The notes under the pieces are model-generated. The model did no database searches. It was not told where the DNA came from and saw only the letters and a list, made by a program, of their open reading frames with translations. Shown piece by piece: positions 1-64,000 of a DNA stretch of 64,000 nucleotides. The first letter of the stretch is position 1. Each line of letters starts with the position of its first letter. Source of the DNA: Hydnum rufescens UP504. Taxonomy: Eukaryota > Basidiomycota > Agaricomycetes > Cantharellales > Hydnaceae. The stretch covers positions 23,107-87,106 of the forward strand of contig MU128927.1 of NCBI GenBank assembly GCA_014904985.1, in the 5' to 3' direction. A program made the translations under genes and the position numbers.

Positions 1-1146
1 AAGAGAATGCCCTTGTATCAAAGCGCTGAGTGGAAGCTTGATTGCGATCACTGCGTCAGCTGCAATGAATGAGTCGCCACAGGTGTCAAGAACAGAATTT
101 GGAATATTCATTCCTGGTTCAATGGAATCATCATCGCATGGCCCGTTTCTATCATCCTCCACCAACTCATCTGCCTTTCGCTTCCTGCCTGCTCCAGCTG
201 GACTCTTTGTTGGTTGAACCTCATTGATCCTGGCAGCCATATCATCAAGGTCTGCCTGCAGAAGCTCGACTGTATTTGGAGAGAAAATCTCTGGGTCCTG
301 GGCACCTGTCTGACCCTCAAAGCCTTTTCTCCAGTCTTTGTCATGGTTGCATTTGAGTTGAAAGTTTGCATCTATGCAAACAATGATAGTGGCCTGAAGA
401 TCAGCCGCATGCCTCCCTCTGAAGCAAAGAGCACAGCATGATTGCAAGTATGCACTTGGACACTCCAGGGCACCATCAACTTTAGTAGGCCTGGTGAAAT
501 TGTGCGCATTCAGATATACTTGAGCTGGGATCAAGGTTTTTTCATTGAGTGCAGGGGTAGGAGGGCGATCAGAGGACAGAGTGGAGTTCAATGATTCACA
601 AAAGAATTGATGATTTTTGTCATCTCTGCCTTCACCAGTCTAACAAGAACTTGATAGTGGGCGAGAGTGTTGGCAAATCATCAATGAAGGGAATCCCAGT
701 TGCAAATTCATGGCCACAAGCCTTTAGATATTTTGTAAGGGTTGCTGCCAGGCTCGTTCATTAGGTGCATATTTACAAGAGATCTGATACAAACTCCAAC
801 ATATCCATGCTCACAGCCAAGTTGGAGCCAATGGAGGGCATGGGAACAATCCCTGGCTCACAAGCTGGATTGCTGCAGGGTGATGAGAGCAAACAACCAA
901 ATCAATGTCCTCCAAATATTCCATATGCACACAAATGATCTTCAGTATGTGATGACACTGCGAACACATACAGGGTTCTATGGAATCAACCTGGGCCCCA
1001 GTGTTCCATTCTCTTTGAAACCTCATAAAAGGATGAATCAGTGATGGGAGGACATCGTCACCCCACCGACGAGCCTGTGCATGTTTCCGCCATGCATGAT
1101 GAGATAGTTTGTCTTGGACAACACATACATTGGCCTCAGGTGCCAT
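1..1146 (-). pseudogene. KDZ-type (Kyakuja-Dileera-Zisupton) transposase relic, partial
   Basis: Read on the minus strand from about 1146 down to the window edge. The upstream part (about 1100-810) has a CxC-like cysteine cluster (CMCSQCHHILKIICVHMEYL) followed by VVCSHHPAAIQLVSQGLFPC, the arrangement seen in the CxC domains of basidiomycete KDZ transposases. About 480-1 reads openly as CALCFRGRHAADLQ, then TIIVCIDANFQLK, a pattern typical of the KDZ core where an Asp begins the catalytic fold. It continues with DPEIFSPNTVELLQ and an acidic, Lys/Arg-rich stretch (GRKRKADELVEDD). Between about 600 and 740 the frame changes at least twice, so it is not an intact gene. The 3' part lies outside the window. 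KDZ elements move DNA by cut-and-paste; this copy is probably dead. Family assignment is from remembered motif patterns. Confidence 0.72.
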
Positions 1147-1539
1147 TTCTGGCTCAAAATTGATGTCTAAGTGGTGGGATTCGATAAATGTTGATCACTC
1201 AGTCACTTTGACGGCAGGAAGATTGGATGTTTGCTGGTTTGACAGTGTAGTAATTACTCCATTTGGCCCTGAGCCTACAACTTCAGCGATTGGATATTTG
1301 GAACGCTGTCATTTGGGATGAAGAGTAGATGAAGAAGAATGGGCAGAGATCTGGGAAGACAATGTGGAGGGAGTAGAACTTGTTTGTTGACAAATCAATC
1401 GTTTTACAGTCGAGTTCATTTTGGATTACTGGCACAATTCTGGGCAGTGAAGCACGAGTAGAATGGGACACAAATAGGTGGGCCATGGTGCAGAACCTTC
1501 GTTAGCGCTGGCAAACATGGGGTGTTAAAAGTGTAGACA

Positions 1540-2175
1540 ACACACAACATGGGCAGGCCATGATTGGTGAGTTGGGATTGGAGTAAGAGCGCAGAACAAG
1601 GAGTGCCCAACACAGGCAGACTGCAATCAGCAAGTTGGTTTGGGGTAAGAACAGAGAGGAGGGTGCCCAATGCAGGCAGACTGTGATCAGCAAGTTGGTT
1701 TGGGGTAAGAACACAGAGAGAGGAGGGTGCCCAATGCAGGCAGGCCGCAATCAGCAAGTTGGTTTGGAGTAAGAACACAGAGGGAGTAGGGTGCCCAATG
1801 CAGGCAGACTGCGATCAGCAAGTTGGTTTGGAGTAGGAACACAGAGGGAGGGTGCCCAATGCAGGCAGGCCGCGATCAGCAAGTTGGTTTGGAGTGAGAA
1901 CACAGAACAAGGAGGGTCCCCAAAGCAGACAGGCTACAATCAGTAAGTTGGTTTGGAGTGAGAGCACAGAACAAGGATGGTGCCCAATGCAGGCAGGCCG
2001 TGATCAGCACGCTGGTTTGGAGTAAGAACACAGAACAAGGTGAGTGCCCAACGCAGGCAGGCTGCGATCAGCAAGTTGATTTGGAGTAAGAAGGCGGAAC
2101 AAGAACTTCGAGAAGGGTGCCCAACACAGGCAGGCTGTGATCAGCGAGTTGATTTGGAGTGAGAATGCAGATGTG
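1540..2175. repeat. 64-bp minisatellite, about 10 copies (first locus)
   Basis: About ten tandem copies of a roughly 61-70-bp unit. Its most constant part is GATCAGCAAGTTGGTTTGGA, with GTGCCCAATGCAGGCAGG and a polymorphic ACACAGAACAAGG spacer. Units differ mostly by transitions and by small length changes in the spacer. The long ORFs reading through it are only a by-product of the repeat. The same unit recurs at 4510-4755. Confidence 0.93.
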
Positions 2176-2709
2176 TAGTGTTGATTTGTAATTTGGATCC
2201 ATCACCACATTCGACTTGGAGGTCACTGAACTCTCTTTGTTCTCACCTCAGTTGAGTCAATAGTACTACCCGGCCTGCCTGAGTTGTGCCATCGACCGAA
2301 TGAGTCCATTGTACAAAACTGAAATGCCCGACCACAATTTGCAGCTGAGGTACTGTTCTGGCCAGCTTGTCTGCCATTGTGCAGAAGACCCCAGCCTCAT
2401 TCATAAACTGATCAAATTTCCCCTCACACGTCATTGATGATTCACTGCAGCAGCCCATTATCACTCCAAAAAACCGGCGACTAGGGGCAGGGGATTTTTT
2501 AGATGTGTGAAGTCTAACCGATGTGGATTCTGGGGTAAGTAACAGGATGTCTTCCCTAGTGTGTTCTAATGGCTATGGTGTTTAGCCTGGTCTGGCCTTG
2601 ATGATGTCGCTGCTACTGGCCCCCTTGCAAGTGATGAACCACCCATCCCGCCTCCTGACTTGTTGACCTCACCCCATCTTCTCTCCCAATCTCCCCACCC
2701 TCCCCCAGT

Positions 2710-2895
2710 GCTTCCCAAGTGGAGACATGTGAGGGAGTCAGGGCCCATCGCTTGGAGGCAGAGAATGCTGCACTTCACATAGAACTTAGTAGTCTTCAGG
2801 GAAAACTCAGTCAATGCAAGGATGACTTAAGTCTTGCAGAAGAGAAATATGATAGATTGGTTGCTGGAATTGGCAGGTTGCTTGCTGTGGACTGA
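2710..2895 (+). CDS. Short coiled-coil ORF, possibly a 3' exon
   Basis: An open frame of 61 codons plus TGA reads ASQVETCEGVRAHRLEAENA and then a clear heptad-like stretch (LHIELSSLQGKLSQCKDDLSLAEEKYDRLVAGIGRLL). It starts immediately after CCCCCAG, which would serve as a splice acceptor. Proline-rich sequence in another frame lies upstream at 2600-2700. No start codon is evident, so it is best seen as a terminal exon or a relic. Coiled-coil character is visible; the function is unknown. Confidence 0.3.
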   Translation, partial: ASQVETCEGVRAHRLEAENAALHIELSSLQGKLSQCKDDLSLAEEKYDRLVAGIGRLLAVD

Positions 2896-3659
2896 TTTTC
2901 ATGGTTTCTGTATTATGCAACGCACCCCTTGCTTACAATCCATGTGTGTGGAAATATATGCTTTACTTTGGATTCGGAGAGCCAGGATGACAGACAAACA
3001 CATATGGTGAACTACAGAGGAAGAAAAAGAAGTGGTCGATGTATGAGAAACCCCCCCCACCCCATCACTGTATCAGCAAGTGTCGCCCATTGGGAATATA
3101 CATGAGGAAAAAATGTATGTTGGAGAAGGTCTTGGTTCAGTTGTGCTGTCGGGACCACAAAGGGGAACCATGTTAACCATGAAAACATCACAAAAGAAAT
3201 GAAACTGACCTTGTTGACTATCAATATCCATCCCATTGTTTGACCCTCATTCCTCGCTATACTCTAATTCAACATGTGTATTCCCTGATGGGACTGAAGT
3301 GCAGAAGACAGTATGGACAATAGGAACAAAGCAAGGATGCACCAGTGACTGGCATATGGCTTGATGCATGGCTTCCTGCCTTACTTGTCCACACTCCAAA
3401 GCTGGTCTGCTCAGTGGACTGAGTACATAGTTTGTTGGGGATGTCCACAAGGTATCGAGAGTTAACTCTTGTGAGAAGTAGCCTGTAAGGGAGATGTGAA
3501 GGGATTGGAGCGGATGAGAGGTTGATGATGAATCCGTCAACACAGGGGAAGGTTGTTGAGGTAGTCCATGTGTTGAGGGTGGTGCTGACCACAAGGATTG
3601 CAGGGGTGGCTGGGCGCAGCATTCCCATAACTCGATTCCGACCACCGCGAACATGCTCA

Positions 3660-4351
3660 TCAACACCCATAGATTTGGCAGGTGTGGTAGGAGGACCAGA
3701 TACTGGTGGGCGAGAGTTTGATGGTCCCACCATAGACGTGGCGGCAACATGTCCAGATTGCATAGAACATATGCACGTAACGAGGCTCTGGGTTAACTGG
3801 GCTGTTGGGCCTGGCGATGTTGTGCCAGTGTCGGTACTTTGCTTTTCTGCATCTCCAGCACTTGGCAAACTTGCAAGGAGTCTTCTCCCATTTTCCATAA
3901 GTCATATTTGCGCATTGCCTAATACCACCTTGGCCCTCATCCTTGCGACATGCGTTGCGCATAATGATGCCGCCCAGTATTGGATCTCGTTGGGAAGACA
4001 GGGTAATTGCGGCTCTGAGGGAGATGGTCTGAAGGTAAAGTGTTCGATGAGGGAGAATATATTCATCGAAGGACGCAAAGGGTCTGAAGGAGGATCAGAT
4101 TGAGATGAAGTGGAAGATGAATGTGTTGGCGTGGGATTTGGCCGTGGCTTGTAAAATGCCTGATGTAGATATGGAGATTTCAAAAGATATCCCAGGAGTT
4201 GAAGGGATAGAAGAACATCCTCGTCTTTGTAAGGCCCTGGCTTTTGGGATGATGAGTTCACTGCAACTCTGCTCTGACTACCCACATGGGAGTCAGTGGC
4301 TCGGGCACACGCCGCTCGAGTGGTGGCTTCTATTCCCATAGTCGACTGCAT
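3660..4351 (-). pseudogene. MUB1/samB-like MYND zinc-finger protein, pseudogene
   Basis: The minus strand from about 4351 encodes a segment with LLSLQLLGYLLKSPYLHQAF, then NIFSLIEHFTFRPSP and NEIQYWA. The frame then shifts by one near 3965 to MRNACRKDEGQGGIRQCANM, GKWEKTPCKFAKCWRCRKAK. This order (FSLVERFTF, QYWA, MRNACRKD..GGIRQCAN, FAKCxRCRKAKYC) is characteristic of the fungal MUB1/samB family with a C-terminal MYND finger. In yeast Mub1 partners a ubiquitin ligase; samB is a fungal morphogenesis factor. Here the finger is damaged: ANMTYGK has Tyr where a Cys is expected, and after RKAKY the remaining Cys/His ligands are lost. With the frameshift this marks a pseudogene. It lies between the two blocks of the 64-bp minisatellite. 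Confidence 0.75.
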
Positions 4352-4509
4352 CTAGCAAGTTTTCAGGCAAGGTGATGGGTCTGTTAATGTCAATTGGACC
4401 AGTGAACGTTGCGTTTGGCCCTAATTGGGATGAGTGGTTGGCCAGTGTAGCGAGAGCAGCACGAGGAGTCCCATCAACTGTCCCAGCCATTGTGGGATCA
4501 TGGCAATGA

Positions 4510-4755
4510 CCTTGGGAACACAGCAAGAGGGTGCCCAACACAGGCAGGCCGCGATCAGCGAGTTGGTTTGGAGTGAGAACACAGAACAAGATGAGCACCC
4601 AACACAGGCAGGCCATGATCAGTGAGTTGGTTTGGAGTAAGAACACAGAAAGAAGAGGGTGCCCAACACAGGCAGACTGCGATCAGCAAGTTGGTTTGGA
4701 GTAGGAATACAGAAAGAATGTGCCCAATGCAGGCAGGCTGCGATCAGCAAGTTAG
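4510..4755. repeat. 64-bp minisatellite, about 4 copies (second locus)
   Basis: Four tandem units of the same repeat as at 1540-2175, with the same GATCAGCAAGTTGGTTTGGA core and 61-64-bp spacing. Blocks in the same orientation on both sides of the MYND pseudogene suggest either one array split by insertion or two independent expansions. Confidence 0.9.
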
Positions 4756-4894
4756 GTTGGATACGAGCTCCACGAGATAATTTGGTTCCGTGACGGTCAG
4801 GTCTGAGACTGACTCAACTGAATTGAGCCAAGTCAACTACAATCAATACATTGGGGCTGTTTTTTGCCACAGGATGAAAGAGAATGGATTCAAA

Positions 4895-5018
4895 TAGGGT
4901 CTTTCACAATAGCAAAAACAAATGTCAAAACGGTACCAAAGACTACTCAAAATAAATACAGTTGGTCTCCAAAATGGTGCTTTGAGGTTCGTTTTGGGCT
5001 CTATTGTGAAACACCCTA
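4895..5018. mobile_element. Short MITE-like element with TAGGGT terminal inverted repeats
   Basis: It starts TAGGGTCTTTCACAATAG and ends CTATTGTGAAACACCCTA, giving an imperfect 18-bp terminal inverted repeat around 90 bp of non-coding DNA. A related element with the same termini lies at 35884-36441, and a similar right end is at about 37490-37515. TAGGG termini suggest a hAT-like origin, but I could not find a matching 8-bp target duplication. Confidence 0.6.
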
Positions 5019-7241
5019 ATGATAGAAGTTGATAAGTCTGAGGCAAGGAGTGGTGTGATGACAGCACCATGAGGCTTTCTTTTTAAAAGTTCCAAAAAGG
5101 ACTCGAGTCTTCAGAGGATCCCCGTCACTCAGGTTGATAGCCTACACACTCTCACTGGGAAACTTTTGAGATTTTTGAGACACCTAGCACGGTTTCCCGG
5201 GAGTTTGGAGGCCAAAATCGGCAGCACAAAGAACAATTTCACTGGGAGGCAGCTCATGGGGCTAAAGTACATAGCATGCAGATGCCGGGTGTTTGATGCA
5301 TGTGGTGGTGTACTTGAGGACTCCCCTATGGGGTGAAGGTTCAAGTACACCTCTGTACCATTTTTACTCACAGGGACAGGGGTCGGTCACAAGTCACTTA
5401 TGATGTCACACATTTTTAGCTGCATATTAATGGTGCATGTGGCCCACATCTTTACATTACTATGAAAAACTTGAATTAAATACCATCATTGGCACTGTCC
5501 CTGTTGCTTTCATTTGCATCATACTCTGACCCTCTGTGTTCAGCATTAGAATTTTGTGGGTCTTCAACCTCATCTTATAAGCAGAGACAGCTTTTTCAGC
5601 TCGGCCAGCCACAAGTCCAGAGCCTGAATGTTGACTGAATCCAAAAACAGAAAATTGGGGTAGACATCAAGGAAGCCATTGCAGGACCAAGAATCTGGTC
5701 AGATCTATATGAAATCAATCGCCCCATGTGGGGTTGTTAACTTGATGTTTAATGAAGGCATGTATTACACAGGCTTGCGTGATAATACAGACTGCGTCCG
5801 TTTCTTCTGCCACATGGACTGCATCCGTTTCTTCTGCCACACGGATCGTGTCTGTTCTGTAGCCACTGTGTCTGGCGTGCGAGACACTCCATGTGGATAG
5901 TCTCTCGCATAAAGGCTGTCTGCCTCCTGACTCAGTCATACTTGAGGTGGCAGAGTCACTGCAGAGTCTCTAGTATGAGGGACCATGGGCTAGGTTACCA
6001 CAGGATGCGAAGGCCATGGGTATATAAGTACAGGATCTCCTTGCTACTTTCTCCCTATTCTTTTTTCCACATCCTGCCCAATTTTTCTCTCATGCACAGG
6101 GCGATATTTGCTAGAGATATGTGTGCACCACCATCCGATCCTTCAAACACACAAGTAGCTAACGTAGGGCCACCCCCTATAGTGGGGGACCTCGGGAAGA
6201 CTACAATTATGTAACTCAGCAGTGAGCGCGACGATGTCGTTGGTGTTCTCTCAAGGTCTCGATTACGTAATTCAGCAATTGGCGCAGTTTGCCAACAGTT
6301 TGAGTGAGTCCCCATACAACTAGCTCCTGTGACATCAGTGGAGACACGTAAGCAAGAATTCATTGTTTCACCGTATTATTAATGAGGCAGTGATGCCTGG
6401 ATAAGGGAGAAGACTGTATTAGGGTACCTAATGAGGCGATTATACATAATGAAGGATGGCTAGGGTATGTAGTGAGTGGTCCTGGACTTTACCTCAGCAT
6501 ATGCCAGTAAAGGGAGGTCCAGCAGCAAGTAGTCATTCAGCAAGTGGCATGCCTGCACCAGGAGCTCAGACCTTGTGGCATGTAGAAGCTCTATTGGATG
6601 TGGCGGTGTCATTCGAGATGCTCCGCTGCCACGTGAACATGGGTCCCCATCCCAGCTGATGGAAGATGTTATCATGGGGTGACTGTATTCTCCAATGTCA
6701 CGTCCATGTCTGATCGTCTATCTCTCTGCTGCCCTATGATTCTTACCATTATCATTGTGCTGACAGGATGAGCATTGTCAATTTTTTTGGTTGACAAAGC
6801 CATGTTATTGCATCCATTTTGCATTGAATTCGCATTCAGCTGCTGCTTCATTTGAATACATTCATACCTAGACATTGACTTGTCCCATTGAAATTTGCCA
6901 AGTACTCTGGGACCTTGGAACGTTAATTGAGTGTGTTTAATCCTGTCTTGCGTAGTATGAGTGTATATCCCATCATACTCGCAACACCCAGTCTCAGTCC
7001 ACATTCCGCAACACACCGAAGGCCGAGATTCCAGGTGTTGCCAGATGCGCTGGCATTGAGTCACTACTACTACTACAACCCCAACCCCAACAGGTGTGCA
7101 TGTTTCATAGCCGAGAGACTGCGCGTCTGAGTACCCCTTGGAGTGTGTGGTCTCAAGGTGAACCATGATTGATACCCTTTTTTCCCTAGTGTTGTCTCCA
7201 TTGCGAGGAGACATAGCGCCTTGGTAGATCCCAAGGTGATT
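5019..7241. other. Intergenic, no supportable gene
   Basis: No conserved coding frame found. It holds a short duplicated segment at about 5797-5845 (CGTTTCTTCTGCCACA twice) and a TATA-like GTATATAAGTA near 6020 followed by a pyrimidine-rich stretch. Two similar segments at about 6205 and 6255 share AATTATGTAACTCAGCA / GATTACGTAATTCAGCA. The segment at 5760-6340 could be part of an LTR, but no matching second end was found. Confidence 0.4.
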
Positions 7242-8334
7242 ATGGCCCCCAATGCCAACAAGAAAAAGGCCGGAACCAAGGCGAAGGTGTCAACCTTGAA
7301 GGTCCAAGTGAGTCTGATGAGCACGGCAAGACATTCTTTATTCTTGATACAATTCCCGTGGTGCATATGGCTTTTTCACCCCGTGCATGGGTCGACCTCC
7401 CATTATACACTTGGGAGATTGGAATGTGATATCTGGCTGTTTTTTGCCATCATATCAGAGTGCCCCTGACCGCAATTTGGTGGCATGATAAAGTAAGTCT
7501 TTACAACTGAGAGAATTTATTGACCCTGCTAATATCATTGACATCAGCACTCAGGCTATGTGCTGGAGACCAAGTGCAACAACGCAATGTCAAAGATCAG
7601 GTTCTACTCAGTCAAGGACATGACCAGAGATGGTCTTGACGTGTCGACTTCCTTTGCCTCAGTCCATGTCCTACTAAGCACATTCACATCTGAGGCCAAT
7701 GCCATATCAGCCGGTAAGACCAATTCATGATATAATTGTCCATTGCTAACTTGTCGTATCCATAGGTTTCAACAAAGCTCCTGCCATGTTCTGTAATGGC
7801 TCATCCCCCACAAAAGACATCATGTCATCTCAAACAGTTTCGTACACTGACGCCCTCTGCGATTTCCCTGAGGGTGTGTATGTCCCTTCTCCACTTCCTC
7901 CATATTTTGACCATCCGTTCCTTCCGCATAAATGGTACGCGATGCCTTCCTCATTGTTTATTGCCCCCCCTGTCTCCTCAACTGTTGGCTCCTCTGCCGC
8001 CAGTTCCTCTGCTGCCAGTTCTTCTGCCACCAGTTCCTCTGCTATCGGTGTAAAGCACACCCTTCCTCTGCTTCCGTGATTCACGAAAAGGCAGAGAACG
8101 GAAGGGATTGTTGCTGAGGGTGGGGACATCATGATGGAGGATGGAGGCGATGTTTCTGTTCCTGCCGTTGATGGGGATGGTGATGTCGTGATGCAGGATG
8201 GGGCTAGTGTAGCAGCCACCACTCCGAGCAGTGGGGCTGCCATGCGTAGCTTGCATGTACGCTTCCTCCTGGGTTGCCCAATTCTCAGCACCCGTCGGAT
8301 GTGGATAGGATCGTCAAAGAAACGTCTTCCTTGA
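7242..8334 (+). pseudogene. gene0: unrecognised multi-exon gene, first member of the plus cassette
   Basis: Starts ATG at 7242 with a Lys-rich N-terminus (MAPNANKKKAGTKAKV). A frame change near 7310 leads into HGKTFFILDTIPVVHMAFSP, then AWVDLPLYTWEIGM, a TGA at 7427, and YLAVFCHHIRVPLTAIWWHD. An intron follows (GTAAGTC to CATTGACATCAG, ending near 7546), then HSGYVLETKCNNAMSKIRFY and a second intron (GTAAGACC to ATCCATAG, about 7713-7765). The next exon reads FNKAPAMFCNGSSPTKDIMS, an Ala/Ser repeat, a TGA at 8077, and an Asp-rich tail (DGDGDVVMQDG), ending at 8334. Both internal stops fit CGA to TGA changes. I do not recognise the family. It lies directly upstream of gene1 on the same strand. 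Confidence 0.55.
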
Positions 8335-10684
8335 GTGTGCTGTTTTGCCTTGTCGAATCTCCTTTCTCCATCATCACTGTTCATTGTTCTCTGTCATCGC
8401 TGTGCCTTGTTCTCCTTTGTCATTTCTCATCGCTCTCCATCACTTTCCATTGCTCTTCATCAGCCCCCCTCTGTCGTTATTCAACCTGTCTTTTTTTTTT
8501 TGCTGTCCTATAATTTTTGTAACCCTCTTTAATGTGCATATTATCGGCACATGTGCCCTTTGGCCTAAGCTGAGAACCCCCAGCGGAGAGTGCCACGGAT
8601 TCAGAGGTCTATATGAGGTCCTAGAAGCCCACCACCTATGACATGCGTGTCGTTGCTACTAGCACAATGAGGGGCTACACTCAGAATCAACTGCACCTGA
8701 GGGACTTTGGGTCTCAAGGAGAGTTCTCACCCGCCAGTGCTGACATGGTGGTGGGTGAAAACCCCAAGACCTTGCATCAACCTCTGACATGGGCTGACTG
8801 GAAAGGGAATACTGAGCCTGCACTGCCCACTCCTCTGGAAAATCCATATATGGGTGTCAAATATTATGATACATGGTCCAATCAGTGCGAGAACGGTAAG
8901 CCGACATCGTGGACCTTGCCTAGGTAATCAGGCGAATTTTCTCATATCTCAATGTAGAGTTCCTTAAAGACATGGATGAATACAAAGTAGACCCTACAAC
9001 AAAGCCATTCCCAGTTGTGAAACGAGTGGAGTGGGCAACATTATTCATGAACAGTTGCCAGCCATTCCAATACACTGAGCAGTGTCCTCCTGAATGCAAG
9101 CCTGATATCTATACCCGGGATCAAGTGTCTATCGCTCACCACTGGGATAAATACGGTGCCCCTCATTTCTATTTCACCAATTATATGAGACTCCCCACAA
9201 TGTATTCAATGCAGATGCCCTACATCAGTTACATCTCACGTTGTATCGATGATCCCCCTCTCCCAGCTTCACTTGATATGATCTCTTCCTCTGATGGTGT
9301 CAAACTCACCGATGCATACCATAAACAACTGGAGGATTTTGTTCTGAGGAACCATGAACAGTACAGGCAATGGTGTCTTGCAGCCTCGAACTTGGGAATC
9401 CAGGTTTCTCTTGCCACTCTCATCACGCCAGTGAAACCCCAGTCACTTGGCGAGTCCCCATTTTCGGTCCATCTCTTGTTGCAGTCGATGCCAGATGAGC
9501 TTGCAATGACTCAACTGGTGAGTGATTATCTGCGCTGTGCATACGAATACGGTGCTTTTGCCCAGATGACCATGCACTGGTGTATCGACCACATTTCCAT
9601 GGTCGGTAAAACAGACTGTCCTCATTTCAGTGTTGATGATAATCTAATCAGGGCGTTGTATCTCCATTCAAACCCAGGAGTCTGGCTTGATGATCTCCAA
9701 GCGCACGGGGTGCCATTGTGGGGCCTTTGGTTTGATGATGCAGGGATCAATATTAAGAGTATGCAGCATTTGACTGGGAAGGAAATTTCCCAAGAAGAGC
9801 TCGATCCAATTCTGAAGGAGAAAGGCAATGACATTCACTATCACATGGTTTCAGAGCAGCTCATTGTAGAGTCCGATTGCCTGAGTCCCTGGTTCATTGT
9901 GCTGAGGTCCTATCCTGGGGTACCACCTCACAAAGCCCTGGAAGACATCGTTCTCAACGCACTCTTTCTTCAGTATCAGCCACGGCCTCCTGAAGAAATG
10001 TGTCAGTCTCTTCGAAACATTGTTGGGGATGGACCATTCTTGCCCCCTTCTCATTATGCGTCATCTTCAGCTACCCACTTTTCAGAGGGAGTCACCTGTG
10101 ACATGGATGAGGCGCTGGAAGCCGAACCCTGGTTCAGTCCCGATAACGATGAAGAGGAGGCTGCTCAAGAAGAGGAAGATGCCTTGGATCGATCTATTCA
10201 ACTGAGGTGAGGTGAGTCGAATGAGGACTTTGAAGCACGGCGCAAGGTTGAAGTCATCAAGTTCAAGAAGCGGAAGCAGGCAGCACAGGCAAATATGGAT
10301 GTTGCTCGGAAAGAGGCTAACAAGTTGATGCAGTGAGCCTTGAAGGGCAACAAGTCAGCTCTGGCTGATGTCAAGAGTTGTCTGAAGGGGGCTAGTGGAA
10401 AGAAGAAGGGCAAACTTAGCAATTTTGATGCATGCATTCTGGAGGGGTGGAGGGATCCCAACAGCAAGAGTGTGGCCAGGAATGCTGCCAAATGTCACAA
10501 GCGGCTCGGATTGGACAAGGATAGTGGCTCCATGTCAGCAGGCTCTTCAGGCTCTCAACTCCCTGGCATTGTGGGTACTCATGCGGGTTCCCTGCATGTC
10601 GATTCCCTGCCTCCAGAACACGAGATTGTCATTGGTATCATGGGCACAATCGAGGTGTCTGTGCTGGCCAGACAGATGGAGGCC

Positions 10685-11060
10685 TCTCCTACTGAGGCCA
10701 CGTCTTCTGCTCCTGCTTCTACTGAGGCCACGCCCTCTACTCCTGCTCCTACTGGGTCGCGCCCTCTGCTCCTGTTTCTACTGAGGTGATGCCCTCTACT
10801 CCTGTTCCTACTGGGGTCACGCCATCTGCCCCTGTTTCTACTGAGGAGATGCCCTCTGCTTCTGCTCCTACTGGGGTCATGCCCTCTGCTCCTGTTTCCA
10901 CTGAGGTCACACCCTCTACTCCTCCCACTGGGGCCGTGCCCTCTACCCCTGTTTCTACTGAGGCCACTCCCTCTGCTCCAGCTCCTACTGGGGCCACACC
11001 CTCTGCTGCTCCTCCCATTGAGGCCATGGCCTCCATTTCTACTCCTACTGAGACCCCACC
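10685..11060 (+). repeat. Coding repeat, roughly 39-48 bp, Pro/Thr/Ser-rich (within gene1)
   Basis: About nine degenerate tandem units of ACTCCTGCTCCTACTGGGGY / ACGCCCTCTGCTCCTGTTTC, encoding alternating APTG.TPS and PVSTE.TPS peptides. It sits where the minus-strand copy has a different APSP-type repeat, so the low-complexity linker is a variable part of the protein. Confidence 0.85.
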
Positions 11061-11399
11061 TATCAAGCTTGTGCCCTCGCATACTAAGTCGGTAATGGTG
11101 GAGGCTGAGCCAGCAGGAGTTAGTGTCCCTACTTTTCCTGCCCAGAACATGACACCAGAGGTCATACCTGCTGAAACCACACCCCCTGCCTACCTGGTGA
11201 GGTCTGGAACCGTAACTCCTGAGCATTCAGAGTCACTGCATGATCCACAGGCCTTAGTGACAGATGAGTCGGGTTTTGAGAGTGGCAGAAGGTCTCCCAC
11301 ATACTCAGAATGCGTGGTTTCCTTCGGATCCCCCTCTCCATCTCGTGCTTCGTCTCCTCATCAATCCTTGAACCCCCATTCACGTTCCCCTTCTTGTTC

Positions 11400-11690
11400 T
11401 CAAGTGGGTCCTCAATTTCCCTTGCATTCTTGTACATGTTCTTGATCTTCCCTGCATTCTTGTCGACGTTCTCAATCTCCCCTACATTCTTGCAGTTGTT
11501 CTTTTTCTCCCCCACCTTCCCGCACATATCCTCAATCTCCCTCACATTCCCGCACGCATCCTCAATCTCCCCCACGTTCTCGCACATGTCCTCCCTCCCC
11601 CTTACATTTCCAGACAAGTCTGTGATCCCCATTGCATTCTCGCACATGCCCACCCTCTCCCCCATGTTCCAGCACACGTCCTTGGCATCC
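11400..11690 (+). repeat. Coding repeat of about 30-33 bp, Ser/Arg/Pro-rich (within gene1)
   Basis: About eight degenerate units around TCTCAATCTCCCCCACATTC / TCGCACATG. In the gene1 frame they give SRTHPQSP- and SRTCPPSP-like peptides. Two units carry an in-frame TGA. Confidence 0.8.
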
Positions 11691-13369
11691 CTCTGAGCCC
11701 CAAAGGGGGAGATTCTATCATTCCCAGTCCCAAGAGGATGATCATCATTGTCAAGAATGCAATTATCCTATGGGTTCCTCATTCTCTCATTGATGGCCTG
11801 CGAGGTCTCCAGGTGTGTCTGATGGACCTCCACGCGCACCTGCAACCATGCAGAATCAGCACAGTATGGGTGTGTCAACTTGGGGTCGCCCTGATCCAAC
11901 CTTCTCTGCATTTTGGAGGGGAGGTTCACAGCCAGTACATGGGTTATGCCCTCGTGCTCTTACAACAACTTTCGGCCCTACACATGGTCATAACAATGAC
12001 TGGGGGAGTGAATTTTGTGGTGAGCAAGTTTCATTTTTTAGTGTATTTCATCTTGTCTAATAGTTTTAATCCTCTAGCCTCTTGTGGTGGTGAACTGAAT
12101 AGATCTTCTCGTGGTGGCACACTGACTGGGCCCAATGCAATATTCTCTGTTAGTGGTCCCACGCAACCCATCAGCAGTTGGGTTGGGACCACCACTAGTT
12201 CTGCTGTTGCAAAGGGATCTCATGTCGATTTGACATCAAGTTCTCAGTCCATTCCTCTTGGCCGATGGTTTGCCATTGTTGCTGGTCCTCTTCCTAATGA
12301 CGGCTTTTGTGACATTCAGCTCTGGCTGGATGTGTACCCCCAAGTCATTGCGGTTCATTGAGAATGGCAGAAATCGAGGTTCTCCGTGCAGCTGTTGTTT
12401 AAGACCCGACAGATACGTGATGAGCTGAAAACCCTTGTGTTGAGTTGGGCAACACCGCATGGTGTGGATATCGGAACCACCACCGTGGAAGAACCAAGTG
12501 GGCTGTCAGAGTGCTTCACAGGTCAGAAAGATCTTGAATATGTTGACCAGGTCTATGCTCATCCACGAAATCTAGATGAACTCAATGCTCTGTTGCAGGG
12601 AGCACCTCTGTGTATTAAAGGAGGAGCGGAAAGGGCTCGCTATGGGAGTTCTTCTTACACTATGATACTTTCCCCCCTCTATCTGGAGCTGCCCCACCAA
12701 AAGCCGAGAGGCTGCGCCATCTGGACTGTGTTGAGTTCAGCACTGAGTGGTTCCTCGCACACCTTGCTGGGTTACGGGACCATGTTGATCTTCCTCTTCA
12801 TTGTATGGAGATGCTCATACATGCACATAAGTATCGTTCATTGGGTGCTGGCTTTGCCTTGCCTATGTGGCCTACTGAGGGTCCAGTTGATGCTGTTATT
12901 CATTGTATTTCTCAAATGGCGCAAGATGACATGGGATCTATGTTGACACCAAACCCCATTGCCGATGAATCTTTTGGCTTTGTGAAATCTTCCTCCGTTT
13001 GGCATATCAAATTGGACTTGGGCCTCGATTGCCCTCAGTATCCAAAGTCTGAATGATGCGTTACATTTCCATACATGGCGTTTTTTTGTTTTATGCGTCA
13101 CATATTTGCGTCTGATTGTACGCCTTAATGGCACTACTACCGCACTAGAATGAAAACTCGGTTTGGCTCACACGCTTAATTGCAAATCTGGCAGTTCCTG
13201 TTGGGAGAGTAAAGTTTTCTGCTTTCCTTGGTCCTTTCATTTTACAAGTTTAAGAAGCTTAAACGTAATTTTTTATACTTGCCCAAGCAGGGTGTGGACT
13301 GACAATGCTCACCTTTTCCATGGTGTAGGACATATCCGATAATTTTGTGTTATTCTGGGCCACACGTTT

Positions 13370-13765
13370 AGCTCTTCATACCTTTTGGCTGTGGTTGCCT
13401 TCACGTGACTGGGGCTATACTCAATTGGTGTGTCCTCATCAATTCCACGTCCTTTGGCTGTGGTTACCTTCGTGTGACTGGGGCTACACGTTTTGATTGG
13501 CACGCTCTCTGCCAATCCCATTTTTGGCTGTGGTTGCCTTCGCGTGACTGGGGCTATACATCCCAATCGGCACGTTCTCATCAATTCCACATCCTTTGGC
13601 TGTGGTTGCCTTCATGTGACTGGGGCTACATATCTCAATTGCTGCACTCTTCATCAATCCATGTCTTTTGGCTGTGGTTGCCTTTGCATGACTGGGGCTA
13701 CACATTTCAATCGCTGGGCTCTTTATCAATCTCACATCTTTTGGCTGTGGTTGCCATTGTGTGAC
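13370..13765. repeat. 72-bp minisatellite, 6 copies, just upstream of gene3
   Basis: Six tandem copies spaced 68-73 bp with the constant core TTTTGGCTGTGGTTGCCTTC followed by GTGACTGGGGCTACA. Differences are mainly transitions. It ends about 180 bp before the gene3 start codon. The two other cassettes have unrelated tandem repeats at the same relative place. Confidence 0.92.
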
Positions 13766-13948
13766 TGGGGCTACACATCTCGATTGACTACATGTTTTGG
13801 GGCTTAGGTTGGCATGTTTTCATCCTGACTCCAAGCTCCTGCACCACAGTTGCCTTTGCGTGGTTGTGGTGCTTACCCCCTCACCAGTTTCTCATAATGG
13901 CGGGTCTGTGCATCATTTCCCCCTGCCACCATCATCCACATCTTTCAG

Positions 13949-16180
13949 ATGTCTTCATGGACAACACATTCAACTGCCACCAAATTGGCTGCAGGCAATA
14001 AGTGGACCAAAACTACTACCTCCAGGTCGTCCACAAGCACTACTTCAAAGGGAGCCAAGGTGCCGTCTAAACCCACCAATGCCACATCAACATGCACGAA
14101 TGGTTCTCAGTGAAGAGGACTTAATTTAACCAATGAATTGGAGGGCGGTTCGGGGGATGGTGTTCTCCCGCACGTACCTTCGAAGGCTTCTCAGAAGTCA
14201 GGCCTGAGTCGGGAGGACAATAATTCCAGCTCTGAACATCCTCCTCGCCACACGACTAATAAATTCAGCGCTAGACTGGTGGTAGAAGTTCCGCATTTGT
14301 GCCATGCTGCAGCCCCTGTTTCCTCATCATCAACAAGGGCTCAAGTACCCCCTGTGGATCCGTTCTTGCCCACATCTCCACCCTCTAATTCTTTCAAGCC
14401 TCCCAGCAGTCCTTTACCTGGCCTGTCAGACCCCTTTGACTCTACAACAGAAGGTACCGCAGTCCGAGGTGCTGAAGATCGGGATCTTGAGGAAGAGGAG
14501 AACCGTGGAGATGCTTCTGATGTCATACATTGCGGTGGCTGGTTCTTGATCGACCAAATCAAGTGGGCCCATGCGAAGTGTGAAGAATTCTTTGCAGAGC
14601 TGGATGCAAAGGCCAAGGAGTGGAATCGAAGTCTGGAGTCGGTTCGGCACATCGCCTTGGCCATCTCACCCTCCAAAACATTGTGGAATGGGAATGCGTG
14701 GAATGCATTCCAGGCATTGTACAAGAAAGACAATCCAAATACTGATCCATCAGGTACGTCCTTTATTCAGTATATATTCTTACACTAAGAATACTAATTG
14801 ATGCTACTAGTGTCTGCTCGGGATTATATGGTGAACATGGTGCAGCCAGCATATGCACAGCTCATCAAATCCTTCAGAGGAGAGGAATCCCCAGAATGGG
14901 CTACGGAAGCTGCGCCGCTTATAGCAGAACATGAGAGTGCGAAGGTTGGAGCTACCAAGCTGGTCACACAATCTGGTGGTGACATTGCACAGATTATGGC
15001 CAATCAAAAGGACAAGTGGACACATGATATGCAGTGGCTGGCCACCATGGATATTCACATGATGTTTTTGATGGTTACTGGAAATGCTGCCTCCCCTGCT
15101 GTGCATGCTCAGAACGAATGTCGCCTGGGATCCGAGGAAATGGCTGCTTGGTACAACTCTAACTTTACGATGTCCACTCAACTTGCGAATATATATCGAT
15201 TTATCCTCTCTCACCGTTCCCAGTATGCTGAGCTCGACCAATTCAATGAGGAGCAAGGGAAGAGGAAGCATGATGAAGACCTCAGTACTACGTACAAGAC
15301 CAGGACTGCTATCAAGCATACATTGATAGGCCTTTTCTTGCCTTTTGTGAAGATGACAAAGTTTCCTTGGACCAACCTCGCCAAGGTCCTAGTTCAAAAC
15401 AAACTTATCATTTCAAATTTTGTGCCAAACGATGAATTTCCGAACTTCAGCATGTCACTCTCAGATCTTCACACAACCGATCAGTATAAAACATTGTACT
15501 ATGCGCTTGAGGAGTCTAGCCCTGAGAAGAAGATAGTCATCACCAAAGTGGATAACTGGCCAGTTGGAGAAGCTGAGGATGTGGCACTTATCATGGACAG
15601 GCATGGAGAGGTGATACTCTCACTGGCAGCAGCATGGGATTATACTGCCCAGCATGGTGCTGGAGAGACTGGAGGAGGGGAAGGGAGCAAGGGGGTGAAA
15701 CGGAGCAGGATGGATGCGGGTCTTGATGACAGGAGAGGGAACAAGACCACAGTGGGAAAAAGGAAGAAGGCTGCTGTGAAGTCCATTGCACTCATACAGG
15801 ATGAATCGGAGGATGCTGACTCAGTAGACAACTTACTGAGCTTTGGCAGTCGGGCTGCATCTCATGATTCCAGTAATTCATCAAGTATTCCCTGCAGCCA
15901 CTCCTCACTGCACAACCAGCAGCAGCTCCCAAATCAGCCCCACCCAAAGCCCCGCTTTACCTCTTCTCTATCCGTAACTACAGCACCGCCGCCAGTACTC
16001 AATGGGCTCAGTCACTTGGAAAATGTGAACATCGACTTGGGTTCTGGGTTTCTCGATCAATGGACAGAGGAAGAACTTGATGTGGTGGCCAGACAGATTG
16101 GTTATCAAGGGTTTGGGGACAGCTCTAGTATGAACTTGAATGGGCAACCCACATATTCTGGAGAGCAACCTGGCTATTAG
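13949..16180 (+). CDS. gene3: unrecognised protein family, most intact copy
   Basis: ATG at 13949 begins a Ser/Thr/Lys-rich N-terminus (MSSWTTHSTATKLAAG). The frame runs to a donor after DPSG near 14752 with one in-frame TGA near 14111. A 59-bp intron (GTACGTCC, branch TACTAAT, acceptor GCTACTAG at about 14811) joins to an exon ending TAG at 16180. Recognisable stretches are ELDAKAKEWNRSLESVRHIA, GNAWNAFQALYKKDNP, YMVNMVQPAYAQLIKSF, QWLATMDIHMMF and FPWTNLAKVLVQNKLIISNF. The C-terminal third is Lys-rich and Ser/Gln/Pro-rich with a possible nuclear signal (KRKKAAVK). The minus-strand copy at 44-51 kb aligns along its length (NPWNAYQALYKKDPEP; WMATMNIHGF; LLTPLISRVLCIPW). I do not recognise a characterised family. 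Apart from the TGA it could be expressed. Confidence 0.65.
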
Positions 16181-17053
16181 GACCCTTTATGCTGCTTCCA
16201 ACTTCTGGTCCAAGTGTCCCTGCCTTGATGGGTCGACACCTTGGGCATTAATACTACCATCTCCTTCCCTTGATTTCTTCTCTTGTCCTTCAACAGACAT
16301 GTTCTTGTTTTATTACAGTCCTTCAACAGGCATCCTGCGTCTCAAAAAACCGTGCTAACTATGTGTTTCCCTCATCTTTGCTTTGTCTTTACCATAGTTA
16401 ATATTACAATAGAATTAACGTGCAGAGCACATGTATGAGGTTCCAAAACTGTGCAAGTCCATCAGTTGAACCCCAATTAGGCCCTAATTGGGCCCTAATC
16501 AGGACCCAAGTTGAAACCAGAATGGTGGATTGGGGCCCCAATAGTGTCTGGTACCTACTTAGGTACCCAAATCATGCCCCAGAATAGATACCTAAGAAGG
16601 GGGTCACGTACGGCTGCCTGAGGTGGGCCTGGTTGTAACAGTAACCTTCAGAAGTTGCCAGATTTGATTCCAGAATCATGTGATCCAGACTCTGGCCTGG
16701 TCGTAACAGTAACCTTTGGAAGTTGCCAGATTTGATTCCAGAATTATGTAATCCTGGCCTGGATACGAGCTTTCCAAAGGTTTGGCCAAGGTACTTGGGC
16801 TTGTGGACAAGGGATAGACTGTATATTTCCATTGAATGTACATGAATGAAGGGAGGAGTTTGTGCCAATGTACAAGGGGATGAGGAGGGGGTGCAGGGAA
16901 TCCCAGTGAAATGACAAGTCCTCCTGCAATATCTGGCCAATAATCTTGAAAGTGGGCTATTGGAAGGCCACAATTGGGAGCTTTCAATCAAGTATAAAGG
17001 CAGGGGGATAGGCAGGGAATTAGTGCATGAACTGGGAGAAGGGGGAATGGATT
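16181..17053. other. Intergenic with one tandem duplication
   Basis: No gene seen. A 55-bp segment (GTAACAGTAACCTT..GATTCCAGAAT) is repeated with 67-bp spacing at about 16632-16755. A GGACCCAAGTTGAAACC-type low-complexity stretch precedes it. Confidence 0.6.
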
Positions 17054-18478
17054 TCAGGGCCCCCCAGGGTCATGCACCTGTTGGGCTAGTAATTCTTGCC
17101 AGATTGTCCAGCAAAGGCCCTTATTGGGGTCAGATAGAGCAGGGGCCCATTCTGGATGCATCCCAAGGGCAATTGGAGGCCATTTCCAGGAAGGGGAGAG
17201 AGAAAGGCCATGTTGGAAAGGGATGAGGAGAGCATGACCACTGGGCCTGCAATACTCATCCAATTCACTTGTAGTGGAGGTCATTGGGAAGCCTTCATCA
17301 AGGGTATTCAGGGAAGAATGATGATGAGGCAGAATATGGAGGTTCCCAAATGACTGGGGGTGAGGAGGAGGAGGGGAGGGAAGGCTTGCTGAGGGAGTTG
17401 GTGGTCCAGGGAGCCTTCCTGCAGGTCCAGGTGGCTTAGGAATTCCTCCACTAGGAGTAGTCCCTAGCTGCTTGCCACCTTGCGACAAAATGAGGGGGCA
17501 TAGTCTGCTCCTAGGTGAAGGTTCCAGAGCTGGGACTCTCTCAGCCTCAGGTAGACTTCCACAGAACTCCAAGGGGAGGAAGAATGAGCTCTTGGGGGCT
17601 AGGGGGGAAGCCCAGCTGAGACCCTTATGCAGTCTCTCCAGCTTCTCAAGGCAAGCAAAGGCCAACTGAACTCAAAGCTTGAGCAGCTTGTCAGCTGTCC
17701 TCAGTTCCCTTAGATCCTTAGCCCTCCATAGCTTCTCAGATAATTCCAAATTGTGGTCTATTAGGAATCCTGGGGCATCTGCTCCTACAAGGGCTAGAGT
17801 ATCCCTAACAACAGCCTGGAGCTTCTCTAAAGCCAGCTGAACAGCAACCATCCACCTTCTATCCATATACCATCCACCTAGGTTCTCATCAAATAGGAAG
17901 TAGGAGGGACACTCCCTGAGCATGGGGCTGGCCCAGGTGACAAGGAACTGATATGTCATGAGGGGAGCCCCTGAGGAGAAGGGAGAGTACTCATCCCTAG
18001 GCTGATCTAGATGCCTGAGGATCTCCAGGAACTGCTGTGGAGAGAAAAGGTGGGGAGGGATGAAGATACACTCGTGGGTTGAGGGGTGGTATAGGACAGT
18101 CTCCTGGGATGGTGTAGAGAAGGAGAGGGAAGAACTCCTGGGCTGGCTAAGCCTCCACTTCCTTGTAGAGTAGACAGGAGAGGAAGTAGAAGGAAGGGAT
18201 AGTGTTGGTTCAACCACTTTGTCGGCTAGAGGGAACCAGTGTAATGAAGTGCCTCCCATATTCAGGAGGGCACTCATTGTCATACTTGGACAAAGCAGAG
18301 TTGACAGGTTGGGAGCCAGATAGGAGGGGATAAGGGGATAAGAAGGTGAAAGGGAAATCACACCACCCTTAGCACTAGCTTCAGGTGGGGGAGCCAGACA
18401 CAGAGCTAGGCACTGGCTTTGCTCTGAGTCTGGGGGAAAAGGTTGCAAAGGAATGGAGTGAATGATGAAAGATAGCAA
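17054..18478 (-). CDS. Uncharacterised ORFs, possible gag-like region of an LTR element
   Basis: Two minus-strand frames in series: 18478-17672 (268 codons; Pro/Ser-rich N-terminus, then WYMDRRWMVAVQLALEKLQA, a Leu-rich helical end and LRELRTADKLLKL) and 17665-17054 (203 codons; begins MAFACLEKLERLHKGLSWAS, Pro-rich middle). The first stop lies just upstream of the second frame and helical character continues across it, so they may be one protein broken by a stop and frame change. The region follows LTR-like sequence at 18600-18780 in the same orientation, as a retroelement gag would. No zinc knuckle or other diagnostic motif is visible, so the assignment is tentative. Confidence 0.3.
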
Positions 18479-18599
18479 AGTAGTGACTGGCCAAGTGGCA
18501 CAGTCACTACCTAAGGAGAGGAAGGGTGATCCTGCTTACTGCTTTCCCTGCTAGAGTCCCAAGGCACAAGTCCAGAGCCAGGGAAAGGGCTAGTATTGA

Positions 18600-18780
18600 T
18601 GGCTACTAGGGGCCAGCAAGATATCCAGATAGAAGCAGCAGAGACAAGAGACAAGAGGCAAGAGGGTTCACAGTTCTCGCTAGGCATAGAGGTCCAGGCA
18701 AAAGTTTTCTATTCAATCCTGGCATCTGCTGTATATACATGACTTTTGAGTCTGAACTCCCTTATGTAATACACTATATT
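18600..18780 (-). other. Possible LTR fragment behind the gypsy pol gene
   Basis: Immediately after the pol stop, the minus strand reads TGTAATATAGTGTATTACAT, a TATA-like GTATATACAG, then a pyrimidine-rich CTTGCCTCTTGTCTCTTGTC stretch, like a retroelement U3-R-U5. A second matching copy near 24.6-24.95 kb was not found, so the boundaries and parent element are uncertain. Confidence 0.3.
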
Positions 18781-21700
18781 ACAGGGGGACCTCAGTAAAA
18801 TTTTTGAAGCAGGTGAAAGGTAGGGTATCCCAGATAGCAGTTGCAATACAATGTGGGGAGTTTGGATGGAGGCAATGGAAGTCATCCAAGAGCTGTTTAG
18901 AGTTGCTGAGGTTTGATTCTGGTTCCCAACTGTTTTCCTCTGGGCCATAGCCTTTCCATTTAATGAGGTATTGCAGTTTTGTATGATAGAGATGACTGTC
19001 CAAGATTGTCTCAACCTCATATTCGGTGTCACCCTTTGCTGTAATGATTGGTTTGGGTACTGGGGGCTGATGTTGCTCAGGAATATGATCAGGTACAAAT
19101 GGGTGGAGTTTGCTGACATGGAAAACTGGGTGGACATGTTGGAAGTTCCGGGTGAGTTTTAGCCGATAGGCCAATGGTGAAATAACTTTGTCAATCAGGA
19201 AGGGACCAAACCACTTGTCATCAAACTTCTTGGTAGGGTGCATTGTTGTGATGTTTTCTGCATCAAGCCAAACTTTATCTCCTTTTTCATAACTGGGTGC
19301 AGTTTGTCGATGAGCATCATAGAAGCATGCCATGTCATGTGCTGCTTGGCAAAGAGCAGACTTGGCCTCCTCCGTGGCTTGCTTCATACATTTCACAAAC
19401 TCATCAACAGCTTCCAGGTGGGTTTCCTGAGTAGGCTCTGTGCCCAGGCATGGGTGTTGACCTGTATCAAGTTCAAAAGGAGAGTGTTGGGTGGCAGAGT
19501 GAATGCGATTATTATAGGTGAACTCTGCTAATGCCATCCAGTCATACCAATCATCCTGCCTCTCATTGACAAAGAGGCACAGATATTGTTCGATTTCCTT
19601 ATTGACTTGCTCAGTCTGACCATCAGTTTGAGGATGGTATGCTGTAGACAGGGAAGTGTGAATGCCAAGGAGACAATTGAGTTCCTTCATAAAGGAGGAT
19701 GCAAACTGGGGTACCCAATCACTGATAATCTCTTCAGGTAAGCCATGATGCTTCCAAACATGGTCACGATAGAGTTGTGCAAGTCCTACAGAGTCAACCT
19801 CATCTGTAGTTGGGATTGCATGCATTTGTTTTGATAGGCGGTCAACCACTACCCAAATTGCATTATATCCCCGACTGAGTGGGAGGCCTGTGATGAAGTC
19901 TGTGGTGATGATTTGCCATCAATGATCTGGAACCCGATTAGGTTGTAGTTTCCCTAGTGGCATGGTGGGGAATGTTTTAGTGCAATTGCATCTGTCACAC
20001 CCCCATACATAGTTGGCAATATATTGTGTGATTCCTGGCCACCAGTAATTGTGAGTGACTAGCTCAACTGTCTTCCATCGACCAGGGTGCCCAGCCACAG
20101 GAGTGTCATGATGAGCCTTGACAATGTCATGACGCAACTTGGGATTGTGTGGGACATAAACTTTTCCCCAGAGGATAAGCCCATCAGATACAACCCAACC
20201 ATCCTCCTCAGATCCATCCAGATCCTTTATTGCCTTGGCCACTGACTCATCTAAATCCTTTGAGTCACAGAACCTCCACTGGAAATCAGCCCCAAGACCC
20301 TGTATGGGCAAGCTTTCTGTTGCCTTAATCTGGAAGAGCTTGGGTGGAAGGAGGGTCTGATTTTGGTTATCTCCCTCCCCATGATGATGATCAGCTTGGC
20401 GAGATAAGGCATCAGGTTTAGTAGAACTCTTTCCAGGGTGGTGGGTGATGTGGAAATCAAAATGGGGTAAGAACAAGGACCAGCATGCTGTCAGGGCCAC
20501 ACTGCGACGAGAGCACCAAACAAATATAAACACAGATAACTCCAACTAAGTCTGGTGTGAGTCCGGCTAAGTCCGGGAGAATCCGGGCAAGAACGAGATA
20601 GTGAGATTGAGATGGAGAGGCAGTCCAGCAGCCCGGAAGGGACTAGGTGGAAACGAGCACAGCGGTCCTTAAGCTCACGGAGTCAACTGGGAAGTACTCG
20701 GACTGTAGTCTGGAGTAGAAGCGGAAATCCTGAGAGACCAAAGCTGAATCTCTGGATTTCGCCCCGGACTACTTATACATAGTTCCTATACTATGGGGGA
20801 TTGATCGCTTAATGAGAGGTGGTTACAGGGGGGCAGGCACAAGAGGGGGAGTGGGCAGGGGACGGGAAAGTGGAGGGGACAGGGACAGGGCCAGGGGTAA
20901 GTGTGTGGGAACTGGAAGTAAAGGAAACGAGGAAATGAAGGGGAAATGAAATGGAGACGGGGACAAACCGGAAACAAACCGGAACAAATCCGGAAACAAA
21001 TCCGGAATTAACTGGGAAACGGACGAACTCTGACACATGCCTGTTGCTGATTGAGAGATTGGGCCATCATGAAATAGACAAGATTGCAGTGATCAGTCAA
21101 GATTTCTACTGGATGTGCAGCTCCCTTGAGGAGGTGTCGAAATTCTTGTAAGCCATGGATGATTGCCAATAACTCTTTGTCATGAATTTCATAATTGTGC
21201 TCCACATCATTGAGGCTCTTGGAAATAAATCCCACTGGGTGCCACTTGTCATCATCCCTTAGCTGGGAGAGGACAGCCCCTGTAGCAAAATCGGAACTGT
21301 CTGCTTCCAGACGGTAGGGCTGATCAGCATCAGGATGCACAAGAATGGCATTGAGGTGATAGCTGTCTTTAGCTGATCAAAGGCCTTCTGCGGATCCTCT
21401 GCCCACTTCCATGGTGCATCTTTCTGAGTGAGTTGGTGAAGGGGATGGGCAATATGTGAGAAATTTTTGATGAAGCATTGGTAAAAGTTAACAAAGCCAA
21501 GGAATGATTGAACCTGTTTGACTGTTGTAGGAGATGGCCATTCCCGAACTCCAGCAACCTTAACTGGATCCATTCCAACTTGTCCTGGGGATAGGATAAG
21601 TCCGAGATACTCCATGGTTGCAGCTCCAAAGGTGCACTTTTCAGCCTTGAGGAACAGATTATTTTTGCGCAGGATTTGGAGGACCTTCTGGACTACCTTG

Positions 21701-23142
21701 TAGTGTTGTGCAAGTGTTTCAGTAAAAACCAGAATATCATCCATGTACACAGCTACCACTCCTTCTGTGACAAGATCTTTGAAGAGGTGATTCATCATGG
21801 TTTGAAAGGTGGCAGGGCTATTAGTCAGCCCAAAGAACATGACAAGTGGTTTGAAGAGTCCTCAGTTGGTGCGGAATGCTGCCTTCCATTTGTCTCCTTC
21901 ATGCATCCGAATATTGTTGTAGCCCCATCGCACATCCAACTTGGTGAAGAACTTGGCCCGAGTGACTCGATTTAAGATGTCTGTCACGAGGGGGAGAGGA
22001 TAAGCATTTTTCACCATAGCAGCATTGAGCTTCTGATAATCCTAGACAAAGCATAGGCCTCCATCCTTCTTCTTAACAAAGAAGACAGGGGCTGCTATGG
22101 GTGACTTGGATGGGCAGATTTGTCCAGTCTCTAGGTGCTCCTTCAAGAAGGCATCCATCTCTTGCTGCTCATTGGGGGATAATGGGTATAATTTCACCCC
22201 AGTATGCACAATGTCCTCTTTTAGCTCAATAGCATGGTCCCAGGGATGATGTGGGGGAAGGCAATCAAAGGATTCCTTAGCAAAGACATCATGGAAGTCA
22301 TGGTACTGTTTGGGCACCATTTCTTCAAAGGGGTGCTTCTTAAAGGTCTTCTTATGCTGTTCAATGGTGAGGCGGGTGGATATAGATTTGGTTGCAGAGA
22401 TATGCTCTTCAGGGTGAAGGAAGACTACAAAGATACAATCTTCCCCATGCACATCTTCCCAGTTATCACCAGGTGGGCTCTCACCCATTTTCTTTGATAG
22501 AACACCTGGACTAGGCTTTTCTATTAAAGAGGGAGGCAAGGGTGCAGTCTGGTCAAGTGAAGACAATGGGGAAGAGTGGTGATGTGGCAAATTTCTATCA
22601 CCCTTGTGATCCCCCTTGGGCCTCAACTGTTGGAGTACACCCTGGAGATGCCCATCTCTTGTGTTTGCCTGGAGGGACAGACTGGGCAAAGATAGGATAG
22701 GGTCTCCTTGGCAACTATGTAATGGAAGAGGACCAGGTGGAGATACAGATGCAGAGGGGTTAAGGCTGTGTCCAGAGTGTTCCTTTGCTAAGACAACGCA
22801 GACGCATCGCAACCCACATCCATCAGGGCACTGTGTCATTGCTACCTTACCCATTGACCAGTTGATCTCAGGGTTATGATGAACAAGCCAGGTGTGCCCT
22901 ACAATGAGGGGAACCTGTCCCAGGCTAGTCACAGCAAATGTACTTTTCTCTGAATGGTCACCAAAGCACATCAGGAGGTCAACTTCTTCTCTAACTGAGC
23001 CAGCATCATTAAGGGTGCCATCAATGTTGTAAAGCAGAATTGGCTGTGGGAGTTGCTGAGTAGTAAGATTTTTGGCCTTGACAAACTCCTGATCAATGAA
23101 CATCCCTGTTGCTCCAGAGTCAAGCAGGGCATCAACTGCCAT
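18779..23142 (-). pseudogene. pol polyprotein of the gypsy element (PR-RT-RH-IN-chromodomain), broken
   Basis: Aspartic protease: VDALLDSGATGMFI near 23130. Reverse transcriptase: SPIAAPVFFVKKKDGG near 22070, a stop at 22042 (TAG where CAG fits), a TGA near 21858 (CGA fits), then MFFGLTNSPATFQ and the catalytic YMDDILVF near 21740. RNase H: EADSSDFATGAVLSQ, with a frame change near 21330, interrupted by the solo LTR. Integrase: an HHCC-type segment (HHDTPVAGHPG ... CDRCN), a TGA at 19919, then ITTDFITGLP, a second Asp in IISDWVPQF and the Glu in TDGQTEQVNKE. Chromodomain at about 18990-18860: EYEVETILDSH, YLIKWKGYGPEENSWEP. At least four disabling lesions make this an old copy. Confidence 0.92.
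20489..21035 (-). mobile_element. Solo LTR (547 bp) inserted in the gypsy RNase H, target duplication CATGC
   Basis: Starts TGTCAGGGCC and ends CTCTGACA, and is flanked on both sides by CATGC (20484-20488 and 21036-21040). Removing it rejoins the RNase H frame: LNQQQA on one side, CWSLFLPHFDFHITHHPGK on the other. In minus orientation it has a TATA-like CTATGTATAAGTAGT followed by a 5'-end-like region, so it is probably the remnant of an LTR retrotransposon after LTR-LTR recombination. No coding capacity. Confidence 0.9.
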
Positions 23143-23480
23143 AGGTTGGCCACTGTCTAGGGTCTGTAGATGGACCTTTAGCTCAGTAGCTCAGCGAAGG
23201 TGTGTGGAATAGATATAGAGTGGTGGGCTTGTGGATAATGACATGTCTTCTCTTTCATGTAGGCCATCAATGTCAACATGATCAAACATATCCATTGTGG
23301 GTCCTACTGTACAAGTTGAAAGAAGAGAGAATCGGTTTGTTGAACAGGGCATGTCCTTCACTGTCGACGTCTTTAAAAATCCTTTGCCACACCATCATTT
23401 CCATCCTCAACAGGTTTGGGTGCCAGAGTAGCATGGACTTTCTCCACCACTTCCTCCATCTGCTCAGATGACAGAGCACC

Positions 23481-24550
23481 TCAGACTGAATGAGAGCATG
23501 GGGGCTCAGGGCAGTCTCTGGCAATGTGGCCAGGTTTGTTACAATTCCAGCACAGACCAGCAACTTGGCGAGGATTATTCTGATGATGATTGGAGTCTAC
23601 ATCCATAGGTTCATAAGTGGAGGAAGAGGGTGCAGCAGCAGGACGGAAAGAGGTTGGAGGAGGTTGAGAAGTAGTAGTGGGAGGGTGGAAGGGTTGAATT
23701 GTTCCTGGACGATTGTCCTGGCAAGGGTTGGTGGGAGAGAAGGAGTGCTGTTCATTAAAGTGATGCCACAGCTTATCAATGTGAGTGGCTTTGTCCTTCC
23801 ATTCTTGAAGGGACATAGGGAGGGTGTCAAGGTGTACCTTCTCGACCAAGCTACAGAGCAGTCCATGCTCATAAGCATCCATCAAGGCTCCATCATTAAA
23901 GCCTGCCTTCCCAGATATGGCCTCAAAGGCTGTCATGTATTCCTCAGCAGTCATCCCTCAAGTCATCTTCAAGGTATGAAGTCACTGACAGCATGAGCCT
24001 CTTGGTCCACATCACTGAAGGCTGCCTCAAAATGGGTGCAAAAGGTTTCCCAATCAGGGAAGGGAGAATTGCCATCAAGGATAGCACATGTGTAGTTGGA
24101 AGCCCAATCACCAGCACTGCCTCCTTGCATGTAGGAGAGGGTGTAGAGGATCTTTGTCTGATTGTTGGGAAAGGAGTTGGGTCGAATAGCAATGTTAAGT
24201 TTCAGAGTGCAGAGGAAGGGATCAGCCTTCTTTTGATCACCACCAAAGACCTCTGGATCAGCTGCCTTCAGGGGATGTGCAGAGATAGAAGGAGTAGTGG
24301 CAGGAGCAGGAGGAACTTCAACAACAGGAGCAGGAAGGTTCTCAACAGCAGCCTTGGTGATCACCTCAACTTCAGCCATCAGGGTTTCATGAGAAGAGGC
24401 ATTAGTCTGAAGGTGAGTCACTAGGTTCTGGAGTATAAGGTTCTGTTGCTCCAACTGCTCATACCATTGTTGTTGTGCCTCCATCATTTGACGAAGGCCT
24501 ACTCCAGCATCGCCAAAGACAGAGAAGGCATCAGCGGGGATTTTGTCCAT
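23481..24550 (-). pseudogene. gag polyprotein of the gypsy element, frameshifted
   Basis: The first part (24550-23969) has a coiled-coil-like N-terminus (MMEAQQQWYEQLEQQNLILQ) and the gag core (KAADPEVFGGDQKKADPFLC, LSYMQGGSAGDWASNY, WETFCTHFEAAFSD). A frame change near 23960 leads to MTAEEYMTAFEAISGKAGFN, LPMSLQEWKDKA and the CCHC zinc knuckle CWNCNKPGHIARDC near 23540. The knuckle packages RNA in active elements. The frame change between AFSDVDQEAHA and TAEEYM is where intact relatives read straight through, so this copy is inactive. Confidence 0.88.
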
Positions 24551-25379
24551 GAGGAGAGGAGGTACAAGGGATAAGGAAGATGTTTGTGGGGTTGAGGAGA
24601 TGAGTTTTGATCTTCTGTCAGGGAAACACTGCCATCAAAGCCACAAACAGAAAGAGGAAAGAGATTAATTAACCACATGCTATCACAGTGGGAATCCTGA
24701 GAGATTGAAACTGGTGATCCCCCAACTGCAAAGGGCTATAAATACTATTTCCTGCACACAGCCACCAGCCTTCCAGAGCCTTCCGCTGTCTTCCATAACC
24801 TTCCGGATCCTCCTAGAGTGCCGGCTCCACAGACCATCAGCCAGCCTCCACAGCCACCATCACTAAGCCTCACTAAGCTGATGCAGCCATGTTACGAATC
24901 CTGTGTGCACCTCCACATGGCTATGCCCCAACTTCCATATGTATCCCCCTTAGTGTATGTTAGGGTATTGCACGGGGTTTTGAAACCCGCGGGTTTTGAC
25001 CCCATGGGGGAGATCCCCACGGGGCGGGAGTAACAATGTGGACCCATGGCTAAAACCCACCAAGAACCCGCCAACCCCGGCAATATGTACCAAGGGTTTG
25101 AATCAGTCCATGCCATAGATTGATAGTCATCTAACATGGTATGGTGCAATTGTATTGCACCAGAACTGCTAAGTTACTAGCTAATATTTTACCTCTGGTG
25201 CAGTAACTTACTGTTACCATAACTATGTCATTATTTATCACTATTTACTATTATATATACATTGTATAGCAGTAGGGGCTCAGGGAGCTCAGGATGTGGT
25301 TGGTTGTTCAGGGGGGGGAGGTTCTAGTACGGGTTTTCATTGTTGAGGGTTTGGTTGGTTGTTCATTTGGGACTTGGGC

Positions 25380-26530
25380 AGTCTCTGTCGCATGATCTAG
25401 GATCAAAGATATATACATCAGATTGAAAAATGAAACATACATTCTAGTACCACACACCCACCCCAGTGGGTGTGGTACCTCGTTTTATTTCGACAGCAGG
25501 GTCTGTACAGGCTCGTGCCCAGTTTTTCGTATAGGGGTCTCGCAGGTGCAGGGGGTTCGGCAGGTGGTGTCAGTCGGATGATCTAGAATAAGTCAAAAGT
25601 GACGCAAAAAGGGCAGCTTGCACTGCCCTATTTGCGCCACTTACATATACAGAATTAATTTTAAAAAAAAACCTTGTAGTACCACACCCGCTCTAGCAGG
25701 TGTGGTACTCGTATTGTGCCGCTCATGTCAATCAAGGGGTCCATATGGGCTCGTGTCCGGTTTTTTCGTATGGGGGTCGCATGGGGTTTTGTTCGAATCA
25801 ATTCACAGGGGCGGGGGATGATACCATGGTCTCACGCGGATTAGGAACATCTACAGTTTAAAAAGAAAAATGTTAGTTGCTTAAGTCGTAAAACCAGCAC
25901 AAAAAGAACCGCTTTCACTCTTTTTGTGTGGGTGTATCTACCAAGGGGGGGGAACTCACCTTATATAGTACCGCACACCTGCCGCAGCAGGTGTGTGGTA
26001 TTCCTTTTTGTTTGGGGGTTTTCATTTACTGGGTGGGTGTTCATTTTGTGGGGTGCCGCAGTGTGGGCATTGGGTCAGGTGTTTGCTCGGGGCTTGTGTG
26101 GATGATGGGGAGACCTATCATAAAGTAATATGTTAGTTAAGAATAATAATAATAACAGCGCAAAAGAGCAGCTTTCGCTGCTCTTTTTGCGCCGCTGTAG
26201 GTATTGCAATCAAATGAAAAGTTACCTATGTTACCACACACCTGCCGCGGCAGGTGTGTGGTACTCGTTCAGCGGATCATCGTTTGGTGGGTTATCATCT
26301 TGAAAACCGCCATTTGGCATGTTCTCATTCCACGGATTGTTGTTTGGGGGGGTGTTCATTTGCCGGTTCTGGTTCAGGCGATGACCTAGGATAATGTCAG
26401 TTAAAAATTTAAAACCAACGCAAAAAGAGCAGCCATTGCTGCTCTTTTTGCATGGATGTATGTAAAGGATAAATACTTACCTTGTATGACCACACACCTG
26501 CCACAGCGGGTATGTGGTCCTGCTTTCTGT
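25380..26530 (-). repeat. Element A left arm: five exon/intron modules with paired hairpins
   Basis: Read on the minus strand. Exon-end hairpins (ACCACACACCYGC..GYGGGTGTGTGGT type) are at about 26490-26520, 26236-26266, 25972-26005, 25680-25708 and 25449-25479. Most are followed within about 5-12 nt by a donor such as AAG|GTAAGT or AAG|GTGAGT. Intron hairpins (GCAAAAAGAGCAG..CTGCTCTTTTTGC type) are at about 26419-26452, 26158-26193, 25897-25930 (degenerate) and 25601-25636. Branch-like CTAAC/CTGAC and acceptors (CCTAG, ATAG, GTAG, TCTAG) follow at about 26389, 26117, 25850 and 25590. The last intron has no hairpin. Exon bodies are Pro/Asn/Glu-rich in one frame. Confidence 0.85.
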
Positions 26531-26599
26531 TGTTTGATCCCTTGGTGGTTGTAGAATGACTTTCGATGCTGGCAAATGCCGATATCAAGACCGAGGAAA

Positions 26600-26847
26600 G
26601 TTGACTTCAACCAGGCACGTATTGATGCGTGGAATTCACCTGATTACAACATTCCTATCTACGAGCCTGGTCAGGAGGACATTGTCCGCCAAGCTCGCGG
26701 TCACAACCTCTTCTTCTCCACTAATGGAGAATCTCCTCGATTAATGCACTTTCAGCCATTTGTGAAGCCACAGGTGCTAATATCGATGAGGCTTCCAATG
26801 CCATTGGCATGGATTCACATGTGGGGCCCAAATTCCTGGGTGCCTCA
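26600..26847 (+). pseudogene. Captured UDP-glucose 6-dehydrogenase fragments (element A)
   Basis: The first piece encodes VDFNQARIDAWNSPDYNIPI, YEPGQEDIVRQARGHNLFFST, matching the N-terminal NAD-binding region of UDP-glucose 6-dehydrogenase (PIYEPGL..FFST signature). After about 26716 the frame shifts to [40 protein letters not shown], which matches the central helix region of the same enzyme. Roughly the 150 residues that separate these segments in the full enzyme are missing, and the two pieces are out of frame, so no enzyme can be made. It ends at GTAAACT, which now forms the donor of the first array intron. UDP-glucose dehydrogenase makes UDP-glucuronate in the cytosol. Element C has the same chimera, so capture preceded duplication. 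Confidence 0.82.
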
Positions 26848-28110
26848 GTAAACTTACTGTATGTTTTTTTTTCTTTTTTCTTTTTTCTTTTTTACTAATG
26901 TATTTATTATTCTAGGTCATCGCATCGCGCTCGATCGACAGACCCACACAAACCCCCACCAGCACCCGCCAGAACTGACGACGATGATACCGGAAAAGAG
27001 GAGGCACCACACACCCACTGCGGCGGGGGTGTAGGTAAGTGTATTTTTTTTTGTTCTTTACTAATGTATTTATTATTCTAGGTCACACTCGATCGACAGA
27101 CCTGCACGAATCCCGCACCAGCACCCGCCAGAACCGACGATGATGATTACTGGGGCGAAATATGCGAGTGCGCGCAGCCACGTGAGACCCCAATGATTGA
27201 CTATCTGCCACCAATAAAATGAGGCCTCAAATATGGTGCCACACACCCGCTGAAGCAGGTGTGTGGCAATATTAGGTGAGTATTTTCTTCATGGGGTGTA
27301 CCACGACACCAAAAGAGCAGCACCAGCTGCTCTTTTGGCATTGCTTGTATTATTTTTTTACTAATGTATCCACTATTTTAGGCTCTTTCTCCCTCCCCAA
27401 AACCCCGCCCCAATCAAAGCAGAGACAATGCCTATGGCAAAATACGGAGCACGCAGCCACCCAGACCCCAACCCCCGAGTATCAGTGAGCTATAACACGA
27501 CAACAAATCAGATACAGCACCCACACACCCGCTTCGGTGGGTGTGTGGTGACATCAGGTATGTCTAATCCCACCGGTGCCAAAAGAGCAGCAGGAGCTGC
27601 TCTTTTGGCACCCCTCTGTTTTCTTTTTTTTACTCATATTATTTATCATTGTTCTAGGTCCCTTCCCTAAGCGAAAACCCGCCCAACAACGACATGCACG
27701 AGCCCTCAACACAAAATTTGATGCGCAGCCGCCCAAGCCCCAAGTCTTGAACATGACAATGGACTTAATCTCATACCACACACCCGCCGCGGTGGGTGTG
27801 TAGTAATAGTTGTAAGTTCAACAGCACCCAAAGAGCAGCAGTAGCTGCTCTTTGGGCACTACTTCTGTTTTTTCTAAAACTAATGTATTCTTAATCATTC
27901 TGGGTGTCCTCTCGATCTATGAAACCCCACGACAAGAACAGAGCCAAGGTCCAAGGCAAAACACGGACCTGCGCAGCCACCTGCAACCCGATATGAACAT
28001 CCGATCAAAACCCGCACGAATGCCACCCTATCCTTGGAGCCACACATCCTGTTGCCCCTCCTTGCATGAAAACTCACCCGATGAGAACATGGCCAAGGCC
28101 CCCACGTGAA
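26848..28110 (+). repeat. Element A right arm: exon/intron modules with paired hairpins
   Basis: Introns: 26848-26915 (GTAAACT..TACTAATGTATTTATTATTCTAG, no hairpin); 27035-27081 (GTAAGT..TTCTAG, no hairpin); 27276-27381 (GTGAGT, hairpin CCAAAAGAGCAGC/GCTGCTCTTTTGG at 27309-27338, TACTAAT, TTTTAG); 27558-27656 (GTATGT, hairpin about 27577-27612, TTCTAG); and from 27812 (GTAAGT, hairpin about 27833-27860, TACTAAT-like, but the acceptor reads TTCTGG). Exon-end hairpins precede the donors at about 27005-27034 (degenerate), 27238-27268, 27519-27550 and 27776-27806. Exon lengths are about 120-195 nt. The lost final acceptor is shared with element C. Confidence 0.88.
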
Positions 28111-28554
28111 ATCTGACTTATATTGTATATAATTATAATAAATAAATAAATAAATAAATAAATGTTAAATAATCTTCTGGCCCTCTTACTATGGGCCATA
28201 TACAGAATAGGATGAGGATATTGTCCCATGGGTTTCCCGCGGTTCTCCTTGGGTTTTTCAACCCTGTCATGTATCCCGCAGCTTCTACCCCCGTGAGTCA
28301 CGGGGCGGTTTTCAACCCCGCGGGGCGGGATGTCCTAAATTCCCCCGTGGGACCCCATGCAATAGCCTATTCCACACATCCAATGTATTTCATTTTTGGA
28401 TATAGTCAGTGTTATAATATTCTAAGCCTATTCCACCTATTTTGGTCCTAATGTGGAGTGTTTTACACTTATGGTAGGCTTTTGTTCCCTTTTTGCCTGA
28501 AAAGGGAGTTCAATGCCTAGAAGTAAACAAAATAAGCTGATTATTGACACATAT

Positions 28555-29080
28555 TTATTTGATTACATGATCATACTCCATGTAAAATTTCAAGTCCATA
28601 TCTTGACTGTAGGGGGAGTAAATCAATTTTCAATGTTGAACCCTATTTTCCTGATATCTCTGTGCCTACTGCATGGATTTGGCTGAAAATTGAATATGTT
28701 CTTTGCCTGAGCAGTGTCTGATCACATGCTAAGTTTCAGAATGGTTTGCTCACTGGGTGTTTTTTGGCAATTTTCACTGCCTCTGGTATCCATTGTCCAG
28801 TTCCCTACCTTAAAGGGGATGGATTGGGATAATGTTTGGCACATAATTCATACATTATATTATCATACTCTGTGAAAATTTTCAAGTTCCCAGATATTCT
28901 GTAAGGGGAGGAAATTAATTTTCAGTGTCCAAAGTTGTTTTCCTCATATCTCAATACCTACTGGTTGGAATTGGCTGAAATTTTAATATGTTCTTCACCC
29001 TAATATTCCCCAATCATGTGCCAAATTCCAGAATGAACTGCCCAGCAGTTCAGATCCAGAAAGTTCTGCAATTTCTGGTA
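28555..29080. repeat. Degenerate tandem duplication of about 290 bp
   Basis: Two diverged units align in order: ATCATACTCCATGTAAAATT / ATCATACTCTGTGAAAATTT, then GGGGGAGTAAATCAATTTTC / GGGGAGGAAATTAATTTTCA, then a TGGATTTGGCTGAAA / TGGAATTGGCTGAAA part, then AATATGTTCTTTGCC / AATATGTTCTTCACC. No coding frame is supported. It is probably an old non-coding repeat. Confidence 0.65.
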
Positions 29081-29356
29081 CTCATTTTACTGCTCCCATC
29101 TCTCCAGGCACTAGCCACTTGCTCTGGGCCTGGTTTCTTCACTCATCCAGGGTCCTTAGGGGTCCCTCCTCCCATACCAGGCACCTCCCCCTGGTCCTGG
29201 GCCTCCATTGGGCTGGATGGCTAAATATTATTTGGATGTACTTCATCCAATTTCTGCATTTAGGCTTTTTTTAAAATAAGAAACACTTTATTATGTAACT
29301 GGATATCCAAAGTTATTATAGGATATTACCTAATGCACCCTTTCCTTGTCTAGATG

Positions 29357-29550
29357 TGTCTCATGGAGTCTAATGCTGTCTAAATCAATAGTTGTGGTTG
29401 CTCCTGTGCATGTCTGTCTACTAATCTACACCTAGTGATGTCTAGACATGACTAGGCATGTCTAGACATCTCTAGGTGTAGATTAGTAGACAGATATGCA
29501 CAGGAGCAACCACAACTATTGATTTAGACAGCATTAGACTCCATGAGACA
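29357..29550. repeat. Fold-back inverted repeat, 97-bp arms
   Basis: Left arm TGTCTCATGGAGTCTAATGC..., right arm its near-perfect reverse complement ending CATTAGACTCCATGAGACA, with the centre at about 29453 in a TCTAGACAT-rich stretch. Related TAGACACCATTAGACACC fragments continue to about 29950. It resembles a MITE or snap-back element; no target duplication was identified. Confidence 0.8.
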
Positions 29551-30086
29551 CCTAATGATGTTGTCCAAGCAGTTGCCTTTGTTTTTATTTGGACACTAGT
29601 AGATACACATCTGCAATGGTCCCACAATTATTGATCTAGACACCATTAGACATCTCTTAGTACTGCAGCCTGAGCAAGTGCCTTTATGTCAAAAAGTTTG
29701 ATTTAGACATTACTGTGCACACATCCACAAGAGTACCACAAGTGTTGAATTAGACACCATTAGACACCATCTAATGATCTTCCCCTGAGCAGATGCCTTT
29801 GTTTTAATTTAGACACTAGTAGACATGCATCCACAATAGCACCATTACTATTGGATTATTATTGGATCTAGACAACATTAGACACCTATTAGTACTGCCA
29901 CCAGAGGTCTTGGGCTCAAAATGTTGATTTAGACACCAGTAGACACACAGTAAGGATGATAGACACCTCTAAGGCTCCAGAAAATATCTTATTAAACATG
30001 CCTAAATTAGACCTGTAACACTCTCCAGCTGGTGAACAAACCCTCCTGGGCAGTGCCTGTGGTGGGCTATTTTAGACATGTCTATA

Positions 30087-30731
30087 TATGGATGCTGTGG
30101 TTCAGGTTTAAACCTGTGGAACCTGAGTTTAAACCTGAACCTGACCCAGGTCAGGTTCCATTGGGGTCAGGTTTCATTTCATTTTCTTCAGGTCAGGTTC
30201 AGGTTTTGCCCTTGCCCCAAACCCAAAAGCTAGTCTGAAACCAGGTTTAAACCTGAACCTGAAAGGTAGGGCATAGGTTCCATTCCATGTAAATTGACCA
30301 CTATTCTGGCACCAAATCTGGCAATTTACACATGTGACTATAGTTCTGGAGTCAGAAGTCACATGACTTGGCCATCAAATGAGGTAATTGGTGCAGGTCA
30401 CAAGTCACATGACAGAATGCAGTGACTAAATACCATCTCCAGAACATGTGAAAGAGGGCTAGGAAGGAGATGTGGATCTAAAGCAGGATGTAAAAGGAGT
30501 GGCAGAGGCAGAGACTTGAGGAGAGGGTGTAGATATTCTGTAGTACCCCCTGAAAATGTTGGCTTCCCTCATACCTCAGGTTTCAGGTTTAAACCTGAAC
30601 CTGACCTGAATGAGACTGAACCTCAGGTCAGGTTCAGGTTTTGCCCTCATGGGTGATTTTGGAACCTGGTCAGGTTTAGGTTTTTCCCAAATTGGGCAAA
30701 ACCTGACCAAAACCTGACCATGGCAACCATA
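30087..30731. mobile_element. MITE-like element (645 bp), 8-bp target duplication TGTCTATA
   Basis: It begins TATGGATGCTGTGG and ends CCATGGCAACCATA, an imperfect terminal inverted repeat, flanked by TGTCTATA at 30079-30086 and 30732-30739. The interior is built from GGTTTAAACCTGAACCTGAC motifs in both orientations, with internal inverted repeats near each end, and has no ORF of note. An 8-bp target site suggests a hAT-related non-autonomous element. Confidence 0.72.
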
Positions 30732-31134
30732 TGTCTATATAGTGAACTTAGAAAAAAAATTCCCCAAAATACCCCTCAGGCATGTCTTAGACATGCCTGT
30801 ACTCAGAACACCTCTTAGGTGGTTTGCAGATGCAAGCTCAAACCACCTAAGAGATACTATTTTGAGGGTGCATTAGGTGGGGAATAATGGTTTATGGAAA
30901 ACTTTATAGAGTGGTTGTGGAGCTCAGGACAAGCATAACTCATTCATACCTTGTTCATAACTTTCACAGAAGTTTATAGACACTTCATGAAAGTGCTCAT
31001 GAAAGACTTATACAGGTTTTTAAGCAACATGAAGTCCCCTAGCCAAAATAAACCTGATAGCAGCAATATTCAATCCTCTTTCCCCTTCTCAACTGAAATA
31101 CTAGGTACATGCTGAAACCCCTGGGATCTTCTAC
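30732..31134. other. Spacer with a short hairpin
   Basis: No gene seen. CTCTTAGGTGGTTT and AAACCACCTAAGAG form a hairpin at about 30813-30852. The rest is AT-rich flank of the downstream STAND gene. Confidence 0.5.
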
Positions 31135-34100
31135 TCACACTAGTTGTCTACATTGTGCCCAGTCTTGACCACATTTAAGGTGCTGAAAATCAATCTGGGT
31201 ACTGTTGGGATCTCCCATAGGATTATGAGGTTCCTCCAGGGATGTGCGGTAGGCTGCAGGGACCCAGACAATAAGCTCATTATTGGGACCCAAAATCCAT
31301 CCATCATCAAATTGAAAGGGGGATGGTGGGGGTGGGAATAGATGGCCAGGGTACCGGAGGCTGTGCATGGAGCTAGCAGGAATGACTGTGAAAATTTGTG
31401 AGTGCTGTCCTCACAGCCAGGAGCAATCTACTTGCCATCAGGTGAGAAAGCACTAGTTGAGGTGGCACCATGCCCTTCCATTGGCTGGCCAATGCTCACC
31501 CCTGCATCAATCTCCACATTCCAGAGCCGGATGAACTTGTCCCAGGAACCAGAAACAATCTTCTTGCCATCAGGTGAGAAAGCAATGGATAAGATGCCAT
31601 CATTATGGCCCTCCATTGGCTGGTCCATGCTTTCATATGTCTCCACATTCCAGAGTCGGATGGTCTTATCCCAGGAACCAGAAGCAATCTGCTTGCCATC
31701 AGGAGAGAAAGCAATGGACACAATGGCTTTGCAATGCCCCTTCATGGGCTGGCCCATGCTTTCAGCTGTCTCCACATTCCAGAGTCGGATGGTCATATCA
31801 TCAGAGCCAGAAGCAATCTGCTTGCCATCAGGTGAGAAAGTGATGCACTGGATACCTCCAGCATGCCCCTTCATCAACTGGCCAATCCTCACCCCCTTCT
31901 GCACATCCCAAAGTTGTATAGTCTGGTCCACAGAGCCAGAAGCAATCTTTTTGCCATCAGGTGAGAAGGCCATGGACCAGATGACATCATCCCCTTCCAT
32001 TGGTTGGCCAATGCTGGCACCTGTCTCAACATCCCAGAGTAGTATGGTCTTGCCAGAGGTGGCAGCAGCAATTGCCTTGCCATCAGATGAGAAAGCAACA
32101 CACTGGATGGGATAGTCATGCACCATTGCCTGGCCAATCCTTTCACCTGTCCCTGCACTCCAGAGTTGTGTGGTCTTGTCCCTGGAGCCAGAAACAATCT
32201 GCTCAGCATCAGGTGAGAAAGCAATAGATGTGACAGCATGATCATGTCCCTTCATCTGGCTAATGGTTGCACCTGTCTCCACATTCCACAGTTGTATCAT
32301 GTTGTCCTCAGAACTGGAAGCAATCTGCTTGCCATTAGATGAGAAGGCAACAGATAGTACACCTTTCTGATGTCCTTCCAAGATCAGCATGATCTTTGGC
32401 CAGTCCTGAAGCTGTCCCTGCACAAGTTTTGCAACTCCTGGAAATTCACTTCGGCACCTCTGATATAGGAGAGATGATGTAGGAGCAAATGTCAGACCAG
32501 AGAGGTAGATATGAGGCATGCTGGTTGTGATGGCAATGGCAAACATGGAGATGAATTGCCTGGCATCCTGCTGTAGTCTAATGAGGTCTGTGGTAATCTG
32601 GGCAGCACATGTTAAGTATTAGCCTGCAGCCTCAATATGTAATCAAATTGGAGCCATGCTTACATGGGGGGTATCAAGGGTGGATAATGCAACTTGAGCA
32701 GAGCTCTCCATGAGGCTCATCACTTCCAACCAAGGTAAGAAATCCTTCTGAAAGAATGACTTCAAGCATTCCTGAGCAAACTCGCCACGTGGTGTTTCAG
32801 ACACATGGAAACCCCAGAATTGACAAGCATAGGATAGATGGTGAGGGATGTGTTTTTTCAAGAGACCCTCAAGTTCGGGGATGTCAACATTGCGACAGAA
32901 TGACGTTGGAATTTGACAGATATTAAAAGTCAAGGTCTGGTCCATCACACGAAAGCACGCCAGGGCCATCTGCTGATTTGCTTCAGCTTCATCGATGTAG
33001 AAATCTTTGTTACGCTCCTTGCTACACAAAAACTCACGATAAGACGAGTGGAGAGGAGTAATCGGCTCATGGTCATTGTGTGTACCACTGAGGACTGAGG
33101 CAAGAGCCTTCACAATCCCTCGTTGTATCTCCAGGTCCTCTGGAGTGAGGATAGAATCGGGTGGAACTAGGTGCACAAGGGTACGAAGTGATAGAGGCTC
33201 CCGGGCACTTATGATTCGGCCCAGGATTGATTTGACTCGTTGTACTGCCATCTCATCGGATGGATCACAGTGCTCTCTCATGACGGTGATGTAGAGCCCA
33301 TACAGCTCATTATCAGTACCCAGTATCGTCTGAAGACGATCCCATGGGTCGACACCACCGTCAAGAATGAAGCGACAGGCAGTAGCAGCCCACTGAAAGG
33401 ATGTTCCAGCTCTCCGGATGAGTTCACGCAGCAGCAGCTGGTGCTGCGCCTCTCGGAACTCATTCACGTCACGGAGTTGATGGCGTACATAGGCCTCAAT
33501 ATCGCGCGAGACCTGGGAATTCGCGATGTCATCCATAAGGATGAGGCCAATCCCAGGTGGCAGAGGAGACTGCAGCGCATCTTGAACATCGCGCTCAGAT
33601 CTTGAAGTGATTACGATTCGAAGACCTGGAGGTAATTCTAAGGCTTGCTTCGTTAGAATAGCGAGTGCGTCGGCACGAGCCACAGCGTCCCCAGATTCGT
33701 CAAACGCGTCGATAAAAACGACCGTCGTCCCCACAGCCTCATCATCCTCGAATGGTGCAATGATAAAGTGCTGGAACTGCAATTTGTAGTTAAGGGTTCT
33801 TCGTATCGTGGTGTCATTCTTGAGAGTATCGACAAGGCGCTGCTTCCGGGAGTTATCCAGGTCCGCGAGGTCTCGAGCGATCGTAGTGAATAGGTTGGTG
33901 AGGCTTGTATGGGGGTCATTTCTGTCCAAAGCCATAGTATGATCCCATGCGATTAAGTTCAGCAATGCGTTTGGCACATGAGCGAAGGATTGACGATTTC
34001 CCCGCACCCGCCATGCCACACAACCAAAGCACACGAGACGGTCCGTTGGAGTCCAACGTTATTCGGTTGCTCGGATCAGACGACGGCGTATCCGCTTCAA

Positions 34101-35533
34101 GAGCCCAACGCAGTATAGCATCGATAATCTCGGTACGTGTGCCTGGAAAGCACCCATTATCCAGATCGTGATGCGCCTCCGGGGCATAGGGCAGCTCGCT
34201 GAGCACATCGAAGTCCCCTGTGGACCATCTTAGAATACTGATTCTGACCGAAGACATACAAGAGGGTACTTACGAACTTCGGTCGCGACATCTAATATGC
34301 GATGTGTAATAATGGAGCTTTGTATGTCGGCATGATCGATCAAATTCCGTCGGAGAGTCTCAAGCGCCCCCTTGTAGGCATTGATCCGTTCGTCCACAAG
34401 AGAACCCCGGTACTTCGTCATGCGCTTGACTGCGGCCCACGCTCATCAGTCTTGAAGCGGAAGATGTGAGATTCCACATACCGAAGGACTTATCCCGGGA
34501 ATAGTCCCGAATGAAATACGCGCACTCCATTACTTGACGCAGTATTTGATTGATGATCTCTTGATCTCTTTCCGAGCGTGTCTTCAACTCCTGGGCTTCG
34601 TCCACAAAGGCGCAGCAATCCGCCATAGTCTGGACCAAATCTAGCAGCACTTTGGCGTCTCGGCCACTCTGGGCGGAAGCAATCTAATGGAACACCAGTC
34701 GGAAGGTATACAGATACAAAACTTGACTCTAGTCTTACTTTAGACGCTGCTGAGACGACTCCCCATGCCAACTTGATCCAGGGGTTAACCTGTTTGTAAA
34801 TATTTCTTAGTGGTCATCGGGCTCAGCAATTCAGGATGAAACGTGCCTCGGCGACTGCATCGGCAGCTGTGACAAGTGCGCTAAGGCGATTCAACAACGA
34901 CGGCCAAGCATTGGACTGGTCACTAATTGCTGCTGCAAGTGTGGTGCCAGCTTGAATGACGTCGTTGGCCTCGGCTACTTCAGGACCTGGCTCCTGGGCA
35001 GCCCGGTTCGCACTGTTGACAGCCTCACGAGTGGATGTGAGAGAGGATGCCACACAGATTGTCAATTCGCCTAACGTGTCGTTTGCGCCGCTTTTTAAAT
35101 CGAGGCGTATCTCTGCGGGGACATAGAATGCATGAGCATGGCACTCTCCTCATATAAACATGGGCAGGTTCACCTTTGTCTGGTGTAGAGGAGAGATCCA
35201 AAGTACACGATGCGACGGACCGCCCTGAACGTCCAAAACGACCCTCGAGCAACTCTATAATCACTCTGCTATCAATAAGTGTTGGAGTCACCGCGCTGTC
35301 GAGAGGATGTGAACGAAGTGCGACGAAGTACGTGTGCGTGGGGAGACCTACAACTCATCCCCCAAGGGATCGCTCCATGTCGCGGCACCAGGCGTTGTTG
35401 GCTTGATGTACTCCGATTTTCGGGAACGAGGTCCAATGACGGTAGCAGGAGGCTGAATGGTGAAGTGAAGGCGATATCGTCCTGACGTACTTAGGCGAGA
35501 ACTGTCACATCTGGCCTCTGTCGTGAGGGTCAA
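31135..35533 (-). pseudogene. C2-NACHT-WD40 STAND protein (mushroom NWD family), damaged
   Basis: Minus strand. 35533-35170 encodes a C2-like N-terminus (RYRLHFTIQ, SRVIIELLEGRFGRSGRS) with a frame change near 35360. Next exons give SLLNRLSALVTAADAVAEA, LAWGVVSAASK, then after an intron (GTAAGAC..CCATTAG) MADCCAFVDEAQELKTRSER and MECAYFIRDYSRDKSF, and after another KYRGSLVDERINAYKGALET, the helical linker usual in this family. NACHT: the P-loop GMAGAGKSS near 34000 and Walker B VVFIDAFDES near 33720. One extra base at 33926-33927 breaks the frame between them. An intron near 32595-32655 leads to seven WD repeats (for example AFSPDGKQIASGSWDKTIRL) and an eighth cut by TAG near 31438. The typical tail DDGWILGPNNELIVWVP follows to 31135. 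STAND proteins act as signal-dependent switches in fungal non-self recognition. Confidence 0.88.
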
Positions 35534-36044
35534 ATAGGTTGGGTCGATGCGAATTGGTCAGTAAGTAGACGGCTTGCCTGAAATATATACTTTGTGCATG
35601 TCCGCTGGGTTGGGGGGGTCTTTGGATGCCATAATGTGCGAGATAGTGCTCTAACTGACGGATTGCCCAGACGTTTAAAGACGATAGATGGTGATGTGAT
35701 GGACTAGTTCACGAGTGGCGAAGAGGCGGAGATCAATTTGCGACCACGAGGCCGAGAAGTGTCAGGGTTAAGGGTTATGTCGGAAAAATCTGTATTATGT
35801 AATATGGAGTTTTTTTCCATTTTAGGCCATTATTACATCATCACTATGATCCAATGTCACGTTGTAACGTACAGGCATTACAATAGGGTCTTTCACAATA
35901 GAAAAAAACATGTAAAAACATGGCAAAAACAGTGAAAAAACATGGTTAAAAACAGTACAAAAACACTCCCATAATACCCAAAAGCAATAATGGACAATAT
36001 ATCAAAAACACTATTTTTGAGGATGTTTTTGAGACCCTACTGTG

Positions 36045-36416
36045 GTGGTGGTGGAGATCTCTCTTATATACCGCGTTGGGCTGCCTACAGGTAGATATAA
36101 GGCGCCTAGGGCGGTCCTCTTACATCTGTCATTATGTAAGGGGGATAAATAGTCCATATTCGCTTCCGCTCCGTCTCCTCTCCGTCGCCTTTGGACTCGT
36201 AGTGTGGGTGTCTCCATATGGTGGGTCATCGGGCCGGCATCACGTGAAAGGAAATAAAGATCCGCCGGGATCAGAAAGTGGGTGAAAAGGTAGCGGAGAA
36301 ATTAAAGGGGAGAAGGCGGGATTCGAACCCACCCCCCACTGGCTTCATACACGGATTTCTCCGTGCGTTTGGGTCCTCCAAGATGGTAGCTTACCGCTAA
36401 GCTATTCTTCTGCCCC
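36045..36416 (-). mobile_element. tRNA-derived SINE with 15-bp target duplication
   Basis: Flanked by the direct repeat TGAGACCCTACTGTG at 36030-36044 and 36417-36431, as expected for target-primed reverse transcription. In minus orientation it begins with a tRNA-like head and ends in a (CCA)n simple-repeat tail (CCACCACCAC). The middle, about 220 bp, has no coding potential. It would depend on a LINE for movement; no LINE is seen in the window. Confidence 0.75.
36303..36416 (-). other. tRNA-like SINE head with pol III A and B boxes
   Basis: The minus strand gives GCAGAAG, then A-box-like TAGCTTAGCGGTAAGCTACC, a central segment with a CACGGA..TCCGTG hairpin, then the T-arm/B box GTGGGTTCGAATCCCGC and CTTCTCC. 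The seven acceptor pairs close except one C-C mismatch. The long middle could be read as an intron, but the position at the head of an element with a target duplication argues for a SINE head rather than a working tRNA gene. Confidence 0.65.
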
Positions 36417-36441
36417 TGAGACCCTACTGTGAAACCACCCT

Positions 36442-37615
36442 CTTTCCAACCAGTTTCTGTTTTTGCCTTCCGCCAAAACACCTGAACTGCTCACATGCCC
36501 ATGAATCTCATGTAAGCTTGTCTCCGCTCCAGTAGGCTGCTGCTGCCTCCAAGTCCTACTGCTCAGGCTATTGGACCAGTTTTGGAAACCCAGAAGTTTG
36601 ACCCTACCAGGGCACTCCCCGCAAGGGAGGAGCCATATTTCACCCCATATCTGCTGATTCTTTGTGGGTTTTCTATGAGGCAAGAACAGCCTGAGTGTTA
36701 TTGCTATGGTGAAGGTGGTTGTAGTGTGATTAACTTTACATATGTCTAAAAGACTAGGGTTTAATACCTGTGTCTGCTACTTTTTTTAATATATGCCCAA
36801 CACTATACATGCAATATCTTGCAGGCACCCATGTTGCTCCATACCCTTTTCCATGAGTTCTGATGCAGGCCTGGGGGGATGGTGGGGGTGGGGAATGCCA
36901 TTTTGGCCTCACAGGGTCCCAGTGCAGAGTCCTAGATATTTGCAAAGGTTATGTAAGTGTGTTTTGGTAGTGGTTTTTCCAGTAAGAAGGTTTTCACCTC
37001 AGAGGCCAAAAACATAGGTTTCACTCAAAACACCCAAGCAAAAAGGGTCCACAATTCCTCTCAAAAACAGTGTTTTGGTATGTTAAGGGTCATTCCTAGT
37101 ATGGGGGAGTGATTAGGTAATCAGGCTGAGTAGGGACAGGAAGCCCTGGATATATCTGATGAGTGGATTTGCGAAGCGAATGATTATGTAATCTCACAGA
37201 AGACGAGAACACAGAGAGTGGAGTGAAAGAACCAAATTCCCAAGAGACTTGAGATGAGAGAGAGTGAATGAGGAAGAGAGGCAGGTACAGACATATATTC
37301 TCAATCTTTCTAAGGAGCTAGAGTACTAGAGGTAGCTACTTATATAGAGATCAAGGACAATAGGGGAGGAAGTACAATAAGGCAAGGGGGATGAGGTCAC
37401 ATGATGGGGTTATGTAAGAGGTTGCGAGTACAACTTGTAACATGGTACCTATTTTTGTACCTGTTTTTGTATGTGTTATGGACTGATCTTTCTCACTGTG
37501 AAAGACCCTAATGTGTTGGTTTGCATTATAGGGCATAATAAAACAGTCCAATAATTGTAGTTATTAGAACTATCTATTGTGAAGATGAGTAAAGGCTGTC
37601 ACCTGTGCATGCCAG
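36442..37615. other. Intergenic, no supportable gene
   Basis: Only short ORFs without family resemblance. It contains a right end of the TAGGGTCTTTCAC family (CACTGTGAAAGACCCTAATG near 37490-37515) and AC/AG-rich stretches. Confidence 0.4.
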
Positions 37616-37755
37616 CTTGTACTCTTGCCTTAGGTGGCTGCTTTGTCCATACATGGCTGGTACTCTTGCCTTAGGTGGCTGCTTTGTCCATACATGACTT
37701 GTACTCTTGCCTTAGCTGGCTGCTTTGTCCATACATGGCTTGTACTCTTGCCTTA
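37616..37755. repeat. 42-44-bp tandem repeat, about 4 copies
   Basis: Units read TGTACTCTTGCCTTAGGTGG then CTGCTTTGTCCATACATG. The last unit is interrupted after CCTTA by the MITE at 37756 and resumes as TTAGGTGGCTGCTGTGAGCC at 37899. Confidence 0.88.
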
Positions 37756-37898
37756 GGGCCTGTTTGGATACCCCAGAAACATTTCAAAGAAACACATTTC
37801 TCAATATAAAAATGGCAAAATGACCCAAAAATGTTTTGCCATTTTTATATTGAGAAAGGCATTTCTTTGAAATGTTTCTGGGGTATCGGAACAGGCCC
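37756..37898. mobile_element. PIF/Harbinger-like MITE (143 bp), TTA target duplication
   Basis: Termini GGGCCTGTTTGGATACCCCA and TGGGGTATCGGAACAGGCCC form a near-perfect inverted repeat that extends almost through the element (AGAAACATTTC..GAAATGTTTCT), so it folds into one long hairpin. It is flanked by TTA on both sides. GGGCCTGTTTGG ends with a 3-bp TTA site are characteristic of Tourist-like (PIF/Harbinger) MITEs. Its insertion is dated after expansion of the surrounding 42-bp repeat. Confidence 0.85.
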
Positions 37899-37901
37899 TT
37901 A

Positions 37902-38879
37902 GGTGGCTGCTGTGAGCCTATGGTGCCAACTTTGAGCCTGCCATTGTTAGTATGAGAGGATTGGATTGATCTTGTTTTTATTACATAATCCACATGATGT
38001 ATATAGCTTGGGAATTCCTGATCTCCTATTGAGTTTTTCTTTTGCCAAGGCTGTGGGCCCCAATTAAGCCCTGTGATACCTGGAGATTAACCCACAGTGA
38101 AGTGGTGTTCCTGTCTCCCTGGCTCTAATGTCCTCATGCTGCATGCACCACCCTCCTTGTGTCCAGGAATCCCACCATGTGTGTGGATTCATCACATGAC
38201 CAAACCCAAACTCATATTCAACCCCATGACACTGTATCTGAAAGTATAGCCTGTATTGACTTGAAGCTGTAACCTGCAACCATGGCCCCTGTGGCTAACC
38301 TGAAACTGAAACCATACCTGTACCCTGAAAAAGTTACCTGACTGTATTGTGGCTGACCTGCACCCATAACCCAAACCCATGACTGTAATCCATAACCCAT
38401 GATGCTGTTACACCCCATCTTCACCTATCACATGCACACCCTCCATTCATTTGTACTGCCAGTACAGATATCCCTTATGTAACCAACCCCACTCTTTTTT
38501 TTCATTTGTTCCTGGTGGACTTTTTTGTCTATTCTGATTGAGACCTGTCCTCTGCTGTTGGGATTGGATCAGTCTCATCTTGATTATGTAATCCACATGA
38601 TGTACAGTATATAGCTCAGGATCCCCTGACCCCCCTATTAAGTTTTTCTCTCACTAACAGCCATAAGTCTGTATGCCTGCATTTAAAAAATGATATAATC
38701 TGTATTCTCATGAGATAACCACATTGATTATGCCAAATTGAAATGCATTTCATCAAGGTATTTTAAATGGAAATTCATATTAGAATAGCATTTGGGACTC
38801 TGGGGCCAATACACTTGTTTCTGAGGATGTCAAATTCAGATGTGGAATCAAGACAATGCTCCCCATATGCACTCTACAG
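37902..38879. other. Intergenic, no supportable gene
   Basis: Two related segments share ATTACATAATCCACATGATG / TTATGTAATCCACATGATGT plus a TATAGCT-containing follow-up at about 37980 and 38585, so this is a dispersed duplication of about 60 bp. No conserved coding frame. Confidence 0.45.
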
Positions 38880-38889
38880 AATATGCCCA

Positions 38890-39720
38890 TATTCTCATCC
38901 AGTGCCCCCCCCTGCCCCCCCCTCCTTGCTAATACAACCCACCCCCCCTGCTGGCAACAACCCCCCCCTTTCTGGTAACACCCCCCTCCCTTGCTGGTAA
39001 TACCCCCCCCCCTTATTGATAACACTCCCCTTTCCCTTGCTGGTTATACCCCCCCCCTTACTGGTAACACTCCCCCTCCCTTGCTGGTAATACCCCCCCT
39101 TATTGGTAACACACTCCTCCATTGCTGGTAATACCCCCCCCCCCTTATTGGTAACACCCCCCCCTTATTGGTAACACTCCCCCCTCCCTTGCTGGTAATA
39201 CCCCCCCCCTTATTGGTAACACTCCCCCCTCCCTTGCTGGTAATACCCCCCCCCCTTATTGGTAACACCTACCCTTCCCTTGCTGGTAATACCCCCCACC
39301 CCCCCTTATTGGTAACACCCCCCTCCCTTGCCCACCCCCTTATTGGTACCACCCCCTTCCCTTGTTGGTAATACCCCCCCCCTTATTGGTACCACCCCCC
39401 TCCCTTGCTGGTAATACCCCCCCTGCTGGTAATACCCCCCTGCTGGTAATACCCCCCCTGCTGGTAATACCCCCCCTCTTGCTGGTAATACCCCCCCTGC
39501 TGGTAATATCCCCCACTTGCTGGTAATACCCCCCCTGCTGGTAATACCCCCACTTGCTGTAATACCCCCCTGCTGTAATACCCCCCACTTGCTGGTAATA
39601 CCCCCCACTTGCTGGTAATACCCCCCTCTGAAGTTACCAACCCCCCTAACAAACCCCCCTTGGAATTAGACCTCCCCCTCTGAAGGTAATAATCCCCTCC
39701 CCCCCCATTTAACAACCCCC
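38890..39720. repeat. C-rich satellite (G-tract on minus strand), about 830 bp
   Basis: Many copies of a 17-30-bp unit, CTTGCTGGTAATACCCCCC alternating with TTATTGGTAACACCCCCC. The C-runs are 5-10 long. The minus strand has regularly spaced runs of five or more G, matching the pattern for G-quadruplexes. Strand asymmetry is nearly complete. The proline- and glycine-rich ORFs here are artefacts of the repeat. Confidence 0.95.
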
Positions 39721-40036
39721 CCAGGCAAGTGGAATGATTACACTCCATACCACTTAGAAGTGCCAGTACATAGGATTCTAATTACCAAGTAAATATGCAA
39801 CCTCCTTAGGCTTATTGCTCAAGGTGGACTGCTGCTGTAATGGCATTGAAAGGTCCCATGTTCAAACTTGAGTGAGGGTATTTGTTTTTGGCACCTCAGC
39901 TCTCATTGCATGGATGTGCCGGCTCACTGCCCAGTTCAAACTCTGCAGATGAGGTAATCTTCAACCTAAGTCCATTCTGTTATAGATGAAGGTACACATC
40001 AGGGTCCACCAAGTCATTCACAAAGAACTTGTTTGA

Positions 40037-40869
40037 TCAGGTGCTGGATGTAGGTGCAACATATGCTCCATGGATTATGGAGCCAAGAAACAAAAACTCA
40101 GCATCCTTTGTGGGGCATAAGGTCATGTGTGGGAATCCAGTTAGTTTGTCACTGGCTGTGATGTTCTGTGCTGGGGATGGTATATAGTACCTCACAAGGG
40201 TGATATCATAGACTCTCCTGTATGCATGGCATTTGAACATGAAAAGGAGTTTAGCAAAGGATATCCTGTCAAGACCTCCAGTGTCCACAATAACTGAGTT
40301 GTATTGAGGGTGACCATGGAACAATGGGTGGCAGTGAAGGATATCAGAATGCACTTGCCAGTTGTCTCATGATGTGTAGAGAACCTTAAGTGTCTGAGAC
40401 TCAAGGATCTAGGATGTGTACACTGAGTACTGCTAGGCATAGGGGACAGTGTCGACTCACCAATTCTCCATGTGTCAGCACAGGTCTCTTCAAGTAATCT
40501 GAAAGGAATGTCTTGAAATGTCTGCCAAAATTTTTGAAGTGGCATGTCCAGACTCAAGTCTCCAAATGGATTGCCATCAGCTGCATGGGGCACTGAGTGT
40601 GATGCATTGGATGTCAGAGGATGTCCATGGAAACACTTGATAGTTGACAGACTTTTTACTCTCATTATTTGAGACCTCAATTTCAGTGTCAACAGCCTCA
40701 GTTGTGGCTTGCCAGTGTAAGCAGGATGGTTATGGACCAATCCAACTACTGTCCATGATGTTGAGCCAGGGATGAAAGAGGGAATCACAGAATTAATCCA
40801 GATGTTCAGGTCTGAGTAGGGGAAGGTCTTTTGAACAGAGGGAATTGCTTGTAAGTCTGCACTATCCAA
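40037..40869 (-). pseudogene. Transposon-associated ORF, possibly Plavaka/KDZ C-terminal region, broken
   Basis: From 40869 the minus strand gives MDSADLQAIPSVQKTFPYSD, TIKCFHGHPLTSNASHSVPH and FWQTFQDIPFRLLEETCADT. A frame change near 40360 leads to HSDILHCHPLFHGHPQYNSV, FAKLLFMFKCHAYRRVYDIT and LVRYYIP. The second part resembles the CHAD(V/I)..HP.FHG.P.Y..V segment followed by a beta-rich core that I associate with C-terminal regions of basidiomycete Plavaka/KDZ-class transposon proteins. The likeness is by pattern only. The frameshift and lack of an upstream catalytic region indicate a fragment. Confidence 0.4.
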
Positions 40870-43800
40870 GCAATTGAAAATATGGAGTCTTGTTGGTTAC
40901 TATACCACACCCTAAGAATCTCCTCTTGAGACCTCAGTCAAAGCATAGTTAGAGTAGTCTTTTCAAGTGAGAAATTACCCAGGAACCAGCAGCAAGTCAG
41001 TGTGCTTCAGACTGGAGGGAGGGGGAGAACTACTGAATTTGTGTGCTAGCTGCACCTAATATGCAATCCAGACTTCAACTCAATATAAAGTGAAAAAGTC
41101 GGACTTAAGGGACACATAGAGAAAAAGAAATGAAGTTAAACTATTCAAAACTGATGGAGATATTCTAATTTCAAGATAAAATGGGAGATTGACACATTAC
41201 ATGCTATTCCTCCTTCAATTCTGGACAAGTTCCCTTAAGGAAAAGTGGAATAGGTTGCTCTGAGGGTCTTCTCCATCAGACATAAGAAGGCCGGAAGTAA
41301 TTTGCTATTTTGGATGGTGGAGCAAAGGGGGAGTCATGGGGAGGGAGTTGTCTTGCGAAAAATGGAGTTCACATCCACTTGTTTTGTCTTTGGTACCGTT
41401 CGATGCGCATTTTTAACAGCCTTCAGGGCATGGTACTCAAAAATGAATCTGATAAGAATTGGCTTTGAAAATCAAGAAATACTCCTTCAGAGTATGAATC
41501 ATAAAAAGATATTGTTACATGGACCGCATTTTCGATTCGTTCGTCGTGTGTTTGGTACTGTTCGATAGGTATGATTCATTTATTTCTGGGCGCAGTCGTT
41601 TTGAGTTGATCCAATCAAAACTGATGGAGAAATTCAAAAAATACTCCTTTAGAGTAGTGCAGCCCCTATCTGGATCATGTGATGGATCTGCAAGTCCAGA
41701 TAGGCCCGGTATAGAAGAGACCTAATGGGCTTTATATGTTTTGATCAGTTAAAATGTTATAAGGTGTTTGTTTAGAATGTGTTAGATGAGGACAGATCAG
41801 TTTTGATGGGTTATGTGCCACTCAACTGTTGTTTTGTACTAGTTTCGTTGTTGGTTTGACCTTAGGACTCAAACACAAGACTCCAAGATAGATGCTTAGC
41901 ACAAGATTTGAACACAGGACCTTCAGATACTCCAAAACGCGGATAGCAAGACACCAAGATTTGAACACAAGACCTTAAGACACTTCAAGACACGACTGCA
42001 AGACTCGGGATTCAAACACACAACTTCAAGAATGGATGTCCAGCAACTACTACTCTGAGGGTTCTACAACTATCCACTACACTTCACATGACTAAGCAAG
42101 ACTGACACACTCTGATTCTTTTATTCCCTTTTATACTCTTCTCCTTGTTCGAGATACTATTATTCTCTCTACTAATGGGTACTTGGATGCTAGGGTACAA
42201 TGATCCTCAGGGAGCACCTTGATCCTTGGAGGGGACTCCTCTTCAGATGCCCCTCAACACTAAATCCCCCCTCTCTTTATACCTTTCTGAACCCTCCACA
42301 TGACTCATCCTCTTACTAATCCCCTTACTCACCCTTTAGTCATGCTCACTAATCCCCTTACCAATTGTCTTACTCATCTCCCTCCTTACTAACCTCTTGC
42401 TAGATCACCTGCCCTTAAGTCATGTGCCAAAATGCGGACTTCCTTAGTATAAGTGGTTATACTTCTCTTCCAGAGTTCAATGCTGGTAAGATGCAGATTT
42501 TCTTGAAGGGCTTAAACCAAGGGTTTTTGAGGCTTGAACATTTTCTCTTCTACACTGCTCCAGGTAAAGAGAAGGACTCTTAATGGGAAAGCCTCTTGTT
42601 CTTGTGTTCTCTCATCTTTGTACTGGTGTACTTTTCTCTTTCATTTGCTCTGTTATTGGACTTCCATATTCGTTTTTCCATGGCTCCCCTCCTAACCCTT
42701 CTAACCCTTCTTCCTTTACCTTCCTCAGTGACAGGGTCCAGCTTTGATATACGGCCCAAGAAGGCCATTTGCCAATTCCCCTATTCTGTTCTCCCACCCA
42801 AATTGTACCATTACCTTTTTTGGTTGCTCCAACAAGGCTGTTGATCCTTAAGGGTGCAGATTCTAGAACTGAGCAGGAAAGAAACTCCATACCAGAATCA
42901 ACAGCCCCCAAGGCCAAAGGCAATCCAAAGGCCTGGGGTTTAGTAACCTTTTTTTTTTTTTTTTTGAGGTTCAGATCGTTTTGCCCTCTATCAGGGCCCC
43001 CCCCTCTTGCTTCTCCAGGTGAGTTCTTTTTGTGCATTGGGTTCCATTGCTAACTTTGTTGTTGTTTCTAGTTGTTCCAAAGCTTAGCCCTTTTGCACTG
43101 CTCTGCAGCTCCTCATGCAGGACCTTCAGACAGCAGTGTGTTTGAGGCCGTCTTTAATGCCTTTCCTCCTTTCTGATGGCAAAGAAACCCCACTGCACCA
43201 AGCCCATGGGACATGCCTCAGACTCCACTGTTAGGCCCACCTCCAACTCCACTGTTAGGCCTGCCTCGGACTCCGCTGCTACTCGTAGAAGCAACAGATC
43301 AAAGTTGAAAGAGGAAGCCTTGCATGTCCAGCCTGTAAGCAGCCCCTTTCTTTATGGAGGAAGGAAAGTAATAACGCTGTCCTGTCTGAAAAGATGAAGC
43401 CCCAGGCTTTGGGGGCCAAATCCACCTCGGTCAGCCACTTAGAGGGCCTTAATAGGTATGTCAAACTGTGTCAAATCAAAAGCCTAGCAGGCATCAGAAT
43501 CCTTTGATATCAAATAATTTCAGGAGGGTGACCTTAGGTCAATCCATAAGTCTGCCCTCGGGGATTTTGATATCAAACTCACAACCTCCAAGGTTTCTCA
43601 TGGTATGGCAGTAGATATCAAGTCAATTAATGTGTTATATACATAGAGCAATTAACAAGAAGTCGAGTTCTTCAGAGATTAAGAAATTAAATCCAAGAAA
43701 TAGGTGTAGTATGTCAAATGAAGGGAAAACCTTTGTCTTAAAAAAGGCCAAGGGAAGGCAGAGGCACTCAAAGTGCATGAAGCACGCAAAAGCATGCAAA

Positions 43801-44014
43801 GCACACATCCAAGACAGAGGTCGGGTGGAAGAATTTAGAGAGGAAACCTGTCATCAAACCCTTGATTCAAGCCCAGGTTCAAATCAGGGTACCTCACAAA
43901 CAGGGATGCCATCAAGGGATCGTCATGTGGGTTGTATTCTTGCTGGTTTTGACCATATCCCCTGGCCCAGTCCATTGGACCATTGATGACACCACTTGAA
44001 GCATTCCCACTAAA
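40870..44014. other. Long stretch without a supportable gene
   Basis: Contains a dispersed duplication (AAACTGATGGAGATATTC near 41148 and AAACTGATGGAGAAATTC near 41620), repeated GATTTGAACACA(A/G)GACCTT-like motifs at 41860-42030, an 18-bp T run at 42950, and scattered short ORFs (for example 42596-42844 and 43176-43397) with no recognised family. Part of it may be old retroelement sequence. Confidence 0.35.
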
Positions 44015-44832
44015 TTAACCATTGACAACACCATCAATGGAAGACCCAGCGCCACCCCAAGTAGTTCCACTAGATTGACCACCAACAGAACTTGCTCCAC
44101 CTGGATTTTCAAAAGTATCTGTTACAGGGCCATCATCATCACTGGGCTCATCGATGAATTCAGCAGACATCGGATGCTTAGGGCCTGTCTTCTTTTTCTT
44201 CCGTGAGGGGCCATCACCTTGAGAGGCCTGCTTCCTGGGCCCAGAAGCACCACCTGCAACGGAAGTCCCATTGGCACTGTTGGCATCGGATTCGTTTGGC
44301 TCCCCCAGTCCATCCACTTGAGCAACAGTCAGGAGTGGGTTATTGAATTGATCAGAGATGATTACAGTGTCACTGGGAAGCTTCCCATTATTCTCCTGGG
44401 TGATATGCTTGAGCTGAGTAACTCAGACCTTTGTTGAATCATCTGATGGCTGGAAAAAGGTACACCAAAGTTTCTTCCAACTCTCTGTTCAGACTACAGA
44501 GACATCAAGGGACAAGAGACTTGGAAATTCAGATTCCGCAACCCAATTCTCAATCTTCAACTCATTGTTGGCAAGGAATTGGGGGAGACTTGCCCAAGGT
44601 ATACACAGTACCCGACTGATCAGAGGAGTCAGAAGGTTATTGAGCTCCTCTGAAATCTCCTTCCACATCAGATGCATAGACTTTGGAATCTTTTGCTTCT
44701 GGTTTTGGTGTAAAAGATGTTGCCCCTGATAGACCAGGATGTGGGAATGAATCATCTTCAATGACGTACTGTCTTTTGGGAAAGACAAATTTAGCCAGTC
44801 CTTCATCAAACCAGTCAGCCATAATTGTATAT
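44015..44832 (-). pseudogene. gene3 (second copy), 3' part, separated by element B
   Basis: Minus strand from the element B target site. MADWFDEGLAKFVF corresponds to MAAWYNSNFTM of the plus copy. After a frame change near 44640, LLTPLISRVLCIPWASLPQF and NELKIENWVAESEFPSLLSL match FLPFVKMTKFPWTNLAKVLV and LIISNFVPNDEFPNFSMSL. The end (44317-44015) is Lys/Ser/Gly-rich with RKKKKTGPKHP and DEPSDDDGPV, as in the plus copy's KRKKAAVK and DESEDAD. It is the rest of the gene whose 5' part is 49812-51190. Confidence 0.65.
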
Positions 44833-45239
44833 CTAGTTAGGCCCTTTTGCCTTGCTTTTATTCAATCTAAGAGCAGGTTTTTAGGTGGGGGCCCCTGGGG
44901 CCCACTGGGTGATTTCACGGCATGAGACAAGGGGCCCCATGGAGCCCCTAGGGGCCCCTGGGGGCCCCTCTCACCTTAGACTAGGACTTAGAGATTCTCA
45001 GACAATGGCAGGAAGTCATGGTCTTTCACAGTCTGACTTAGAGATTCTCAGACTTGCAGGACAGCAGGCCATACGGGCTTATCGGGGATAGTATGTTCCA
45101 TTTATAATTATTTATTTATTATCACTATATTATACACATCCTACCCTGGGTCAGTGGGGTTTCAGCAGTCCCATTATTCTTATTATTTATTTATTTATTT
45201 AAATACTGTATCTGGTGTGGTACTTAGTAGAAATCCAAA

Positions 45240-47231
45240 GAAAAAAAAAACTACTTAGTAGCACCACACACCTGCTCTAGTGGGTGTGTGGTACTGTCCA
45301 TAGAAATAAAAGAACAAAAAATTAAAATAAAAACTATCTAGTAGCACCACACACCTGCTTGGGTGGGGGTGTGGTACCGGGGGTGTGGCTTGGCACTTCA
45401 CCATTGGGCGCGGGTTGTGGGTTGCCATTGGGGTGGGTCATTGTTTTGGATCCTAGAATCATAGTGTATATTAGTAAAAAAATTCGAAGTAACACAAAAG
45501 GAGCAGCTTGCGCTGCTCCTTTGGCATGGTTGTACTTATAGAGGGTGAATACTTACTTTAAAAATTATCACACCTACCGAAGCAGGTGTGGGGTTCATCC
45601 GGGGCTTCTGTGGCCTCATGTTGTGTTCTGTCATTTGCGGGTTTCATTTGGGGGATGGGTTGCTGTTGTTGCATATTTATTTGGCGGGATTGCGAGTCTT
45701 GATTGAGGGTTTAGAAGAATACCAATGATAATAAGTAACAAGTTAGTAAAAAAAGAAAAACCACACAAAAGGAGCAGCACATGCTGCTCCTTTTGTGCGG
45801 TCATACTTAAACAGTAAATACTTACATTAAAAATTATTATCACACCTGCCGAAGCAGGTGTGGGGTTCATCCGGGGCTTCTGTGGCCTCCCATGTTCTGT
45901 CATTTGTGGGTCTTGTTTGGGGGGTGGGGGTAGATCAAAACCTAGGATAAGGAATACTATGTTAGTAAAAAAACAAAAAGAAAAGCTATGCCAAAGGAGC
46001 AGCATATGCTGCTCCTTTGGTGCGATCATATTTATTTACCTTAAAATTACCACACCCGCCAAAGTGGGTGTGGTTCATCTTGGGGTTCTGTGGTCTTGTG
46101 TCATGTGTTACCGTTCCCGGGATTTGTCTGGTGGGTGTCCCTTGGCCGGTCGTCATTGGTGGGCTTCGTTTGGCATTGGTTTTGGCAGCTTGGCAGGTCA
46201 CATTGTCATTTCCGGGGGGGAGGGGTTCATGTGGTGGGCAGCAAGGTGATAACCTAGAATAAATAAATCGTGTGTTGTTAAAAAATTAAAACGAACGCAA
46301 AAAGAGCAGCTTTCGCTGCTCTTTTTGTGTTGTCGGGGGTACAACACCTTGTATAGAACCACACACCCACTACTGCGGGCGTGTGGCTCTTCTCATCGCA
46401 TGGCACATCGTCGTTTGCGTGTTGTTGTTCCAGGGGGGGCTTGCTTCATGGGTTTTCATTTGTGATGATACCTAGAATAAAAAAAAATTAGTTAAAAATT
46501 AAAAGTGATGAAAAAAGAGCAGCTTTTGCTGCTCTTTTTGCATCATGTTGGGGGTACACTACACACCTTGTATAGAACCACACACCTGTGACTGCGGGTG
46601 TGTGGTTCTTCTTGTCGTGGCACGTCATCGTTCACAGGGGTGTTGTTGTCCTGGGGGGGGGCTTACTTTGTGGGTGTTCATTTGTGACAATACCTAGAAT
46701 AAAAAATAATTAGTTAAAAAATTAAAAGTGATGCAAAAAGAGCAGCTTTCGCTGCTCTTCTTGCATTGTTAGGGGTACATACCAAGTATAGAACCACACA
46801 CCTGCTACTGCAGGTGTGTGGCTCATCTCTTTGTGTGGCACATCATTTGCGGATCCCCTTTGCAGGCGTGTTGGGGTTGCTTCGTGGGTCTTCATTTGTG
46901 GCAATACCTAGAATAAAATATTATTAGTTAAAAGATGTAAAGCTACACAAAAAGAGCAGCTTGGGCTGCTCTTTTTGTGTGGCTGTATCTATTGGGGGGG
47001 GACTCACCTTAAATAGTACCACACCCACCACAGCAGGTGTGGTTCCTGGGGCCACTCATTGGGTGGCCTGTTGCTCGTCCTGGTTTTGATCTGGAATAAT
47101 CAAGCTACGTTAGTATAAAAATTCACAGCGGCACAAAAAGAGTAGTTTGCACTACTCTTTTTGCGCTATTGTAGGTGCTGAGACAAAACTTACCTTATGA
47201 CCACACACCCACATCAGTGGGTATGTGGTCG
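45240..47231 (-). repeat. Element B left arm: about ten modules with paired hairpins
   Basis: Exon-end hairpins at about 47199-47230, 47018-47043, 46793-46822, 46577-46608, 46359-46386, 46049-46074, 45839-45863, 45568-45591, 45346-45375 and 45263-45292. Intron hairpins at about 47131-47167, 46946-46981, 46729-46766, 46507-46543, 46296-46329, 45987-46022, 45762-45801 and 45492-45524. Most modules show a donor (AAG|GTAAGT, AAG|GTGAGT), a branch-like TAACTAA/TTACTAA, and an acceptor TTCTAG on the minus strand. Stems vary with kept pairing, for example CAAAAAGAGTAGT/ACTACTCTTTTTG and CCAAAGGAGCAGC/GCTGCTCCTTTGG. The last two exon hairpins, 84 bp apart, have no intron hairpin between them. Confidence 0.88.
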
Positions 47232-47244
47232 TGTGGTTGTGGTT

Positions 47245-47320
47245 GTGTGCTGGGGCTGCTGTTGCTGCTGTTGCTGCTGCTGTTGCTGTTGTTGCTGTTG
47301 CTGTTGTGTTGTGGCCATGC
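47245..47320 (-). repeat. CAG/CAA trinucleotide run in the first left-arm exon of element B
   Basis: The plus strand reads (CTG/TTG)n for about 65 bp. On the minus strand, the reading direction of the array, it is CAACAGCAACAG. In the frame continuing from LPALNF it gives Thr/Ala-rich sequence; another frame gives polyglutamine. The right arm lacks it, so it arose after the palindrome formed or was lost on the other side. Confidence 0.85.
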
Positions 47321-47358
47321 GGTTGCCTTTCTGTTGCAGGGTGTGGCTGCATAGTTGC

Positions 47359-48014
47359 GAAATTCAATGCCGGCAATTGCCAGTACTCAAGAAGTGCCCA
47401 AGTGCTGGCGCTACAAGCATGGCACACATCCATAGCAAGCATGTAGATATGGAATAAATAGTATATAATAAATATTTTTCCAATAAAATGCAAAGAAAAA
47501 GAAGATAATGGGTCAGAGCTCAATAAGGCATGAGATGGTTAATTGAAAAGTGGATTGGGTCAGTTCTATGCATCAGAATTGGCCCAAATTTAAATATAGT
47601 GATGGCATATATACACCCTACACAGGCGATTAATTATCTCAGATGATTCTTGCATTTTCCAAGTTTTCATGCCTTCAATTCCCTAAATAGGGAATTGAAG
47701 GCATGAAAACTTGGAAAATGCGAGAATCATCTGAGATAATTAATCGCCTGTGTAGGGTGTATATATGCCATCACTATATTTAAATTTGGGCCAATTCTGA
47801 TGCATAGAACTGACCCAATCCACTTTTCAATTAACCATCTCATGCCTTATTGAGCTCTGACCCATTATCTTCTTTTTCTTTGCATTTTATTGGAAAAATA
47901 TTTATTATATACTATTTATTCCATATCTACATGCTTGCTATGGATGTGTGCCATGCTTGTAGCGCCAGCACTTGGGCACTTCTTGAGTACCAGCAATTGC
48001 CGGCATTGAATTTC
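47359..48014. repeat. Large near-perfect palindrome, 328-bp arms
   Basis: Symmetric about 47686.5 in CCCTAAATAGGG. The left arm begins GAAATTCAATGCCGGCAATTG and the right arm ends CAATTGCCGGCATTGAATTTC. Only a few mismatches were seen. Each arm carries the same outward-reading frame (MDVCHACSASTWALLEY then QQLPALNF or WQLPALNF) that leads into the first exon of its array, so both arrays share an identical 5' region. The GCCGGCATTGAA end also occurs at the centres of A and C (GCCGGCATCGAA in C). Confidence 0.95.
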
Positions 48015-48069
48015 TCATCTTCCTTCTCCTCTCCACAACCACAACAGGTAACCGCCTGGAAAGGCAAGT

Positions 48070-49650
48070 GTGTGACCACACACCCGCCACTGTGGGTGTG
48101 TGGTCATATGGTGTGTTTTTTTACTTGTAGATACAATGGTGCAAAAAGAGCAGTGTAAGCTGCTCTTTTGTGCTTCTTTGAATCTTTTACTAACATATCT
48201 TGTATTCTTCTAGATTGAGGCCTGGGGTCCAAGGCACGACAAAAACCTGCGAAACAAGGGCCCAAATGGCAATGCCCCAAACGAAGATGCACCAAATGAT
48301 GCAACATACAGCACTGTGCCAACGACGCGATGTATGGCACCACGCCAATGATGTGACACATGGTACCGTGCCAACAATGCGACATACAGCACCATGCCAA
48401 TGATGTGACACATGGTACCGCGCCAACGACGCGACATACGGCACCACACCAATGACATGACACATGGCACCATGCCAATGACATGACATATGGCACCACG
48501 CCCACAACGCAATGCGTGAGAACCCCCGTAACCCCACCCATCGACACCCGAATGATGGGCCCCATACAAACTGCCACACCCATGGGCTGGAGGATGGCCC
48601 AGTACCCCACACCCGCTGCACAGCAGGTGTGGGGTACTACAAAGTAAGACTTCTTTTTTATTTTTTATTCTTGTGGTGCAAAAAGAGCAGTGTAAGCTGC
48701 TCTTTTTGCACTGCTTTGGAATATTTTACTAATGCCTTTATTTATTTCAGATTGAGGCCTCATCCAACAATGAGAGCCCAAACAGCAATGTGATGCATGG
48801 AAACGCAACACAGCAACGCGATATATGGCAATGCGACACATGGCAACGCGCCATGGCAACACGCCAAACGCCAATGCGCCAATGATGCAACATATGGCAC
48901 TGCACCAAATGAGGGTGCAACTGTGTCAAATAACGCCCCAGGAACCACACACCCGCCATGGCAGGTGTGTGGTTCTATACTAGGTGAGTTCCTGCCCCCC
49001 CCAGTGCCTACAGCCACACAAAAAGAGCAGCAAAAGCTGCTCTTTTTGTGTGATGTTTAATTTTTAACTAATTTAAATGTCATCTTGTCTAGGTCTCAAG
49101 TCCTCCTGCAAACGAATACTGATGCAAAACCCCCCGCCACCCCACTTATCAATGCCCAAATGATGGGGCACAGAGAAGACCCATATGAATGGTCATACGG
49201 ATGACCTGGAGTCCATGGTCCCAGTACCCTACACCCCTGCAGTGGGTGTGGGTACTACAAGGTATGTTTTATTTTTATTTTTATTCCTTATTCTTGTGGC
49301 GCAAAAAGAGCAGCATAAGCTGCTCTTTTTGTGCTGCATTCATGTTTAACTAATTCATCAACTACTTCTCTAGATATTGGACCAGAACCTGCACGAATCC
49401 CTGACCACAGCCCCACTGAACGACATGCCCTGAATGAAAACTGGGAACAAAACTGCACATGACCACACAAACAAAAACCAGGAATGAAGCCACGAAGGCC
49501 CGCATGAATGAAAACCGTGAGCGACACCCCCTTGAGGGATCACCCAAATGGAACCCAGGCCCCAAGTGGGGTGAATTCCAGGTAAGTACTTTATCTTTAG
49601 CCACACTTGCACAAGAAGAGCAGCCTCTGGCTGCTCTTCTTGGGCACAGG
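48070..49650 (+). repeat. Element B right arm: five modules with paired hairpins
   Basis: Exon-end hairpins at about 48074-48105, 48607-48634, 48943-48973 and 49229-49256. Intron hairpins at about 48136-48174, 48676-48714, 49015-49051, 49297-49335 and 49605-49645. Donors: ATG|GTGTGT, AAA|GTAAGA, TAG|GTGAGT, AAG|GTATGT, CAG|GTAAGT. Branch and acceptor: TTACTAACATATC..TTCTAG, TTACTAATG..TTTCAG, TAACTAATTT..GTCTAG, TAACTAATTC..CTCTAG. The last hairpin has a donor before it but no acceptor before the element end. Exon bodies hold Asn/Thr/Ala/Pro-rich repeats such as NDATYGTAPN and NATHGNAP. Confidence 0.88.
48285..48505 (+). repeat. Minisatellite of about 30-33 bp in a right-arm exon of element B
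   Basis: Seven or so degenerate units of GGCACCATGCCAATGATGTG / ACACAT, lengthening this exon to about 390 nt compared with 120-200 nt elsewhere. A shorter relative (GGCAATGCGACACATGGCAA) is in the next exon, so the exon bodies themselves are built from short repeats. Confidence 0.82.
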
Positions 49651-49811
49651 GTGAGCCCCACTGGGTGAGCCTATGGATGTATATAATAATAATAATAATA
49701 AATTAATAATGCATAATCTGGCAGGGGCCCCTTGATTGTATTGCAGGGGCCCCCGGGAGCCCCCACATGTAAAGACCTAGTTAGATATGATAAATGCAAT
49801 GCTCATGATAT

Positions 49812-51190
49812 CTAATATGGTGCAGAAAAGTGACTGACCAGCCTGTCCTTCATTGCTGGTGAGCTGGTGAATAGAGCATTCTGTTTTGAAGCCATCTTGT
49901 CAGTAATGCTGCTGACAATTCCACAGAACCCATGGATGTTCATAGTGGCCATCCATTTCAAGTCATCCTTCCAGTGCTTTGTAGTCTGCTTAATGACTTT
50001 GCCCATCATGGCCGGTGAGAGCACAATATCAAAAGCTTGGGCTGCCTTTGAGGCATTGTGCTGATCCACAAGCTCCTTCGATTTCTTTTTCCATGCATTG
50101 GAGTCTTCACCACCATGTTCAGCAATGAGCTCACAATAGGCTGGCTGTATAACTTTTTCCACATACTCATGATGGGGATGGTCTGGCTCGGGGTCCTTCT
50201 TGTACAAGGCCTGATATGCATTCCACGGATTCCCAGCACTTTGCCGTTCTCTCGTGCTTATTGCAAGGTTCCCAATCTGCATCACAGACTCAAGAGGCCT
50301 GTCCCACTCTTTTGCCTTGCACTCAAGCTCACGGTTCATGGATTTGACAATGCCTCTGATCTCAGCAACTTGTTCATCTGTAAATGGTCCACCCTGTGAT
50401 TTGATTTGCACAGTGTCACCCTCCTCGGCAACCAAGTCGTCATCCTTGACATCTGGATTCCCATCATTTGGATTTGGTGGATCCAAAATGACCGAATTTT
50501 CGCGCTGATGATCCAGACCAGAAAACTCAGCCTCACGATCAAAATCCCCAAAGAATGGTGAATTGCTGAATGTGTGAGATGAGGTATGACTTGAGGGCTG
50601 GGGAGACCAAGTGGTGGCCTGAGCAGGGGACCGACTGCAAGGATGACCATGAGAGTGATTGCGAGATTGAGCGTGAGGAATACAGGGGGATTGAGCATGA
50701 GGAATATGGGGGATTGAGCACAAGGAATACAGGGGGATTGAGCATGAGGAATATGGGGGGATTGAGCACAAGAAAGACCAGGAAATGGAGCAGGAGAACC
50801 AGCAGGAGATGGGGAGTGGCCAGCAGGATTCGAAGAATAAGGAATGGACTGTAGTAGAAGTCAATTTAAAGCAATCTAGGAAATAAAATGGATAGGAAAC
50901 GCACTGTAGGTACACTGGGATGGTTTCTAGATCGAGGTGGAGCAAGCTGAATTGACATTTGTTGGTGCGATCACAATGACAGAACATCAATAAACCACTC
51001 ATTACACTGAGGGACAGGGCACGTAATGGGGGTGCTGGAATGTTTGCCAGTTGTCTCAGAAGAGTCTCTCATCTGGGGCCCACCAGCAGATTCACTGCTT
51101 GCTGAAGAGGACCAAGCTATTCAGCCTGCTGGGGTGGCAGCAGGCCTGGTGGTCCTTTTTTGGGCTTGATATGTCTTAGGTGGCATATCA
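49812..51190 (-). pseudogene. gene3 (second copy), 5' part, interrupted by element B
   Basis: Probable start MPPKTYQAQKRTTRPAATPA near 51186, then an in-frame TGA, SSSASSESAGGPQMRDSSET and, further down, a Ser/Pro/Ile-rich repeat. The conserved part reads ELECKAKEWDRPLESVMQIG, GNPWNAYQALYKKDPEP, YVEKVIQPAYCELIAEHGGE and LKWMATMNIHGFCGI, matching the plus-strand gene3 at 14.6-15.1 kb. The frame stops near 49812 after VSHF, just before the element B target site; the remainder is at 44015-44832. The insertion may lie in or beside an intron, because the last few codons before it do not resemble the plus copy. Confidence 0.7.
50675..50780 (-). repeat. 27-bp coding minisatellite within gene3 second copy
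   Basis: Four to five units of GGGGGATTGAGCATGAGGAA / TA on the plus strand. On the minus strand they encode (S/L)CSIP(P/L)YSS repeats. The plus-strand gene3 has no counterpart, so it is copy-specific. Confidence 0.85.
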
Positions 51191-51239
51191 GGCTGAGAGT
51201 CAGCTCGTGAAAAAATAGTAGGAGTAGGGGGTGCAAAAA

Positions 51240-51640
51240 TGCACTGTCTCAACTCCAGGCTACAATATTGAGGGAATGAGTGGTGAGATCACATGGTACG
51301 AAGTAGGAATAGGGAGAGTGAAAACAACTGCGCTGTCCTAAACCAGGCTTTGAGGGGTTGAAAATGTGAGGTGAAAGTGAGTGTGGCAGGTGTTAATGAG
51401 AGGCAGAGAAGAGCAAACGAAAAGCAGGAGACAGGGGTACACAGTATGCACTGTCTTTTACCAGACTTTCTGGGAACCCCAAAATGGGTAGAGGTTGAGG
51501 TATAGCCCAGGGACCTCGCAGGGTTGTTGGAAGACAACAAAGAGCCAACAGGTAGTGGACGGAAGTCTTCAGTGGAGCAGGAAATAGGGAGTGTATGGGT
51601 GCACTGTCCAAAACCAGAGTCCACCAGAGATTGTTAACGT
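51240..51640. repeat. Degenerate tandem repeat upstream of gene3 second copy
   Basis: Four loose units of about 90-150 bp share GCACTGTCnnnnACCAGRCT followed by a GGGA/GGTTG(A/G) stretch and AATAGGGAGTG-like spacers (near 51242, 51330, 51450 and 51600). It lies directly 5' of the gene3 start at 51186, the position taken by other minisatellites in the two other cassettes. Confidence 0.5.
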
Positions 51641-52310
51641 TTGTGCGAGTGAAAGTATTCTCGGACATTGCCAGTAAACAATTCTTCAGTACATACAAAT
51701 ATGTATATATGTATTTCATTCTATCAAATGAATACATGGGCATTATAGGTAAAATGATAATTTTATAATGACCAACGTCAAGGAACGAGGATCGAGAGGT
51801 CGAGGGTAACAAAGGAGAGAAGGCAATGATGGGAGGCAGAGAATAGTGATGGGAAGATAGCCGAGCCGGCGGCAGAGGGAAGCAAGCTGGTGATGGAGGG
51901 AGTGGTCGAATAGTGCATGAACAGGAGTAAGGCTAGAGATGTACCTATTCTTCAATCCACTTATGGAATCGAGGCTGGTCCTGATTTAACTCTAAGACAA
52001 TACGCCATGCTGGCTGGATCCTTGTTCACCCAAAATTCTCCATGCTTGAACAAACCTCGCTCCCTCCAAGATCAGCATATGCCCATCTGGAGATCTGGCA
52101 TATATCAGATATCATCATGCCCCCAGGCACCGGCCAAATGTTCTCACAGAAGGCCAAAGCCGTACCCTTTACTGGAGCCTTGTGTGCAATCATCTGCATC
52201 TCCATGCATCACATACCAATTGTCACGGAGCCTGGGTCTTCCTTTTGTGCACGATGGAGTCATCTGCTGAGCCATTCAGTGTCAAACTCGACACTAATAA
52301 TGGCATGAGT
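51641..52310. other. Spacer between gene1 and gene3 second copies, no gene recognised
   Basis: Short ORFs on both strands without resemblance to known families or to the C-terminal exon of the plus-strand gene1. Confidence 0.35.
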
Positions 52311-52817
52311 TCACTCATGCTTGGGAGGAGGAGGATGAGGGTCGAGCAAAGCAGGATACCAAATGTAGTCGAGCATCTCGTGGATAGCATCACTGGGCGT
52401 CACATAAGGGTGTGGCCCAACAGCCAGGAGCTCCTGGATCTCAGCAGTTGAGACTGCATTGATGTACACCTCCTGCATGTACCTTACTTCACAAACTCCA
52501 AAACAGTTCACCAGAGTATCTGTGTACAGGAAAGGGAGAAGTGTCTTGCCACTGAGCAAAGATACGAAGACACTCCAACACAAATCCTGTTTGGCCATGT
52601 CCTTGAAGAGAAGGTACATGTGGTATATTTCACCCTTCTTCCGAATGGGTTTCACCCTCCATGCCACCAGAACACCCAGATGAGAGTTCTGATTGACCCA
52701 GGCCAAAGGCTCCTCTTGGGCATCAACCCCCTCAACATCCAAAGCATACCATTGGGCTAGCCTCATACATTCTGGCAGAGGCCACGGCGTGCTCATGTCT
52801 GAAATGCCCAGTGCAAC
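52311..52817 (-). pseudogene. gene1 (second copy), 3' part, cut off by element C
   Basis: Starting at the element C target site the minus strand reads LGISDMSTPWPLPECMRLAQ, WVNQNSHLGVLVAWRVKP, YHMYLLFKDMAKQDLCWSVF, LVNCFGVCEVRYMQEVYINA and VSTAEIQELLAVG, ending at 52311. It corresponds to the plus copy's VQLLFKTRQIRDELKTLVLS ... LEYVDQVYAHPRNLDELNAL. The frame continues exactly across the 8-bp target site from the fragment at 56226-58915. The plus copy has an extra C-terminal exon (12690-13055) not found here. Confidence 0.7.
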
Positions 52818-53319
52818 TAGGCTATTGCACGGGGTCCCACGGGGGAATTTAGGACATCCCACCCTGCAGGGTTGAAAACCCGCCCCCATGACTCACGGGG
52901 GTAGAAGCCGCAGGATACATGACAGGGTTGAAAAACCCGAGGAGAACCTGCGGGAAACCCACGGGACAATATCCTCATCCTATTCTGTATATGGCCCATA
53001 GTAAGAGGGCCAGAAGATTATTTAACATTTATTTATTTATTTATTATAATTATATACAATATAAGTCAGATTTCATGTGGGGGCCTTGGCCATGTTCTCA
53101 TCAGGTGAGTTTTCATGCAAGGAGGGGCAACAGGATGTGTGGCTCCAAGGATAGGGTGGCATTTGCATGGGTTTTGATCAGGTGTTCATATTGGGTTGCA
53201 GGTGGCTGCGCAGGTCCGTGTTTCGCCTTGGACCTTGGCTCTGTTCTTGTCGTGGGGTTTCATAGATCGAGAGGACACCCAGAATGATTAAGAATACATT
53301 AGTTTTAGAAAAAACAGAA

Positions 53320-54335
53320 GTAGTGCCCAAAGAGCAGCTACTGCTGCTCTTTGGGCACCGTTGAACTTACAACTATTACCACACACCCACCGCGGCAGGT
53401 GTGTGGTATGAGATTAAGTCCATCGTCATGTTCAAGACTTGGGGCTTGGGCAGCTGCGCATCAAATTTTGTGTTGAGGGCTCATGCGTGTCATTGTTGGG
53501 CGGGTTTTCGCTTAGGGAAGGGACCTAGAACAATGATAAATAATATGAGTAAAAAAAAGAAAACAGAGGGGTGCCAAAAGAGCAGCTCCTGCTGCTCTTT
53601 TGGCACCAGTGGGATTAGACATACCTGATGTCACCACACACCCGCCGAAGTGGGTGTGTGGGTGCTGTATCTGATTTGTCATCATGTTATAGCTCGCTGA
53701 TACTCGGGGGTTGGGGTCTGGGTGGCTGCGCGCTCTGTATTTTGCCATAGGCATTGTCTCTGCTTTGATTGGGGTGGGGTTTCGGGGAGGGAGAAAGAGC
53801 CTAAAATAGTGGATACGTTAGTAAAAAAAATAATACAAGCAATGCCAAAAGAGCAGCTGGTGCTGCTCTTTTGGCATTGTGGTACACCCCATGAAGAAAA
53901 TACTCACCTAATATTGCCACACACCTGCTTCAGCGGGTGTGTGGCACCGTATTTGAGGCCTCGTTTTATTGGTGGCAGATAGTCGATCATTGGGGTCTCG
54001 CGTGGCTGCACGCACTCGCATATTTTGCCCCGGTAATCGTCATCGTTGGTTCTGGCAGGTGCTCGTGCGGGATTCGTGCGGGTCTGTTGATCGAGTGTGA
54101 CCTAGAATAATAAATACATTAGTAAAGAATGAAAAAAAATACACTTACCTACACCCCCGCTGCAGTGGGTGTGTGGTGCCTCCTCTTTTCCAGTATCATC
54201 ATTGTCGGTTCTGGTGGGTGCTGGTGGGGGGTTTGTGTGGGTCTGTCGATCGAGTGCGATGCGATGACCTAGAATAATAAATACATTAGTAAAAAAAGAA
54301 AAAAGAAAAAAGAAAAAAAACATACAGTAAGTTTA
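53320..54335 (-). repeat. Element C left arm modules
   Basis: Minus-oriented counterpart of A's right arm. Exon-end hairpins at about 54150-54180 (degenerate), 53918-53946, 53633-53663 and 53380-53408; intron hairpins at about 53841-53880, 53570-53610 and 53322-53362. Donors and acceptors are at the same relative places as in A, including the changed last acceptor (reads TTCTGG on the minus strand). Confidence 0.87.
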
Positions 54336-54584
54336 CTGAGGCACCCAGGAATTTGGGCCCCACATGTGAATCCATGCCAATGGCATTGGAAGCCTCATCG
54401 ATATTAGCACCCATGGCTTCACAAATGGCCGAAAGTGCATTAATCGAGGAGATTCTCCATTAGTGGAGAAGAAGAGGTTGCGACCGCAAGCTTGGCGGAC
54501 AATGTCCTCCTGACCAGGCTTGTAGATAGGAATGTTGTAATCAGGTGAATTCCATGCATCAATATGTGCCTGGTTGAAGTCAAC
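54336..54584 (-). pseudogene. Captured UDP-glucose 6-dehydrogenase fragments (element C)
   Basis: Same chimera as in A: VDFNQAHIDAWNSPDYNIPI, YKPGQEDIVRQACGRNLFFS, then out of frame [13 protein letters not shown]. Differences from A (Arg to His, Glu to Lys, Arg to Cys) are all explained by single transitions. The identical breakpoint shows both elements descend from one capture event. Confidence 0.8.
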
Positions 54585-54659
54585 TTTCCTCGGTCTTGAT
54601 ATCGGCATTTGCCGGCATCGAAAGTCGTTCTACAACCACCAAGGGATCGAACAACAGAA

Positions 54660-55745
54660 AGCAGGACCACATACCTGCTGCAGCGGGTGTGTGGTCATAC
54701 GAGGTAAGTATTTATCCTTTACATACATCCATGCAAAAAGAGCAGCAACGGCTGCTCTTTTTGCGTTGGTTTTAAATTTTTAACTGACATTATCCTAGGT
54801 CATCGCCTGAACCAGAACCGGCAAATGAACACCCCCCCAAACAACAATCCGCGGAATGAGAACACGCCAAATGGCGGTTTTCAAGACGATAACCCACCAA
54901 ACGATGATCTGCTGAACGAGTACCACACACCCACTGCGGTGGGTGTGTGGTAACATAGGTAACTTTTCGTTTGATTGCAATACCTACAGCGGCGCAAAAA
55001 GAGCAGCGAAAGCTGCTCTTTTGCGCTGTTATTATTATTATTCTTAACTAACATATTACTTTATGATAGGTCTCCCCATCATCCACACGAGCCCCGAGCA
55101 AACACCTGACCCAATGCCCACACTGCGGCACCCCACAAAACGAACACCCACCCGGTAAATGAAAACCCCCCAAACAAAAAGGAATACCACACACCCGCTG
55201 TGGCGGGTGTGCAGTACTATATAAGGTGAATTCCCCCCCCTCGGTAGATACACCCGCACAAAAAGAGCGAAAGTGGTTCTTTTTGTGCCAGTTTTACGAC
55301 TTAAGCAACTAACATTTTTCTTTTTAAACTGTAGATGTTCCTAATCCGCGTGAGACCACCATATCATCCCCTGCCCCTGTGAATCGATTCGAACAAAACC
55401 CCATGCGACCCCCATATGAAAAAACCGGACACGAGGCCATATGGACCCCTCGATTGACACGAGCGGCACAATACGAGTACCACACCTGCTAGAGTGGGTG
55501 TGGTACTACAAGGTTTTTTTTAAAATTAATTCTGTATATGTAAGTGGCGCAAATAGGGCAGCACAAGCTGCCCTTTTTGCGTCACTTTTGACTTATTCTA
55601 GATCATCCGACTGACACCACCCGCCGAACCCCCTGCACCTGCGAGACCCCCATACGAAAAACCAGGCACGAGCCCGTACAGACCCCACTGTCGAAATAAA
55701 ACGAGGTACCACACACCCGCTGGGGCGGGTGTGTGGTACTAGAAT
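54660..55745 (+). repeat. Element C right arm modules
   Basis: Exon-end hairpins at about 54668-54697, 54919-54951, 55187-55216, 55477-55507 and 55708-55740; intron hairpins at about 54733-54766, 54990-55025, 55256-55290 (one arm decayed) and 55544-55586. Donors include GAG|GTAAGT at 54703 and AAG|GTGAAT near 55224. Acceptors include ATCCTAG near 54799 and ATTCTAG near 55602. The second exon reads openly as Asn/Pro-rich sequence (NTPPNNNPRNENTPNGG) ending in HTPTAVGVW, encoded by the hairpin itself. Confidence 0.87.
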
Positions 55746-56225
55746 GTATGTTTCATTTTTCAATCTGATGTATATATATTTGATCCTAGATCATGCGACA
55801 GAGACTGCCCAAGTCCTGAATGAACAACCAACCAAACCCTCAACAATGAAAACCCATACTAGAACCTCCCCCCCCTGAACAACCAACCACATCCTGAGCT
55901 CCCTGAGCCCCTACTGCTATACAATGTATATATAATAGTAAATAGTGATAAATAATGACATAGTTATGGTAACAGTAAGTTACTGCACCAGAGGTAAAAT
56001 ATTAGCTAGTAACTTAGCAGTTCTGGTGCAATACAATTGCACCATACCATGTTAGATGACTATCAATCTATGGCATGGACTGATTCAAACCCTTGGTACA
56101 TATTGCCAGGGTTGGCGGGTTCTTGGCGGGTTTTAGCCATGGGTCCACATTGTTACTCCCGCCCTGCGGGGATCTCCCCCGCAGGGTCAAAACCCATGGG
56201 TTTCAAAACCCTGTGCAATACCCTA

Positions 56226-58915
56226 AGTGCAACACCGGAAGTAGGCACCACAGAGCTTTGAGGAAGCGACATCAACGCAGGCCCTAAATGACTCAGGAGA
56301 GGGGCTGCCTCAGATCGGGGCAGCGATGTAAGATCCTCCCAATCAGGCAGCAGTCCAGAGGACAGTGGCGATGTCTGATTGCGATGAGGCAGTTGGGATG
56401 GGCCAGCAGGGGGATACTCTCGGGGTGGAGACCAAAAGTATTGCCAAGGTGGAGAAAGGGATGACCTCCGTGCTGGCTGTGGCAGGGGCTGATGGGTTGG
56501 TGCCTTTGAAGATGAGGCACCCTCCCAAGGCCCATCCCACATTTGTCCACCACGATCATCCCTGAAGCGGCTGTGTTCTTGGCACTCAAGCTCTTGGGGC
56601 ACTCAGGAGCTTGATGGTTCCCATTGCCTTGCAGGCTCCCAAGGTCATCCCCTTGGCAGTTCCTGTTGTGTCACCTGCGGTCCCCTCAGTGGCTCCTGGG
56701 GCACTCTTAAGCTTCCTTTGGGGTAGCTAGAGTGGAAAGACGGAACTTGACGAGGGGGAGACCAGGCTTGATGAGGTGGGGAGTAAGCCTGACAAAAAGG
56801 AGATGAAGCCCAGCAAGGAGAAGGCACCTGGCGAGAAGGCACCCAGCAAGGAGAAGGTGCCTGATGAGGAGAAGGTGCTCGATGAGGAGAAGGTGCCTGA
56901 CGAGGAGAAGGTGCCCGACGATGATGAGACTGAGTGTGGCCATAGGGAGACAGAGAGTGGCAAGGAAGCGGCACATGATGAGGTGGAGACACATGACAAG
57001 AGGGAGATCATGTACAATGAGGAGACCACACATGACAAGGAGAAGGTGAACGATGAGGGGATGGCACCCAAGGAGACTGGGACAGATGAGGAGACAGGGA
57101 CCGATGACAGGGAGATGGTGCACGAGGAGATGGTGCATGAGGAGATGGTGCACGAGGAGATGGTGCACAAGGAGATGGTGCACAAGGAGATGGTGCACAA
57201 GGCAGAGATGATGCATGAAGCAGAGATGGTGGAGTTGCATCATTTGCTGGAATGGTAGGAGAATACAGGGGAGTGGGAGGAGGACCAGGCTCAGGAGAAG
57301 TGGGGGAGGAAGTTGGAGAGCATGGCTGAGCAGGATTCGGCACAGAAGCAGGGGCAGGAGAAGAGGGTGCAGGTGCAGAAGTGGGGGGATGTTCATCCTG
57401 AAATAGACGCATATGCTCTTCTGCTTGCTGTTTCAGTCTTTCTGCTTCTAGTCTTTTAGCCTCCTCCAGCACTCTCATCTGCGAGTCTGCTTCTTTGGTC
57501 TCCTTGGCACGTTGCTTCTCCTTGGCAAGTTTTCTCACCTGTTTTCTTTGTGCATTTGAGGTGCCATCAGAGGATCTCCACAATGTCATAATCGCAGTCT
57601 TGAAGTCAGTTTGGGGAGGCATCCCATTGTGTCATTTCCCCCTCTTCTTCCCATGAGCACCTTGAAGAACCTCGATAATTCAAGACTTTTCAGCACCATC
57701 TCCACTTTTGGCAGCGAGTATGAGGGCCTTTGCTTCAGCCTCCTGTTTTGCATCCAAGTGAGGAGTAGGATTGAGATCATATTCACCCTTGTTCTCCCAA
57801 TACTCGTTGTCCTTGTCATAGGGGTTCCCCATGATGTCATCATAGATATTGAAACCATGATCATCCATGTTATTGACCACTGCCTTCGATGAAGAAGCCA
57901 TTGGACCCTCATCCTCATTAACATAGATTTTTATTGCCTCCCCAAATTCATACTTGTAATAGAACTTTGGCACCTTGTATGCCTGGCCAGCAGGCCACAG
58001 GCCATGACCAAGGAAGTCCCATAAAGCAACCACATCAGTCTTGCAAATTTCGCCAGGAGTTAAAACACACCATGCAGCTTCACAGAGAGGATGATCATTG
58101 CGATCAGATTCACCAGGATATCCCAAATGTGGCCTGATGAACCAATTGTTCGGGTGCTGCACATGAGCCAGTGGAACCTCAACGTGTACAATATGCACAG
58201 TGACATTGATATTCTGGTCCTCCCACTTCTTCATTGCAGCAAAATATTTGCCGGCTGCGGCTGCGGCTGCCTCAGGAGAGTTGGGACAACAATTGGGCAC
58301 AATATCATGATGGTCGCGATGCGGATACTCCATGACTCCAAAGACTGGTGTACCCATTCACACAAGATCATCCACTGCATGACGATCTGCAGGAGTAAGA
58401 GGTAAGCGATATACAGCCCCTACTCATCGATCATCTATCCCAAAGACAGGGAGGTCCAGGTTATAGGTGTGGGCAATGTGGTCAATGGTAAGATGCATCA
58501 CGTATTCAGCATACCCTCAGCAGTTGTAAGTGAACCTCGTGAGTACATTCAAGTGAACATCCCCATTCACCCAAATGGAGTTGGGTACAAATTCGAGTGA
58601 AGTAGAGCGACCAAGACTAGCTGGTTTTGTAGGGGGAAGGAGGATATCTTGCAGTTTAAAATACCTTGTGACAGAAGACCAGTGTTCAAGAGCACAATGA
58701 CACAATGAGAAAATTTTGGTGAATAGTGATTGATAGTAAGGCAAAATTGTCTTGACTCCGTTGTTCTGCACATTCATCGCAGGGGTATAGGAAGGTGGGT
58801 CAGACTCAGTATGGGTTATGAATGCATGATAGGGGGCATTTGCATCCAATAATGTTGGCCTGAGAGTATAATCACTCGAATCCAGGACCCCTGCTTGACA
58901 AACAGGGGGTTGGGT
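56226..58915 (-). pseudogene. gene1 (second copy), 5' and middle part, interrupted by element C
   Basis: Minus strand from about 58915 (LDSSDYTLRPTLLDANAPYH). The segment EYVMHLTIDHIAHTYNLDLP matches the plus copy's MTMHWCIDHISMVGKTDCPH, and MGTPVFGVMEYP matches GVPLWGLWFDD. It continues with CPNSPEAAAAAAGKYFAAMK, YKVPKFYYKYEFGEAIKIYV, a Lys/Glu-rich helix (RKQVRKLAKEKQRAKETKEA) and long APSP-type repeats. In-frame stops near 58515, 58428, 58355, 57657 and 57624 are all TGA, with CGA the simple precursor, and no other stop occurs in that span. Near 57000 the frame shifts within the repeats. Function unknown; the layout (conserved N-part, basic helix, Pro/Ser linker, conserved C-part) matches gene1 on the plus strand. 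Confidence 0.65.
56640..57240 (-). repeat. Coding repeats of 15-18 bp (APSP/PSPHQA type) in gene1 second copy
   Basis: Plus-strand units GAGGAGAAGGTGCCTGA (18 bp, about 56815-56925) and GAGGAGATGGTGCACGA (15 bp, about 57108-57205). In the gene frame they encode PSPCAPSPRAPSP and APSPRQAPSPHR. The Glu/Met-rich plus-strand ORFs here are artefacts of the repeat. Confidence 0.85.
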
Positions 58916-61900
58916 GTTGAGGAGATGCCAAAATATTGGAAGTGCCTTTGGCTACTTGTAAACACCAATGACCACTCCTTCTGAAAGTAACAGCATGCCG
59001 ATGCTGCATCCACCAAATGATTCATATTCAGCTAACAAATTTTTTTTAAAAACTGGGGAATCAACAGTATGACTTATGTTCCAACAGCAACTGTTGGCTT
59101 CTTGAATACATTTTGAGCTTCTCCTGATTGTCGAACAGATCACTCCAAGCAGTTTCAACTGGCGCTGCCTCAGCATCTCCGTCTTTGGACCAGGTCATAG
59201 GGCTTGATCCAGAATATTCTTGATTAGAGGTGCAACTTTGCCCACTCTGGAGAGCAAGGTCAGAAGCAGGCTCAGAATCTGGAACCCCATCCTGAGAGTG
59301 CTGACATGGAACTACTGTAAGTGTCATAAGTCTAACAACATCGAGGCCATGTGACGTGACCCCAAACGAACTTAACAACACAACAGGGGGTCTGATTCGG
59401 TGTGACACCTCAGGAAAGTAACAACATATGCTTCCGGTTCTTCTAAAAAAAGCTCCCAGGGACTGCCAAAGGCCAAAGGTGGGGCCTAAAACAGCCACCT
59501 CAGCACCAGAAGGCAGATCCAGGACCCCCCTGAGGGCTGAAAACTCTTAATGTAGATTCCCCCTGCGGCCTTGTGACGTGACACCCAATATCAAGTTAAC
59601 AACCCCCCCTTGGAAATGTGATGTCGTTGTTAGCATTTTAACACCCAGAGTCAAACTGTGACCAGACAATGTTGTTAGACTTATGACGCTTACAGTATGT
59701 CAGGCCCAGACAGCTGACTGAGCTCGCTGCAATTTGCCACAAGGGTAGAAGGCTGTGTGTGGGCACCTGAGATCGATGTAGGTTCCATGGTGGTAGTGAG
59801 GTATTTTGCTTCCGGCCAAACTCTCTTCTGGTCAAACATTGCATCCATGTCAATTTGGATTGAAGTGTCAACCCTTTCGAGGCATTTTGTACCACACACA
59901 TTAATTCTCAACCTACACTCACCCCATCAGGGTCTTCTTCTGAGTGTCCCCAGCCTCTGTTGGCTGCAATTCAACCAAACATCTACTCAGAGTGTCACCT
60001 TGAATGATACTGCATCCCATTTGGCAATGGTTATCTTTATGTCTCTCAATGCCCCCCCGGTGATGGATTGTAGTGAGTCAGGGTCTCAGCCAAGCATCGA
60101 TGTTACAATGTTTAGTGCAGGGGATGCATTTCAGCCTCTAAGCATGAGTTCTACCTGTGTTAGAGCATGGGGACATCTGTCTCTTGATCTTATATGGTTG
60201 AGATGATTGCTGAAGAAGTCCCTGAACTTTACTCGTCACTATATTTCTCAGGCAGTAGCCTCTCTGGTATCGCGTCCACTGTCCCTTCTGCACACTTCGA
60301 GTTCTCGCAAGCTCATGAACCACAAGTGCACATTGCTGACTGGGAGGAGGATGCTGGTGGGGAGGTCATGTGCAGGTATTATGCTCTTTGGAAAGAGGCA
60401 TTGGATATCGTTCAACAAAGCAAGCAGGGGTGGATACCAACTTCTTGTAGGTGCTCATGAACATATTTGAGCATACATGATTCTTAAATCCACCCTGTAG
60501 CATTCAAGCCTCCACAGGACCCTGTAGCCATCCAGGCTTTCTACGACTACTCGGTATGAACATATACCCAACTGCCTCTTGAACTCTTCATTCAATGTCC
60601 AGGACCTCTCACCTGTCCCCCTATGGGAATCAGATGCCAAAGAAACACACCCCGACCCAGTTGCCCCACCATTCAGAGACCATGGAACAAGCATTCACCT
60701 GTATTTCCCCTCCCATACTTGCAGTTATCCCCCAACTTTGCCTTTTGTCATCGATCAATCATTCTCCAGTTTTGTGGCTTCATCTGCTGTTCCATGCTAG
60801 GGTCCGAGCATAGGTCTGAGGCAACAGTGAACCCCAAGACATTAACAGTCGTGAGCAAGTCAGTGGAAAATGGTGAAATGTTCACCTGTTGTTTTTTGCA
60901 CTCCACTATGATTTTGGAAGTCAGAAGTCCAGTATATAGCAACCAATTCTAATTTTGTTCTTGTTATCTTTTTTTTGAATAAAAAAGGAACTTGAATATT
61001 CAGTAATGTGTGTCTTGAAGTGAGGATCTTGACCCATAATTCTGCCTCTTTCTTTACAGTCAGCAGAGAGTCAGAGACAGGGGGTCTGGTTCCTATGTGG
61101 GTGGACTTGGATTCTGCTATGGCTTTCGCTTCTTTTTCTTCAGTGGAATTTGAGTGGGATGGATGTATTGGATTCCAAAATTGTCTGCACGGCGTGTATG
61201 GCATGTACATTACTTCATGAACCTAGCTCAGTCTGGTTTCCATTTTGGATTGGTTCGGATTCAAAATTCTTTCATGGCTTGACTTCACCCTTGACGTCTA
61301 CACTCTACTGTACTCTCCTTGAAGTCTGAGAATCTACCACAAGCCCAGGCTCAGTGCAAAATTCACTGCTTCGCATTAGCCCCTTGTTTCTTGTGATGGT
61401 CGAGTTATCCAATCTCTTCGTTTGCATGGGTGTCCCCCTTATGGACAGTGGATTTTGACCCAACCATTGGATCGACCACAAAGAGAAGCTGTTTTTGAAG
61501 GGATTAGGTATGCTGGTGGGATGGTGCATAATAGCTGAGGTCCAACTGGTATCAATTTGGGGCCAGTTTTCAGTATGTCCTATACTATGCTCATTCTTGA
61601 AAACCCATCCAGTTATCAGCCTTGTTCTTGAGGTGTCTTCCAATTCCGTCAAACATGTGAAAACGTTGTTTGTTGGTGTACATCCGTATTCAACCGTTCT
61701 CAAAGGCAAACCCAACATACCAATCGTGGTGTCCGAATGTGTGCCTAATTCAGAAAAACAACTTCGATTGTGGGGGTTTGAATGCCTCAAGGACAATCAA
61801 ATCAAGCGTTTTTGATGATGACGAGGAGGGGCAACTCTACCAAGTCCTTGGTGGCCATCACCAGAGACCCTGAGGACTGAGAGTGCCTTCGTCAAGATAT

Positions 61901-62514
61901 AGTACAGTTGCACTCTGGGGTGTATCAAAGGCCTTCACCTTTGGCAAGTGATCCAGTGGCATTCTCCAAATGGAGCTTGTGGATGACAGGAAAGGAGCCA
62001 CCCCATGTTCACCCGATCGAGATGTCGAACTTGAAGTGGAAGGTGATTGAGTCAGCAGAAGGGGACTCCACTGCGAAGCATGTACAGAAGGAGGGGGAAT
62101 CGCCTGCCACCAATGTGGCTTCGGGAGCTGAATCTAGCTCAACTGCTTCAGCTTCTGCAGCAATGCAATTGAGGTTTCTGAAGTTTCAGAAGAAGCCCCG
62201 GGCCCCCATGGTTCTGGTTTGGTCTGATGGGGGTGGTGATGCAAACGTGAAGGGCATGATTGATGGTGTCTGCACACATCATCTACCCGACAGTATTTTA
62301 TTCCTTGAGCTCAGCCCTTTTAAATTCATGGCCACTTTCTTTCCACCCCTTTTTACCATACCCCCTTTCTTTTAATGGCCTTTCTTTTCCCACCTTTGCC
62401 ACTTCCCCACCTGCCTGATGTCCTGGTTCTATTGTTCCACTCATTCCTGCGCAAAAATGTAGCATATGGATTTGTCACAAATAGTAATGTTGATGTGACA
62501 TCACTCTCTCAAGG
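58916..62514 (+). other. Weakly coding region, possible relics of a third cassette
   Basis: Several plus-strand frames have coding-like composition but no family I recognise: 59950-60200 (MSLNAPPVMDCSESGSQPSI), 60194-60460 (EEVPELYSSLYFSGSSLSGI then FSQAHEPQVHIADWEEDAGG) and 61908-62375 (DPVAFSKWSLWMTGKEPPHV, then a Ser/Ala-rich stretch). Position upstream of a minisatellite and a gene3-like start suggests a decayed gene1-equivalent, but I could not align it convincingly with either gene1 copy. Confidence 0.3.
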
Positions 62515-63680
62515 CAACTGGGTAGTGTAACACTGCAGTTTCAACTGCAGTCGCCACTGTCCATGCTATTCACTAACAAACCAGTTCTTTTTTCTGAGCA
62601 TTATCTTGCTCACACGTCACCTCATCACCCTCTCTCAAGGCACCGGGTAGTGTCACACCGCAGTTTTGTCTGCAGTCACCACTATCCGTGCCACCTCTTG
62701 TGCGAATCAGCTCTTTTTTTATCTCACCCATACATCATCTCATCACCCTCTCTCAATGCATTGGGTAGTGTCACACCACGGTTTTGTCTGCAGTCACCAC
62801 TATCCATGCCATCTCTTGAATGAACCAGCTCTTTTTTTCGACTGTTATCTCTCCCATACATCATCTTGTCACCCTCTCTCAAAGCATCAGGTAGTGTCAC
62901 ACCACAGTTCTGTCTGCAGTCACCACTATCCATGCTGCCTCTTGTGTGAACCAACCAGCTCTTTTTTATCTCACCCACACATCATCTTGTCACCCTCTCC
63001 CAATGCATTGGGTAGTGTCACACCATGGTTTTGTCTGCAGTCGCCACTATCCATGCCATCTCTTGAGCAAACCAGCTCTTTTTTTTGACTGTTATCTTGC
63101 CCATACATCATCTCGTCACCCTCTCTCAAAGCATCGGGTAGTGTCACACCACAGTTCTGTCTGCAGTCACCACTATCCATGCCACCTCTTGCGTGAACCA
63201 ACCAGCTCTTTTTTATCTCACCCACACATCATCTCATCACCCTCTCCCAATGCATTGGGTAGTGTCACACTGTGGTTTTGTCTGCAGTCACCACTATCCA
63301 TGCCATCTCTTGAGTGAACCAGCTCTTTTTTTTGACTGTTATCTTGCCCATACATCATCTTGTCACCCTCTCTCAAAGCATCAGGTAGTGTCACACTGCA
63401 GTTTCGTCTGCAGTTGCCACTATCCATGCCACCTCTTGTGCGAACTAGCTCTTTTTTCAAGCATTGCCTCACCTGTACATCATCTTGTCACCCTCCCTCA
63501 AAGCATCGGGTAGTGTCACACTGCAGTTTCATCGGCAGTCACCATTATCCATGCCATCTCTTGTGCAAACCAGCTCTTTTTTTGAGTTTTTTCTCCCTCA
63601 CAAGTTACTTTGTCACCATCTCAAAGCATTGGGTAGTGTCACACTGCAGTTTCACCTGCAGTCGCCATTATTCTTGCCAG
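62515..63680. repeat. Minisatellite of about 120-127 bp, 10 copies, with dimeric order
   Basis: Ten copies marked by GGGTAGTGTCACAC (near 62520, 62646, 62764, 62890, 63010, 63137, 63257, 63384, 63508 and 63630). Spacing alternates about 118-120 and 126-127 bp through most of the array, because units with TTTTTATCTCACCCACACATC alternate with units with TTTTGACTGTTATCTTGCCC. It therefore expanded as a dimer of about 246 bp. The His/Ser-rich ORFs on both strands are repeat artefacts. Confidence 0.93.
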
Positions 63681-63824
63681 TCGTGCAGTGCAGTCTCTTG
63701 CATGAATCAGCCATCCATCCATTGTCAAGTTTTTTCTCACCCATGTGCCACCTTCCCTATCATTCGTTCCTATTGTATGGCCTCATCAATACCATTTCCG
63801 AGTTTCTTGCTCTGCTTTCACATA

Positions 63825-64000
63825 ATGTTGGCTGCAGTCATGGCTGCCAAGAAGAGGAGGGAGAAACGAACACAGCAAAAACAAAAACTACCTTCAAGTC
63901 GAGGTAGTGAGCATCCATCCAAAAGGCCTAGGTGCATGATGGCCCCTTCTGTACCTGCATCTGCCCAAGACATTGCCGATTCACCTTTGCCCTCCCTTGA
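63825..64000 (+). CDS. Probable start of a third gene3 copy, truncated by the window end
   Basis: ATG at 63825 (a second ATG at 63840) opens a basic N-terminus MLAAVMAAKKRREKRTQQKQ followed by SSRGSEHPSKRPRCMMAP, open to the window edge. It resembles the Ser/Lys-rich start of gene3 (SKGAKVPSKP) in composition and lies about 150 bp after a minisatellite, as gene3 does in both other cassettes. Without the conserved core, the identity is an inference from position. Confidence 0.35.
   Translation, partial: MLAAVMAAKKRREKRTQQKQKLPSSRGSEHPSKRPRCMMAPSVPASAQDIADSPLPSL

Follow-up and report, generated by a model that had tools for sequence, protein, structure and literature searches.

Outward-reading arrays of predicted hairpin intron/exon modules in hAT-type, gene-capturing elements of Hydnum rufescens: a possible RNA cargo found in more than one transposon family

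The terminal repeats of hAT transposons follow the consensus T/C A A/G N G, and we know of no member of this superfamily in which a tandem array of structured introns lies beyond the transposase. Pack-TYPE elements of the Pack-hAT kind, described in plants, combine terminal inverted repeats and 8-bp duplications with host coding DNA in the middle of the element and, in the passages cited, carry no transposase (PMC8903248). Among Kyakuja-Dileera-Zisupton (KDZ) transposons, Zisupton makes 8-bp duplications and Kyakuja 7-bp duplications, the latter, according to the section cited, lacking inverted repeats (PMC12730594). Many-copy spliceosomal introns with internal symmetry are known as introners, introner-like elements and sister stwintrons, which in the accounts cited enter genes as single introns (PMC9860276, PMC8469720).

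Here we analysed a window of 64,000 nt (the whole stretch of DNA under study) from H. rufescens UP504, in which two copies of one element, A and C, resemble Pack-hAT elements in their inverted ends, 8-bp duplications, lack of a transposase and central host coding DNA, but differ from them in that the interior consists mostly of hairpin intron/exon modules, set in two outward arrays, and not of host DNA (Table 1). The explanation that we favour, with a probability of about 0.4, is that A and C are hAT elements moved by a transposase of the type found at a partner locus (C68) and bearing outward noncoding arrays, whose module would act as RNA, being spliced and thus escaping silencing.

Table 1. 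Positions of the elements A, B and C and of the features of A within the window.
Feature	Position	Strand	Remarks
Element A	24961..28369	+	Non-autonomous, hAT-type, gene-fragment-capturing; 3409 bp; without matching target duplication
Left terminus of A	24961..24977	+	Adjoining inner sequence corresponds to right end of C68 partner
Left array of A, outward	25453..26523	-	From hairpin listing
Left-array exon hairpins	25453-25474, 25678-25709, 25967-26002, 26232-26263, 26484-26523	-	
Left-array intron hairpins	25603-25636, 26162-26187, 26414-26457	-	A degenerate one near 25897-25929
Predicted intron	25851..25959	-	109 nt; GTGAGT donor, CTAAC branch; degenerate intron hairpin
Predicted intron	26115..26225	-	111 nt; GTAACT donor, CTAAC branch
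Predicted intron	26386..26480	-	95 nt; GTAAGT donor, CTGAC branch; exon hairpin upstream, intron hairpin within
Host UGDH piece 1	26600..26726	+	93% to G000:C35:71936-72062
Host UGDH piece 2	26729..26846	+	93% to G000:C35:71246-71363; other reading frame
Right array of A, outward	27007..27863	+	From hairpin listing
Right-array exon hairpins	27007-27034 (degenerate), 27233-27272, 27521-27548, 27774-27805	+	
Right-array intron hairpins	27304-27343, 27575-27612, 27820-27863	+	
Predicted intron without hairpin	27035..27081	+	47 nt; GTAAGT donor, CTAAT branch
Predicted intron with hairpin	27276..27381	+	106 nt; GTGAGT donor, CTAAT branch
Predicted intron with hairpin	27558..27657	+	100 nt; GTATGT donor, TAG acceptor, no CTRAY branch; read by eye
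Right terminus of A	28353..28369	-	Corresponds to left end of C68 partner
Element B	44807..49845	+	Module arrays in KDZ-like ends; duplication TCCTTCAT at 44799-44806 and 49846-49853
Element C	52818..56225	-	Second copy of A family, opposite orientation; 3408 bp; target duplication AGTGCAAC

The termini that a first-pass annotation had assigned to A and C were located at exact positions: TAGGSTATTGCAYGGGG is present without mismatch in A at 24961 (+) and 28369 (-) and in C at 52818 and, with one mismatch, at 56225. Genome-wide, allowing up to one mismatch, it occurs at 98 + 95 sites, against 0 + 2 for the reversed control, and its start (TAGGG or TAGGC) fits the hAT consensus. The near-equal length of the two copies and the 8-bp duplication on C, which is exact, were likewise borne out; the flanks of A (GTGTATGT and TTCCACAC) differ, so that this copy has no 8-bp duplication. 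A copy count, as that annotation had proposed, gave at least 10 full-length places matching the query from 1 to 3409, A and C among them, a lower bound for which the best candidates were scored. Exact 8-bp target duplications flank seven of the 10 (L002, L003 and L006-L010; C included) and are absent at L001 (A itself), L004 and L005; no matching duplication was detected at the ends of L017, L018, L020, L021, L024, L027 and L028.

The hAT-like nature claimed for these elements gained support from the finding of a 6-kb partner (C68:210649-216688) that has both A/C ends and, between them, a hAT transposase, recognized by a match of one frame, the fifth searched, to the hAT dimerisation region (PF05699, 2.5e-9); the four other frames gave no Pfam match, and the ends of this copy show no matching target duplication. 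Together with the 8-bp duplications of the A/C family, the shared ends and the dimerisation region support the assignment of A and C to hAT. Among the 90 PF05699 matches listed, none lies inside A, and a C68-type transposase, acting on the two shared ends, would move A and C in trans. Unlike the hAT elements known to us, the partner has a module array beyond the 3' end of its transposase, in the same orientation, so that the array is likely to have originated as this gene's 3' tail. Two further transposase copies retain a TAGG terminus on one side (1229 bp in the C1 copy vs 1188 bp in C68), and in the C1 copy exon hairpins lie beyond the transposase. A KDZ enzyme was at first favoured as the mover of A because a KDZ transposase is located 4.6-4.7 kb inside a TAGG end at three places (C19, C163 and C50). 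This candidate was dropped: the KDZ element has a different right end, and the nearby TAGG ends represent one nested remnant, their outer flank being common to 17/17 copies fetched.

The proposal that these elements capture genes is supported by two pieces of the host UGDH gene inside the non-autonomous A. The pieces are joined mid-exon and out of frame, and in view of the mid-exon joint, capture via mRNA was rejected.

As first described, the modules contain two types of palindrome, one in the exon and one in the intron. Exact searches of the genome, allowing any 4-base loop, returned 3507 intron and 3455 exon palindromes, with none in the controls. The arrays are tandem and vary in size, and an outward orientation of the modules detected is seen in 21 of the 22 bounded elements, as the description of divergent arrays implied. 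Among modules chosen as divergent (73/193), there is strong conservation of the stems of the hairpins, of the donor GT, of the branch A and of the acceptor AG, and none such of the spacers. The stems are near-perfect, enclose a loop that is nearly always of 4 nt and free in sequence, and show more double changes than arm-shuffled controls (89 vs 36.8, sd 8.2, for the intron; 78 vs 34.2, sd 4.4, for the exon).

A donor followed by branch and acceptor was found in the sense strand of 133 of the 207 modules and, in the same intervals, in the antisense strand of 8; by the patterns used, 74 modules miss one or more signals. In the reversed sequence the branch-plus-acceptor count was 14/207, a control that was unusable for donors (195/207) because the exon-hairpin arm was not skipped. 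The order of signals, first taken as constant, holds for these 133 modules. Among the introns of A, one has no CTRAY branch (27558-27657), and the last one (donor at 27812) has no AG at the expected acceptor. Of the two junctions initially offered as examples, 27276-27381 stands as given, and the other, set at 27558-27656, ends at 27657. Judged by their ordered signals the introns are predicted to be spliceosomal. Their median length is 106 nt, or 67 nt with the hairpin removed, and the distance from donor to branch is 87 and 48 nt, respectively (n=125). Introns without a hairpin after an exon hairpin number 68 (quartiles 46, 96 and 109 nt), the long ones probably holding hairpins missed by the detector. 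This detector labels some intron hairpins as exon hairpins (e.g., 49015-49052) and for that reason did not report the array on the right side of B, although the palindrome listing shows it.

The first reading of the tandem module as the cargo of one non-autonomous family is supported for A and C but needs widening: the module is not peculiar to them, as it is also located beyond the transposase of the autonomous element and inside KDZ-like ends. Element B and the L022/L023 family, both of which contain the same arrays as A within different, KDZ-like ends, have 8-bp or 7-of-8 duplications, and their right end, near CAGGCTGGTCAGCCA, is shared with an element encoding a KDZ transposase. A search of 3 kb upstream did not reveal the left end of this KDZ-transposase element. 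In these duplications and this shared right end they resemble the KDZ group, as far as the cited section describes it (PMC12730594), whereas A and C have other ends. The array may have reached other families later, the simplest route being nested insertion.

Several properties of the hairpins would also fit modules that are palindromic repeats kept at the DNA level, where template switching perfecting quasi-palindromes, or the binding of a protein such as a transposase, would maintain them and promote array growth, the founder's splice-like signals being unused. The near-perfect stems with free 4-nt loops and the variable tandem arrays are consistent with such a process, as is the near equality of the two strands in hairpin strength (median z -6.9 vs -6.6 with the antisense about equal, 57 representatives) and in mismatch types; the ratio of G.U to A.C mismatches (266 to 193 in all distinct hairpins and, within pairs 1-13 of the representative ones, 56 to 43) is too weak a signal of selection on the RNA strand. 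Among the 10 recent copies of A, changes per site and copy were 0.0100 in exon hairpins, 0.0074 at other non-CpG sites and 0.0051 in intron hairpins, so that in this set the exon hairpins show no better preservation than non-CpG sites elsewhere in the element. We nevertheless consider this explanation somewhat unlikely, since it does not account for a donor, branch and acceptor conserved at fixed places in divergent modules with unconserved spacers, nor for the excess of these signals in sense. The idea that the two hairpins expose the 5' splice site was not supported, the donor being no more open than in shuffled sequences (0.40 vs 0.43; branch, 0.52 vs 0.47, neither clearly more exposed).

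It is improbable that the array limits its element instead of protecting it by feeding transcripts into small-RNA or decay pathways, either through small RNAs made from hairpin introns and exons or through nonsense-mediated decay triggered by introns past the transposase stop codon. The position of the array beyond the transposase and a weak likeness, below threshold, to families of microRNA precursors (E 0.09-0.72) agree with this possibility, against which stand the lack of any Rfam family at gathering score, stems of 13-20 bp, which are short for Dicer, and the persistence of arrays at both ends of non-autonomous copies without a transposase. Self-copying, introner-like introns, with the arrays as pile-up sites, appear very improbable. 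Fungal introner-like elements are, according to the part cited, likewise introns that carry inverted repeats or are predicted to fold stably (PMC8469720), but of the 50 distinct sites that head the list of 3507 intron hairpins (on C1 and C2), 46 are clustered and two of the remaining four lie within about 1 kb of exact exon hairpins, and what is copied is an intron plus exon unit, in noncoding tandem arrays inside DNA transposons, and not a lone intron. A repeat protein with the arrays as its exons is hardly tenable and was rejected, for although 28/49 internal exons are open in one frame or more (about 18/49 in shuffles), their lengths modulo 3 are evenly spread (16, 17, 16), all frames are closed in 21/49 (antisense 24) and the open frames are scattered relative to the exon hairpin (14, 11, 6). 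A protein search with an array frame returned one relative, an unnamed metagenome protein.

In the favoured reading, the interior of A and C comprises two outward-reading noncoding units derived from a tandemly amplified intron/exon module, in which donor, branch site and acceptor would be kept for the splicing of an outward transcript. The intron hairpin would fold out about 40 nt, giving an intron of about 106 nt an effective length of about 67 nt and good splicing; in Saccharomyces cerevisiae, splicing is better where the structural branchpoint distance is shorter, according to the results cited (PMC2536676). In Cryptococcus neoformans, siRNA templates arise from poorly spliced transposon RNAs, as stated in the section cited (PMC5851062), and a cleanly spliced transposon transcript may escape spliceosome-coupled RNA silencing of this kind. 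Counting against the favoured reading are the strand symmetry of folding and the weak G.U excess, donor and branch sites not clearly more open than in shuffles, the exon hairpins of the recent A copies, the 74 modules short of a signal and the unmatched flanks of the C68 copy.

A broader and more speculative proposal, which we hold doubtful, is that the module is a selfish, noncoding, splicing-dependent RNA cassette, a transferable anti-silencing cargo of unrelated DNA transposons. If this is true, the cassette would turn outward transcripts into clean spliceosome substrates and so shield the transposons that carry it. In a basidiomycete yeast, transposons become exposed to RNA silencing through introns that are poorly spliced, as reported in the passages cited (PMC5851062), and in the transposons described here introns have been multiplied to thousands, with splice signals and two hairpins kept in noncoding sequence. 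With these arrays one can test directly whether splicing can serve a transposon as protection, and by what route one cargo came into elements with different ends; they also offer hairpin introns in very large natural numbers for the study of the interplay between structure and splicing.

Modules, the repeated predicted intron/exon units, were collected from 30 sources (28 loci, the transposase-bearing partner on contig C68 and element B), giving a set of 207. In the sense direction each is built in the order exon hairpin, donor, intron hairpin, branch site and acceptor. The core of the exon hairpin is CCACACACCYRC N4 GYRGGTGTGTGG, with the donor placed 21 nt past its loop (quartiles 21 and 21), and that of the intron hairpin is AAAGAGCAGC N4 GCTGCTCTTT, with a variable outer stem. 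A 4-nt loop is present in 164 of the 174 distinct exon hairpins and 150 of the 154 distinct intron hairpins; each type shows 38 different loop sequences. A GTRNGN donor was present in 171/207 modules (GTAAGT, GTGAGT or GTATGT in 142 of these) and a branch site plus acceptor in 161/207; the complete combination occurred in 133/207 modules in sense vs 8/207 at identical intervals in antisense.

Conservation was evaluated in 73 divergent representatives out of 193 modules. Mean pairwise identity was 0.76-0.79 in exon stems and 0.89 in intron stems, 0.39-0.45 in loops and 0.30-0.47 in ungapped spacer stretches; identity in the gapped alignment was 1.00 at the branch A, 0.94 and 0.97 at GT and 0.89 and 0.87 at AG, with wide variation among single spacer columns. 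Pairing was kept in 90-93% of stem cells in the true register vs 28-60% in slid registers. Double changes amounted to 89 cells in the intron stem vs 36.8 (sd 8.2) in arm-shuffled controls, and to 78 vs 34.2 (sd 4.4) in the exon stem, for which the number of pairs with a double change (7) was not above that of shuffles (6.5). That the arrays are coding sequence is contradicted by the lengths of 49 internal exons modulo 3 (16, 17, 16), by the closure of all three frames in 21 of them (about 31 in shuffles, 24 in antisense) and by the spread of open frames relative to the exon hairpin (14, 11, 6).

Features of the window discussed in the text
Feature	Position	Ends	Remarks
Element A	24961-28369	both TAGGSTATTGCAYGGGG	
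Captured UGDH piece 1	26600-26726		93% to host gene on C35
Captured UGDH piece 2	26729-26846		93% to host gene on C35
Element B	44807-49845	CAAACCAGTCAGCCA and CAGGCTGGTCAGTCA	exact duplication TCCTTCAT
Element C	52818-56225	both TAGGSTATTGCAYGGGG, one with mismatch	orientation opposite to A

The first-pass annotation had inferred that A and C form a hAT-like, non-autonomous family, and a search of the genome (63.2 Mb, 539 contigs), in which the window is C19:23107-87106, recovered at least ten places, both elements included, that match the whole of A, as well as an eleventh matching over 1-3378 only. The ten full-length copies differ pairwise by 2.7 to 5.7%; comparison of their flanks evidenced exact 8-bp target duplications in 7/10, element C included, and no matching duplication at A, L004 and L005. 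The latter two (L005, G000:C111:2158-5562; L004, 16628-20020) lie in opposite orientations and have one duplication-like flank (gccaagga) in common, inverted, as though recombination between copies had flipped the intervening stretch. C-to-T or G-to-A changes account for 720 of the 889 differences between these copies; CpG sites changed at a rate of 0.167 vs 0.0025-0.0052 for other C, which is the signature of methylated, decaying transposons. Exon hairpins in these recent copies are no better preserved than other non-CpG sites, which speaks against live constraint in A itself; our reading is that constraint acts on the jumping lineage and that copies decay freely later.

The autonomous partner of A was located at C68:210649-216688, with a hAT transposase (PF05699, 2.5e-9) between its ends, the left corresponding to A's right end and the right to A's left end. 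Its flanks contained no matching target duplication, and the right one, read by eye, resembles retroelement pol. Two further copies of this transposase, on C1 and C16, are each flanked by a TAGG terminus on a single side (at 1229 bp on C1 vs 1188 on C68). In the partner the module array sits past the 3' end of the transposase and in the same orientation, and on C1 exon hairpins are likewise found past that end. A KDZ transposase lies 4.6-4.7 kb inward of a TAGG end at three places, but KDZ was rejected as the mover of A: this end has an identical outer flank in 17/17 copies fetched, which indicates an A-family remnant nested in a KDZ element that multiplied afterwards. On the right the KDZ-transposase element is bounded by a different end, ...TGGCTGACCAGCCTG, at which 22 other places stop (query 914-919) and beyond which the flanks differ among three places read. 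KDZ transposase domains are very abundant in this genome (at least 154 matches). In the KDZ-transposase element at L045 (G000:C19:124849-132162) the TAGG-family remnant contains malate-dehydrogenase-like frames as well as a single module intron that has lost the inner part of its hairpin.

The host gene on C35, which from its sequence we take to encode UDP-glucose dehydrogenase (UGDH), contains the sources of both captured pieces 572 bp apart. Their joint in A falls in the middle of both exons, where two bases have been added and the frame changes, pointing to DNA-level capture and a non-coding fusion. Older relatives on C354, C87, C109 and C418 of G000 carry both pieces in one run (74-75% to A), so the capture preceded the recent burst.

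Modules extend far beyond this family. Allowing any 4-base loop, exact matches numbered 3507 for the intron hairpin and 3455 for the exon hairpin, and reversed patterns used as control gave zero; among the first 50 distinct intron-hairpin sites listed, 46 were in clusters. Outside TAGG elements modules were found in B and in loci L022 and L023, which are 93% alike, have ends similar to those of B and show one exact and one 7-of-8 duplication. On the right these three end much as the KDZ-transposase element does; since that element's left end was not found in a further 3 kb searched, they are termed KDZ-like rather than KDZ. At the centre of B (47382-47991), flanked by the two outward arrays, arms of ~300 bp form a nearly perfect palindrome around a 4-base loop. 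A third array-bearing family, with GTTACTAAGGATATATCA at its ends, comprises L021 (1035-6279) and L028 (1208-5997), neither with a matching target duplication. Detected modules face outward from the centre in 21 of 22 bounded elements, 19 being divergent and two one-directional (C68 and B, the latter so scored because the detector missed a right array visible in the sequence); the sole exception, L016, has mixed orientation. A 62% match to one frame of the C68 array came from a protein (P0001) predicted on a metagenome contig of 1487 bases, indicating that the module has a relative elsewhere.

The carrier belongs to a recognised class, non-autonomous hAT elements that capture genes; no description of conserved hairpin intron/exon cargo that is tandem, outward-facing, noncoding and housed in elements with two kinds of ends was found in the open-licence literature searched. 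Regarding its function, fold strength is nearly equal on both strands (median z -6.6 in antisense vs -6.9; 57 representatives), and in predicted folds the openness of donor and branch does not clearly exceed that in shuffles. Both observations count against a simple form of the proposal that modules promote splicing and, together with mismatch types that do not discriminate between strands, they make action of the palindromes at the DNA level a live rival for the hairpins. However, a DNA-level role leaves the conserved splice signals unexplained. In 125 modules the median intron measures 106 nt, or 67 without the hairpin, and the donor-to-branch distance 87, or 48 without it. A study in S. cerevisiae reports that better splicing accompanies a shorter structural branchpoint distance (PMC2536676), and one in C. 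neoformans that transposon RNAs that splice poorly turn into siRNA templates (PMC5851062). Based on these shortened distances and on both precedents, the reading we favour is that the modules would make the transcripts of these transposons splice efficiently.
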